A DNA stretch of 64,000 nucleotides, from positions 1,426,001 to 1,490,000 of the forward strand of contig NC_016457.1 in NCBI RefSeq assembly GCF_000226115.1, in the 5' to 3' direction. A program made the position numbers and the translations under genes. The notes below the pieces were generated by a model. The model saw nothing but the letters and a program-made list of their open reading frames with translations. It ran no database searches and was not told the DNA's origin. This stretch comes from Thermothielavioides terrestris NRRL 8126 (taxonomy: Eukaryota; Ascomycota; Sordariomycetes; Sordariales; Chaetomiaceae). This document shows positions 1 through 64,000 of this stretch, in pieces; position 1 is the stretch's first letter, and every line of letters begins with the position of its first letter.

Positions 1-3000
1 CGATCGCGGTGTTCGTTAGGGAACTCCACTGTTGTAACTGTTGACAGACCTGTTAGCTCAAGCGTTCTCAGGCAGCTGTTGGGGTCGAGGCGGTGACGGT
101 CGCGGTGAGGTTGACGGCAGAGATGGAATGGATGATTGCTGGTTAGCAGGTCAGGAGCTGAGGGATCTAAAGGGGGAGGGTCAAGGATAGCATCCGGAGG
201 AGAAGGATGCAAAGTATACTGGGCTTGGAGTCCGCGCTGTTGAACTCGATATTGTGGAAGCGCCGTGGCGCTCGTGTCTGAGTTTGCCCACGGCCTAGGG
301 CCTCTGCTCAGGGACAGTCAACAGGATTAGAACTTCCGTTGAGCGGCTTGGGAGAGAGGATCGCATGGCGGCTTGTCGAAACTGAGAAGGACGTGAATAT
401 GGCCGTCAGTCCTCTCCTAATCATGCCGGGCATATCTCGAACAGCAGGAGTGGACCTTGCTCCGAGGCCTCGGGGTGACAGTCGAGCTATCCTCGCCAGC
501 TTCCCTGCCGAGCATGCTGTGTGCCTGGGCACAAGGAGGTTCAATGGCAATGCAAAGGAAACAACGAGCTACAAGGATTGCTTCAGACTGAGCTCTTCTC
601 AGGCTACAGGCTGTCAGGTCGTCTTCACCTCGAAACGCCGGACTCAAGTACGAAGAGCCTGGCGTTTGTGTGACATCTAGGCAAACAACGGCCTCGCCGT
701 ACAGCTAGTTACTCTCATTTTCTACATCTTTATTAATGACTAGAAGTGCTCCGACGAGCAGCCTGCCGACGAGCAGCCTGCTTATGCCTGTGCCTTGGGG
801 CTTCTAACTGGCAAGGCCTCGGTCTGGTGCGAGGGGACGAGAAAAGAGGCATCTCAGTCCAATGGCAACCAACTCAAGACCAACACAGCAGCCATAGACC
901 ATTGACATCCCGCTGGCTTGTTGTCTCGTCCATGGGCTGGATGGAACGACTCGGGAGAATGCCCATCTGTCTGGTGCCAGGTCATCCATCCATCCGCTCC
1001 CGCACACTGCATGCTCTCGGTCAGCTACCATGGGCAAGAGAAGTCTCACGTCAACGAGGGAACCTCAGCTGGGCTCTTCTTTTTTGCTCTGCCAATGTCG
1101 AGCCGATCCCATCCACTCTCACTTCCATGCTGCTGCTCATGATGTTATTCCCGGTCCGGTTCAGCTGCGAAGTGGTGAGGGCGCAATTTCCCGTCCTACC
1201 CAACCACAGCCGGCAGCCAGGGGCAGAACGAAAAAGACTGCCCTCACATCCGGGGCAATCCCTCGAAGGTTACCTCGACCAGGTATCACCAAGTCTTGAT
1301 AAAACCTGATTGATATTTTGTCAGCGGCATCGCCGTCTGCAACGGCAGGCCGGAAGCGGAGCCCGGGCGAGCGAGCAGCCCATCACGTACGCATCTTCCA
1401 CCCTCACCCCCCTCCCCTCTCGCTCCCTCCTTCGACAAGGAGATGCGTTGGGGGTGTTTCGCTCGCTCGGGGAGAGAAAAGTTCGGCGATCAAAGACTGA
1501 GACCCGGACGCCCCCGCCAGCCGCGGCTTGCGCAGACAGGCCCTTCTTGTAGCGTGGCGGTCTTCCCGCCGTTCCGCCGCTGCCTCACGGGGCCAAGCAT
1601 GCGTCTGTCTCCCAATGTTGTGGTGCGTATGGCGTACGGCAGCTCAGGCGCCATCCGACTTCAGCTCGGCAGGCGAAGGGCGACGGGGCTTACTGGTCTC
1701 CTTTCCCTTCCTCCCCTGACGGGGGGAGGGGGAAGTTGGAGGGGCGGCGTGCTGCGAGGTTCCTGCTCCAAGAGTTTGCCAGCCGTTTGTGCCCCCTTTC
1801 CCAGAAACACCGCTGCTCTGAGTGAGGACGGAGCCTTCATTGTCTTGCACCTCCGGCGTCGGCAGACCGAAGTGCCGAGGTGGAAGTCTGCAACGTCGAG
1901 GACACGACTCACGATCTGAGCAACCGAAGACACGCCCTGCCAATCGCGGCCAGTGCAACACCGTATCGGAAAAGAAGCAAACAAGAGACAACAGCGCCAG
2001 CATACAAGTACTGTGTACTCCGCAGAGCACCATGGCAATAACCCAAGACACCTCCTCCCGCGTGTGCTGCTCGCTGGCGATGGGGGGGGGGGGGGTATGG
2101 GATGCCTTCTGGTTGGTCGAGAGCAGGCGTAACAGAGGCAAAGGCGGCAGCTCCAGCTGGAGGAGGGAGGGGGGGGGGCATAAGTGAGACACTTTGCGCC
2201 GGTTTGCCGCGTGCTCGCTCAGAGATCGATCCCATCTCACCGTTAGTTTGGCTAGTTACCGCTGCCGTTATGGTAGCTACACAGTATTCGCTGCCGTTGA
2301 CCTCGAATCTGACAGTCCGTGGCGGCAGTCCTGTTGTCTCCTTCCTGCCGGGGCCCACTTCCCACTGGCCGACTCGCCTTGAGCCAGAGCCCAGAGAGGG
2401 TGGGATAAGCAAAGCCAAGCAGGGGCATCATGGCCATCGACCGGGAACGATGCTCGTCATGGACATGGGATGGATGGATTGGAGTTTTGAAGCACCTTGT
2501 CGTCCGGTGATGCGAGCTCTTCACGCTGCGGGCCTTCTTTTTGCCGTCCCGAGAGCCAGCCCTGCTTGTCAGCTCGCCAGGTTGCTCACTCACCTGCATA
2601 ATTGACGAGCGAGCGGGTACTGTGTGAAGTAACGGGAGAAACCACTATCTCTCAGCCCCCCGTTAACTACCTGTAGATGGCTCAAGCCAGACGGTATGTG
2701 TACAGAGAGAAACCACGTCACTGGTACCCTCGAACCGGCCAGCGAGACGAGCAGGCAAATGTTCGTCGTTTCTCCTCTTTTCCACCGCTCTTCCTCCCTT
2801 CCCCATGAGGGCCTCACCCGATTCACCGGGCGAGTCACGGAGATGCACACATCTGAGATTTCCCTTGTCTCACCACCAAGCATGCCCAGCCCACCTATGG
2901 CGACATCGCAGCAGCAAAGCACAGGGCCACGGGCACACAATCCAGTAAGGAGTGCAGCGTGAGCGAAGACTCGACATGCCCGACGCGAGGCAAGGCAGTG

Positions 3001-6000
3001 CCACAGTGATTATCGCCAGCCACTAGGGAGGGGAGACGAGAGACATGCAGGAAGCGCCGAGGAGGGAACAGCCCTGATCAGGAAGAGCCCTGCTGCCGCC
3101 GGGGAGGGGAGCCCAGCCGAGCGAGCGCGCTCAATGGCTCGGAAAGATCGCCATAGAATCAAGGTAAAGGCCCCTTCCATCGCCCATCACGAAGCTCAAG
3201 GGGAAGAGGCCCACCCGACTTAACATCCCCCTCTCTCGTCCGTCTCTGAGATCCAGCCCAGCGAGGCCGGACAGGGATGGAGATGGGAGAAGCCAGGCTG
3301 GAGTGTGGGCCGCAGGTGGGCTCAAACGGCATGGGCCACGTCAGAGTTCAGCAGGGACGACGCTTGCACCCGGCTCTGAATGTCACCACCGACCGAGCCG
3401 GGCCAGGGCCGGCAGTTGCGCCTGGTGTATCCCATGCGTCGTGGACGGGTCAATCGCAATCTGAAAGACCCAGGGCAGCAGCCGTTTCAGCTGTCAACAA
3501 TCCTGGAGCAGTTTCCTCAACAGGCCGAGAGACATGGGTTGTCGATAAACAACATGCCCCCTCGGCTGCCAATGGGGGTGACATCCGTTTTCTCGCTCGA
3601 CGCTCTCGAGCGTGCACATTTTCCGTCTGTAACTAGCGTAATCCCGCTGACCGTTGAAGAGGAGCCCATTCCTCGAGGCGATGTCTCGGGGCTTCCCGGG
3701 TAGTGGGACTGGGCGCGGCCAGCTCGGAGTCGAAGCCTTCGCTGCAAATGAAAGGCATGGGAGCCGAGCTGTTTCACACACTCAACGGCCAAGATCTCGG
3801 GGCGTCTTTACTGCGAAGAGACCGGCAAATGGCTAGTTCCTCCTGATGATTGATGATTTGTTCAGCATGGGGCGTGTCCGGAGTTACACTGCTGTGAATG
3901 CGGAACCTTGCCATGGCTCTGGAAACGGAAGGGGGAAGCCGACTGCCAAGCTGCGGGAAGTCCCTTTCGGCCACTTGCTGTTGACAGGGGCTTCTGCTTT
4001 GCCCATGTCCATCATCAAACTCACTAGTGTAGCGTGGGTTATCCCAGTTCGGGGGCGGGAATTTCTCTCGTTGCAGGCCTGCAGCTCGCATGCCGTCTCA
4101 AGGCGGCTCCGGGTTTGAGCTGGACAGGGGTCGGCCGTTGCAGAAAGGGATCCAATCGAGTTTGGTCGGGGCGATGGGCAGGGTGAACTGGCGGCCTTGG
4201 CGCCTGCATCCACCACCAACTTGTGACTTCAGTGGGCGGAGAAGCAGAGGCGATCGATCGGGAGCGACGGGTTCACTTGTTTTCTCTGCTTCATGACGTC
4301 GAACCAGTTTGCTTCTGCAATCAAGCACTCACTAAGTCGTAGTCCTTGTGCATGGGCAACGTTGGGCACTTCCACGGAGGGCTCATTGCGTTTGTTCATG
4401 CTTGCCCTCCGAGGATGCGACAACAATCGAATACCAAATGGTTCCATTTTGAGGCTGACGATACTAGACATATTATCAGCATGGTACGGAATACCGCAGT
4501 ACCACAGTGTTCCGTGTTGCTTGGCAGGATTCCACTTACCGCGCAGAGTGTATGTAGTACATGTCTTCATACCTCCGAACCTCCCGTTTCCAAGCACATG
4601 GAAAGGGGCGGGGTCGCATCGCATCTTCAATGCGCCCACCGAGGAGGGTTGCATCACCATCTGGAAGCGAAAAAGCCGCCGTCGCCACTGTCGCTCCAAC
4701 TGTTCAGGTCCTGCGGGCGCTCTGGAGCAGCTTCTTTGGGCGCGTGAGCGCTGGTATTGTCTTGCGACGGCTAAGGCGGGTCCCTGATGGCCGTCCAGGA
4801 ACAAGGTGGGCGCTTCCCGATCGGGGTGTTGAGGCGTCGAAGGCTCAGCTGAACATTCGCTAGACTTTGCCAAGACAGGTTAACGGCCCCGTTGCATACC
4901 CTGCAGGGCCCCAGCCAGCGGACGGGGAGCGCCACTGAAGATCTGCTTTGTGTGATTGGATGTCCACAACCCAGCGCTGTGCGACAACGGTTTTTGCGTT
5001 GACGCTAACGGCGGATCCCTCCCCTTCCCAGTCCCAGGTCGCCGAGTCGGGCTTTAGCCACATGTGGTGCCCGAGCCGTTGGCACGCTGACACGAGGCAT
5101 CCCAACCGCCGCCGCCGCCGCCCCACACCCGCTCAAACACCAGCCCGTGCCGTTGCCGGCGAGCCCGCCTTCCGTCGACCGCTTTCCCAGGAGCTGGAGC
5201 AACGACCGCGGGGAAGTCTGCAGATGGTGACGAGGAAAAGGGACCTAATCGAGTTGATACTGGGGAACGCTTGCCCTCCGTCGCTGCCCCATCGTCTGGC
5301 TCTCGCAGCAGAATGCACATCAACATCTGGGCAACGCGAGGAGCGGATAAGCAATTCGCATCCTGCGCAGTGCATGGGCGGATGTGCACAGTAGGTGAAG
5401 CTCCGCGGGGGCGGCGATGACGGTGTGGCTGGCAAATAGGAACGCCTGGGACCGGCGGGCAGATCATGCAAGGCCATGTTGGTGCATGGAGAGAGCAAAA
5501 GCGGGTCTGCAAGTAACGTTAACTGGTGAACGTACTCCGTACTGTGTAATCGCATACACTTCGCAGGACCTCACAGCACTCGGTCTTCCGTTCCATGACC
5601 TGCCTCCGGCACTTTAGCAGCCTCGTGGGAGTGCAAACGGTAACAACTAACGGTGCGTTGAGTTGCCTTGGTTGGCACCAGGGGGCAAGGGGTTCCGGGG
5701 GGCGGGGTGAAGTCGCATCCGCTCGCTCGAGGCTGTTGTCGCCTTGCGCAGCTCCAGCTTTCGGACGTCGACCGGCCTGAGAACAGGGCGAGTCGGTGAG
5801 GATAGAGGAGGCAAATTCAGGCTCGAAAATGCCAGCATTCTCCGCGAATTACTGAGAACCTAGAAGGAAATTGCGATCGATCGACATCAGGCAGCAGCGT
5901 GATCTGCTGGCAACCTGGTTTGGTGAGGAAGGAGCAGCCGTGAGAACAGTGCGACATCTCGGCAGTTCGAACACCCGAGGTGCTCAACAACTAGGGCGGC

Positions 6001-8495
6001 AAAGAGGAAAGAGCGATTCCTACCTGTATCTTCTAACGTGTAATTGTGTAAGCCGTACTCAATGCGGAGTAGAAGCTGCTGGTTCTCGGAGAATAACCAA
6101 GCCAGAGGAAACGGGCTTCGCCTGGTTGTCCTCGCACCGATGTTCCCCGCAAACCATCCGCCACCCGCCTGGTTGTTGTGGACTGCCTCCATAGCGGTAA
6201 CGTTATTCAGTGTGGATCCACAGCCGCATGGGCGGAACAGCGTTGCCCGATTCATCAGCAGCCCTGCGCATTACCGGTGTTGTTACCTCTGGTTCAGGCT
6301 AAGCAGAGATGGGGTTTCGCTGAGCGCAGCAACGTGATTCCGCGTCCGGAGTTTGAGGGTCAGGCAGAAACCGCAATCGGAAACCGGTGCCCCGCCTTGA
6401 GTCCATGATGTAACCTCAGGGTGACTGTCCAAACCAACACTTTGACTAATGATGGCAGGCATTGTCATTGATCCCGATTTCTGTCGGACACGGCGTGTTG
6501 TTCTGCCGCATGGGCAACAGACCGCACAGCGCACAGTACACTACGCACGACCAGACCTGCACACACTCCACGTCCCGGTACATGCAGTTTGGCAGGCGGA
6601 AATCCCAAGTGGATGGGTCGCCGAAGCCACCCGCAGGGATCAGCACGGACCGGCTCGCTGGATCCCTAAAGGAGGGTCGTTTGATGAGAAGAGGGAGAAG
6701 CTGAACAGACCCCCAGTCCGGATCTCGCGAAGTGATCGATTTGACGATTATACAGACACTACTATTCCGTCCTGTGGTATCCGTAATAATACCGGGGGTT
6801 GCCAGATCGGCAACACTTCGGCCGTGGAGGCTGCGCACCGGCATAACGATCCAGGTCATATTACGGAACACTTCCAATTTACCATTAACGTTAACGTTAT
6901 TGCGTAACACAGTCCTGATTCACACCGCAGATACAACCCCAATAAGTTCACGACGCAAGATCCGCGGCGCTGCCCAGCGTGCTGGGACCGCCGAGGGAGA
7001 TGGATGCGGCCCGGCAGGCTGTTTCGCAGGTTCGTGCCGTCGCGCTCGTGCTGCCCCGGCTGAGGTTGAAGCAAGGCCATGGCTATAACATCTGTCTTAA
7101 GACAAGGATATGGAGGATCAGCTCGAGGCCCCGACAACATGGGCTTGAAAGTGCCGTAGTGTACAGTACACTAGTGTCGCGAGCGCGCGCTGCATGGCGT
7201 CTTTTTGTTGCCTTCCCGCGTCGTGTCCCACGGCGTTTCAGCACTGCTGCCGTTTCCACAACAGCTGCGAGACTTGCAAGCATGACAGGGCTGTGGATAC
7301 ATTCACGAGATACGTTGCCTTTGTGATTCGCACTGCTCCCTCCCCCCGCCGGTTGATGACCGTCAAACGCCCACGACTCACTCGGCTGATCCAGATTCAG
7401 CTCCAATATTGGCTCAAGACTGGATCCGGCCGCGTGGCTTTTTCCGATCGCACTACTGACCGGGTGCAGGCAGCTAGTTTAGATCCAGAGCCTTATTTTC
7501 TTTTGTTGTTGTTTTACACTAGTATCACTGTAAGTACTCCGAGATGCCATGGCGCCGCCTTACCGTGCGCACAGTGGTCGAACTTGTGGGCGTCCGCCAA
7601 ATGCCTGACAGGGCTTACCGACGACCACAACAGGACGCAGGACGGCGGTCATGAAGGGTTGACGACCGTCCCGTCTAGACGATGGTCTCCGCGGATGGCT
7701 GGGAATTCGAGCTTGAGCTTTCTACACTAGTGTATAGCTACCTAGTGTAGCTAAGTCAGGGGCCGGTTCGGAGAGATCAATTGTGTAACCTTTGATCAGG
7801 CGCCTCGATGTGGTCTGGTTGACATTCACACAGGCTATGTTTGCTCGTCTGCCGTGAAAGCCCCCAAAGAAACGCCCGATTCGGGGGAACAACCGCTGAA
7901 CTGGGCGGGTGTAAGTAGTTATGTACTTCCGTATGCACTCTAACTCAACTAAATTCCGTACTGGGTACGGAGGACTGCGTACTTCGAGCGAAGCACCTCT
8001 GGTTCGCTCGCCAGCAAGCCAGGGGTTGCGCTGTGTGTGCACTTTGTACAGTACATAGTGTAAATTGCTTGGGATGACCTGGCCTGGTCCCCAGCGCTAA
8101 CGTTACCAAGACACGGATGGAGAACAAGGGCCCCTGCTGGTTGACCTGGCGCCCCATCGTTTCCCACCCCTCGGGATCGTCTGCGGTCCACTGCCCAGAA
8201 CTGTGCTGGAGCACTCCCCACGCTGGTGCAGGTAATCTGGCGTTATTAATGGAAGCCTCCTCCCTGGGACCCCTCTACCCTGATCTCTCACGTAGGATCC
8301 GTCCCTCCAACAGGCACTTTATCCCAGGTCAACTTCATCGACTTTCGGCAGCCTGCACGCCGACCTGGTCCTCTTCAACTTCACTACAGCCTTACACCAC
8401 CTTGATCAACGATCGGTTCCTCGCAATCAACTTCAGAGAGCGCCCTATCCGTCAACTAACGCTGGTCCTAAGCGCCGTGGAGCCGTCACCATCCG
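1..8495. other. Gene-poor region, no gene recognised
   Basis: I find no open frame here with recognisable protein character, and no exon chain joined by convincing splice sites. Base composition is close to that of genic DNA, so this is not a RIP-degraded island. Visible minor features are a run of 14 G at 2082-2095, a short CCG repeat near 5107-5125, and several palindromes of the type TACACTAGTGTA (perfect at 7733-7744, partial at 4021-4032 and 7167-7178). The right part probably includes the promoter and leader of the Myb gene that starts at 8496. Long upstream regions are common for fungal developmental regulators, but nothing here proves transcription. Confidence 0.5.
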
Positions 8496-9716
8496 ATGGG
8501 GTCTTGCTTTGACACAGTAGACAAGGCAACGGACTCCATGCCATCGGACCAGGCACTCAGCAAGAAGGGCTGGGAGGGGGAGGAAGACCTCCGCCTCTTG
8601 GAGCTCCACGCAGCTTATGGGCCGAACTGGACGCACATCGCAAGGGGCATGGGTTCCAAGTCAGCTAAACAATGCCGGGAGAGGTACACGCAGCAACTTC
8701 GGCCGGGCCTGAACCGCTCTCCTATCTCCGAAGAGGAAGGCCGGCGGATCATGGAGATGGTGCAGGAGTCCGGCCAGAGGTGGGCTCAGATTGCACGGAA
8801 CCTGGGCACCAACCGCAGCGACAACCAGGTCAAGAACTGGTGGAACGGCGCCAAACGCAAGGAAACGTCGAAGAGGCAGGACGCGGCCCAGAGCCAGAAC
8901 CAGAACCAGCAATACCGCCACGATTATCCGCCATCACCCGGGCTCGCTGCGCTCCCCGAGCGGCGCGGCATCCTCCCCCCAATCCCGCTCGAGCTTCCGT
9001 TGAGGAAAGACAGCGCTACAGCCGCCTTCGAGGCGCAGCCGCATTCTTCTTGCCGGTCCTACGACGTGGAGCGGCCGCCGTCCCTCGTCTCTGACAACGG
9101 ATCCTCCTGGAGCAGCTCGCAACCGTCGTCAGCATCGTCCTCCCCGACGACCTTCTCGCAGCCCTCCCTAGTCCCGCTTCATCCCTCGTCTCAGCACCAC
9201 CCGGACGGCTACTCCGGCGTCTTCCACCACCGCATGGAAGGCTTTGAGCCGACCCGCTGGACGTCCACGGGCTTCCCACCAAGTGCCTGCTCGCCCGAGC
9301 CCTCAGTCGGCTGCCCCAGCCCGGCACCCACCTCTCCTGCAAGGGGAGCGCCGTCCTCTGCCACGACGACCCACTCTCACGACTACAACCTGGCGCTGCC
9401 TCCGCTTCTGCTGCCCCAGACGAAGCCCGACAGCAACTGCTACCGCGACTCCCCCAACTCTGCCACCAGCAAGCCAGGGTCCTCCTCCTCCTCCTTCGGG
9501 CCTGTCCGCCGCTCCTCCGAGATCTTGCAGCCGCCGAGCCAGCTCTCGCCCCTGAACCGCTTCGCCAAAACCGCCCCTGCCACGCCCGTCACCCGGGCCT
9601 CGTCCTCGCGCTGGGAGCCGTACGCCACACAGCGGCCCAGCGCCGCTGCACACCCGCAGCAGCACCAGGGGGGCGAGGCGAACGCCAAGGGGTCTCTGTC
9701 TTTCCTTCTCAACTGA
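8496..9716 (+). CDS. R2R3 Myb-type transcription factor, FlbD-like
   Basis: Single-exon frame of 406 residues. Two Myb/SANT repeats lie at about residues 24-110. The first holds the KKGWEGEEDLRLLEL, NWTHIARGM and KQCRERY elements; the second holds ISEEEGRRIMEMV, QRWAQIARNL and RSDNQVKNWWNG. The order and the WWNG end resemble FlbD/RCA-1, regulators of conidiation, but the first repeat is divergent, so it could be a paralogue. The remaining ~290 residues are Ser/Pro/Gln-rich and look disordered, as expected for a regulatory domain. Expected role: sequence-specific DNA binding in the nucleus. Start: the first Met (MGSC...) is given; Met15 (MPSDQ...) is an alternative and leaves both repeats intact. 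It is isolated, with about 8 kb upstream and a transposon-rich region downstream. An A-rich AATAAAA-like stretch at 9747-9757 may serve 3' processing. Confidence 0.85.
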   Translation: MGSCFDTVDKATDSMPSDQALSKKGWEGEEDLRLLELHAAYGPNWTHIARGMGSKSAKQCRERYTQQLRPGLNRSPISEEEGRRIMEMVQESGQRWAQIARNLGTNRSDNQVKNWWNGAKRKETSKRQDAAQSQNQNQQYRHDYPPSPGLAALPERRGILPPIPLELPLRKDSATAAFEAQPHSSCRSYDVERPPSLVSDNGSSWSSSQPSSASSSPTTFSQPSLVPLHPSSQHHPDGYSGVFHHRMEGFEPTRWTSTGFPPSACSPEPSVGCPSPAPTSPARGAPSSATTTHSHDYNLALPPLLLPQTKPDSNCYRDSPNSATSKPGSSSSSFGPVRRSSEILQPPSQLSPLNRFAKTAPATPVTRASSSRWEPYATQRPSAAAHPQQHQGGEANAKGSLSFLLN

Positions 9717-11670
9717 AGGAAACAGAGGCCGGGTTACAGGAAGGGGAAAAATAAAAATGAACGGCGGCAGTTTCCTCAGGGGTTGGCTTCATGCTATCAG
9801 CGGCAAAGGAGGGTTCGACATTCTGGTGTTTTGCGTGCGGGTGGAAGTGCTACGGAATACCCAGCGGGCTATTATCACTTAGAAAGACAGGGGCGTTGTT
9901 CGGTTGGTTTGGTCTACTGCTTAGGATACCCCTTATTTATTTCCTTTTCCCTGTCTTCCTTTCCACCTATATTTCCTCTTTTCGGTATCACTGTCCGATA
10001 CGGGATCTTTCATTTGTTCGACAATCTAATGTATGATAAGCTCTGTCTGGGCGGATGGCAATGGACGCAAAAAGGGCAACGCAAGCAAGGCAAGGGCAAT
10101 CAAGCAGGCGCGTTTTTGTATTATAGTCAGTATTGCGCTGACCTACCTGACCCTGACGGAAATGGTGGGCAGCAATAGCAAGTAACTGAACGGAGTCGAT
10201 GCAAACTTTCTTGACTCGCAACCACATCATGAGGGGCTCTCGAGTACTCGACAAACTGGACAAGGGACTTACACAATAGGTATGCCAGAAGCAGTCTGCA
10301 GCAAGAACGAGTACTGGCCTCAAAAACGGAACAGAACAACGGCCACCCAGTCTGGATCACGCAAATGCAGCATGCACTCACAGTCTCACTGTCTGTGCAG
10401 GTCCGGGCACCGACAAAGTAGTGTTCGTCCAACATGAACGGCAATTCAACTTCCTTGTCGGCTTGCGGCCCCACGCAGATCCATCTCCGTCCGGGCTTCG
10501 GATCACGTTAAACAAGACGCCGACCGAGTCGTCCGTTACACCCGGCGATATTCTCCGTCACACTGCACCAGAGCCAACCTGATGGATTCATCAGGGTTCC
10601 CCTTTGTACGACAGTACAGTGCGTGCCACAGCCGGCGTATCACCCGCACAGTCCTCTCCTGGGTGTTCCCCAGAGGGCCTTTCAGCTGCCCCCTCAGTGG
10701 AAAAAAGGACACCCTCTTCGCGACGCAACTCCCGTCCCTCCTTTCCAAAGCGCTGGGGCGGGCTGAGCAGCCGTTCCAAGGAAACAGGGAAAGCGCAAGG
10801 CCGCCGCAACCGTCCATTGCAGGCCATCGCAGGGATGTGAATGGCTGGTGACCCTGGCCCTCTCCACCCAAGATCCGCAGCATCGAAGCAGCGGCACCCC
10901 TGGCTCTGGGAGCGGCGCAGGGATGATCATGTCCCAACGGTTGCATCCAATGTCGCGATTCGTATCCCCACAGAGCCCCAATATCTGCTCCACCGATCCC
11001 CTTTTTCCCCTTCCACCACCCCCGTCGTCAAAGTGAAGTCCCGGAACAGCACACATCCGTTTGCCGCCCCACGGTCGCATCCGCCTGGCAGTTGGTGCGC
11101 ATGCACGCTAGCCCTTCCAACAGACACCCCCCCCCAAAGGCGGAAGACAGCGCGGGGTGGGTTTGGATTCCCTTTGGTCTCCAATGTAACATCGGGAACG
11201 TCAGGTCGGCGACCTCGCGATGCGGTCCCCGGACCGCGAAAAAAAATACCCATCTGTGCGACCCAAAGCGCAGATCCCGCGATTGCGATATCAAACCCCG
11301 GTGAATGGTTCTGGGCGATTACCGGCAGGCTGAGCACGACGGATGACAGAGCGTGCAATTGGTCCTTCGATTGGGCCTTGTTTGGCAGAGGAACATGGTC
11401 AAATCGAGGCGGTTCGGTCAACCCCCGCTGAAAAAGCGTGGAACTGCGAACTATGACGCGGATTGTTCACTTCGCGCTGGTCTCGCAATGGCGTTGTCTG
11501 AGTGTATTCCGTACACTACACTGGATGGTTAGGTGTGACGCAGCGCGCTGGCGGCTCCAACGTTTCCGGATTGAACGTTTTGCGGGGATCTGAAACAATG
11601 TTTGGCCTGTCTGAGTCCTCGGCACACGAGACTGGGAAATGGAGGCAACGGTTGCGGGGCGTGGGAAAAG
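9717..11670. other. Intergenic, no gene seen
   Basis: This is the 3' flank of the Myb gene followed by ordinary-composition DNA. I see no convincing coding frame. It ends in the GGGAAAAG direct repeat (11663-11670) that borders the first short transposable element. Confidence 0.45.
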
Positions 11671-12072
11671 GCTAGAGGTTATAGAGGTCCCGCCAAGACT
11701 AATTTCGGCCAATTGTCGGCAATGTTTTTACAGCGTCAGTACCCCGCCAAGACCGCCAAGGGGTTTGCACTATCGCCACGGGTTAGCCACGGGTTAGTTC
11801 GCCGAGGGTACAGGGGGCGGCGCCAGCCCCCCGCTGGTTAGGATTCGGGTTAAGGTTAGGGTGAGGGTCAAGGTTAGGGTGCGGGTTAACTTCGTTTTCT
11901 TTTTTTTCGATTTGGTTGAGGTTTAGTAAAGTTGTTGCTACGAGTCTTCGCGATTGTATATTGTCGATGTTGCTCTAAGTCGTCGCGGCCCCGCTCACCC
12001 TGTGGCGATTGTAAATACTTGTAAGCGGCAACCTCCGAAATTAGTCTTGGCGGGACCTCTATAACCACGACC
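11671..12072. mobile_element. Short TIR element, copy 1 (Mutator-like, non-autonomous)
   Basis: A 402-bp non-coding element. Its ends carry a perfect 25-bp inverted repeat, GAGGTCCCGCCAAGACTAAT followed by TTCGG, and a weaker outer extension (GGTTATA on both sides). The direct repeat GGGAAAAG flanks it at 11663-11670 and 12073-12080 (8 bp, or 9 with one mismatch), in the size range of Mutator target-site duplications. The interior holds a degenerate telomere-like tract at about 11836-11890 (GGTTAGGGTGAGGGTC and variants). It is close to the second copy at 14970-15359 along its whole length. It encodes nothing and must have been moved in trans. The same termini bound the 6.2-kb element at 16582-22827. 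Confidence 0.85.
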
Positions 12073-12080
12073 GGGAAAAG

Positions 12081-12858
12081 CCTTTCGTCTTGCGCTTGCA
12101 GCCCCCACCCCATGGCAGATGGAGAAAAAGAAGCAAATTGCTGCATTCCATAACTGATGCTGATTACCTACCTATGTACATACATACATATACTACCTTC
12201 CTACTACATACATTCAGCCGCAAGTACACTAGTGTACATGCGCACGTTGGTTGTATTGTACTTGCTTACGCAACAGGAACTAGCAGCGAGACAACAAAAG
12301 TCAAAACAAGAGAGCCGAGAAGCATGACGGAGCTCGAGCGGCCATTCTGGGCGGCAGCACAGCACGGCACAACACAGCACCCCAGAAAGAACACGGCCCA
12401 GTTGAAGAAGGATCTGCACGAGGATTCCACTCTTTGTGGGCCTCGCACGCGGGTGGCAGCACAGCGATCGGACTCGATAGAGAGACGGCACCCCCGGGAT
12501 ATTCCCACGGTGTTTAAACCGAGACCGCAGCTGCGTCGCTCTCAAAATTGCGTGGTGAAGATCATTCCCGCAGCGATGGGCCGGTGACATGGGCAGTCCA
12601 CATCACACCCACATCACATTGTCCGGAAATCCGATCGAAGCGTCGCCCATCGCGCGGTATCTTCCGTCTCGGTCTTCAGGGGTGTTCTCTGCGTCCACTT
12701 CCGTTCATCTCACTAACGTTGCTTACCTGGCAGTTACTCCGTCCTGAGGTGTGCAATGCGGGAGCAAACAGATAGTAAACGGTGCTGGAACTGCGTCGCT
12801 GCAAGGACGTTGAAATTAAGATATATATAAATCCAACGGCAGGATCAACATACATAGT
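12081..12858. other. Intergenic, no gene seen
   Basis: No coding frame is supported. The stretch contains a TACATA-rich run (about 12165-12215) and the perfect 14-bp palindrome GTACACTAGTGTAC at 12224-12237. Confidence 0.45.
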
Positions 12859-13435
12859 GTACGGAAGCTCCTACCAAATGATTCCGCTCACCGCCTCCAA
12901 TGCCAAGCCTGTAAGCCATGGTAAAGTAATAACACTCTGCACTGGCCATCCTCGCGGAATCCATCTCCTGAACTTCTCCTGAATCTCACGATCCCCGAGA
13001 TCCAACTACTGGAATAGAAAAGAATAAAGCTATTTAATGCACTTAACAGTACTGTAGATATATTTGTCAAGGATATTTAGGGGGAGAGGGGAGGAGAGGG
13101 AGGCGTAAGAGGCGAAGGGAGGATGTTAGATCGAAGCTCCGAATAAGAGCTGTTGGCTAGGCCGTTCAAAGTCTCAGGTTCACCGTTAGTGAGTGCTTCG
13201 ACCTACTTGTTTTTGAGCTAATCGACTAGCTTAAGAGCAAGCGCTTAAGCCTACGTAGAAAATATTTGTTGAAGAGGTTCAAGGTGGTTCTATTGAGGAG
13301 GATGATGATGAGAAAGACGTAGATTGAGGGGATGGAATGGGGGAGGAAGGATCTGTATATCGATGTAAATACCGGCTAATTCTGCCGGCCGTACTAAAGG
13401 CGGTAAGCGGGTTCTTTTGGTAGGAGCTTCCGTAC
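12859..13435. mobile_element. 577-bp element with 38-bp terminal inverted repeats
   Basis: Positions 12859-12896 and 13398-13435 are inverted copies matching at 34 of 38 bases. The first 20 bases, GTACGGAAGCTCCTACCAAA, are identical. A TA lies near both outer ends, but I see no longer target duplication, so the superfamily is unclear (TA-inserting mariner/pogo type is possible). The interior is non-coding and moderately AT-rich. It looks like a MITE or an internally deleted DNA transposon unrelated to the neighbouring GAGGTCCC family. Confidence 0.65.
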
Positions 13436-14307
13436 TAAGCTTGCAGTCTTCAACGTTAGCAGTGCAGGACATAGACATACTGTGTCGCCCACGCCGGACC
13501 GATTCCAGGATGCAGCTTACTGTGTGTAAGTTGTTGCACTTCTCACCGGAGGTCAACATCTCGGCACCTCCCAGTGGACCCGGGAATAAGCCAAACAGAT
13601 GCCGGGCCACGGGCCGCGGAGAGACACAGTCCTTGCCTGCCCACTTGCTTACTCGGTGCACACGCAGTACGCAGAATTGCCCCGACCAGTGAGTGTCGAT
13701 TCAATACTGTGGAGGCTACAGCGGCTGCTGCACTTCGAGGAATCATTAAAACCCAGCAGCTCTTTCCCGTCAACAAAGGGTGGTTACACTGGTTACACAG
13801 CAGCCGAACCCCGCCGATCAGCTTCTCCCGCATTCACAAACAACAAGAACCGAGATGCTGATGCTCATATGCTCGGACCTCGAACTCCTCCAAGGTGGTT
13901 CATCAAACATCGAATCTCGAAACAGCCCAACAAGGCTCCCCCAACGCTCATCCGTCGTTGGCCAAAATACGGCCAGCGAAACATCGTCTCCTTTCGCCGC
14001 GCTACCGCGGTAGGATCTCACGATATGTAAAACTTCTCGCTGGGGGGGGGGGAGAGTGAGCGAATATCCCCGTCGCCATGTGCGCGCTTGGACACACCAA
14101 CGAACACGCCAACTCACCGTCCCCTCCACCGCGGATTGCCGTTTTCGCTCAACAGCTAGTGTAGCGCCGCCGATAGCGCGGCCAGGGTCGGGACCGAGAC
14201 GGGGGACCACCTCGCGCTAACTACACTACTGTGAACTGAAGTGGAGTGAGCACTCCACTATGAAATCATAACAGAGACAGCGTAGCCCACTGGTGAAAGC
14301 AGAAACC
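13436..14307. other. Intergenic, no gene seen
   Basis: No frame with protein character and no plausible splice chain. The 3' end is the GCAGAAACC duplication (14299-14307) bordering the foldback element. Confidence 0.45.
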
Positions 14308-14772
14308 CGACTTTTTTAAAATGACAACCCCTTTTTTTTAGAATGACAACCCCAAGGGGCGGCCCGTGCGTCTCCCACCAAAATCTTGCAGCGCGCGTCA
14401 CCCACACACCCTAGCTATGCGTCTCCACAACAGCACGGTCGAAGAAACTAGAATACTGCCGGTCTTGACCGCCTACCAAATCTAGCGAAGACTGAAAGTC
14501 ACGTGATCGTCCCTTATCGATAAGATGTTGCATTGAGCTTCGACCCGAGTATACTTTGCAGCTTTGCATCCGTCTCTGTAAGTGCCCTCTGTGTCAAATA
14601 AGATAGCGATTGAATACTGGGACCTTTCGGCAACTCAAATCGCGATTACTGTAGCGACATCTTAGCTAGGCCGTGTGGTGACGCGCGCTGCAAGATTTTG
14701 GTGGGAGACGCACGGGCCGCCCCTTGGGGTTGTCATTCTAAAAAAAAGGGGCTTGTCATTTTAAAAAAGTCG
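14308..14772. mobile_element. 465-bp foldback/MITE element with 95-bp arms
   Basis: Positions 14308-14402 and 14677-14772 are nearly identical inverted arms differing by about one indel and one or two bases. Outer sequence is CGACTTTTTTAAAATGACA. The central ~275 bp are non-coding. A perfect 9-bp direct repeat GCAGAAACC flanks it (14299-14307 and 14773-14781), the duplication length expected for Mutator-type transposition. The termini differ from the GAGGTCCC family, so it is a separate family. The near identity of the arms suggests a fairly recent insertion or strong selection for pairing. The single-stranded form could fold into a long hairpin. Confidence 0.85.
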
Positions 14773-14969
14773 GCAGAAACCGTTGGAACCCCCGCGCGTC
14801 CCGATTGGGACTCGCTCCTTCCTCCCTTTTCGTACCCACCTGGGAAAGACGAAGAGGTGACGGTGGGGTTGGAACTTTCCCGTCGGGGAAGTCTCCCATG
14901 CCTTCCTATGCCGTTTTCAGCGCCGCAGGGGTCGCGGAGGAGACAAAACCCCACAAGGCGGTGGGTAAT

Positions 14970-15359
14970 GCTGGATCTTAAAGAGGTCCCGCCAAGACTA
15001 ATTTCGGCCAATTGTCGGCAATGTTTTTACAACGTCAGTACCCCGCCAAGACCGCCACGGGATTTGCACTATCGCCAAGGGTTAGTTCGCCGGGGGTACG
15101 GGGGGCGGCGCCAGCCCCCCGCTGGTTAGGGTGAGGGTTATGGTTAGGGTGAGGGTCAAGGTTAGGGTGCGGGTTAACTTCGTTTTCTTTTTTTCAATTT
15201 GGTTGAAGTTTCGCAAAGTTGTTACTACGAGTCTTTGCAATTCTTCGTTGTTGATATTGCTCGAAGTCGTAGCGACCCCGCTCCCTCGCGGCAATTTGTA
15301 AATACTTGTAAGCGGTAGGTTCCGAAATTAGTCTTGGCGGGACCTCTTTAAGAATAACC
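14970..15359. mobile_element. Short TIR element, copy 2 (Mutator-like, non-autonomous)
   Basis: A 390-bp element with the same perfect 25-bp terminal inverted repeat as copy 1 and the same internal order: GC-rich left part, degenerate telomere-like tract (about 15124-15178), then an AT-richer right part. The direct repeat GTGGGTAAT flanks it at 14961-14969 and 15360-15368. The following GC is also shared, so the repeat can be read as 9-11 bp. Differences from copy 1 are mostly transitions and small indels. It carries no coding sequence. Confidence 0.87.
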
Positions 15360-15370
15360 GTGGGTAATGC

Positions 15371-16573
15371 CAATGTGCATGTTGGCTGGTTTTAGTGCAA
15401 ACGGTGGGATTTGCTTGGTGATCCCATGACGACAACAGGACAAAAAGAAATGTTAACTCCTCCATACTCCGTAGTGTACCCAGTATGAATGCCTTTCTCC
15501 TCGGCTGGCGCCGCGGGTGTGTGATGCGCGGCCACGCACAAGCCGCATTTCACTTGAGGCTTTCTCTCTTTGTTTCTTTCCACGACCGCCGCCACATCAA
15601 CGGGACGTGGCGCCGCGTCGGGCCGCTTCAGTGTGTGATCGTGATCTGGGCGACAAGAACGCGCCAGCCGGATTCCCGAGTCCGAGCCCGCCCGGGGTTC
15701 CTGATCGACCATTACACAAGATTCCCTCGGCGGGCGCAGCGAAGAAGGGCCGACCGGCGGGGTGGAAACTATCACAATTTCTGAGCTCCTCTTCAGTAAG
15801 TTAGTTGCTCACTAGTAGGACTTGACAGGCCAGGAGGCTTGCGAAAATCCTGAACGGGCGCCTTCCGCGGCCGGATCCGGCGGATGGAAGAGCCCCTCGA
15901 CCTGCAGACGGTTGGCTTAGTCAAGGAAGTGGGTGAGCGAGTCGTTCGTCCCGGAGAGAGCCGCGAAATAGGAGGCGGGCAGCCGAGCGGGTGGAGAGCC
16001 GTTTGCATATTCCGGCGGCGATCGCACGTTGCGAGTATCCACACTAGCTGCGAACCCAGACCTGGATGAGGCTCCTCTTTTCCCTGCCCATCAATCCCAG
16101 CCGTGCGACGAGCGCGACACAATACGTATTGTACGGAGGAGTACAGTACATCTCATCGCTCCCGCAACGCTGAGTACTGTGCCATGGAGTACCCGTCTTA
16201 TTAAAGCGGACCACATTTCCATGATTGTATTTTCACTTTACAAAAAAGCCGGTACGAGGTTTGTTTGCAGCGCCGTAAGCAAGACGGCTTTCTCTCGGCC
16301 AAGGTGAGGCCAAGCATATCCGCCGGGCATCTCCACAACTTCAACCAACATCATGACGAGGATAACTCACAACCCAGGCCAACAAACTTGCTTATCGACA
16401 AAAGTCAGCTGACCCTCTCTGGCTGTCCAAGTGAAGGAGTAGACTAACTTGCTCAGTTCGGGACGACCTCCACCCGCCCGACGCAAGGCTCCGAACTTTG
16501 AGTGCCCCCTCAAATCCAACCAATCAAATCTCCTCCCCTCGGGCCGGCCCCTCATACCCCATCTGGCCCATCA
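15371..16573. other. Intergenic, no gene seen
   Basis: Ordinary-composition DNA between copy 2 and the large RIP-degraded element. I support no coding frame here. Short TACGGAG-type motifs occur near 15465-15480 and 16131-16148. Confidence 0.45.
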
Positions 16574-17099
16574 GAAGGGACGGTTATGGCTAAAGAGGTC
16601 CCGCTAAGCCTAATTTCCGGCCTTTGTCAACGCTACCCCCCTACCACAACTCGATATACTGTAGTAGTACTGGTAGGGGGTCTTCGCGTATATTCTAGGG
16701 TACAGTACGCTTAAAGGTAGGTAATAGCGCGCTTATACTACGGGCTAGCTATAGGCCATCGTCGTGTCTATACTATATTAGTTAAGTCCGCGTGGTAGGT
16801 GATATAACCTACCTTAGAGCTACTACCATCTTGCTATATAAGAATAGGTTATATATAGAGGCTATAGCTAGGCTAGGGAAGTATAAGACTATATTTGACC
16901 TAGGTAGAGCCTAGCTAGCTACTAGGTAGTAGCGGAAACGTATTAAAATAAAAGAATTGAACTTAAGTATCCGCTTTACCCTTATTTTTACCCTTATCCT
17001 TACTACCCTTTTTACCTTAAATTTCCCTATATTATACTAATTAGCTATTAGCTAGTTGCGAAGTAGAGGTATAGTACATTTATAATATTTTGTTTAATA

Positions 17100-18800
17100 T
17101 TTATAAGGTGCCTATATATTTAGGTTAGGGCTTTAGTATATCGCTTAGCTTCCTTTAGGGTATCTCGAGCTAGCTGGGCTGACTTCTTGGTAGCGGTGGC
17201 TAGCTACTTAGCAGCTATAGCTTAGCGCTCTGCTACTAGAGCGACTCTCTTTTTAATGCTTTGCTAGGGCTTAGCCCTAGCGAGTAAAAGGTAAGCTATA
17301 GAGGTGGTAGGAGCGTTAGACATAGGTATATCGGTACTAGCTAGGGGTGGGGTAGTAGCGGTCTCCTTGTATATTGTGCCTTTTAGTGCTAGTTAGTTGG
17401 GTATAAATATAAGGTAGCTATAGAGCTATATAGCTTACGAATGGTTATAACTAAATGCCTACTCTATACTTTAAGGTCGGTAGGTAGAGGCTCGTCTTTG
17501 TTGACTTTAAGGACTTGCTTATACTACTTAATAATCTTTAGCTGAATTATAGAAGGTGGCTACTAGTAGTTTATTAGCACTAGACTAGTAGTCGTTCGTT
17601 AGTTAATATTATTTATAAAAATATAGGACTTAGTATAGCCTTGCTTAGTATATTTCTAGTATATATTGCCTAGATCTATATACTAGTTAGCGAATATAAA
17701 CCTAATATATTAAAAAATATAATACTGTACTTACTCTCTTAGAAGTGGCAGGCTTATATATCTCTATTGTAGATATATATAATGTAGACTATATATAGTA
17801 CCGTCTATACTTTACTATAGTTAGGCTCCTCCTTTTTCTTCTTCTTCGCCTATCTAACGTTAGCTAGCTACTGACTAGTACCTAAATAGTACTCTTTATT
17901 GAAGACTTTGTATCTAAGGACTTAGCTAGGCGCTTTTAAGGGTTGTTGGGCGTGACTAGCTTAGACTTGCCCTTGTTGATAGGGGTAGCGGGGGCAGTAG
18001 GGGGGGCGGCTAGGGTAGGGGGGGCGGGGGGAGCGGGGGGAGCTAGCTATTTACTAGTAGCGTTCTTGCTATTGGTATTAGTGTTGGTAGTAGTAGTAGG
18101 CGCGAGATATATGTAGGAGCGTTGCTACTGTTAGCTAGGGGTAGCGGGGGCCAAGGGGGTAGGGGGGGCTAGCTACTTGCTAGTAGCGTCCTTGCTATTA
18201 GTGCTAGTGTTAGTGGTAGTAGTAGGCGTAGAATATACGGGATAGGTGTAGGAGTGCTACTACTACTAGCCGGGGGCGGTGGGAGGGGTGGCGGCTAGGG
18301 CGGGGGGGGGCGGCGGGAGCTAGCTACTTACTAATAGTGCTTTCGTTGGTAGTAGTGGTAGTAGTAGTGGTAGTGGGTATAGGGCGTGTAGGGCGTGTAG
18401 GGCGGGGCTAGAGGCGTTGCTACTATTGGTCGGGGGCGGTGGAAAGGTTGGTGGCGAAGGCTAGGGGGGTAGTGGGAGCTAGCTGCTTGCTAATAGCGGG
18501 AGCGTCGTTGTTGGTAGTAGTAGGGGGGTTGTTCTTCTTATATAGCTCTATATCGTTATATTTGAAGTTGCTATATAACTCAATTAGCTATTGCCAATTG
18601 TAATACTATCGTTACTACTACGATTTCGACTAATTTTTCAACTTAATCGACTTATAGAGCGTATAAAAAGTGTAGATTGAAGCTATAATATAGCTAATTA
18701 GCTTTTTAGCGATAGCGATGATGGAAATAGCTTTAAATCAACTTATATAATAGTAGCGTATATAGGTAGGTAGATAGCAATGGCTATAGCTACAAGGTTG
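17100..18800 (-). pseudogene. Second decayed frame of the Mutator-like element
   Basis: Downstream of the transposase on the same strand, one frame reads through RIP-type stops as a hydrophobic/Tyr-rich start (KKLISYIIASIY), then KNNPPTTTNN, then repeated Pro/Thr/Ala-rich units containing forms of PAISKQLAP. Nearer the element end, a Lys-rich helical stretch (ARDTLKEAKRYTKALT) lies in a possibly different frame at about 17130-17300. I do not recognise the product. It may be the disordered C-terminal part of the transposase, a second protein, or a nested element. Exact limits and frame joins are uncertain. Confidence 0.4.
17960..18540. repeat. G-rich degenerate minisatellite inside the element
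   Basis: Four imperfect units of about 130-157 bp, marked by GAGCTAGCTAYTTRCTARTAG-like sequence at about 18048, 18167, 18317 and 18476. Each is followed by a GTAGTAGTAGG-type run and a block of G-runs such as GGGGGGCGGG. On the minus strand the units read as Pro/Thr/Ala-rich protein repeats. The G-runs contrast with the AT-rich surroundings, probably because CpC and GpG are poor RIP targets. Confidence 0.7.
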
Positions 18801-19384
18801 GAAGAAGGAAAGGAAGAAGAAGTGGGTAGAGGGCTCTAGGGTAGTAGAAAAAGGTGTAGCCTATATACCTATATAGTTCTTAAAGAATCGAAGGTTTTAA
18901 TATTAATTGTATAAAGTAAACATTGTTTATTTTTTAGAATTATCTAACTACGAAGTATCTAGACTAGTAGTAGAAAAGTAGTTGGCTAGTACCTCCTTCG
19001 TATTTATATTCCTTCTTTGGTTTCTCTATAAAGCTAAGCTTAGAGGTTAGGATAAAATTTCTATTTGTCTATAATTTTATATAGTGTTGAGCCCTCTTTT
19101 AGAAACTTCGATCAACTCTATAAAGTTCGTCTAGGGGCTAAGACTTAGACCATTGGCAATACTTACTATATTTTAGTATTATAGAAACTCCTTTCTAAGC
19201 ATGTTAATTAGCTAGGAACCAAGCAACTCGTTTATAGTCTAGTAGTTAGCTAGCTACTAATCCTTTAACTTTTAGCTATCAATTATTACGAAGTTCCTTG
19301 AAGTTGAAGGCAATATTAGGGATATAAAGTAGTATAGTCTAGCGGCTAGCTAGTACTTAACTAGAGAACGATATATTGCTATTT

Positions 19385-21820
19385 ATTACTAAGATATAAA
19401 CAAAGGAATATCTAACCCCTAAATCCATTGTAGATCCTTCTAAACCTTGCCTAATAGCTTCTCTAGAATATAGTCGAGATCCTTTTATAAGCTATATATT
19501 GCTTATACGTTATCTTAGATCCTATATATCGTGGTTTATAGCAATTGTATTAGCTCCTAGACCTATAGGAATAGGTACTATATAACAGAGACCTTGTCTA
19601 AGCTAGTGAGATTTGTTGGCGGTAGAACGACGTTGTAGTATATCCTAAACCCTTTCGCTTCTAAGATACTAACTAGCTATTGGAAGTGCTCTAGCTATAA
19701 CGAGTTCGTTAATAAGTGATAATGCTAGATATATAAGTAGAGGAGCAACTAGCTTCTGAACCATTTACACCTATAGTGAGAGATGCCAACTAGCTTTGGA
19801 ATTGGGGTATCCTATAAGAGCTAAGCCACTTAATCCGCCTAGTTGACTACGTTGTAATAGTCTAGGTTATAGCGTTCATCTAGAGTAGCCTACCTAAGTG
19901 TAGAGACCTTAGTAGCAATGTTAGCAGTACCTTAGGTAGTTAGCTATAGTAGTTGGATAGCTGCTAGACCGCTCTACTATTGCCTATTGTTGTACTATAG
20001 ACTAGGGAACTAGTCCGGTATAAAAACGCTATTAAAGTCGAGAAGCTCGTTGGTATCGAACTGTTTACGAGCTATCGATAGCTTATATATAATTAGTGCT
20101 TAAGCCCGTTTAGGTAGCCTATTGAAGCCCTAGCCGTTAAACTGCTCTATATATATAGCTAGAAGTATATAATTGAGACTCCTAAACTTAGCCTAGATCG
20201 CCTTGTTTCAATAGTTTTATATACAGTGATCAAGGTAAATGATTAAACTAGCAAAGGGGAAGGTGCTAGGTATTTGCTACTTTAGTATAGGCTTAGTGTT
20301 CTTGACCTTTAAGTACTATCCTTCGACTATATTTGTTATAGTGATTTAGTAGAGTAGGGGGATTAGGTCTTGTACCTAATACGCTTATAGTCGAGTATTG
20401 TTTAGCTAGTTGTTCTTTAAATATTGTTTAAGCCTGTTGATGCTAGTGTAAACAATAGTAGCTTTAATAGACTCTATATAGCCTTTTTCTGAACGACGGC
20501 TTAGAAGAGTAGTCGCTATATAGCTAAGGTACTCCTTGTTAATACTAATCTAACGCTTCAAAGTCTTCTAGCAATGCTTTATATAGAGGAGATATTGTAT
20601 ATATAGGAGGCTATGCTTATTATAGCTAAATGCCTTCTAGATAGTAAGTTATTTGGCTATAGAGTCGTCGGTAATTATATATTTTAGGAGCTAGCCTTTA
20701 TTAGCTACTTCCCTACACTACTCTAGTAGTATACCTAGGTATATTGTAATACTATTAATAGTCTACCTCTTTATAAAGAAGTAAGTAGAAGGGAGCTAGT
20801 AGCCATTGAAGTCCTAAACTATAATTGTAAATAGGTGCTAATCGCTATAGGTAGTTTTATAAGTAGTATCTATAATCGCTAGTTAGCTATACTTTTTCAG
20901 TGTATCTAATAGGTCTCTATATATAAAGACTAACGTAGAGGAGTTCTCGCTAGGTATAGTCAATGCCTTGTACTTGTACCGATCACTGTAGGCTAGTAGC
21001 TAGGTAATAGCTTCTACGAATTTTGCTTCTCTAAAAACCTTGTAGGACTATACTTTATAAGTATTATATTTACTAAGCTTAAGAGACCTACGAAGGTTGT
21101 AAATCTCTTTAGTTATAATGTGTTGGCCACCTATACTATAAAGATGTGCCTTAGCCTTAGGGGTTTCGGTATAGCTATATAGCTAGTATTCTACTACTCT
21201 ATTGCTATATCTAGTAGAGAGGAGGTAGGCGATATACTTTATAATAGTATATAGGCGTTTAATTATCTCGATGTTTTCTATCGAGTGATTATAGCTATAA
21301 CGAATTGAGATATTAACGGTACTATCGTTGTACTAAACCTTATAGAGAGTATAGTAGTATAGCTCTATATTCCGTAGCGTCCTATTACGTTTGCCTTGCC
21401 CTTTAGTCTTTTATAGCATTTTCTAAAGACAATAGCGAAATATAGTCTTTATTTAGTATTACCTTAGAGCGTCTCTCTAGCTATAGAAGTGCGATACCTA
21501 GCGCTATTTAGCTTGCTAGACTATATATAGGAGGGTAAACTCGCCTTCTTTGAACTAGTGTTCCTAGATCTCTAGAATATTGTTGGGAATTGTAAGGCCA
21601 CTATTTGGCGCTTTAGGCTCTAGTTTAGATAAGCGAATTAGGGATATATATTTATACCTATATCTAGAAGCTAGTTCCTCTATTGAGGAGCTATCTCCTT
21701 TATTAGATAGTGTAGAGCTGTTTAGTAGTTGGGTAGAAGCTAGAGCAGGACTTGGAAAGCCGTTCGATTGTAATGATCGTAGGATTAGGGGCTTTAGATT
21801 AGGGAGGAGCTATAGTAGTA
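19385..21820 (-). pseudogene. MULE-type transposase, inactivated by RIP
   Basis: One minus-strand frame stays in register for about 2.4 kb (about 810 codons) although broken by dozens of stops, mostly TAG and TAA with an occasional TGA. Readable pieces in order: an N-terminal part with KTKGQGKRNRTLRNIEL; a segment with KEIYNLRRSLKLSKYNTYK; then ENSSTLVFIYRDLLDTLKKYS followed by the catalytic-type IIDTTYKTTYSD (first Asp codon at 20868-20870), FTIIV and DFNGY; then IITDDSIAK (about 20661-20678), 67 codons from the first Asp. This arrangement matches the MULE transposase domain (PF10551 type) found in Mutator and FAR1-related transposases. The stops fit C-to-T change at CAG/CAA and G-to-A at TGG. 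It cannot make a protein now. The N-terminal end is a guess. Confidence 0.75.
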
Positions 21821-21999
21821 CCTACTAAGTAGCTAGATTAAGGCCGAGCTCGATAGATAGATGTTCTAGGACTAGGGAGCTCGCTATAGGTATAGTATTA
21901 GTAATTCAATGCTAATGATCAAATTAAGCATTAGACTAAATGGCACTTATATATTGAGGGGGACTAAGGGCGCTAGTAGGCTATGAATACTACGTTGTT

Positions 22000-22560
22000 T
22001 TATTGCTAGCTATATAGCGTGTTGTTTTGTTGCTAGCTATATAGTGTATCGATTTGTTGCTAACTGTACAAAGTAAGCTAGTCTATAACAGGATGCTAGT
22101 CTATAGTTAGATCAATGCTTAGCAACTGCTAATAGGTAGGCGATAAAACAATTTACTTAGTATATCTTTAGGTTGCTAGCTATATAGTACATCGTTTTAC
22201 TGTTAGCCCTATAGCACGTCGTTTTGCTATTAGTTGTATAGCACGTCGTTTTACTGCTAGCTCTATAATATATCGTTTTACTACTAGCTGTATAGTGTGT
22301 TGTTTTATTACTAGCTATACGGTATATCGTTTTGCTACTAACTATATAAAGCAAGCTAGTTTATAGCTAGATCAATGTTTAGCAACTGCTAATCGGTAGA
22401 TAGTAAAATAATTTACTAAGTATATCTTCTAGTTATTAGCTATATAGCGTAAGTTGGTCTATAGTGGGATACTAGTTGGTAGCTAGATAAATGCTTAGCA
22501 ACTGCTAATATACTAGTAGTAAACCAATTTACTAATAGGATTTATTGGATATAGGCTAAA
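22000..22560. repeat. 27-bp tandem repeats within a larger ~260-bp repeat
   Basis: Between about 22180 and 22350, six or seven consecutive 27-bp units of the form CGTTTTACTGCTAGCTNTAT follow one another, each diverged. A larger unit containing GCTTAGCAACTGCTAAT recurs at about 22113, 22377 and 22495. Because 27 is a multiple of three, the array reads as nine-residue repeats on the minus strand, but I see no sign that it codes. It lies near the right terminus of the large element, where subterminal repeats that bind transposase are often found. Confidence 0.65.
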
Positions 22561-22835
22561 TACGTAGTTTCATAGCGATACAACGTCGTGATATAGGTCT
22601 AAGTAGAATAGAGGGTTGGTATAGACGCGGATTGGTTAGGGAAATATAGGTAGGATGTACGTAGATGTAAACTAGCGGCTAGGCAGCCGCTAGCGCGACG
22701 TAGGCGTAAGGACCACCGCGTTGAAATTGTTAAGCGGCGGCAAAAGGAGTTACTTCTAAGCGTAGTGGCCATGGTATCTGTAGGGACATTGGAAATTGGT
22801 CTTGGCGGGACCTCTTTAGCCATCAGCGAAGGGAC

Positions 22836-25306
22836 CCTGGCCGCCCAAAAAGAAAGCCAGCCCTGTCAAGCGGGCCTGGCGATCTGGGCCCTAAAACGGC
22901 CCTTTCGCGTATCGGGCCTACCAGCGGGCAGGCAATTCCCCTGGCTTTGGGGCCATCGGATTGGACAGCGGGCTGGGCTGTTCCTGTTCCGACGAGTTCT
23001 GCGGATCGGCGATGCGTTTTTCGTTGACCTGCCTTTTCGGGTAATCCTTGAGAATTACAGAATACGAGGGTGCTTGTATTCTGAGGGCAGGTTACATGTA
23101 CGGAGGACGGAATATTACATATGCTCACCTGACCTAGTGTACCAGTGAAGGAACCGCTTTTTGCTGCTGAGAGTTCAAACCTCGAAGTTTGTGCGTCTGT
23201 GCGATTTCCAACGTTACGATGGCAGTTCGTCACCTGCATACGGAGCCACCACGAGCTATAGGAGCACCTTTAAGATGCCCTAACGTGATGAACTGCAAGG
23301 TCCCGAGACGGGATTTGCGCTTTGTGCGCTGCGGGACGGGGCGGGGAAGGCGGAAAGAGACTGCACGACGGGAGCACGGATGTGGTCATGCGAACGTTGC
23401 CCACACCCGCTGCTGCTGCGTGGTGGCGGCGGACAATACCGAATATCACTGTCTGTGCTCTGTGCAACGGTTCTGAGACTTTGACTTGACGACCCCTTTT
23501 TTTTGTCCCGTCCGCGTTCTTCTTTCACTCCCATTATCTTAGCCTCTTAGCTTCATACTTGCTGCGGCGGCTGCTGCTGCTGCTGCTGCTTTCTGCGGTT
23601 TGCATGCTTCATGCCTGCCTCACTGAACTCATCGCAGTTCATGGGAGTGTCCACTTGATGGGCACTGCACGCTTGTGCGGCTGCAGGTCCGAGTCTCACA
23701 AAGTTATTGCTATCCAGCATTAGGATATATTGTATGTCTCGGCTCGGGAATGCAAGAAGCCATCCGCACCTAGCTACACACAGCATGCAGAGAATACAAA
23801 GTAGTAATCGAGTCGGCGACTGCGGGGATCGTCGAGTCCTCTCCTGGGGCGAGGCCTGCCTTTTCCGGCATGTAAACAACGGATAACTGCTGCAAATGTT
23901 CCGGTTGCCTCTTTCGTTTCGTTCCGAACACCCTCTTACTGTGTATGGCGGGGAACGATGAGACTATCGTCATGATCGGGGATTTGATACAGATGGTTGC
24001 AACATCAAGATCTCCGGCCGGCACTCCTAAATAAAGCACCGGGTACGTTCCCAGCAAAATGTCCGGGGGATCCCGTCTGGGGGCTCTGGGTATTCCCAAG
24101 ACCGTGGATTAGAAACTACACGAAAGTCCAGCCGAATGTGCCATGGTTCTGGAATGAAGCCGGTTATACCACAGTAGCGGGAGGGGAATCCCTTCCCCTT
24201 CATAAGACTGGCACATTAACTACCAGCACGTTGTGCTCTGCGCACCGTGATGGTCTAGAGTACATGTAGGGACATATAGAGAGGCTGCCATGTGCGCTCC
24301 CAAGGGGCTATCGGGAGTGGCCCACTTCCCGACGATGCTAGTATAACGGTGGTGGGTGGCCCCGAGACATTTTACCCGACCCAGGAGTCCCCGGAAGGAA
24401 TCTCTGACCCCTCAGGTTCTCAGCTGGGCCTCAGCCGGGCCTCAGCCGGCCCTCTAGCAGGCCGAAGGAGCATCTAGTGCTGCCGGAGGACACCAGCGGT
24501 ACCTAGCGTTGTGTGTCCGACGGCGGCAATAGCGCCGGAGCTGAGATCCGGATGCATGTGTTCAGCCGTCGATGGTTCTGCAAGCGCATCCCAGCCGTTC
24601 CCCGTAGTACGGTACGCCTCCAAACCATTCCCGGCACTAGGTGCTAGTCCACAGTAGTTCCGAATGGTGTTATCGGTGGATGGATCGTGCCAGCAAGGCA
24701 GATCCTGCGGTACACCATCATCTGCCCCGCGGTTAGCTCTCGGACATCAGGAAGCTGTGTGCTAGGGGCTGATTGTTAGCTGTCAAGGTTATATTGGAGT
24801 TGGCCAAGGCTCCAATTTGGGGCTGTAAATACGCCCTGGGGGCGTCCACCAAGTACCCCCTACTTAGTCGAGATAATCACTTTTCAGCGATGTGCTCCCA
24901 GTGGCGTTGAGCATTTACTCCGTGAACAAGACTGCGGACCTCGGCGCAGATGCTTCTACTTCCACCGTTTACCGGGCTCTCTCCCCTGACTCCCGGTTGA
25001 TCTATCACTTCTCAGGAGGACTCAGAACGGTTTGTTCGTGATAGCCGGCACCGAAACCGCTGAACTCATGTGTTCCAGAAGCTGTCAGGGCACGAGCAAC
25101 CTCCTCAAGACCCCGAGCCACGCCACGAAACTAAACTAACTGGCAGACGAGCTCAGACAGAGTACAGAAGATCACTACAGCAGCAGTTCCTCGGTGCTTG
25201 GTTGCCAGTAATACCTAATTCTCAACTCACCACAGGCGGTTGGGCGTGGCCTGGCCTAACCAGGACAACTGCCTCTGTCGAACCGCAACCGTTCCATAGC
25301 CCAGAC
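22836..25306. other. Intergenic, no gene seen
   Basis: Ordinary-composition DNA between the large transposon and the first gene of the minus-strand cluster. It holds a GCT/GCG trinucleotide run at about 23562-23592 and a short tandem CAGCYGGGCCT repeat near 24418-24452. No coding frame is supported. The right end is the 3' flank of the gene ending at 25307. Confidence 0.45.
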
Positions 25307-27591
25307 TTAAACATCGTTATGACCAGGGTAGCAGTCAGTGATGTCCCCCGCTTTAGCGTTACCACCGTCCACGTTGCCGTCCTCATTGCCGTTCCCAACC
25401 CACTTGATTGTTCCAGTAGAAGTAGAATGCGTCACCGAACCGGAGCCAGGACTCGTGAAGGACGCAGCCGTCGTCGACATGTCGGTGGTGCTTTGCTGGG
25501 TCACGGCACCTTGCGCCGACCCAGGCATGACCGCCTGATACTGGTCTGCTTCACCGGTCCCTTCTTCGCTGGGTGATTTGGCGCCCGTGATGTAGGATTC
25601 CGGCTCCCATGTCGGGGACGGGGCGACAGACAAGACCTCGTCGTCGCCTTTCTCGAATGAATACCCTCTCCGATGCTGCTTCCGTGAAGGTTGGTGAAGT
25701 GAGAGAGTCCCGCCTTTCAAGAAGGAGGGCCGCTTATGCTTGGTCCTGGCTTTGCGATCCCCAAGCTCCTTGAGCGCTGCTGGCACCTGGGCTACGGTCG
25801 CCTGCGGAGGGCCAGCGCGGGACTCCGCCGGCGGCTGCGGTGACAGAATAGTGGCACTGAAATACTGCACTCGCTCGTATCCTTGTTCTTGAACAACAGG
25901 CATCCGAGGATCTTGGTACGTAACCTCGTTGGTGGCCAAAAGAGGAAACCTCCCCTCTTCCGCTCGTGAGGCGCCATCTTTCTCCTTGTCAATATGTGTC
26001 GACTGCGCTCCGAAACCAACACCCGCCGGCAGCATCTGCGGGCTACTATCCGACTCAGAGGACGTTGACTCGTTGTCGGTTGAAAGTCCCAAGTTCGTAG
26101 TCACTCGCAGCTGCGGTCTGCGTTGGCGCGTGTCGTCGGGCGGGGCGACACCGTGTCTGCTCGGGTCCATTCCCTCTGCTTCCTCATGAGCAACCGTATT
26201 CGTCGTTGATCCACGACGCTCTTGACCTCTGACAACGTCTTCTTTGCGTACGTTGCGAGGTTCTTGGTCCCCTTGTAGACGAATAAGAACCGGTGCAGCC
26301 CGGGGTCGACCCAACCGTTGGCGGGCACGTTGTTCTTGCATCTCGCGCTCTTCCAGAATTCTGCTCACCAAGATATCATTCTGAGTGTCGAGGATCCGAG
26401 GAGTATCACCTGTGTCAAGTCAGAGCTGGAGATACATATCGGCTTGGAAATGCGTGTACCTGGCGTTTTGTAACTCGTCGTAGCTTGTGCTGGTCCGCCA
26501 ACCGGTTCCACCCCAGATCGAGCGCAACCTTTCTCTTTGACGACGTCTGCCGGACCACCGTCAGTCATGCAATCTGCCACCAGAACCACACTGCCAAGAG
26601 CAGACCAGGGAGTAGCAGCATACCTTGTTCCTCCGAGTTGCTGATCCGCTTCAGGTTGGCTTGGAATCGCTTGCTCCCGGCCCGGTCGACGAGGCTTCCC
26701 TGCCGTGCCAGGGCGACGCACGCTACGCCGTCTTTACTCTCTTTAGCCAGCAGCAGCTCGAGGCGCTTGATCTCCGCCCTGTAGGCCTCGCTCTTCTCGA
26801 CCCACTCCTCGGTCATGCCGCGGAACTGCTCGAGCTCCATCTCGCGCGAAATCTTCAGCTCGGCGAGCTCCTTCTCCGTGGCGCGCAACTCCCGCGTGAG
26901 GCGGTAGAAGCCCTCGATGAGCGCCAGGACGCACGAGTTGTACCTGTAGATAATGTCAGCCCGCACATGGATTTCCCCCAGCCGGACAAATGAAAAGCCA
27001 ACAAGCAACAAGGTAGGCCAGAAGCACTCACGCAACAGGCAACCCCTCCGTCGCGCCCCCCGTCATCATCACCGTCCCCAGAGTCTCCGCCATCTGCATC
27101 AGATTCGGGTTATACCACGTCCCCTCCGCCCCTCCTCGGCCCTTACCAGCGGCAGCAGAATCCACCGCGCCGCCATCCGCCAACGGCAGCATCGCCAGCC
27201 GCGCAGACATGCCGCCGCCGCTGCTGCTCTGGTTCCCCGGCTCGGGCGGTTCCGACGCCGAGACGCGCGCCCCGCCCCCTCCGCTGCCACCGCCGCCACC
27301 GCTGCCTTTCGCGGCGCCGCTCTTGATGCTCAGGAAGCTGGAGACGGTGCGGAGGGTTGCGCTGGCCGATTTGCGGTGGCGCGGCGGCGGCGAGGAGTCG
27401 GCCGCGGTCAGGGTGGGGGAGGGCAAGGGGAAGGAAGTCTCGCCTCGGGCAAGGGCGTGTGAATGGGAATGGGTATGGGCATGGCGGCCTTGGGTCGGGT
27501 CGGTGTCATGTTGGTGCGTTGTCGGCGATATCGTCGGGGTGTTGCTGCGTGTGCGGCCGAAGGTGCGCAGCCAGCTCGGGGGGTCGGCCAT
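25307..27591 (-). CDS. Hypothetical protein, coiled coil plus disordered tail
   Basis: Not recognised. Four exons give a continuous frame of 689 residues: 27591-27032, 26943-26624, 26546-26460 and 26409-25307. Introns have GTGAGT, GTATGC and GTACAC donors; the second has a CTGAC branch site. The start is MADPPSWLRTFGRTRSN in a good initiation context (CATCATGG). Residues 1-150 are Pro/Ser/His/Gly-rich and look disordered. Residues ~155-290 form the only ordered-looking part: WYNPNLMQMAETLGTVMMTG, then LIEGFYRLTRELRATEKELA and charged helices to FQANLKRISNSEE, probably a coiled coil. The rest is low-complexity, with a basic patch (DRKARTKHKRPSFLKGG). No transmembrane segment or catalytic motif is visible. 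A scaffold or regulatory role is possible but unsupported. Confidence 0.75.
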
Positions 27592-28670
27592 GATGGTAGC
27601 GTGTTCGGGGAGGTTGTTGGATCGGGGTTGAGTTGAGTCGGTGATGGAGCCGGGGAGGTTAGAGTATTGCCTGCTCGGAGAGACGAGGTTTGAAGGCAGG
27701 CAGTGGTCTGTTTGGGAGGGGCGTTATCGCAGCAGCGAAGGTTAGAACTGAGGACTGAGGGTGACTGACGATGTAGCCGCCGAGCAGAAATGCGGCAATC
27801 CAAAGAAACGGAAGCGACGCGTGAATTGCGCATGACACATTGCGGTTCGCAGCCGGATATGGGATGGAAACGTCGAGACAAGGGACGAGATGGAAGGCAC
27901 GATGCAGGTTGCTTTGAGCAGAGAGAAGGAAGCACCTCGGCTTCGCAACCACTGCACGCTGCACAACGGTCTTCCAGGCAAAAATCTCTCTCTCCGCGTT
28001 GAAACCGAGTCACCTGGGAGAGTCGACAAAAGTACTGAGCAAGGACCTGGATGGGGAGAGGGATGGTTCCAATATGAGGGTTATAATGTCCTCGCCCTGT
28101 TTAGACCACCTCTTTCATGGCGCAAGGAACAGATCTGGTCACAATGTAGCGGCAGACTGACCTAGGCGGCATTCCTTGGACTGTGTACACTGCACCGAGG
28201 ATCTTCTCGCACTTGAAAGACAGTTCGTCAATTGATCTCTTGCCGGCTCGGGGTATCGTGGTAGAGCCAGCCGCTGCAGATCTCTGACGACCTCTGCAGA
28301 AGAGCGCTAGGTCAACGCACTTCGAAACCATCCTGTCAAAAACCCCATCAACAACACCGAGCCGCATCAACGACGACGTGCGAACGCCGTACCTGCTGGG
28401 CTGCGGGTCGTGACTCACCCCAGACCCCGCCGTCCGCACATCCCGCACCGGTCCTTTCCTCTCGCCCTGCCTATTCCACGCCAGAGAACAGGCCCTTGCG
28501 TCGTGCTCCAGGCGTCTGTGTTGCAGGCAAAGAAAGAAGACCAGAAACGACGGAATGAATCGTAGTGGCTGTCGAGGCCATATATGCGGGATTCCTCGTA
28601 GGACGACGGCGCTGCTGCTACCGATAGGGAGCAAGTGATTCTGGATGCCCCTCCCTCCCGTTCCTTACAA
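27592..28670. other. Intergenic: promoter of the 689-residue gene and 3' flank of NCBP3
   Basis: About 1.1 kb between two minus-strand genes. It should hold the promoter of the gene starting at 27591 and the terminator of the gene ending at 28671. No further gene is supported. Confidence 0.45.
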
Positions 28671-30208
28671 TCAGTAAAACGAGTCCTCCGCCCGTTGTCT
28701 CCTTCTGCCCCGACCCTCAAGTTTTTCGGCAAAAAGTTCCTTGCCCGCGTTCCCAAACTTCTCGGGGAACAACTCCTTAACGCTGGGCCCGGTGCCTTTA
28801 ATGGCAATGCCCGGGTCGTTGCCGCGCTTACTGGCCATGCCGCGTATGCTGAAGCCACCTGAAGCGGCTGTGGTAGGTCGCGGAGTAATCCGATCCGCAA
28901 GACTTGCTGAAGCGTGTGTGTCAATGGGTGAGCTGGCGTCATGGGAACAAGGGGTTGAGAGTTGGGTAAATATGCTGGTGTGGATGTGAACACGGCGGAG
29001 CTAGAGCACTTGCGCTAGCCTCGTCGTTTAAAGATAGAGCCGCAACATACCACTCGCAAGGACCGTGGTTTCGCTAATTTGGTCCATCTGCGCCTTTCCG
29101 CTAGAGGACGAACTGACTTTGTCTGGGAACAACTCTTTCGCTTTATTAGAGACCTTGGACGGGAAGAGCTCCTTAGCGCTGTTGTCCCGTAGCAGGCGCT
29201 CCTTGATCGACCGCCCTCTCTCCCGGCTACGCAACGCGGCGGCCGCCCGTGCGTCCTCGTCTAGATCCATCTCGGCATCCCCGTCGCGATCTCTTGGCGG
29301 AGAAGCCGACCGATCGCGTAAGCTAGCGCCGCCCCCAGACGTCCTCCCGGGAAAGAGCTCTTTCTCGCGGTTCCGCCGGATGCGTGAGGATGCTCGCTTA
29401 GTCTCCGAAGAGCTGGATGCCGATCGCCGTCTCGAGGTTGAGCGCCTCCGAGTCCGCGTTGCTCGAGCTGATGCGTCATCGTCGTACAAGTTGACGTCGA
29501 ATGGCTCTGCGTCATCGTCACTTCGCCGTCTGCCGCCTCGCCTGTCTCTCCGGTAGCGGTCGTCTCGATCCCGGTACTTGCCCCTGCTGAACTCGCCCCG
29601 TCGTCGGCGTTCCTCCGGGTCATACTCCGGATGGAGTAGGTAAAACCGACTGCGCTCGGCGGCACCCGCAACTTTCTTATCCCCAGCGACCGCAACGCGA
29701 ACCCGCAGCATGGACTCTGGCTTCTTCGAATAGCTTTTGGCAGGGATGTCCTCGAGAGGAGGCAGCTGCGTTGGGTCGGCAATGTCTACTGCCGCGAGCG
29801 CAACCAACGCCTCCTGAGCAACTGACTCGGATTTGAAGATAAGGTTGGCCGATGTGTCGTCGATCCACTCGATCCGGTTGAACTGGCTGGTGCTGTAGTG
29901 CTCTGCTAGATAGGCCTTGACGTCGTCCGGATTGAACGTGTCAAGACCTCTGAGATGAACCTTGTACGGCACAAGCGCCTTGTCGGAGACGTCGCCGGTG
30001 GCCCGGTCGTCCAGAGCCTCCTCCACCTCGCCAGGTTCCTGGGACACACGAAGCTTGTTAGCGCAACTGCGCCGCCGGGAGCAGAAATGCAGCCGTCGGT
30101 TCGAACTTGTTCCTCTCCAGTGATAATATCATTGGTGTAGGCTTGAGGAACCGCGGGAATCGGCACATCTTGGACGTCATCGACGTCCATTTCAATATCG
30201 AGATCCAT
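28671..30208 (-). CDS. Nuclear cap-binding protein subunit 3-like (NCBP3 family)
   Basis: Three exons (30208-30107, 30038-29051, 28858-28671) give 425 residues. The N-terminus is acidic (MDLDIEMDVDDVQ). At about residues 55-110 is an RRM-like fold with LRGLDTFNPDDVKAYLAEHY and RIEWIDDTSANLIF, matching the WIND/WIDD motif by which NCBP3 binds the 7-methylguanosine cap. The rest is Arg/Asp/Ser-rich and probably disordered, with five copies of a KELFP-type motif: EKELFPGRTS, AKELFPSKVS, AKELFPDKVS, VKELFPEKFG and the weaker GKELFAEKLE. Known members act in the nucleus with the cap-binding complex in mRNA processing and export. The third exon holds the last two motif copies, and its junction (GTATGT donor, CTTCAG acceptor) restores the frame exactly. 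The first junction uses a weaker donor (GTTCGA), so the N-terminal 34 residues are less certain. Confidence 0.83.
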
Positions 30209-31133
30209 TGTCGTGAGTTGCCACGCGCCGCGGGTACAAGACGTGTAGTAGGAGCAATGTATTAGGTGGCGCAATTGAGTCTAAGCGGTCGTCTTGGGTG
30301 GCAGGCGAGGCCGGCGAAAACGGCGAGGACGGCGAGGAGTGCGCCGCAGGTCAATGGCAATGCCGAGTTCAAGCGCGGGACTGGGCGTGAGATTGGGCAA
30401 GTGTAAGGCTGAGCCTTCTGGTGAGTGTGGATGATTTTCGGTTGAATCACGGCCTGGCTCCTGCAGGATACCCACTTTTGGTAGTTTCTGAGTGGGCCCG
30501 CGCGGCGTGTGCGGAATACCATCGTACCTGGCGGTGCTGCAACGCCAGGCAGTAGTGTCACGTTAGTGCAGTGTACACTAGGTAGTGTACGGATCTCGTA
30601 CGAATACCAGTTAAGTTACAACCTAACACAACTTTACCATGGGAGCTGCCCTGCGGCCCGAGCCTTGGAGCTTCCAGACCCACCTCGATCTGCGCTAGGT
30701 ACGGAATATTTCACGGATACATGAACTCCTCTGCACCACCCGACTTGAACCGTGCCCCGTGCTTCAGCAAGCTGCAGCTTTATTTTCGTCGCAAGCCAGC
30801 ATGGCTCCAACAGTATTGGAACTGCAAGCTGCAGCTGTTTGACGAGATGAAATCTCCCCACCTTCCGGGGATCCCAGCCGCTACTGCGGTGAGCAAGACG
30901 CCAAACGCCAATTCCCCGAGTCTCTCGGCTTCCTGAAAAGAACCAGATGCACCACGACCCAGGAACCTTCCCAAATCCCGCCCTGGATGAGCTCCTAAAA
31001 ACCATAATTGAAAATGCTGATGCAGACCGAAACACGCCGAACCATACCTAGAGCATGACCTTCTCCCTCACCCAGCTCTGCTTCTCCGTCCCATTGCCGG
31101 CTCAGTACGTTCTTTGTCCTTCCAGGCCGTCTG
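30209..31133. other. Intergenic: NCBP3 promoter and Aurora 3' flank
   Basis: About 0.9 kb. It includes the imperfect palindrome GTACACTAGGTAGTGTAC at 30573-30590. The part near 30209 should act as the promoter of the NCBP3-like gene. No coding frame is supported. Confidence 0.45.
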
Positions 31134-32226
31134 TCACCTGGGTCCGCAGTGCTTGACAATCCACGGATGCGCGAGGGCGTCGTCAAACGAGAGCCGTTTT
31201 GACGGGTCTAAAACAAGCAACTGACACACGAGGCTTGTCAGAATGATGGCGACCACACTGCGGGGAAAAATGCCACCTTACCGAGTGGACGTAGTGCTTG
31301 GCCTCCTTTGAGATGGACGCCGGCAGCGGCTTCATGTCGCCCCGCTCGATCCTCCTCGTCGTCATGGCAGGACTGTCCTCGAACGGCGCCTCCCCCGTCA
31401 GGAACTCGTACGTCAGCACGCCCAGCGTCCACTGGTCGACCGCGCCGGAGTACTTCTTCCTCCCGGCCGCCACCATCTCGGGCGGCAGGTAGTCGAGCGT
31501 GCCGCAGAGCGTGCCCCGCCGGTTGCTCGGCGCGTGCACGCTGTACCCGAAGTCGGCCAGCTTGAGCTCGCCGTACAGGCCGATCAGGATGTTCTCGGGC
31601 TTGATGTCGCGGTGCATGACGTGCTTGCTGTGCAGGTACCGCAGCGCCGCCGCCACCTGCGCAGAGTACCGCGCCGCCCGCTTCTCGGGAAAGCGCCCTT
31701 CTCGGCGGAGGAGTCGGTACTATTCTCTCAGATACGCATCACTCCCATTAGTTTGCCTGCCTTTGTTTTTCTCTCTGACCGCCGAGTTCACCCGACATCA
31801 GGACAAGGGGGGGAAGCAATTCGAAGAACCTACCAGCTCCCCGCCCGCCGCGTACTCCAGCACGAGGAAGATGCGCCGCTCGTCGTGGAACCAGTTGTAG
31901 AAGCCCAGGATCCCCGGCTGCCTCAGGTTGCTGTGCACTTCGATCTCCCTCCTCACGTGCACCTCGGCCTTTTCCCGCGCGATCTGCGCCTTGTCGAGAA
32001 CCTTGAGCGCGCAGATGAAGCCGGACTCGCGGTGCCGTACCAGGTAGACCCGCCCGAACTTGCCCTTGCCGAGCGGCCGGCCGATTTCGAATTGACTTAG
32101 GTGCAGTCGTTGCGAGGCGGCCCTGTCATGGGCGAGGTGCTGGCGCGGATGTTCGGCTTGTTGCTGCCCCTGGGATTTCCGCTGCAGCGCGCGGTGGACG
32201 GCCGCTCTGTGGAGGGGATTGTCCAT
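31134..32226 (-). CDS. Aurora-type serine/threonine kinase (Ipl1/Ark1 family)
   Basis: Three exons (32226-31834, 31719-31282, 31220-31134) give 305 residues. The kinase domain fills almost the whole protein: glycine loop GKGKFG (53-58), ATP-binding Lys75 (ICALKVL), HRD 167-169, DFG 187-189, and the Aurora signature [16 protein letters not shown], in which Thr201 is the activation-loop residue. It ends [20 protein letters not shown]. Aurora kinases form the chromosomal passenger complex with INCENP/Sli15 and correct kinetochore attachments in mitosis. The last intron (31281-31221) was set by matching the conserved KLLVLDP region; its TGTCAG acceptor keeps frame. Oddities: the N-terminal extension is only about 45 residues, and Gly replaces the usual Thr just before the activating Thr. 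The start context is good (GGCCATGG). An unseen upstream exon would lengthen the N-terminus. Confidence 0.92.
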
Positions 32227-33945
32227 GGCCGGCTATTGGAGAGGCGGAGCCTGAAGACTGGGAATAGTCGCGGTAACCGCCTCCGGACGCGTCAATCGGC
32301 CATCAGCTTCGAGATTCAAGACCGGGCGGTCAGCGGTGTCGAAGGCATGTATTTGTATTTATTTATACAGGTCAGTTACAGGTTTGAGAATTACCAGGGC
32401 AACGCGCCTCAAGTACACTAGGGCTGAACCAACGGCATGGGACGACAAGGGTCCATGGCAATGAGCGAATGCGATTCTTGACTTGTGTCACTATTCCGCA
32501 TTCTCCATATACCAGCAGAACGGGTTGGAGACTGAATTGATACTGTATAGTCGAGATGAAACATTCTGATGTCAGCACCCCGTCTCCTACCGAACATCAA
32601 TGCCCTCAACGAAGGCTGCCCGATGCAACTGGCGCGCAACAGAGCACGACCTTACTGCGTACGAAGCGGGAAACTTGCGAGCTTCTTCAAACCCTGTGTG
32701 ACCTGACCTCTCCTTGTGATTGGCCTGACGTCCCAGTCCCAGCAGCATCAGACCACGCACTTTTCCGCGGTGCAACATTGGACTCGAAGGCACCGCAGAG
32801 GAAGCCCGAAGAAAAAAAGGCGCGAGAGAGAAGCCTCGGATCGTCCGACGGCTTGCAAAGACAAACGGAGTCGAAGGCAGAACCAGATGACTGCAAAATG
32901 AGCACTAAACCAAAGCTCGCCTAGGACGTTCCTCTCAGAGATCTACCTACGAGGCATCTATTGAGCGGCAGAACTCCCAATATCACCTGCCTACCTCACC
33001 TCTCGCCAAATCGCCCAACCGTTAACCTACCCAACGAGCACCGTCAACGTCACCTATCATACGCCATCACCTCGCCACGGCACGACACGAATTCGACGGG
33101 GAAATCAATCAAGTGACTCGCTTCATATGAGAAGGTTCCTCACCCCGCCGACATCCCCCCAAAAGACTCGTTACCCTCTCACCCGTCGAGGACGCAAACT
33201 GCACGGATGAATCGGTGCCCGGGCCATCGGACACTCACGCCGTGCTCACTCAGACTCGGCTCTCAGCCTGGCGCAGCCTAGCTCAGCTCACCTGGGACGA
33301 CCCGCCTCACTCATCACGCCCATCCTCTGCGAAAAACAAAGACAGCCTAGAACAAATCCGAAATCCATTTGACTTTCGAGATGGCAGAGGGGGGTAACTA
33401 GAGACGAAAAGCAAAGAGAAAAATAACAAAAATAAGCGAAACGAGGAAAACAAAAAGCCATGTCCTAGGTAAGTAAGGCAGCCCAAATCAACCAACACCC
33501 AGAACCCCGCGCTGTATCAATGTAAGACGCCCCCTTTCTCAGTTTCCGACAGAAAATGAGGGAAAAAAATGAGGGCAAAAAAAAAAAAAAAAAAAAAAAA
33601 AACGCCCATAGCACCTCCTACCCGAACCTATCGCCCCAAGTCTATAGCATTACCCCCCGGACCAACCGCGTGCGCTCACCGTGGAGCGTAGTCTATCATT
33701 TCGTTGCCTGCTCATCACATCACTCTTCTTGAATCCTGTTGTTGTGGTTGCTGCTGCAGTTTTTTAGTCCCACAGCACAGGACCCCTCCCCAGTCTCTTC
33801 ATCCTTCCGTCTGTCCGTCGTCCATCCGAGGCTCCGGAACTCCGCATGAGGCGAGAGGGCGACAAGGACGGGCGGGGTACCATCATCAGGTGTCAGTCAT
33901 ATCACGGACATAACCATCCACGTGCGCATGTGCGTCACGCCCCGC
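32227..33945. other. Intergenic, 1.7 kb, no gene supported
   Basis: Between the Aurora start and the 3' end of the next minus-strand gene. A run of 26 A lies at 33577-33602. One plus-strand frame (32556-32924) could encode 122 charged residues, but it lacks family resemblance. The left part should include the Aurora promoter. Confidence 0.45.
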
Positions 33946-35655
33946 TCAGACGGTCTTGATGGGATCCCTCCTCCGGATGCCCACGATCGCGCCCTGCGGC
34001 GGCGGCGCCGGACACGACCTCTTGACTCGCGCCTCGTCCGGGCCGGCATCCGGCCCCGCCGGCGAGATGCCCGAGCTCGCACACCCACCCGCGGGCGTGC
34101 CGACGCTGCTGCCGCTGCCGGCGCCCGCGGAGCCAAAGCTATTCGACCGCGACATCTCCGTGAGCGGCCGCTTCAGCCCGGCGGTCTGCAGCGGCGGCCG
34201 CACGGCGGTGGTGATGTCGCCGGCGGCGGGGCGGTCCTCGTCGTCGACGGCCATGTCGCCGTCGTAGGGGTCCCTGTCCAGCAGCGGGTCGTACTTCCAG
34301 CAGTCCTCGAGGCCCTCCATGAAGACGGGCGAGTGGCGCAGGGTGTGCCACGAGATGGTGTGGCGGCGCATGGCGATGTACAGCGAGTCGATGACGCCGT
34401 TGGCGTCGAGGACGGCGCAGTGGCGGCGGAGGAAGGCGTGGTCGAAGCCGCCGTTAACCTGGCGGAGGAGGTTCTCGTCGAGCGGGCGCAGCATCGGCAG
34501 GCCCAGCAGTGTCTCGGCGTCGCACAGCTTGGCCTGCAGCGGCATCCACTCCCGGCCGCGCAGGAACTGGCCGAAGGCCTTCTCGACGGCCGCGCGGAAC
34601 GACGCCGCGTCGCGGCCCTGCACCGCCACCATCCGGTGCAGGCCCCTCGACAGGCACCGCTGGTACGCGTTGGTGTTGCGCTCGAAGGGCATCGGCACAA
34701 AGGCATGCGGCAGCAGGGAGATGTGCACCGTCCACGCGCCCGTGGACGGGGCAGACGCGGGGAATCGCGTCGGTCGGGGGGAGGGGCGCTGAGGGCGATT
34801 CGGCGGAGTTAGGCGTCTGTCGTCGCGCTCGTTGCCGTCGCCAGGACCTCGGTTGCTGGGGGTGCCGGTGAAGGGGCCGCCCGCTGGCGATCGGTGCGGG
34901 TGTGAGTGCAATGCGTCGAGTAGGGCGGCCCCTGCCCCTAAAGGGCCCAAAGGGATGTTTGGGCGTGAAGTGTCGGATGTCGATCGCCTCCGCGGGCGGC
35001 CGGTGGCGGCGGCGGCGGCGGCGGCGACGGAAAGGCGCCATTCCTCCTCCTCCTCTTCTAAGGTCTCGGTCAGATTCTCGATGCGCTCCTCCAGGCTGAG
35101 GTCGGCGTCTCGGAGCTCCAGCTGGCCGGCATGCAGCCTGTCGAGCTGCTCGTCATGGTCTCTCAGTTTGTCGTAGATCTGGCGGATCTGGTCGTCCTGC
35201 TGCTGGCTCCTGCGCTCCACCTGTTCGATGGACCGCCAGCTCATGCTCACATTCCGGTACACGCCCTTGATCTGCTCACCGAACTCTTCCCTGCTCTTCT
35301 CTAAGTGGTCCTCCACCTCGTTCAGCCTGCTGACGACACCGTCCAGAATGTCATCCTGTCCCTTGGAAAGCTGCTCCTCCAGCTGGTGCAGCCGCTTCTT
35401 CAGCAGCTCCAGCTCCATCCTCTGGTCCGTCGAGCTGTCGGGCTCGGTATTGTGGTAGCATGCCAGATGACCACAATCGCAGGTGGCGCTGGGGATGTCC
35501 TTGTTGAGCGAGAAGTTGACGCATGCGCACCGCTGGCCTTTGATGCCGGGTTGCAGGAGGATGTAACGACAGTGCCCCTTGGGCATCTTGGCGTCGTCGG
35601 GTGGAGCGTTGGCCGCCACCTGCAGCGGCGACGGAGACGCCGAGGGTGCTGACAT
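33946..35655 (-). CDS. Cys/His-cluster coiled-coil protein, unknown function
   Basis: Single exon, 569 residues, start in a good context (CGCCATGT). Function not recognised. Residues 29-68 hold a compact Cys/His set: C29, C43, C45, C59, C61, H63, C66 and H68 (GHCRYILLQPG, RCACVNFSLN, TCDCGHLACYH). This looks like a small zinc-binding module. Residues ~78-210 are a long coiled coil (LELLKKRLHQLEEQL to ERIENLTETLEEEEEEW). A Pro/Arg-rich linker follows. Residues ~320-470 look folded (WTVHISLLPHAFVPMPFERN, RGLHRMVAVQGRDAASFRAA, FLRGREWMPLQAKLCDAETL). The tail is Ser/Gly/Pro-rich with basic patches (GLKRPLTEMSRS, RVKRS) that could act in nuclear import. The high GC of the coding strand leaves long antisense frames, which are shadows. 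Confidence 0.85.
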   Translation of the reverse strand: MSAPSASPSPLQVAANAPPDDAKMPKGHCRYILLQPGIKGQRCACVNFSLNKDIPSATCDCGHLACYHNTEPDSSTDQRMELELLKKRLHQLEEQLSKGQDDILDGVVSRLNEVEDHLEKSREEFGEQIKGVYRNVSMSWRSIEQVERRSQQQDDQIRQIYDKLRDHDEQLDRLHAGQLELRDADLSLEERIENLTETLEEEEEEWRLSVAAAAAAATGRPRRRSTSDTSRPNIPLGPLGAGAALLDALHSHPHRSPAGGPFTGTPSNRGPGDGNERDDRRLTPPNRPQRPSPRPTRFPASAPSTGAWTVHISLLPHAFVPMPFERNTNAYQRCLSRGLHRMVAVQGRDAASFRAAVEKAFGQFLRGREWMPLQAKLCDAETLLGLPMLRPLDENLLRQVNGGFDHAFLRRHCAVLDANGVIDSLYIAMRRHTISWHTLRHSPVFMEGLEDCWKYDPLLDRDPYDGDMAVDDEDRPAAGDITTAVRPPLQTAGLKRPLTEMSRSNSFGSAGAGSGSSVGTPAGGCASSGISPAGPDAGPDEARVKRSCPAPPPQGAIVGIRRRDPIKTV

Positions 35656-38600
35656 GGCGAGTGGAGAGGGGAGGAGCGATCCCCGCCGGCGAGCGACCAG
35701 AGTCTTGCGGCACTCCTGAGGGCCGCAGGTAGGCGGTGGAGAGAATTAGCCAGGCGGGGTAGGTGGATTCTTGAGGTGAAGACTGGGTCAACAGAGACTA
35801 GGGAGGGAGGAAGAGAGAGACAGCGGCGACCCAACGACGTCGTGCTATCGGAATTCGCCCATGGCAGTCAGAAGACAGACTGGCCGGGAGATATCCATGG
35901 AGTGCCAGTCGACCCCAGTCCTGGGACAACCAGAAGAAAAAAAAAGACCCGGACCGAGGACGAGCAGCCGGGGGAGAGGGAAGCCGGTGAAGGGAGTGAA
36001 GGTGGCCTTTGTTGGTTGAGATATGGGGTCTGGTCGCCAGAGTACCCAACAAGCGGCTCTGTCGCAGGCAGGTATGCTGTGTTACCGCCGAGTGGAGGCC
36101 GCTGGACCGGGGCACGGTTTATCAGGCGCGAATATGCGACGCGATGGCGCGATCAGGGCTCCCGAAACACGGCAAACGAAAGAGAAACAAGGGAGAGAAG
36201 CGGACGGCCGACTGATAAACGCTCACGGCAGGCGGGACGCCGCAGCGCAGCGCGGTGAGCCTGTGAAAGGCTGGCGCAGCGACAGGTCCGGCAGGGTATC
36301 TGAGACTGATACCGAGGATGCAGCTGTGCGTGTGTGGTTGCTCTTTGGATTGCTGATAGATAGGCAGGGAGGCGGTGCCGTGTTCCCAGTCGAGACGATG
36401 GGTGATAGGGCGTATTTTACTGTCCTCGGGGCGAAGAGGGATGCGTAGATAAGGCAGCCCGGGCAAGCGTTTAGGTGCAGGTGCTTTGTTGCTTGCTTTG
36501 GCGGAAAGACGGGCCCTCCCGATAACGCCCACTTGTTAGGGCAACTGTAAGTTAACGGCCAGCCAAGTCGGGTTTGCTCTTAGCTTCGCGGGCGGCGAGG
36601 GGGAAAAAACGGTCTCAGGAGCCCGTGAAAAGCCAGGAGCATGGCCGGCGAGGACGAAACCGAGATGGGGCGCAGCACGGCAAAGAGGCACAAAAAGCGA
36701 CGCGGCGCCTGCTGAGGTGGTGGACGAGGAAAAAAAGAGCCCCGAGGCAGGCGCTGTCGACGAGATAGCGGCGCTGCTAGGATGGATTTGAGTCGAAGAT
36801 AAATTGCTGGCTGGCCCCGGTTGAGGTACCGGGCCGTTCCTGCTGGGCACGCAATGGGTCCTCGCAATTAGTGAGGTACGCCGACTTCGCGGGACCAGCT
36901 TGTGTGTGGGGAGGTTCCATCATATGCGGCACTACGCCGCCCCTCCACTCCACGACTTGGAGGTCGCCCTACCTGCACCCCCCGTCGTCGCGGCGATTGC
37001 GACAAGTGACGTGACAATTGTCTTCTGCCAGCCCGGGGCTGCACCAAATGTTGTTGGACAGCCGTTCCGTGGCATCACATTTGGTACACATCATCGCACA
37101 AAATTCTTACTACACAGTGCTCGTGTCCGACAGCGGCCAGCTCGCCCGCGTGTGGAGTACGGAAACTATATGGGCGCAGCCAGCGGTTGCAGCGCATCGG
37201 GTTCGCCGCCATGATGAAGTGATGAACCGATCGGCGGTCTGGTCGAGGCCCGAGGTAGGTGGATATTCGACCGCAGTGCATACCGCAGTGCAGTGCCCAC
37301 CCGGGTAGCGCATTCCGTAGTCTGCCATGCGTAATAGTAATAGTCCTTTGCGAGCCCAAGTGGGAACGGTGCGTGCGATGGAAACGCCTTTTGCGCAAAG
37401 CGTGGGTGGGACGTGGAGATGCTGCGGGACGAGGGAGGAACAGCGGAGGACCGGAGCTTGGGGGGCAGGCTCGCCCAGTTCACCTTCGAAGCAGGCGGCC
37501 CCGTCTCTTCTGCACATGGCCGAGCTCTGGGTCTTCTGTGGACAAACAGCCCTCCCTGTCCACAGGCACAGGCCTCCATGGCGCAGACTCAATTTTTCTC
37601 TGTCCGTTCCCGACTTTCCCCAGATGCCCTGTCTGGTGGGCTCCGCTTGTTCCAAACCGGCCAGCAACTCCGCCCAACGTCAGTTTCCCCAGGAACGACA
37701 ACGGGAACTGTGGGTCATTCCTTTTTATCAGCGACTCCAGCGGGCGACACGGTCTTTGCTCGGAAGGCCCCCGTCGGCAGGGGTTGCGAAGTGGAGCTCA
37801 AGGGATGCCACATGGACAATCGACGGCCCATCTGTGGGGGTCCAGAGATAAGGATTCCTGGCCTGAGGCTGTCACTTCTTTCCCGATCCAGCACCCCCGC
37901 TGCGTCGCTCGTCCGTTCTTGGCTCCCCTCCACTTGACGAGGTACCTTTCCACAGCAGTGTATTCCGTACACTTCGACTGCACGCAGCAGCGAGCACGGA
38001 TTGCACCAACGAGGAGCCGGACATAAATCGACAGAAACGGAACACTGACGCGATGCATGGTTCCAGAAGATCCGGGAAAAATTGCCAAACGCTGATCTGA
38101 CCCGTGCTCCATTCAGAGCCCGCTTTTCCAGTCTTCTTACTGAAGTGGACTGTTAGTCTGCCACGAACCAGCGCCTCCATTCTTTGTTCTCACTTCCCAC
38201 ACTCGTGCCGGCCACGAGATATCGCGGGCGCGATACCAAGCAACGAGTCAGTTAACTAAGGTAGGCAACCATCCTTGACAGCCTGGGAATGCCGTTGAGT
38301 ACGGATACAGCTGCAAGATAAGGCGGGGACCCGGCCGTGCCCTGGGCTGCTGGGCTGCTGATGCTCATAACACAAGTGAGCTAACCCAAGATCCATCAAG
38401 AGCGTTGAGCCGTCGCACACAAATAAACGCCCCACCCGTCGCAACCAGAACACAGCCGTGCGGACGAAGGGCATCCGTTCTGGAAACCTTGGCTCGCTTG
38501 AATTGGATTGATTACTTTGTAGTTCCTGTTTCGGCAGACGTCGACGGAGCACCGCAGTCTTGCGTATCTTGTTCAACACCCACCTCGCGCGACCAAGCAA

Positions 38601-41600
38601 CCAATGCTCTCCGAGACGGATAACTTGATATCACCCGCGCACCTCACCAACCTCCTTGCGATCGGCATCGCCCCGGAACAAGACGCGAATGACTTCGCTC
38701 TCGTCGAGGTTGCATTCGCACTCCAAGTTCACCGCGCCTGGCAGCATGATAAGCAGGACCGAGAGTCTCTCGCTCACGGACAGTAGGCATAAAGGTTGGC
38801 TGCTGGTGGGCTGCCTCACGGCGGCATCCTTGTCATGCAGCAACCATTCCAGCAGGCATCCAGAATTCTGGCCTGTCAGGCCCTGCTGATCTTCGGGTAC
38901 CGCAGCAGCAGGTACCCCCCTCCCCCCCAGCACCCCCGGCGAAATCGCGATAAGGGGATCATATGGTCTCAGAGTAGCGGTGACTCGGCATGTTTCGGGT
39001 CGGCCAGCTGTCATTCCGCTGTCATTCCGGCGCAGCTGCATTTGCGAGGCCCGGGAGGCCCGTGAGGCCGATATCTGGAATCGCAAATAGGTATGCGCAC
39101 GCCTTCGGCCAAACAGATAACGTGCTGAGGGGGCCTGCGCGCAGACCGGCTCGTGATTTGCAAGGCCTGAACCCAACACCGAGTAACCGGCGCAAACGGG
39201 CCAATCGCGGCGTTATCTGGGGGCGGCGTTGCGCTGCCGAAGGCTGCGACGCGGGGCCGGGCAGGACGAGAGACCAGGATGCAACGCGCCCCGGATGGTA
39301 CCCACATCATGCTGCCAGCAGGCTACGCTTCCACAGTGCCTCCGCATGGGAGACCATGGGACGTGTACCCTGGGCGGGGCATTCCTCCCGGACAGCTCTC
39401 GTCGCTTCGGTGTGGCTTTGACTACACAGTACACAACTGCGTGAATTCAGTCATACTCAGCACCAGTGCACCGACGACATCGAGACCTAGTCCCTTGCCG
39501 TCGAACCGGGATGTCTTCCGAACTGGCCGCCTTGCTCGACGTGGCGTTTCCGTGGATCGAGATCATGCCCCTCTCAGCGAAGCGACAGCTTGGCGGACGA
39601 GTGTCACCGTCCCCGGCGGCTTTTGACTGGGAATAAAGCGCCGCAATAAACGACTACACTAATAAGAATTCAGGTTCGAGAGGGCACGGAGAAGTTCGTT
39701 ACATCCATCCCGCCGCCTCGCCTTGGCGGGCGTTGTGCTCGGAAGCTCATTAGGTAATGGACCCGGCCCCCTGTCCGTGGGGTTGCAAGAGGCAGGCAAA
39801 TCGCAGCGCGCCGTGCCGCCACATGCGCCGCTCGGTACGTACACTACTGGTGTCCAGATCCCAACGGCCTTCGAGAGCGGCTTGGTGGGACAAGAGGATG
39901 GCCAGGAAGGTGCTTTGCGTGTTGCTCCGCGGCACGCCCCGTTAGGTACGGGTGTACGGAACAGGTGGTGTACAGATGAACTAACGTTAGCGTTGGCCTT
40001 TCATACCTAGCCGCCGGAAGCGCCTGATGAGATCTTGGAAAGCACGTCAGAGAAAAAGCACGGAGGCGGGCGAGCCTGCGATGAACCTCATCGAGTCGGC
40101 AAGTTTGCCGTGCTGTGCAGGGCTTGTTGGAAAAGAAGCAACTCAACCCCCTCACCCATGGCCCGATGCGACGGGATTCCAAACCCACGTTGCCCCGATA
40201 GTTAAGAGTCATGCGTGCACGGACCAGACCAACATACCCAACTCGGTTTGAACATTCGCTGCTCGTGAAAGTCCCGATTTCTCCAGTTCATCAGTCTGAT
40301 GTGGTCATGAGGGGACAGCCGCTTGCTTGTCAGCCCTATCCCACGCCCACACCACAACTTGGCCGATTCAGCTGCCCTGCCCGGATCACGTCATGCCGGC
40401 TCAGCTCTCTCTGTGCCTGCCAAGGAAGGCGTCCGATTGGGCCCGCGGGTTTCGCTGCCTCCCTAGGCTGACTCGGCAGCTCCCGACCTTGCCGCCCGTC
40501 CACGCAGGAACGGCTGCCCAATCGATTCAGACGCGAGAGAGAGAGCTGAGCGGCCTGGGCGCCGGCTTACCCTTCCGAAAACCTGCCTGAGATCATCTTA
40601 CTGCGTAGCACAGTTTTACGTACGTTCACCGGGCTCCTCCTCCCGGAACCCCTGCCGACAAATGCGCGGCGGTGTCTTTTCTCAGTCACCGAGCCTCGTC
40701 TCGTGCCGCCAGCTGCTTCTCTAAGCGGAATGTTGTATATTTTGCATGCCGGCTTAGAGGGGCGAGCTCGGTGTCAACACAAGCAAGTGTCGAATAATCA
40801 GCACGCATCGGCCTCTTCCTCCTTGAGGGACGACTTCTGACGGGTGGCGTTGGCCAAGTCTCGGTGTCAAGGGAGGAGACCTCGACAGTCTCTTGGATTG
40901 GGTGCGTTGTTCGGCCTCGAGAGCTGTCGATAGCCGGGGATATCCCGAGTGGCCGCGCCAGTCTTATACAACCCCCCCAGACCTTCCTCTTCGGGCCGTG
41001 CTGGCATAGAGAGATAAACGTCGTCTGAACGGTAAATTGAGAGATGAGATAACAAAGCAGGCACCATTGCTTCATGTATCAACCAATTATGGTCCATTCA
41101 TGTGAAGGGCAACTCACAATGACTCACAATGCCACGGACGAATCCAAGCCAGCCGCCCGTTTTGCCATGACACCGCAGGCGCCCATCCTGTGAGATACCC
41201 AACGACTCCCAAGATCGCCTTTTGCTCTTCCCTCCTCCACTAGGTTCCAACCAACCAGCCGACCCAACGAAGGTCTTCCGTATAACTATACCTCTCATAT
41301 CATATCCCACCTTGCAAACCAACCGGGCATCACCGCACCGCTGGCTCCCAACTCTCTCAGCCCCGTCACAGCCAGCCAGCCAGCCCAACCAGCCGGGTAC
41401 ACAAGCGTGCCAGATGCCATGCCACGCCACGCCCACGCCCACACCCAGAGCGTTGTGACTCATCCCACTGCTCGTGTGAGACGTGAGATAAGGGGGTGTG
41501 ACACAGACGCGAGGCAGCACAGAGCCCGGCGTGACGGATGCTGTGCTGTACCGCCTTTTTCATTTCTTTTTGTTTTTTGTGTGGTGCGGTTGTGTTCGTG

Positions 41601-42267
41601 TCTCGTTCGCTCCATCTCCCAGAAACATGCAGCCATACCAACGACACATGGCTTAAACAGTTCCATTGGGGAATGACAAGATAGAGGGACCATGGTATGC
41701 TGGATGGGCGGATCGGTGACTACGGGCTCTCATACCCGCCGCTGCGCCGATGAAGGATGCGGTATCGTTGGGGAACAGTGATCTGTGTTGAGGGCTGGTC
41801 CTGCAATGCGGTCGTGAATCGCAGTCTGGACCGTTTACGGAATGCATAGGAAAAGGTTTCTGCTTAAATCTGGATCTGGAGTTTGGGAGCAGGGTGAGGA
41901 AGGGACTGGATCTGGCGCTAACGCCCTGGCAATGCGAAGTTCGCCGTCTGGCGTTCTTGAAGTACTTCTCGTGGTGAGAAACCTGGTTGCATGTAAACGA
42001 TGAGAAAGGGAAGGAAGGGGGGTGTCCGGCGCTTCGAAGCTTGCCCCAGCCTGTACAATCAGGCAAACAGAACAGAGAGGTGAGTTGATCTCGAAGCTTT
42101 GTTTAGCGATAGCTTCCTATGTCCCGAGTCTCGTTTGTTGAAGGTCATGCCCGAGCAACACGAGCTTTGGGACTGACTGTCTACGTGAATCCATCGATGG
42201 CCTGATTCCGGACAGCGCTCTGGGGGATGGTACTGCAAGAGCCCTCGAGACAGCCTGTAAACAACCG

Positions 42268-42348
<81 letters not shown>

Positions 42349-43024
42349 CGTCAGTGGGTGTGACGGTTGAGAGTTGAGGCAGCCTCTCAGAGGGGTTGGC
42401 CGGAGAGGGATGTGAGAGCGATGAGAGCAGCGCGCGCAACCGGACGGACGAGGACGGCGAGTAGGTTCACAAGTCGAATGACGTCGAGAACAGGCGGTTC
42501 TTGTGTGAGTTCATATCCGAGCGAGCGCTGGGACAGGCCCGTATCGATGGTCTCAAGCAACAATGAACAGGATTCCACTAGAGCGATTAGCCCTGCGCGA
42601 GAACGATGTGGGCTGAGATGTAGTTCATCCATGTAGGTAGTCCGCATCAAGCCGCGGAATGGCCTGGTTTCATCGCCTGTATGTATCGGTCGGTAGTTTA
42701 CTTACCTGTAACGAGCCCTCGGCAGCCGGCAGGGCGAAAGCACGTAACGACACTTCGGTAAAATACAAGATACTGTGATCCGCCATTGGTGGCGACCCGC
42801 GACCCGGCAGTCTGTCATGGCTCGCAGATGCCAAGATGGGACGGAAGTGGGCCCGAGAAAAAAGTTGGTTAACAAACAGGGGCCGAGTTCGAACCTCGAC
42901 CCAAAAAGCATGGTTGTCGATGGTCTAAACACTCAAAATCAGAGGCCATCCAAAAGCGACCGCTCGCCGTCGCGCTCCGGGACGACGACGCAGGCCTTGA
43001 TCCCCTGCCCCCAATTGTTTTGCC
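35656..43024. other. Gene-poor region, 7.4 kb
   Basis: No coding frame here shows recognisable protein character. Composition is ordinary and there is no RIP signature. The stretch lies between two divergently pointing genes (minus gene starting at 35655, plus gene at 43025), so it should contain both promoters. The only striking element is the 75-T run at 42270-42344. A multi-exon gene with weak homology or a non-coding transcript could be hidden here. Confidence 0.45.
42270..42344. repeat. 75-base T homopolymer
   Basis: An uninterrupted run of 75 T between ACAACCGGG and GCTGCGTCAG. It may be a poly(A) tail of an inserted minus-strand retroposed sequence, or replication slippage. I see no clear target duplication or retrotransposon body next to it. 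Its exact length is unreliable in most assemblies. Confidence 0.9.
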
Positions 43025-46000
43025 ATGTTGCAGTTGAGCAGACAGGGACGCAGCGCGCTCCGGTCTCGGTTCATCTGCACATCATGCCGCACGCTGCTGC
43101 TGGCCAGCGGGGCGCCGCCGCCCAGGTTGCTGGGCGTTGCCGCAAGGCGCTGTGCAGCGCGGCAGTACTCGACTGAGCCGCAGGAGCAGAAGCAGCAGCA
43201 GCAGCAGCAGCCGCAACAACAACAACAACAACAACAGCAGCAGCAGCAGCAACAGCACAGCGCAGAGAAGCCCGACAGCAGACGCGAGGTGACGCCCGGC
43301 GCGGGACAAGGCCCCGAAAAGAAGCCCGAGCATTTCAAGAAGGAGGCAGATAACGAGCGGGAGAAGAAGGAGACCGAGAAGGAAGCGGAGGAACATGCGG
43401 TGAAGGAGACCAGCAAACAGGCGAAGGCGAAGGCGAAGGCGAAGGAGAAGGCGAAGGCGAGGAGAAAGAAGGCGAAGTTGAGGAAGAAGGCCAGGAAGGA
43501 GGCGAGGAAGAAGGCGGATCTGGAGGCGAAAAAGGAAGCCAAGAAAGAAGTGAATAAGGTCAAGAGGGCAAAGAAAGTGGCCAAGGAGAGGGGACCCGAC
43601 TCAGAGGCGGAACAGACCCCGCCCCCCCCTGGACGTCGGCAGGTTTCTCGGAAGACTGGCGCGATTTCTCGCTCGAAGCTTCAGTTGTGGAGCGAAACGC
43701 TCAAAATACTCGGCAACATCCAGAAAGGCCAAGCCACGTCAGCTTCTACAGCCCGGGATGCCGCTGGCACCAACGCCCATGCTGCTGCCTCTGCAGCCGG
43801 CCAGAACCGAGGGTCTCACGAGGCGCAGACTACGCTTGACCGGAAGCCACCCGTCGAGACAAACGAGCTTGCAGGGGCTCTTGCTATGTTGAAACGGGTG
43901 CTGCGCCAAGAGTTGCAGGAGGATGCTCCTCATATCTCCAAGGCCAGTGCGAAACCCGCCCGCAGCAGGTTGCGCCCGGCTTTCATGCCGACGGAAGAGA
44001 AGGCCGCAGCGGTCAACTCCCCGGCAGTGGTCAACTCCCCGGCAGTGGTCAACTCCCCGGCAGTGGTCAACTCCCCGGCCGTGGTCAACTCCCCGGCAGT
44101 GGTCAACTCCCCGGCAGTGGTCAGCACCGCGACACAGGCGTCGGGCGCTGCTGAAAAGCCAACGGCCGATGACCAGCCGGTTGAGAAGGCGGATGTTGCT
44201 AAACCGGCCCGGCCTAGGCCCAGCCCATTGTCGCCGCAGCCACCGAAACTCCTCAGCGCATTGGAGCCGAGCCCCTTCCTTGGTCGCCGGAGGAAGAGAG
44301 CGGCCTTTACCGTCAGCCGGATCGATGCGCGCAAGCTCGAACTGACACCCGTCGAGAAGCCCCAACCGCCGGTATCCAGACTAGCCTACGGCCTAGACCG
44401 TGTGCTGTTCAACCCGGGCGTCTACCACCTTCAGGATCCCCGGTCCCGTGTCTTCAACTTCGACCCTTATCTCGCCCGCATCATGCCCATCAAGGAGTTC
44501 GATTTCAACGCCATCAAGCAGTACGTCACGTCCTCTAAAGACACCACCCTCATCAAGACGGCTGCCGAGCATGGCAAGAAGTACACGGGCTCGACATCGA
44601 GCATGACCTCCACTCTGTCTCATTTCCACTTCCTCCTCTCTGCCTGGCGCCGCATCAACCCCGCCATGATGTCTTTCAAGTACCCCGTCGACTCGTACAA
44701 TTTCACTCGCATCACCCGCGCCCCCGCCGCCACCTTCTTGCATTGGAAGGACGGCACCTACGCCATCGATGCCGACAAGGAGTTCGACACGGCCAATATC
44801 CTCAGCATGCTCGGAAAGTCCATGGAGAAATTCCTCACGCTCCCCAAGGAGAAGTTCGAGAAGTACCGCCGGTCAAACTCGGACCAGCTGACCGACGAGG
44901 ATCGGAACGGGCCCGAGTCGTACCATTACACCACCATGGGCGACTTCTTGATGCGGTCCCAGCTCGATGCTTACGATCCCCGCCTACCGGGCACCGGCAT
45001 GTTCGACCTCAAGACCCGCGCCGTCATCTCGATCCGTATGGATGCGCGCGATTACCACAAGGGCCTGGGCTACGAGATCCGCAAGCGCTTTGGCCCCTGG
45101 GAGTCGTTCGAGCGCGAGTATTTCGACATGATCCGCTCTGCCTTCCTCAAGTACTCGCTGCAGGTCCGCATGGGTCGCATGGACGGCATCTTCGTTGCCT
45201 TTCACAACACGGAGCGCATTTTCGGCTTCCAGTACATCCCCCTAGAGGAGATGGACGTCTCGCTGCACGGCCAAGCTAACCTGACTCTCGGCGATCGGGA
45301 ATTCAAGCTCAGCGTGCACCTTCTCAACAAGGTTCTGGACAAAGTAACAGCCAAGTTCCCAGGGAGATCGCTGCGCCTGCACTTCGAAACGCGAGGCGCC
45401 AACGGCGGCACTCCGTTTATGTACATCTTCGCCAAGCCCGTCACTCCGCCCGAAATTGAGAAGGTTCAGGGAGCCGCGCGGGCGACCATCGAGGAGTTCG
45501 AGCGCCGCATCTTGGGTCTCGCCCGCCAAGAAGAGCCCCCACCGGAGGAGGCCGAGGACGATGGAGAGGAGGCCATGGACGAGCTTGATGCCGAGGATTT
45601 CGACGAGGCAGAGGATTACGAAGCGGCCAGCTCCGGTACCTGGGAAGATGTGATGAACAAGGTCGAGGATGAACTAGAGGATGAGGAGCACGGCGTGACT
45701 TTCGTCCGCGACGCCATCGAGGACGCCCTGCAAGAGAGCGGCCTGCTTCGGGGGACAGCGCCTGACGACATCCCGCGCTATGTCGACGCTTTCCTCGATG
45801 CCCTGACCAAAGACAAGGGCCGCCCTACCGTCCCGGGAGGCCCAGAATCGGCGGAGACAGCCCGGGACCAACTCACCGAGCTGGTTGAGTCGAAGCCACC
45901 GGTCGAGCCAGCCGAGGACGGGTCCGAACCCGACGGTACGGAGACCAGTGCTCCCACGGCCGCAAGTGAGCACGAGGGTTCCGGCCATGAAACTCGAGAC

Positions 46001-46864
46001 GGCGCCAGTGCCGAGGCACCTGCCACTAACGCCTCACCTGCTGAAGAGCCAACGCTCAAAGATCTGTTAATCAAGCTCGCCGGCCAAATACAGGCCATCC
46101 CGAGCGAGCAGCGGGCGGCGCATGATCAGAACGAGGATAAACTCGACGAAAGCGACGAAGGCGTTCCCGCATATGCGCCGCAGCTCCGCAAGATCGAACG
46201 GCTCCTCTCTGAACTCACCGAGCAGCCTAAGGAAGGGGAGGCCGCCGAGAAAGACGAGAGAGGCCGAGTCGTCGAGTCGGGCACCGTGTCTGTCGAGGCT
46301 GGCGGGGAGGTTGCCGAGAAGAAGCACGAGCAGGCCGCGGAAGACGACGGGAAGACCACGCCGGAGGCCGCGCCCACTGGTCCAGCCACCACCACCGAAG
46401 CCGGCCAAGGCGCCACCCAGGGCCTCGTCGAGGAGCCCACCGGCGGGGAGGTCTACGGGCTGATCCTCACGATCCGCAACAAGGTCAACGGCGAGTACGT
46501 GGTGCGGCCGCAGCGGATGCGGGCCCAGCACCAGTGGACGGTCGAGTACGCCATGGAGGAGATCAGCCCGGCGCGGGTGCACAACCTGTACCAGATGGTG
46601 ATCCGCCGCCGCCGCAAGGCCCTCTACCCGGAGGAGCGCGACGACCAGTCCTCCGCCGCGCGCTGGCACGCCATGTTCCAGGGCCGCCTCGAGCGCTACA
46701 GCGAGCGCGGCCGCAGGTTCCGCTCCCGCGAGAACCGCCGCCAGCGCTCCCAGCCCGTCCACGTCTACGGCGTCGACAGGCCCTACCCGTACCATGCGGT
46801 CTTCCCGGAAGACGCCGAGGACGCCACCAAGGGCGCCGAGGGCGCCGCCGGCGGTAAGCAGTAG
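43025..46864 (+). CDS. PET127: Pet127 family mitochondrial RNA-processing protein
   Basis: Single exon, 1279 residues. Residues 1-48 form a mitochondrial targeting sequence (MLQLSRQGRSALRSRF, then RRCAARQYST). A Gln tract follows (about 53-78), then a Lys/Glu-rich segment to about 190. Residues ~329-364 hold six VNSPAV repeats. The Pet127 core spans about 450-831 (LAYGLDRVLFNPGVYHLQDP, FKYPVDSYNFTRITRAPAAT, ETRGANGGTPFMYIFAKP). A long acidic insertion (~840-1140) precedes a conserved C-terminal block (GLILTIRNKVNGEYVVRP). Yeast Pet127 is a mitochondrial inner-membrane-associated protein needed for 5' processing and turnover of mitochondrial mRNAs. The protein is much longer than the yeast one (about 800 residues) because of the low-complexity insertions. 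It converges on the rhomboid gene. Confidence 0.93.
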   Translation: MLQLSRQGRSALRSRFICTSCRTLLLASGAPPPRLLGVAARRCAARQYSTEPQEQKQQQQQQPQQQQQQQQQQQQQQHSAEKPDSRREVTPGAGQGPEKKPEHFKKEADNEREKKETEKEAEEHAVKETSKQAKAKAKAKEKAKARRKKAKLRKKARKEARKKADLEAKKEAKKEVNKVKRAKKVAKERGPDSEAEQTPPPPGRRQVSRKTGAISRSKLQLWSETLKILGNIQKGQATSASTARDAAGTNAHAAASAAGQNRGSHEAQTTLDRKPPVETNELAGALAMLKRVLRQELQEDAPHISKASAKPARSRLRPAFMPTEEKAAAVNSPAVVNSPAVVNSPAVVNSPAVVNSPAVVNSPAVVSTATQASGAAEKPTADDQPVEKADVAKPARPRPSPLSPQPPKLLSALEPSPFLGRRRKRAAFTVSRIDARKLELTPVEKPQPPVSRLAYGLDRVLFNPGVYHLQDPRSRVFNFDPYLARIMPIKEFDFNAIKQYVTSSKDTTLIKTAAEHGKKYTGSTSSMTSTLSHFHFLLSAWRRINPAMMSFKYPVDSYNFTRITRAPAATFLHWKDGTYAIDADKEFDTANILSMLGKSMEKFLTLPKEKFEKYRRSNSDQLTDEDRNGPESYHYTTMGDFLMRSQLDAYDPRLPGTGMFDLKTRAVISIRMDARDYHKGLGYEIRKRFGPWESFEREYFDMIRSAFLKYSLQVRMGRMDGIFVAFHNTERIFGFQYIPLEEMDVSLHGQANLTLGDREFKLSVHLLNKVLDKVTAKFPGRSLRLHFETRGANGGTPFMYIFAKPVTPPEIEKVQGAARATIEEFERRILGLARQEEPPPEEAEDDGEEAMDELDAEDFDEAEDYEAASSGTWEDVMNKVEDELEDEEHGVTFVRDAIEDALQESGLLRGTAPDDIPRYVDAFLDALTKDKGRPTVPGGPESAETARDQLTELVESKPPVEPAEDGSEPDGTETSAPTAASEHEGSGHETRDGASAEAPATNASPAEEPTLKDLLIKLAGQIQAIPSEQRAAHDQNEDKLDESDEGVPAYAPQLRKIERLLSELTEQPKEGEAAEKDERGRVVESGTVSVEAGGEVAEKKHEQAAEDDGKTTPEAAPTGPATTTEAGQGATQGLVEEPTGGEVYGLILTIRNKVNGEYVVRPQRMRAQHQWTVEYAMEEISPARVHNLYQMVIRRRRKALYPEERDDQSSAARWHAMFQGRLERYSERGRRFRSRENRRQRSQPVHVYGVDRPYPYHAVFPEDAEDATKGAEGAAGGKQ
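43189..43258 (+). repeat. CAG/CAA repeat coding for polyglutamine in PET127
   Basis: Mixed CAG and CAA codons give an almost pure run of Gln near residue 55-78, interrupted by Pro. CAG is used at both ends and CAA in the middle. It lies between the targeting sequence and the charged region, so length changes should be tolerated. Confidence 0.9.
44012..44119 (+). repeat. Six 18-bp tandem repeats in PET127
   Basis: GTCAACTCCCCGGCAGTG is repeated six times head to tail, encoding VNSPAV each time. Five units are identical and one carries a single silent change (GCC for GCA at about 44080). Such near identity means the array arose or was homogenised recently. Confidence 0.95.
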
Positions 46865-47821
46865 TTTATTGCGGATCGGCGCCCGGGGGTGGGGAAAAAG
46901 GGAGGGGGGAGGGGGAGAAGGGGAGTACTTGGGGAGGACTGGGAAAAAGGAAGGCATAAAAGTACTGTGGGAGATGAAGATGGGGTTTGGCGCACAATTG
47001 GCCGGTTCTGCAACTAAATGTACATCATATTGTATATTTGAATGCGGGATTCCGTCAATCGTGGTTCTTGGTCTGCCAAGCTGGTTGGCGATAGATTTCT
47101 CAGCTTGTACTACCACTTGTATCATATTTATAGACTACGGCGTTTGTTTACCCATCTGACTGTCTGCTGTCATTAAGTTACTCGCACCCTTGCAGTACCT
47201 GACTGAGTCTGGCCACACGCGATAGAAAGTCAGAGTAACCACTTCCTGGGTCGTCAGCTTCGGAGTCGACAGGTGATCCATCCATCCATCCATCCATTCA
47301 TCGATGACTTTTCTACACCGCAGCCTTCTCCCTTCTTTCCCTTCGTCTACTAAATACATAAAACAACGTGAGACAACGCAGCGAACCATCCCAGCCGGAT
47401 TAACGCCAAAGCCCTGAAAAACGCCCACGGAAGGACAAAAAAAGAAAGCAGTGATTGATTAATTCAAATTCAAGACACCCCCATGGTGCCCCATAAACGC
47501 CGCTGCTATGCAATGGAGTGTGCGACAGAGAGATTATTATGCCCCCTTTTCCTTGTTCACAGCACGCCTCCATCTCGCCCACCCCCCTGGCTGAATCGCG
47601 GACCCCTTAAACCCGTCCCCCTTTATTTTCTACCCAACAAGCAGATGGTGGTTGGGTGTGCTCCGCTAGGCGATGGGAAATACCACGAGTTCCCATCCAT
47701 CAAATAATAATAATATCCTTCCCCGTTAATGTACCGTGACTGATTCCACGGCTGTCTTGCCCGCGAGGAGGCGATAAAGGGAAGAAAAAAAAAAAAAAAT
47801 AAAGTATGCGCATTAGCGTCG
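46865..47821. other. Convergent intergenic region, PET127 / rhomboid
   Basis: The 3' flanks of two converging genes. It contains a CCAT microsatellite at about 47277-47302 and a 14-A run at about 47785-47798. No gene is supported. Terminators of both genes should lie here. Confidence 0.5.
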
Positions 47822-49549
47822 TTAACTCCCCGGAAGCTGCAAGTTGCCGATATCGCACCAGTTGCTGACGGGCTAGATTGCATCAAACGGCAACGCATTA
47901 GCTCAGTCTCCGCCAATGGAGCAACGAGACACAGACACACACAGAGAGAGAGAGCAACTTACCAAGCAACTGAGATACTTGCACCAGCTGCAGGTGGCGC
48001 GGTAGATGTAAAAGTTATTGAGCAGCAGGATGAAGACGACGGTGACGACGACGAGGGCGCCGGCGCGGATGAGCCACCAGGCCCACCAGAGGGGCTTGCG
48101 GCCCTTGAAGAAGCCGACCGGGTTCTGGAGGAAGCCGGGCGGGGTGCCGAGGGCGGCGGAGCCGCGGCTGACGTGGGAGCTGGCGTAGGGGACGTCGTCG
48201 CCGATGCGGCGGCGCAGCGAGTTGGGCGAGTGCAGCACGCAGATGCCCAGGGCGAGGCCCATGAGGAAGCCGCCGATGTGGGAGAAGTTGTCGAGCCCGG
48301 GGAGCAGGCCGAGCACGAAGGAGATGACGACGTCGAGGACGATGAAGGCGAGGTCCCGGACCGGGTTGACGCGGTCGCGCCACGAGTAGAGCAGGTCGAG
48401 CAGGGTCAGGGCGATGATGCCGAAGAGGGCGCCCGAGGCGCCGGTCGACGCGATGCCGGTCGCAGCGAAGTTGCCGCCCAGAACGAAGCCGAAGATGCCG
48501 GCGCTCATGTAGACGAGGAAGAAGCGGATCGAGCCGATGGACTTCTCCATGTCGCGGCCCAGGGTCAGCTGGAGCAGCATGTTGAAGCCGATGTGGATGA
48601 CGCCGGCGTGCATGAAGATCGGGGTGATGAAGCGGAACCACTGGTTCGGGGCCGGCTGGGTGTCGAGCGGCGTGCCCGGTTTGTAGGCCGGCTCCGGCAC
48701 GCCGCCGAAGCCGCAAAGCTCCGAGAGCGTGCACCTGTTCTCGGGGAGGGTCGGGTCTTGCGAGGTGGAGTTCGGGCACGGCCAGGGCAGCGGTTCATTC
48801 GCGTTCTGGATGCCCTCCATGTTGTGCATGCAGGGGACGAAGCGGGCGCCCATGTTGACGAGGATGTAAGGGGACGGACCGATCATGGGGTTGAACGATG
48901 GGTGAATCATGATGGGGGATCCGGTTTCCGTCGCTGGGTAGGCGTCAGCCCGAGTCAAGGAGAGGAGCAAGAGAGTCTGGCAGGCAGAGGGTTGGGGGGG
49001 GGAGAAAACTTCAAGCTCACCGTTCTTGACGATCTCGCCAATGAAGACGGCCGCCTGGACGAGGGTGAAGAAGTAGACGACGAACGGGATCTTCTTGCGG
49101 CCGGAGCCCAACATGCCCAGCTCGCCAAAGCGCACGCGGCCCCGGCGCGGCTTCTTCGGGCGCGGCGCGTCGTAGACATGGTCCTGCATCTCTTCATCTT
49201 TTGGCGGGGGCCGCGGGGCGCTGTCCTGGAGCGGGATGTCGTCGGCGGAGTGGTTGTAGGTCATGTCGTCTGGCGAGACGGGCGAGTGGCCGTGGTAGGC
49301 GGTGTCTTGGTGGCTCAAACGGTGCTGGCTCGAGGACGGAGTGGGCTGGTGCGTGCTTGCGGGATACACATGATCGTCGAACACGGTTTCAAAGGGCGAA
49401 GCGGACACGCCTTGTGAGGGCCGCGCGCCGGGCGCGAGATTTGGCTGCGAGCTGTACGGGGGAGCGAACGTCGAGGTGGACGAGGAAGAGTGGTAGGCCG
49501 CATCGGGTAGCGGCTTTTGGTGTGGGTTGTAGTAGTCGTTTGCCGCCAT
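47822..49549 (-). CDS. Rhomboid intramembrane serine protease
   Basis: Three exons (49549-49021, 48933-47963, 47872-47822) give 516 residues. A long cytosolic Pro/Ser-rich N-terminus precedes the first membrane helix (~152-175, KIPFVVYFFTLVQAAVFIGE). A Cys-rich luminal loop with PILVN- and WPCPN-like segments follows, then a HAGVIHIGFNMLLQ helix. The catalytic motif is GASGALFG (Ser343), with His395 in SHIGGFLMG. A seventh helix (WWLIRAGALVVVTVVFILLL) ends in CSWCKYLSCLPVSNWCDIGN. Both dyad residues are present, so it should be active, in the secretory pathway or plasma membrane type. The first intron (49020-48934) is 87 bp, a multiple of three without a stop, so reading through it adds 29 residues. 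Its GTGAGC donor and CCCAG acceptor, and the low-complexity peptide it would encode, argue that it is removed. The start context (AAAATGG) is strong. Confidence 0.92.
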
Positions 49550-51462
49550 TTTCGTTGGGGACTAGCAACGGGACGGCCAGGTCGTTTCCCCGGGCTCGCA
49601 GGAGCAGGAGCTCCGAAACGCAATCTCCTGGGCCAAGCGACCGAAACCCCACTCCCCAGGTAGCTGCTGGAGAAACGGCCCGCTGAGAGATGTCGAAACA
49701 ACGAACAGGGTACGGAGTGGGAAAGGGACGGCGGCCGACCGCGACACCGAAAATCAGACCCGGGCGCAAGTAAACGGCGTCGTGGTCGGGAGGTCGAGGC
49801 GGGTCAGGCGACGAATTTGACAGCCGCGGGTCTTGCGTGTTTCGGACGGGCGCGGATGCGCAGCAGACAGGGATTCCCGCAGGCGCCTGAAAGTCGTGTG
49901 GGAAGCGAAGCGAACGGTCACGTCGCACTGTCACAGACACTGCGCACCACACTACCCACGTGCCAAGCAGCAGCGTTTCGGTTTGGTTCGCGCGGGCTTT
50001 GGTTTGTGTCGTAGAGAGTGGGAATTGGGAAAATGATCAAGAATGCAAGATTTGCAAGTCAGACAGCTTATGTTGAATGTGCACGGTGGTTGCCAGGGCT
50101 GCTGGCCGATCAGGCGTCCCTTTTCATCCGTTGTTAGTGGAGCTCGCACTGCCTGTTGGCACGGCCACAGTGGAGTTGTCCAGGGAAGTCAACAAGATGG
50201 CTGTGGTTGATCATCCCGTGAGAAAACCCGGGGGCTGAAAAGACGTGCAAGGAGAAGGATCGACTCCGTCCGCCAGAAAACTAACGTGGCAAGAGAGGAG
50301 GCCGAGGTGGGGAGAGGCCGCTCATGCAGCTGTTGTGCACGGAAGTGAGTCGGGCCCATCCTCAGAAGTGGAAGATCCATGGATGGAAGACAGCTAAGTT
50401 CCGTGGAAACGGCCGAGAGACCATGGCTTGGCCTTGATAACTAATCCGTACACTACTGATGGGCAGTTTCGCGCAGCAGGATTTCCACTCTCATGAGAAT
50501 TGAGTGTTTCTGTTTTTGGAAACGCAGGCCCGTCCGACTACACTATTCCGTTCACTACACAATGTACACGAGGAGGCCGCCGTCTCGTGTGCGTGCGCGT
50601 TTCATCTTGAGCCTTGAGCGTGACGAAACCGGCCACTTACAGCCGCTTACGGCCAGCAGAGCGACAGAGCACCCCGACCAACCAGACCAACCAGACCAGC
50701 GCCACTCACAGCTGGGTCAGCCAACACCAGCCGCACCGGCGACAGGTTGACGTGGCCTTGGAGCACGGCGGTGGCTTGATGCGATGGGTTCCACCTCCCG
50801 AGAAAGCCTGCCAAGCTTTTCTGGGGTCGGCCGAAAGATGAGACAGCACAGCCGCTGTTGCATCGCGCGGCCCAGGCGTGTGCCAAGGAAACTCGGCTCA
50901 TCTTCTTGGTGCCGCCCGATAAGATAAGCCTGATGTGGAAGCTCTCGACGTTATTTTATCGACGACAACATGGAGACAGCCTCACGAGACAACCTCCCGC
51001 CGCCGACAATGCGCCTCCTGCTGGCCCTCTGCCGCCAAGATCTGCACAGCTTGACACTGACGACGGCAACAACACGATAGCATTGCCGTGCAATCTGCTA
51101 CAGCACGCGCCTTGCTTCCCGAACCACTCGTCCCCCCAGCCGTCGCACGCGAGATTTCCCAAACCTGCGCCGAAGTCTGCGCGAGGACGACGCGGCTGCT
51201 TCTCAATGGCGCGGTGGGGACAGCAATGCGCCGACTGCCCTGACGTCCTTTTTCGAGTCGGCCGCGGCGGCAAGGAGGGTGGCAACTGCGAGAAAAGCTT
51301 AAGAACGGCGGAAACTTGGATCAGCAAACCTGAGAGGACCGCTAAGGGCTGAGGCCCCACGTGGCTTCGCTCATGAGCCTTGGGCAGCACCGGAGAAGCA
51401 ACCAACGTCCTTTGCCGGGGGCACAATCGGTGGTCTGAGAGATGAATCTAACGAATCTTCAG
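49550..51462. other. Intergenic, 1.9 kb; may contain 5' exons of the 51.5-kb gene
   Basis: The left part should be the rhomboid promoter. In the right part (about 50970-51300) two plus-strand frames are open over 200 bases. One begins METASRDNLPPPTMRLLLAL at 50970. They could be upstream exons of the gene ending at 51835, but I cannot settle a splice chain. A CCAACCAGACCAACCAGACC repeat lies at about 50678-50700. Confidence 0.4.
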
Positions 51463-51493
51463 AAGGACGAAACAACAAGCGCTTCGAGTAGCC

Positions 51494-51835
51494 ATGCTGA
51501 AGGCGAAGAAGGCGGAAATTGCAAAAACAGGTAGGTAAAAGTTGAAATGGCAGCGAAACCAGCGATACACGCTGCAAAGCGGGCACACTTGGTTGATAAG
51601 CGCCTCTACGTCTGGGTCGTGGAACAAGGGGTTCTAGACCCCGTACAAGGCTTGGCTAAGAAGCCGAACAGCAAAGCTACGCCGCCTCTTGGAGCTCATG
51701 GAGCGCGAGAAGCGGCGACTGCGGAAAAAGCTTGGCATTCCCGAGAGGTCGACAGAGCCCAACGAGCTGGAACTGACGCTAGCGGGCAGTGAAGACAAGC
51801 GGCCACGCATAATCCCATGTACATATACAATATAA
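51494..51835 (+). CDS. Small basic helical protein, two or more exons
   Basis: A proposed gene that no single long frame shows. Exon 51494-51530 begins MLKAKKAEIAKT in a good context (GTAGCCATG). A GTAGGT donor at 51531 and a GAACAG acceptor (51666-51671), preceded by GCTAAG as branch site, join it in frame to exon 51672-51835. The 66 residues include AKLRRLLELMEREKRRLRKK, an obvious charged helix, then an acidic stretch and a short tail. The frame is also open upstream to 51463, just after CTTCAG with CTAAC 12 bases before it, a typical fungal intron end. The true gene may therefore start further left, and this would be its C-terminal part. No family recognised. It converges on the gene ending at 51916, 80 bp away. 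Confidence 0.45.
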
Positions 51836-51915
51836 ATACAACCCACCGCACCCACCTTCCGACTTCCAAAATAGCCCCAGCTTTTTTGTCCCCATTGCCA
51901 TCCTCTCCCCCAGCT

Positions 51916-52686
51916 CTACTCCTTCTTCCCCTCCCCTTTCCCCTTCCCGTCCCCTTCCTCGCGGCCCGACTTGTCCTTCCCGCCCCAGACCTCCCTCACC
52001 TGGTCCATAATCAACCCGCCATACCCCTTCCCGCTCTCCAGCGCCTTCCTCTCCTCCTCCAGCCGCTTCTCCTTCCACCCCTCCTCCTCCCCGCCCATCC
52101 ACAGCCGCTCCCACAGCCCGCGCGTGTCCTTGCCCTTGTACGGCCTGCCCTCCGCCTCGGCCCGCCGCCGCCGCTCCGCCTCCATCAGCTCCTTGTTCCG
52201 CACCGCCCGCTCCGTGGGCAGCCATAGCGACGTCGACGACTCTGTCTCCTTCTTCTTCTGGTTTTCCTTTTCCTTCTCCTCCTCCTTTCCCTGCCCCGCG
52301 CCCCCGCTGCTGGAGGAGGAGAAGGAGAAGGAGGGGAACGAGACGCCCAGCATGGCGCCCCACCGCTCCGCCGACCGCGCCGTGATCGACTTGCCCGTGT
52401 AGTCCTCGGCCAGCTGGTTGAAGCCCCAGAAGGCGGCGCCGCCGAGCAGCGCGTTCTGCAGCGTCGACTTGGTCGCCGAGCCGCGCGTCGGGAGCAGCAG
52501 CGCGATGGGGCCGAGGACCGCCATGGCGATGGCCGCGTTGTGCGTGAACTTGTTGTAGGGTGTGGGAGGCGGCGTGCTTTCTTCGGCGGCTGCAGGAGGA
52601 GGAGGAGGAGCGGGAGGAGGGGGTTGTTGTTGCTGTTGTTGGGAGGCGGGCGACGGCCCCGGCGGGGGCGGTTGTTGTGATGGCAT
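51916..52686 (-). CDS. Small fungal membrane-associated protein, unknown function
   Basis: Single exon, 256 residues from Met at 52686 (context AAAAAATGCC). An upstream in-frame Met at 52779 would add 31 residues of ordinary non-coding character. Residues 1-43 are Pro/Gln/Ala-rich. Two short hydrophobic stretches follow: about 50-66 (AAIAMAVLGPIALLLP) and 78-92 (NALLGGAAFWGFNQLA). They are long enough for membrane anchoring but not strongly hydrophobic. The C-terminal half is highly charged and helical (ERAVRNKELMEAERRRRAEA, KEKRLEEERKALESGKGYGG). I recall similar fungal proteins being labelled rhomboid family membrane protein, but no rhomboid catalytic motif is present, and the label should not be carried over. 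A mitochondrial or ER membrane location is possible. Confidence 0.8.
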   Translation of the reverse strand: MPSQQPPPPGPSPASQQQQQQPPPPAPPPPPAAAEESTPPPTPYNKFTHNAAIAMAVLGPIALLLPTRGSATKSTLQNALLGGAAFWGFNQLAEDYTGKSITARSAERWGAMLGVSFPSFSFSSSSSGGAGQGKEEEKEKENQKKKETESSTSLWLPTERAVRNKELMEAERRRRAEAEGRPYKGKDTRGLWERLWMGGEEEGWKEKRLEEERKALESGKGYGGLIMDQVREVWGGKDKSGREEGDGKGKGEGKKE

Positions 52687-53061
52687 TTTTTCTTGGTTGT
52701 TTGAGTCTGCTGCGCAGATCTCGTCGGGTTGCACTTGGATGATCTGAGTATGATGTGAACCGTCAAATCTTCGGATATTCACGGCTGCAATTGCTGACTC
52801 AGCAGACCCGTAGTCGCCTGCCTACTGTGGTAACTCTGGTATTTTTTGGCGACGAGATCCCGATGTCGCGCCTGTGCAACTGAAAAAGGTGGTCCTCGTG
52901 CCACAGCCGTTGCAAACTTGGCACCTCCTGGAGTCGCGACTGCATCCCCATTTGCCGCAGCGCTTTATGATATAGCCCCTGAACGTATTGCCATAGCTCC
53001 TCGCCTCCGACTCACAGTCAGGATTACAAAGTTGGAGAGCCCAGCTCCCCAAGGCTTCTTT
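52687..53061. promoter_or_regulatory. Promoter of the small membrane protein gene
   Basis: 375 bp between two minus-strand genes. It should hold the promoter of the gene starting at 52686 and the terminator of VPS24. No specific site is recognised. Confidence 0.4.
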
Positions 53062-53884
53062 CTAGTTCCTCAAGGCTTCCAGCCTGTTTCGCATCTGATC
53101 CATCATCGCCTCAGTGTTATCGTCCTCCTCTTCTTGCTCGGTTGTCGCAGTAACAGGTTCTACAGCGATTGGGGCAGTGGGCAGCTTCCCGGCGGTTGCC
53201 TTTCGGTCCTTCAGGACCTCCCCTAGCACCTTGTCGACCTCCCTTTCGGCAGCTTCCTCCTCAATGTCAGCCACGCCGTCCTCCGGCAGGTTCTCATGAA
53301 CCATCTCCTCGATGATGCCGGCCTCGATAAGCTCCCTGGAGAGTTCCTGCATCGTGCCTGCAAACTCGGGCAGGCGTATCAGTGCATTAACGTCGCGCAT
53401 GACGCCGGCGCCGGCGCGGATGCTGCCCTCACTCTTCCGCACCGCAAAGGCCTCGTTGACCTGCATCTGAACACTGCTGAGCTGCGCCTTGACCGTATAC
53501 AGGCGGGCCGTCATCCTGCGGCAGCGGATCAGTTCCCGCGCAAAGACGCGCATATCGCGGCGCGCTTGCGCCCGCCGCTGTGGGTCCCGCGACGCCCGCC
53601 TGTCCGCCTCCAGGATCAGCTTCTTCGCCTGCGCTTTTTGCTGCTTGCTCCGCGCGATATCTCGATCCAGCTGGCGGGCGTGGGAACGCATGAGCGCATT
53701 GCATTTTCGCAGCTGTTTTGCGTGTCGCGCGGGTTGTCAGCAGGTCCGACTGGGATCAGGCAAGCAGGTTATCATGGAATGGGGTAGGAGTTATAGCCTC
53801 GATCTCAGCTGCGAGGATGGCAGAATGCGCGCTTACCTGTGCCTGGGGTTCAGGCCCTACAAAGAACTCTCTGAGCTGGTCCAT
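53062..53884 (-). CDS. VPS24: ESCRT-III subunit Vps24/CHMP3
   Basis: Two exons (53884-53837 and 53712-53062) give 232 residues, the usual length. The first exon encodes only MDQLREFFVGPEPQAQ. The second continues LRKCNALMRSHARQLDRDIA, which matches the Snf7-family N-terminal helix (PDPREQVRKCNxLIR in relatives). A long basic helical core follows, then acidic C-terminal segments (EDGVADIEEEAAEREVDKVL) and an end MMDQMRNRLEALRN, fitting the MIT-interacting tail recognised by Vps4. Vps24 co-assembles with Vps20, Snf7 and Vps2 on endosomes for membrane scission in multivesicular body formation. The intron acceptor was placed at AAACAG (53713-53718) because the earlier CCCAG would bring in a stop. 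The 16-residue first exon is easily missed by automatic annotation. Confidence 0.92.
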
Positions 53885-54475
53885 AGCGATGACCGAAGAC
53901 GCTAATGTACTGCGTAGAGTGTAGCAAGAGTCCTCGCAGGGGAAGGAGGTGATGAACCGGATGAAGCACGTCCAAATGCAAAGGCCGTCACGCGGGGCTT
54001 TGTTGGCTCACATGGAAGCGGGCTGTATCGGAAAGTAGCTGGCTGGCTCAGGCGGTCGTGGGCTAGTGCAACGTTGGTATAATGTACAGACGCACCGTGA
54101 ATGTAGTGTCATGTACACGACAGTGTGGCTGTGGGTGGCGGCATCGGCATCGCCGAGGTTCGCTTCCCATTGACGGATACTGGGGCTGCGTAACCCCTGA
54201 GCTAGTGTATGACTCCTGAGCGCCAACAACCAACAATCAGCCACTCGATTAGAATGCACGGATATCATCTCCATGTAGCGACTCAACAAAATACAGCCAG
54301 GCAAATATCACAGGGTATACATCGCAAAGCAGACGCCGACATTCCTTTTTAACCCTTCCTCCTGCCCCTGGGCTGGGCATATTGCCGGCCCCAGTCCCGT
54401 GCGCCAAACAGAACCCCCGCATACACATCACATCTCCAGCACATCTCCAGCACACGCCCAAGCACACACCCTCAC
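53885..54475. other. VPS24 promoter and MAU2 3' flank
   Basis: About 0.6 kb between two minus-strand genes. No further gene is supported. Confidence 0.45.
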
Positions 54476-57343
54476 TCACACCTGGGTCTTCGCAAACGCC
54501 TCGTTCGCCAACCTGGCGCCGGCCGCGTGCGCGGCCCTCGCCTCGGCCAGGGCGCCCTGCATCTCGAGCGACTGGGCGAGCATGCCGTCGGCGACGCTCA
54601 TCCACAGCACGTTGCCGCTCTTGCGGGCCTGGGCTGAGCCGGCCTTGGCGCTCTTGAGCGCCTGCTCGCCCACCACGTTCTCGAACAGCTTGCAGCGCAT
54701 GATGTTGAGCGCGATCGACAGGTGGTGCGTGTTGCTGGTCTGCTGCGCGCCGGCCAGCGCCTGTTGGATGTGCCGCTTGACCTGGTTGATCGACAGCGGC
54801 GGGTTCGTCCGGATCGATGACAGCACCAGGTTGTAGACGGTGCGGATCTCCTGGTCCGGGTTGTCCTCGCAGATGGGGCGCAGCAGGTCGATGAGCTCGG
54901 CCGTCTCGGCGTCGTCTGCTTGCTTGGGCTCCTGCAGGATCCACAGCCGGTTGAGCGCCGCCAGGATGGAGAGCTCCGTTTCGATACGGCTGCGGCCGGC
55001 TCGGGGCGCTCCGCTCCAGTCCATTTCGAACTTCTTGTCCTTCCAGATCTCGACAGCCTGTTCGAGTTTTGCTGTGCCTTGGTAGAACACGCCTTCAAGG
55101 TACAGCGTCAGGACGCTCAGGAACTCCGACCGCGGCTCGCAGTCTTGCACAGTCTCCAGGCATGACTTGACCTTGGCCCAGTCGGACAAGGTCGCGGCTT
55201 GGAGTCCGGTGAGAAGTTGTGCATAGCAGACAAGCTCTCTTGCCCAGTTTGCTTGCTGGAGCGCCTGCGGAAGACTTTGTGGCGATGATACAGGCTTGCT
55301 TTCTGCGGCCGGCTTAGCATGCTGCGGCATCCGAGATGGGTCCATGTCGAGCTCACCTTCCAATAACCTTACTGCCTCCGCCCACATGCCGGAGCTGCGA
55401 CCAGGAGTCGAGGCTTTGTATTGCGCCACAATACCGTTGAGTACATAACTGGGATGGGGTGTCAGCCGTCGCGATTGTGAGATGAGCAGAATCACTTACG
55501 CTAACGCCCAAGCTTCCTGCTTCCCCAATGTTGACACCACCAGGTAGTCGACACCATTAGTCCCGGGCCGCAAAACAGCCCTCGTGTCGTGGCTGACAAT
55601 TTGCGGCGTGTTTTGCATCCGGTTCACGGGCAACAGCACGTCGCCCGATTGCGGAGACCAGTCTGGCGCCTGTTTTAGCTCCTCCAGCCTTCTCTGGAGG
55701 GCGCCAAGCTTCTGTGCTGATATCTGATGGGTTTTCAGATGTAGACTGCAGGCGAGATCCAGCAGCAGTAACAGCACATCGGTCTGGGGAGTCCGGACGG
55801 ACTCGTCCAGCTGCAGCTTGGATGCTTGGGCGATGCACATCTGCACGCGCGTGGCCCAATCCTCCTTCATGGTGCTGAGGTGGGCCAGACCTTCGAGCAA
55901 CATGGCCAGGATGAAGATGGCCTTGTCTCCGCGCTGATTTGCAATCCCGGCAATCTTGCGAAGGTTCTCGATGGCGTGGTTATCGGCGGCCGTGCCGGAC
56001 TGGAGGTGGAACGCGGCTTTGAGGAAACGGAAGGCGTAAATCCAAGGGACATGCTTATATCTGCAGAGCACGTCAGCGAAGCTCTAAGAGACACACAGGC
56101 TCGGCAGGCGTACGTGGTGCAGTCGGCAATGTGACTTTCAATAGACTTGAAAGCCGCCTTGGGATTCCGCTGGAAGAGTGTCTTCATCAGGAGAAATTGC
56201 GAGCTGTATTTCAAGTCGAGGAAGCGGTGCTGGAGCCACGCGTCAGCTAAAACTACTGGTGCAACAGGCAGGCACGAGCCGTCTCACCGTCTCACAGACC
56301 GAGATCCCCCTTGTCAAGGTCGTCTCGGCATCCGTGATGTTAGTGGTCTCCTCGATCAGTACGCTGGCATATCGCAGACATAGCCTGGCCTCCAACCGCG
56401 GCCATAGTTTGTTCGACTTCAGCGCGACGTTCATACATCCCAACCCCGTGGCTACCAGCTTGTGATGCTCCGCAACCTCGCTTGCCGTCATGGACCTCGC
56501 GACCCGCTGAGCAGCCGCAGCAGCTTTTTCAAAGCAGTCCTCTGCCACGGAAAGCAGAAGCGGGAGCGTTTCCACGTGGGACGAGGCTTGCGGCGTGGCA
56601 GGCGACTTTGTAACTCCAGCGCTCGAGCTTGGCCGCCTCGGTTCTCGCGCAAGCAGTTTCGGTGTGCCACGGGACAGCGGCCGCCCTTCCTCCATCTTGG
56701 GGCTTGCTTTCGCAGGCATGGGTTGGCGCCCCTGATCCGCCCGCGGCAACTGGGGCTTCATCGCAGACGCCGGTTGCGGTTGCGGTTGCGGCGGCGGCAA
56801 GACATTGCTTGGAGGTCTCGGAGCGGGGGCCTGCTGGAGGTGCGACGGGTTGACGAACTGCACGGGCGCAGACATCGGCGCAGACATGGGCGGGGCCGCG
56901 GGCGCGGAGGCGGGCTGGGTAGGCGGTGCGGGTTGGAGGAACGTGTCATTGTAGAGCGGATATTGCTGGTGCAGATGCTGGTGTTGTTGGTGGTGTCGTG
57001 GCTGCGGGGGCAGAGCGCTCCTGGGATATAACTGCGCGGGCTGCTGGGCGTATTGGGGATGCGCATATTGTACCTGTTGGTGCTGGTACTGCTGGCTGCC
57101 GTTCACATACGGTTGAGGCGCATATTGAGGGTGCGGTAAAAGTGGTTGTGGGGCCGGCGGGCCAGACGGTCGCGGCTGCGGCACCGGCTGGTGTTGTTGC
57201 ACCTGGGCCTGGGGGAATTGGTGTTGCTGGTGTCGCTGGCCCTGACTGCTGCTGTATGCCTCGCCCGGAGGCATCCTGTCGGCGGGCCAGGTGATATCCC
57301 GTATTTGTCGGAGCAGCCCGGCCGCCAGCGAAAAGAAAGGCAT
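54476..57343 (-). CDS. Cohesin-loading factor Mau2/Scc4
   Basis: Four exons (57343-56288, 56229-56114, 56060-55500, 55448-54476) give 901 residues. The first ~210 are Gln/Pro-rich and disordered. The rest is an alpha-helical TPR-like array matching the cohesin loading factor family (PF10345), with HRFLDLKYSSQFLLMKTLFQ, YKHVPWIYAFRFLKAAFHLQ and AMLLEGLAHLSTMKEDWATR. Mau2/Scc4 (Ssl3 in fission yeast) binds the N-terminus of Scc2/Mis4 and recruits the cohesin loader to chromatin. The exon joins are supported by conserved sequence running across all three. The end is EAFAKTQV. The start could be at 57274 (MPPGEAYSSSQ) instead of 57343; both precede only disordered sequence. The gene is divergent from the hydrolase at 58123. 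Confidence 0.9.
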
Positions 57344-58122
57344 GGGTGTGGTCGGGTTGAGGAATGGTGCACGTCAAATACGGAAGGAAATACAGAACAG
57401 TTACGCTGGAACGACGCCGCCGCGGCACTGGCGCTTGCCCGCTTTGATCAGCCTGCATGAAACGGGAAAGCGCCATCTCTACTGCACGGACCAAAGGACC
57501 AATGGACCAATGAGAGCCAACTGGGCTCAGCGGATCCGTGCGCCACGAGATACGCTAGCTCGGTGGGGCCCTGAAGCGACCCGACTTCGATGCAGGCCGT
57601 CGGCGGACCGGCCATAACGGCAGCTCCACACTTCCGACCCCGGGCGTGCCTCGGCAGGCGCAAACTTCCAGGTTCGGCAGGCGCAAAGTTCCTAAACAAC
57701 ACCTCAACCTAGGTTGGTCCAGGTCCATTGACTTGTTCACGGGGTTTTCTGTGGCGTTGCTTTTCTCAAGCTGACCTTCGATCCCGTAGACACCCAGAAT
57801 CCTTCCACTCGCTTGTGATTTCCCCCACCCCGATCTCGATCGTGCTTGTGATATCGAGACCCTCACTCTTCTTATTGGATTTCTTCAGTAAAGAGTAACA
57901 GTACTACGTAGCTAGTGTATTTTTACGGACCCCACACTTCCCTTGCTCTTTCTTAACTTTCTCCCGCGCCGTCACCGACTTGAAATCCGCCAGGGTATTC
58001 CCACTGAGACTGTACCCATTCCTGCTCCACGTTCAGCACTTCCGACGAACTTGCTCGTCCCCTCTCTCCAGCGCCCTAGACTCTCAACACGCCTTTCAGT
58101 CAACAGCCACCTGAGCAGCGCC
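57344..58122. promoter_or_regulatory. Divergent promoter, MAU2 / alpha-beta hydrolase
   Basis: 779 bp between two divergent start codons. A frame upstream of the hydrolase Met is open back to 57943, but its peptide looks like translated leader and the Met at 58123 has the better context (GCGCCATGG). No factor site is recognised with confidence. Confidence 0.5.
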
Positions 58123-59740
58123 ATGGACTGGCTCGGGCGCGCCAGAATCTCCTTCACCAGCTCCCCTTCCCCGCTGGTCCTGCAAAAGAAGGATGGCACG
58201 ACGACGGACTTGCTGAAGGTCTGCGAGGCGAGCACTCCTCCGTGCCAGCTCAACCCCCTGCTCTTCAATGGCCATGTCCAGACTATGTGGACCGCCGTCA
58301 AAGCACACGGCCCGCCGATTTACTACCGCAGGAGGATATTCGAGGCCGACCACAAGACGTACTCGGGCACCTTCGCCGTCGATTTTGCCGTGGACCCGCA
58401 CCAGGACGTGGACGAGTCGCTTCCGCCGAGGACTGCCTACTTCTCCGAGGCCGATTTTGCCAAGCTGGCTTCCGACGACAGCAGGCCCATGCTCATCGTG
58501 CTCCACGGTCTGTCCGGTGGCTCTCACGAAATCTATCTCCGGCATGCCATTGCGCCGCTGGCGCTGAATGGCGGAAATTGGGAGGTGTGCGTGGTGAACG
58601 CCCGTGGGTGCGCGAACAGCAAGGTGACGAGCGGCGTACTGTTCAACGCGAGGGCTACCTGGGATGTCCGACAGGTTCGTTTGCTTGCCTTTTAGGATCA
58701 GTAATCAACCGGGATGGCTGGGCTGATACTGCGTAGGTCGTGAACTGGGCGAGGAAGACGTTCCCCAACAGGCCGCTTTTTGCAGTCGGGTTCTCGCTGG
58801 GCGCAAATATCTTGACCAACGTAAGACCACACGACTTTTGAGGAGGCCACAACATGCCCTGCTAACGGACATCGACAGTATGTGGGGGAGGAAGGGCCGA
58901 ACTGCCAGTTGAAGGCCGCCATCGCCGTGGCTAACCCCTTCGACCTGGAGGTGTCCAACAAGGCACTCCAGCGGACACTGCTGGGGAAGCAGGTGTACTC
59001 GCGAGTCATGGCAAGTAAGTTTCCCCCTTTCCCCTTTTTTTCTCGTCCTCGAGCGTAGTCTCTGACTGCCCGGCAGCGAACATGAAGAAGCTCATCAACA
59101 TGCACAAGGACACAGTGCTAAAGCATACAAACCTGAACTTTGACCGAATCCAGAATGTGACCTATCTTCACGAGTTTGATCGCGAAGTTCAGTAAGTCTA
59201 CCTAGATAACCCTAGTTTCCGTATTTGCCTGGCCGTCGTTAACACGATCTAGGACCGTGACCTGGGGTTACCCTACCGAAAATGCGTACTACCGCGATGC
59301 TTCGTCCTCAGATGCGGTCCTGGCCATCAGGATCCCTTTCCTTGCCATCTCGGCTCTCGATGATCCGGTGAGCCTTACCCTCCTCGAGTCCACGACTCCT
59401 GCTTACAGGGACGCAGATCGCAGTATATGAGGCAATCCCCTTCCAAGAATTCACGCAAAATCCATGCACGGTACTGTGCACAACGTCGCTCGGCGGGCAT
59501 CTCTCGTGGTTCGAGATGGGCGGTGGAAGGTGGCATGCTCGACCGGTACGAGGTGTTCCACCATCACACACAACAAGGTGGCAACTGACTGGAAAGCAGA
59601 TTTGTAACTTCCTCAACCACATGGCTACGGAGATAAACCTCGACGCCCTTTCGCCCACACCCAACGGGAAGGCTCCTGAATCTCAGTTTGCAACAGACTT
59701 CGATCCTATGAGGCGAAAGCTGCGGATTCTCAGCGGTTAG
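58123..59740 (+). CDS. Alpha/beta hydrolase of the Eht1/Eeb1/YMR210W family
   Basis: Seven exons (58123-58674, 58737-58820, 58879-59014, 59077-59191, 59253-59367, 59417-59545, 59600-59740) give 423 residues. The catalytic triad is visible: nucleophile Ser204 in GFSLGAN, Asp332/333 in ISALDDP, and His362 in LGGHLSW. The oxyanion region is LIVLHGLSGGSHE, and the N-terminal NPLLFNGHVQTMW is typical of the UPF0017/ABHD1-3 group. Yeast members are medium-chain acyl-CoA:ethanol acyltransferases/esterases (Eht1, Eeb1) or a monoacylglycerol lipase-like enzyme (YMR210W). Which substrate applies here cannot be told. There is no signal peptide or peroxisomal tail. Six short introns (49-62 bp) all keep frame. 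It shares a divergent promoter with MAU2. Confidence 0.9.
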
Positions 59741-60115
59741 ACAACACAGGCTGATGGACTCGACTTGCATCTTGCATTATGGCGTTGGGTTTACGGTAGA
59801 CGACCGGAAGAGCATTTAGACTGGCGTTTGTGGAATTTCCGGCAACGTACCGATATATGTAGAAAAGGGGAAAGAGAACATGGGAACATTGCACTGGCAC
59901 CGGATATGCATATATCTGTGTTATACACTCTTATTGATTGGATCTCGGCAGCCGCTGTACATGGAGCATTCCGTCATACGACCGCCCAGTTGGTATCTCT
60001 GCCCAAACCGACAATCCCAACTTTAAACCTCACACCAACGCCAGGCGCCCGCCATGCATGCAGATGAATGACCTTATCCGAAGAACGAAACAACACTCCG
60101 CGGCCCGACGACAAC
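59741..60115. other. Convergent intergenic region, hydrolase / LOC1
   Basis: 375 bp of 3' flank for two converging genes; AT-richer than the genes. Nothing else seen. Confidence 0.5.
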
Positions 60116-60834
60116 TCACTCCGGCGCAAAAGAGACCCGCTTCTTCTTCTTCGGCTTTGCCGCCTTCGTCCCCGTCGCGGCAACCGCCTTGACGCTCTCG
60201 CCCTCGTCGTCCGCCGCCTTGCCCTTGCCGTCGCCCCCGCGATTCCGCTTCCGCTTCTTCCGCAGCGAGTTCTTGGTCTCCTCGAGCTTGGCCTTGCGCT
60301 CCGCCTCCTTCTTCTCGGCCTCGGCCCGCCGCGCCTCGCGGATCTCCTCCAGCTGCCGCGCCCGCATCATCTTGGACTCGATCTGCCCTTCCTTCTCGGC
60401 TTGCACCAGCGCGAGGATGGTCGCCATACTTTCCTGTATGTGGGGGTAAGGAGGTTAGATGGGAATGAATGTCGGGGAGGACAAGAGGAGCTCGGGAGGG
60501 ATGTGTGGGCGGAACGCACCCTGTCGTCAACGAACACTTTGCCCTTCTTCTTCCCCCGCGGCTTGGTCACGCCCACGGGGGTTACCATGTTCAGCTCGGG
60601 GATACCCAGCTCCTTATCGGTGTAGACGCGCTGCTTCTTCTTCTTGTTCTTGTCCAGCCCGGGCAGATTCGGCCGGCCCTTGACTTGCGTGGCGGGCGCT
60701 TTCGCCTTGGACCCGGATCTGCCTTTGGTTTTGGAGACGCCGTCCGCCGCGGACTTCTTCTTCGAGCCCTTGCTCCCCGAGGAGCTGCTCTTGGTCGCGG
60801 CGTGCTTGTTTTTTACCGTGCGTGTGGGCGCCAT
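60116..60834 (-). CDS. LOC1: 60S ribosome assembly / mRNA localisation protein Loc1
   Basis: Two exons (60834-60520 and 60433-60116) give 210 residues, close to yeast Loc1 (204). The N-terminus is Lys/Ser-rich. The family core spans the intron: [20 protein letters not shown], then [12 protein letters not shown] joined to [20 protein letters not shown], followed by [15 protein letters not shown]. The tail is basic ([23 protein letters not shown]). Loc1 is a nucleolar RNA-binding protein needed for large-subunit maturation, and in yeast for ASH1 mRNA localisation. Donor GTGCGT and acceptor ACATACAG keep frame. Initiation context is strong (GCCATGG). It is divergent from HIS3 across a 342-bp promoter. 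Confidence 0.92.
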
Positions 60835-61176
60835 GGCTGCAACTGACCCGTGTGGACGGCGGTGCGGATTGAGCTTGATCTGCTCTGCGGGAGCTCAAAA
60901 ATTTCGGGAATTGGCTGGTTATCGCAGTCGTTATCATTCACTGATGTGGGGCAGGCAGGGATGCTTAGCCTGGTGGGTCAAGGCTCCCGGCAGGCAACTG
61001 CTGTGCTGGAGCGCGGGGTTGCATCACTCAGATCTTATCGCTGCCGATCGCGGTGCCCGGCCGTCCAAAATTTCCCGGCAAGGAAACGGACGATTGCGAC
61101 TGATTGAACGCCCGCAACGGTGCAGCCAGGGACACAACTCTTGCTGTCAGGCGGAAAGGTCCCCAAGATACCCAAA
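60835..61176. promoter_or_regulatory. Shared promoter, LOC1 / HIS3
   Basis: 342 bp between divergent start codons. A one-mismatch version of the Gcn4/CPC1 site lies at about 61025-61031 (TCACTCA, against TGACTCA). HIS3 is a classic target of general amino-acid control, so this site is worth noting, but a 6-of-7 match is weak evidence. Confidence 0.45.
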
Positions 61177-61944
61177 ATGAGCTCCTCCCAGCCGGCGATA
61201 CGGTGGGCAGCCTTCACGCGCGACACCAATGAGACCAAGATCCAGATCGCAATCAACCTGGACGGCGGCGCATTCCCACCAGACACCGACCCGCGGCTGC
61301 AAGTAAGCGGCGCCGACGGCCACGCCTCGCAGTCGAGCAAGTCGCAAACCATCAGCATCAACACCGGCATCGGCTTCCTCGATCACATGCTCCACGCGCT
61401 GGCGAAGCACGCCGGCTGGAGTCTCGCGCTCGCCTGCAAGGGCGACCTGCACAGTCAGTTGCCTCCCTCCAGTCCCGGTCTAAGTTCCAAACGCAGCCCA
61501 AGCTAAATTGCCCGCCGCGACAACTTGAAAGTCGACGACCACCATACGGCCGAAGACGTGTGCCTGGCGCTGGGGTACGCGTTCGCGCGGGCGCTGGGCA
61601 CGCCGACGGGTCTCGCGCGGTTCGGGCACGCGTACGCGCCGCTGGACGAGGCGCTCAGCCGGGCGGTGGTGGACCTGTCGAACCGGCCGTACGCCGTGGT
61701 GGACCTGGGCCTGCGGCGCGAGCGGATCGGCGACCTCAGCACCGAGATGCTCCCGCACTGCCTGCACAGCTTCGCGCAGGCGGCGCGCATCACGCTGCAT
61801 GTCGACTGCCTGCGCGGCAGCAACGACCACCACCGCGCCGAGAGCGCCTTCAAGGCGCTGGCGGTCGCCGTCAGGCAGGCCACCTCCCGGGTGGCTGGCC
61901 GCGAGGGCGAGGTGCCCAGTACGAAGGGAACGTTGAGTGTTTAG
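61177..61944 (+). CDS. HIS3: Imidazoleglycerol-phosphate dehydratase (His3)
   Basis: Two exons (61177-61453 and 61532-61944) give 229 residues, the usual size for the stand-alone fungal enzyme. It dehydrates imidazole glycerol phosphate to imidazole acetol phosphate in histidine synthesis (EC 4.2.1.19). The manganese-binding His-rich motifs are intact: [38 protein letters not shown], and near the end [20 protein letters not shown]. The STKGTLSV end is conserved. The intron splits the Ile codon of HIDDHHT, with GTCAGT donor and TTGAAAG acceptor. Without splicing the frame stops after the first 108 residues. Start context is good (CAAAATGAG). Confidence 0.95.
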
Positions 61945-62439
61945 GCGTGGTTGGAGGGTGTGATGAGGGACGTGGGATACAAGGTGTTGTTGATAGAGCT
62001 GGGCTGGGTGTTGGAGTCATAACCATCATAAAATACAATACACTGCGGGTTGGCGGCGGGTTGGCGGCGTTTGGATAACTGATGGTTGTCTCTGTTCTCC
62101 TATGCGGAAACATATTCAGCCGGCCAGGGGTAGCAGTTTTGTGCGAGTTCCATCGACAGAGGCAAAACAAATCCCCAATGATCTAGAGACATTCTATTCT
62201 CATTTCCCTGCGTGTTCTGCTTCCAACTCCAGAAGAAAGCTCGATGGTGATGCTCATCTCTTAGTGGCTAGTCTTATAAGTACATGCGCTAACGATAGCC
62301 CGCGCCGTTCCGTTCCATAACCGGCCCCACCATCCATCCAGCCGGGCCACGGAAAGCGGATTCATCTCATATCACGTCAGGGGTAAGGGGCTCAGAGCTT
62401 GGCACAGCGCACTGGCCATGGCTTCCCCACTCCTGGATA
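61945..62439. other. HIS3 3' flank up to the retrotransposon
   Basis: About 0.5 kb of ordinary DNA. The left end of the retrotransposon LTR probably falls in the last ~80 bases, but without a second LTR copy I cannot place it. Confidence 0.45.
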
Positions 62440-64000
62440 TATATATACCACGCTCTGTTCAATCTTTAGCTCTCCTTTGTACTAGAACAACGCACTCTCT
62501 CTTTACATTCCGATGCTCTACTACAATCCCACTGTTATATCTACACCTCGTAGCTCGCTATAGTATATCAGTTATAAGCCTAAGCGCTCTATAATTGTAT
62601 ATAGCTAGTAACCTATAGTAAGCTCTCTCTCTCTCTCTCCTTTTTTTATACTCTATACCTCAATATAACAACTATCGAGAGTAGCTCAACTATTATACTC
62701 TAGTCCTATGTAGATTGGACTAAGTAGTTTATAGAGCTTAAGCTTATAGCTACGAGCAATAGTATCTAGGACAAATGTAATCTAGATACTCTCGACGAGC
62801 TTTAGAATAAGCGACTGAAAGTTCCTTTAGAGGATAAAGTAGTCGAAGAGCTTTGTAAGAAGCGTGTTAAGGAATTAAATGTCCTTATAGGCTAAGCCCT
62901 AGCTCCTACTAAACAAAAGGTTACTACTAAGCTCGAAGCTATATATAAGGAATATCTTATATTTATAGCTATCTAGGAGAGTAGAATAAAGTTATATTTG
63001 TTTATCCTCTAGTAGATTATACACTCTATTTACCAACCTTTATTTAATGCTATATATATTATTATTTTAAACGCTAGACTTAGTAGTCTTTAAGCTCTTA
63101 TTTATAAGCTCTATAAATAGCTTACGCCCTTTGACACTCTTATTGAAGATTTAGCTATTTGACAATATATAATGGTACTATAAAAGGTGTATAGAGTAGG
63201 TGTCAACTTACGTAAATGGTACTACTTTTAGAATAAGGTGTACCTATATATAAAGAGCTTCGATATCCCTAAAGTAGTTGGACCTAGAGTATTTAAATAC
63301 CTTATCGAGGTAGTTGGTTACTAGATTACCCTAGACTAGGTTTGTTATTAGCTCTTTAAGATCAAGGTACTTAAGGCCTAGGGGCGTCCGATTCCTATTT
63401 TCAAAGAGCTAGGTGCTCGCCTTAGTATTTAGATCGACAATACTGCTACTAAAGGGCTTAGCTATAGTATATTTACCTCTTTAGGAGTAGCTTAAAGCAA
63501 TAGTTCTATAGATAGTATAGGCTCTTATAGCTCGAGGCTCTACTTATACCCTTATAAAGCTAATAGCAAATATAGGTAGAAGCTAGTAGAGTACTAGTTT
63601 CTTTAGATAGTAATCACTAGAGTAGAGAAGGGCCGCTATAAGCTTTTAGAAATATAGATTACTAAGATTAGGGAGCGCTTTAATGAACTAAAGTAGAATT
63701 CCCTTTAGAAGAGCCTCTAAAAGCGGTATAGCTCTAGCTATATAGAGTAGAGGAACTCTAGGTTAGCTTCTTTTAACAAGGTCGTCTATACTATTATCGA
63801 CCTAAGCCTCCTAGGCAAAGGAGCTTACTACTCGCTTATATTCTCAACTACTATTATCTACTAGCTCTTTTAAAGTATTCTCTTTAACAACTGTATTGCT
63901 TTATATATTGTCAACGATAAGAAGCTCCTAGTTCCTAGTACCTTTATACTATTAGGAGATAGTGACTATATAGAAGTAGATACTACTACTTTTCCTATTT
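62440..64000 (+). mobile_element. RIP-degraded Copia-type LTR retrotransposon, 5' part
   Basis: From about 62440 the sequence turns TpA-rich with almost no CpA or TpG. A GATATATATATACC box at about 62437-62450 followed by a pyrimidine-rich stretch fits an LTR promoter. From 62701 to the window end, one plus-strand frame stays in register for 433 codons. It is broken only by stops, mostly TAG/TAA, of the kind RIP makes. The element runs past 64000; its pol part and 3' LTR are not visible. LTR limits and primer-binding site could not be fixed. Confidence 0.7.
62701..64000 (+). pseudogene. Gag (and start of Pol) of the Copia-type element, inactivated
   Basis: Readable pieces include an N-terminal gag-like part with TKQFIELKLIATSNSI-type sequence (one stop inside), the charged segment KVPLEDKVVEELCKKRVKEL, and near the right edge LYIVNDKKLLVPSTF. 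The last piece sits where the HVxND block of Copia proteases is expected. Assignment rests on this order and on the length of the preserved frame. It makes no protein in its present state and is cut by the window end. Confidence 0.55.

What the first reader, a model, noticed from the sequence alone, without database searches (positions are those of the whole stretch)
16574..22835. Complete Mutator-like element with target duplication, erased by RIP
Matching termini ending in the same AAAGAGGTCCCGC core, an exact 8-bp duplication GAAGGGAC outside them, and a single transposase-like frame inside define one 6.2-kb insertion. Fungal Mutator-like elements with such short termini are far less described than Fot1/Tc1 types. 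The element is much larger than one transposase needs, and about 3 kb outside the transposase is unexplained.
Basis: partly seen in the sequence, partly recalled or inferred. Interest (0 to 1): 0.75.

Follow-up and report, generated by a model that had tools for sequence, protein, structure and literature searches.

The report
Mutation-silenced fungal Mutator transposon with miniatures
This is one of about thirty copies of a fungal jumping gene that a genome defence has riddled with stop codons; short elements with the same ends number in the hundreds and those examined are less damaged, so it is a clear example of a known kind with some unusual details.

Summary
The element is 16582-22827 (6,246 bp) with an exact 8-bp duplication (GAAGGGAC) and imperfect inverted ends (32 of 37 match). 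With stops read through, a minus-strand frame scores above Pfam's cut-off for the MULE transposase domain; 13 of 13 copies scanned match at E<=1. The host genome (36.9 Mb, 6 contigs) holds about 30 large copies. Of 26 whose ends I compared, 17 have exact 8-bp duplications, 6 differ by 1-2 transitions, 3 do not match. Fourteen copies differ by 12.6% transitions on average but 0-1.7% transversions: a young burst, then RIP. All 41 transposase matches carry stops. 'Single frame' needs correcting: a second minus-strand coding region (about 17000-18700) probably explains much of the rest. Four end classes, shared by large and short elements, each carry (nearly) the same 3-base signature at both ends. 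New family of a known kind.

The parts
16574..16581 (.). left target-site duplication GAAGGGAC
   Evidence: 17 of 26 copies have exact 8-bp duplications
16582..16618 (+). left terminal inverted repeat, class A end (GGTTATGGC)
   Evidence: 32 of 37 bases match the right end; shared with other copies
17000..18700 (-). second coding region (approximate limits): low-complexity Thr/Asn/Pro repeats, then a charged C-terminal part; in this copy shifted by one extra base near 18302
   Evidence: same frame in 11 copies aligned; 12 of 15 indel events between 16979 and 18604 are multiples of three, limits chosen after seeing them (binomial); no Pfam family over cut-off in 4 copies scanned
18970..21929 (-). 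transposase coding region (stretch tested, true ends not fixed), broken by stop codons
   Evidence: three indel events in 13 other copies: +12, +6 and a single +1 in one copy; genome search with its 19700-21899 part: 27 of 41 matches span the query, 48-64 stops each
20613..20876 (-). MULE transposase domain PF10551
   Evidence: 32.2 bits against a cut-off of 27.6; PF21056 (ZSWIM1-3 RNaseH-like) overlaps it at 25.5 bits, below its cut-off of 27.2
21930..22790 (.). right non-coding arm with 27-bp subterminal repeats whose number varies between copies
22791..22827 (-). right terminal inverted repeat, class A end (GCTGATGGC)
22828..22835 (.). right target-site duplication GAAGGGAC
14970..15359 (+). 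MITE of the same family, 390 bp, telomere-like core
   Evidence: flanking 8-mers agree only with a one-base offset
11671..12072 (+). MITE of the same family, 402 bp, class C ends (TATAGAG variant)
   Evidence: exact 8-bp duplication

Best explanation
A cut-and-paste DNA transposon of the Mutator-like (MULE) superfamily. Its transposase (minus strand, about 18970-21929) presumably bound the terminal and subterminal repeats and inserted the element with an 8-bp staggered cut. A second coding region downstream on the same strand (about 17000-18700) was probably a second gene of the autonomous element. The family burst to about 30 large copies. RIP then mutated C to T (and G to A) in every large copy examined, putting dozens of stops into each full-length transposase. 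Short elements with the same ends (382-439 bp in the 21 read) were moved by the same machinery to at least 344 places and were hit less, perhaps because they are short. Shown: ends, duplications, copies, MULE domain, mutation pattern, stops, MITE counts. Inferred: binding, the cut, role of the second region, order of burst and RIP, mobilisation of MITEs by this transposase, length as the reason for their milder damage.
For: PF10551 above cut-off in the window frame and at E<=1 in 13 of 13 copies scanned; 17 of 26 copies with exact 8-bp duplications, 6 with 1-2 transition differences; among 14 large copies (91 pairs) transitions average 12.6% (11.0-14.5) and transversions 0.6% (0-1.7), ratio 21; variable columns 2,405 transition-type against 214 others; 41 of 41 transposase matches and 14 of 14 MULE-domain matches in the genome contain stops; of 21 MITEs, 15 have exact 8-bp duplications, and they carry the same end classes as the large copies; MITE transition/transversion ratio 1.69, and three MITEs at different sites differ by 0-1 base.
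Against: The domain score is modest (30.9-32.2 bits against 27.6). No homologous protein at E<=0.001 came back from the large protein database for either region. 3 of 26 copies have non-matching flanks. Among still-variable transition columns, CpA context makes up 628 of 2,405, fewer than CpT (852) and about as many as CpG (631); I read this as saturation of CpA but did not prove it. MITEs are not wholly spared: four of 21 (L048, L049, L051, L061) differ from each other by 19-22 transitions and 0-2 transversions, and MITE dinucleotide indices are shifted too. Catalytic residues and a zinc finger were not established.
Confidence: 0.93

Rival explanations
1. A hAT or KDZ (Kyakuja/Dileera/Zisupton) element, superfamilies that also make 8-bp duplications (recalled).
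For: 8-bp duplications; short imperfect inverted repeats.
Against: Pfam reports MULE above cut-off and lists no hAT or KDZ domain in any of six read-through frames at E<=1; PMC6446971 gives 8-11 bp for MULEs (passages).
Confidence: 0.03
2. The low G+C and stops reflect age and ordinary decay, not RIP.
For: Residual transition variation is not concentrated at CpA.
Against: Transversions are 0-1.7% while transitions average 12.6%, and only one indel that is not a multiple of three lies in the 2,960-bp transposase stretch of 13 other copies; decay would add transversions and indels.
Confidence: 0.03
3. The region 17000-18700 is not a second gene but a continuation or exon of the transposase, or non-coding repeats.
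For: Same strand; in the window its first part lies in the same frame as the transposase (one translation, runs through both); low-complexity; no Pfam family over cut-off in 4 copies; 4 of the 12 triplet indels sit in a trinucleotide run.
Against: 10 of 13 other copies carry a single extra base at 18937 between the two, which puts them in different frames, yet those copies had multiplied; 8 of 11 indel events outside the trinucleotide run are multiples of three (P about 0.009, region chosen afterwards).
Confidence: 0.3

Closest known systems
Hop group MULEs of ascomycetes (Hop, MULE-Cglob, fungal subgroup; PMC6446971, passages)
   Same: MULE superfamily (8-11 bp duplications), some fungal members with 1 or 2 frames
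   Different: listed inverted repeats 51-99 bp (here 37); their CCHC zinc finger was not found here (six frames); no phylogeny could be built
Mutyl of Yarrowia lipolytica (PMC6446971, passages)
   Same: two frames; short 22-bp inverted repeats; the text says mutB has a DNA-binding role and lies in the transposase's orientation (the paper's table says antisense)
VdMULE1-3 of Verticillium dahliae (PMC3441728, passages)
   Same: PF10551; an 8-bp duplication in one element; subterminal direct repeats; terminal consensus GGNAA (here ends begin GG or GC)
   Different: 3.4-3.6 kb, single frame; inverted repeats 73-86 bp in its Table 1, 86, 82 and 53 bp in its text
MITEs of Zymoseptoria tritici (PMC9970103, passages)
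   Same: small elements less affected by RIP than large families
   Different: other families; no MULE partner or telomere-like core in the passages seen

Membership tests
Mutator-like elements (MULE) | transposase with MULE (PF10551) domain | tested here: met
   above the curated cut-off in the window frame; 13 of 13 copies match at E<=1
Mutator-like elements (MULE) | 8-11 bp target-site duplication | tested here: met
   17 exact, 6 near, 3 not, of 26 copies
Mutator-like elements (MULE) | terminal inverted repeats (often long, may be short or absent) | tested here: met
   32 of 37 bases; short for the superfamily
Mutator-like elements (MULE) | DDE catalytic residues in register | not tested
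   no alignment to known triads or structure was made
Hop group | transposase clusters with Hop in a tree | not tested
   no fungal relatives in hand; database searches gave no homologue at E<=0.001
RIP-inactivated repeat | C-to-T/G-to-A transitions in repeats, shifted dinucleotide indices | tested here: met
RIP-inactivated repeat | preference for CpA | tested here: inconclusive
   indices show CpA depletion, but of variable transition columns only 628 of 2,405 are in CpA context
MITE of this MULE | same ends and duplication length, many copies | tested here: met
   344 pairs of exact cores by pattern; of 21 read, 15 exact 8-bp duplications, 1 with one mismatch, 4 offset by one base, 1 unmatched
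MITE of this MULE | no coding capacity | not tested
   frames of the MITEs were not scanned
KDZ or hAT | their transposase domain | tested here: not met
   no such family listed at E<=1 in six read-through frames

The most novel reading that the evidence does not exclude
The family carries an 'end code': four lineages of large elements, separable by transversions alone, each have their own 3-base signature (GGC, CGT, GGT, YCT) just outside the conserved core, (nearly) the same at both ends although the outer 6 bases of the two ends differ, and MITEs repeat these signatures. The two ends would have changed together with the transposase, so that each lineage moves its own MITEs. The MITEs spread a telomere-like array of up to nine hexamers through the genome and outlast a defence that left no intact autonomous copy in the searches made. 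(Probability lowered from 0.3 to 0.25 on re-check, because sparing of MITEs proved weaker than first computed.)
Probability: 0.25. Interest if true: 0.55.

Novelty: new member of a known kind. Interest (0 to 1): 0.4.

Why it matters
One genome holds both the killed large copies and hundreds of short elements with the same ends, so it is a natural test of how repeat length decides the outcome of RIP. The near absence of transversions between some copies suggests that RIP followed soon after a burst. The matched end signatures offer a handle on how MULE transposases recognise their own ends (my judgement, not from a paper read here).

Tried and rejected
Homologue searches in the large protein database with both regions gave nothing at E<=0.001 among 7,995 and 7,987 scored candidates; the query words come from mutated sequence and the database may hold few fungal proteins, so this is no evidence of novelty. 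Long spans between ends (13 to 36 kb, 8 copies) looked like giant elements: 5 have exact 8-mers outside, 2 one mismatch, 1 does not match; in the 6 of these compared the break lies at different places and two inserts are shared by three copies each, so they are nested insertions. Weak Pfam hits below cut-off (Vps3844_C, MHYT, Surface_antigen, HemolysinCabind, DUF2408 and others) were dropped; ISPD_C matched 9 of 13 transposase copies with best E 0.001 and was not pursued. An error found on re-check: three of 21 MITEs (L048, L051, L058) had been put in the wrong orientation; one search corrects the MITE ratio from 1.29 to 1.69 and shows a RIP-marked group of four. The MITE identity profile is not used. 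Papers: the listings show no title or abstract start that names this family; passages only were read, of PMC3599309, PMC6446971, PMC9970103, PMC3441728 and PMC4522978. No structure prediction was run: an alignment would have held loci outside the tool's stated list.

Full report
What is there. The window (G000:C1:1426001-1490000) holds an insertion of 6,246 bp at 16582-22827. Both flanks carry GAAGGGAC. The two ends match at 32 of 37 positions. Inside, G+C is 0.38 and the RIP indices are far from those of the flanks.

What it encodes. Reading stops through, the minus frame that starts at 22826 matches PF10551, the MULE transposase domain, at E=3.9e-7 and above the curated cut-off; no other of the six frames gives a domain above cut-off. 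The 2,960-bp stretch 18970-21929 has three indel events relative to the window in 13 other copies: +12, +6 and a single +1 in one copy. I aligned 13 of the 14 copies that have both ends (L025, with the extra base, left out); 13 of 13 match PF10551 and PF21056 at E<=1. This is what a once-intact long frame looks like after damage almost wholly by substitution.

A second coding region. Between about 17000 and 18700, same strand, another frame runs through 11 copies (left out were L023 and L032, which have frame shifts, and the window, which has an extra base near 18302). Twelve of 15 indel events between 16979 and 18604 are multiples of three (P about 3e-4); leaving out a trinucleotide run, 8 of 11 (P about 0.009). 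I chose these limits after seeing the indels, so the P values are generous. It is rich in Thr, Asn and Pro, repeated, with a charged C-terminal half. No Pfam family is over cut-off in the 4 copies scanned. In the window its beginning lies in the same frame as the transposase; in 10 of 13 other copies one extra base at 18937 separates the frames. So a second gene is likely but a continuation of the first is not excluded. Second frames are known in MULEs: mudrB, mutB of Mutyl, vanB and vanC (PMC6446971, passages). A DNA-binding or helper role like mutB's is my guess.

Copies. The genome search with the left 1,419 bp gave 30 matches of at least 1,380 bp that start at query base 1-10, the window included (only 40 of 100 candidates were scored). 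Fourteen copies have both ends within the stretch held: 10 have exact 8-bp duplications, 2 one mismatch, 2 none. Twelve further pairs of ends gave 7 exact, 4 with 1-2 transitions and 1 unmatched. In all 17, 6 and 3 of 26, that is 25 of the 30 plus one copy whose left part is split; the other 5 of the 30 were not examined.

RIP and age. Among 14 large copies (91 pairs, first 5,300 alignment columns) transitions average 12.6% (11.0-14.5) and transversions 0.6% (0-1.7) (totals 60,213 and 2,834). Window and L024 differ by 12.5% transitions and 0.02% transversions. Variable columns are 2,405 transition-type against 214 other. By context, both strands together, these are CpT 852, CpG 631, CpA 628, CpC 292: not the CpA excess expected of fresh RIP. 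CpA may already be saturated, which fits the depleted index but was not proved. All 41 transposase matches in the genome contain stops; the 27 that span the whole query carry 48 to 64 each. All 14 MULE-domain matches, some of them evidently from other MULE lineages with higher scores, contain stops. No intact autonomous copy was found within these searches.

MITEs. The 18-base core occurs 429 times forward and 421 reverse, control 0. Pairs of exact 14-base cores spanning 344-405 bp number 190+154=344; these are counted by pattern, not all read. Of 21 read (19 from the first 1.06 Mb of contig 1, 2 in the window; 382-439 bp), 15 have exact 8-bp duplications, 1 has one mismatch, 4 agree only with a one-base offset, 1 (L051) does not. 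With orientation corrected, their transition/transversion ratio is 1.69, against 21 in the large copies. L043 and L055 are identical and L056 differs by one base, at different sites, so movement was recent. But L048, L049, L051 and L061 differ from each other by 19-22 transitions and 0-2 transversions, and MITE dinucleotide indices are shifted: RIP, or something like it, does reach some of them. PMC9970103 (passages) states that RIP is weaker below about 500 bp and almost absent below about 200 bp; partial damage at 382-439 bp fits that.

Telomere-like core. Sixteen of 21 MITEs hold TTAGGG at least once and 5 do not; 4 of 21 have nine consecutive hexamers beginning GGT and 11 of 21 have at least four, against a maximum of 3 for any triplet in 500 shuffles of one MITE. 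Contig 1 starts with CCCTAA repeats, so the motif resembles this fungus's telomere repeat. Whether it does anything is unknown; descent from an old telomeric insertion would suffice.

End classes. Bases 7-9 of the ends agree between left and right in 21 of 26 large copies (permutation mean 10.3, 0 of 10,000 reach 21) and 19 of 21 MITEs (mean 7.5, 0 of 10,000); all 7 exceptions are C/T or G/A differences. Copies share ancestry, so these permutations overstate significance; the independent count is four classes, one of which (D) rests on a single large copy, with CCT against TCT, and whose MITEs differ from it in the outer bases of one end. Transversion distances: within A 0.0002-0.0017, within B 0-0.0050, A to B 0.0078-0.0094, either to D 0.015-0.017; in a shorter stretch class C copies lie 0.4-0.7 per kb from each other and 3.8-13.9 per kb from the rest.

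Verdict. An ordinary kind of thing, unusually well preserved as a system: a new fungal MULE family, probably with two genes, killed by RIP, with milder-hit MITEs.

Noticed in passing
L033 (fetched orientation) about 459-916: A MITE and the large copy beside it carry each other's flanking 8-mers in inverted order (one-base offset on one side), as if the roughly 52 bp between them had been flipped.
   Followed up: partly
L070 25-2414: Four complete MITEs head-to-tail, 396 bp apart with about 5 bp between them, next to a fifth in the other orientation and parts of others.
   Followed up: partly
L071: A 2.7-kb element with MITE ends and an exact 8-bp duplication GAAAGCTG, most of it unlike the MITEs or the large element.
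   Followed up: no
G000:C1:4927052-4929754 and G000:C2:6618948-6621650: Fragments of the element with identical scores at two places, suggesting a recent segmental duplication or an assembly effect.
   Followed up: no
L026, L027, L033, L034, L036, L040: In 6 of the 20 large-copy loci a MITE end lies within about 220 bp of the large element (in L036 the large copy may sit inside a MITE); not tested against chance.
   Followed up: no
G000:C1:9768026-9768319 and other rows: MULE-domain matches scoring up to 66.8 bits outside the copies of this family, also with stops: other dead MULE lineages.
   Followed up: no
window 62001-64000: Another stretch with RIP-like composition (G+C 0.38, TA/AT 1.67).
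   Followed up: no
window 18302: The window copy has one extra base in a G run relative to 13 of 13 other copies, shifting the second frame.
   Followed up: yes
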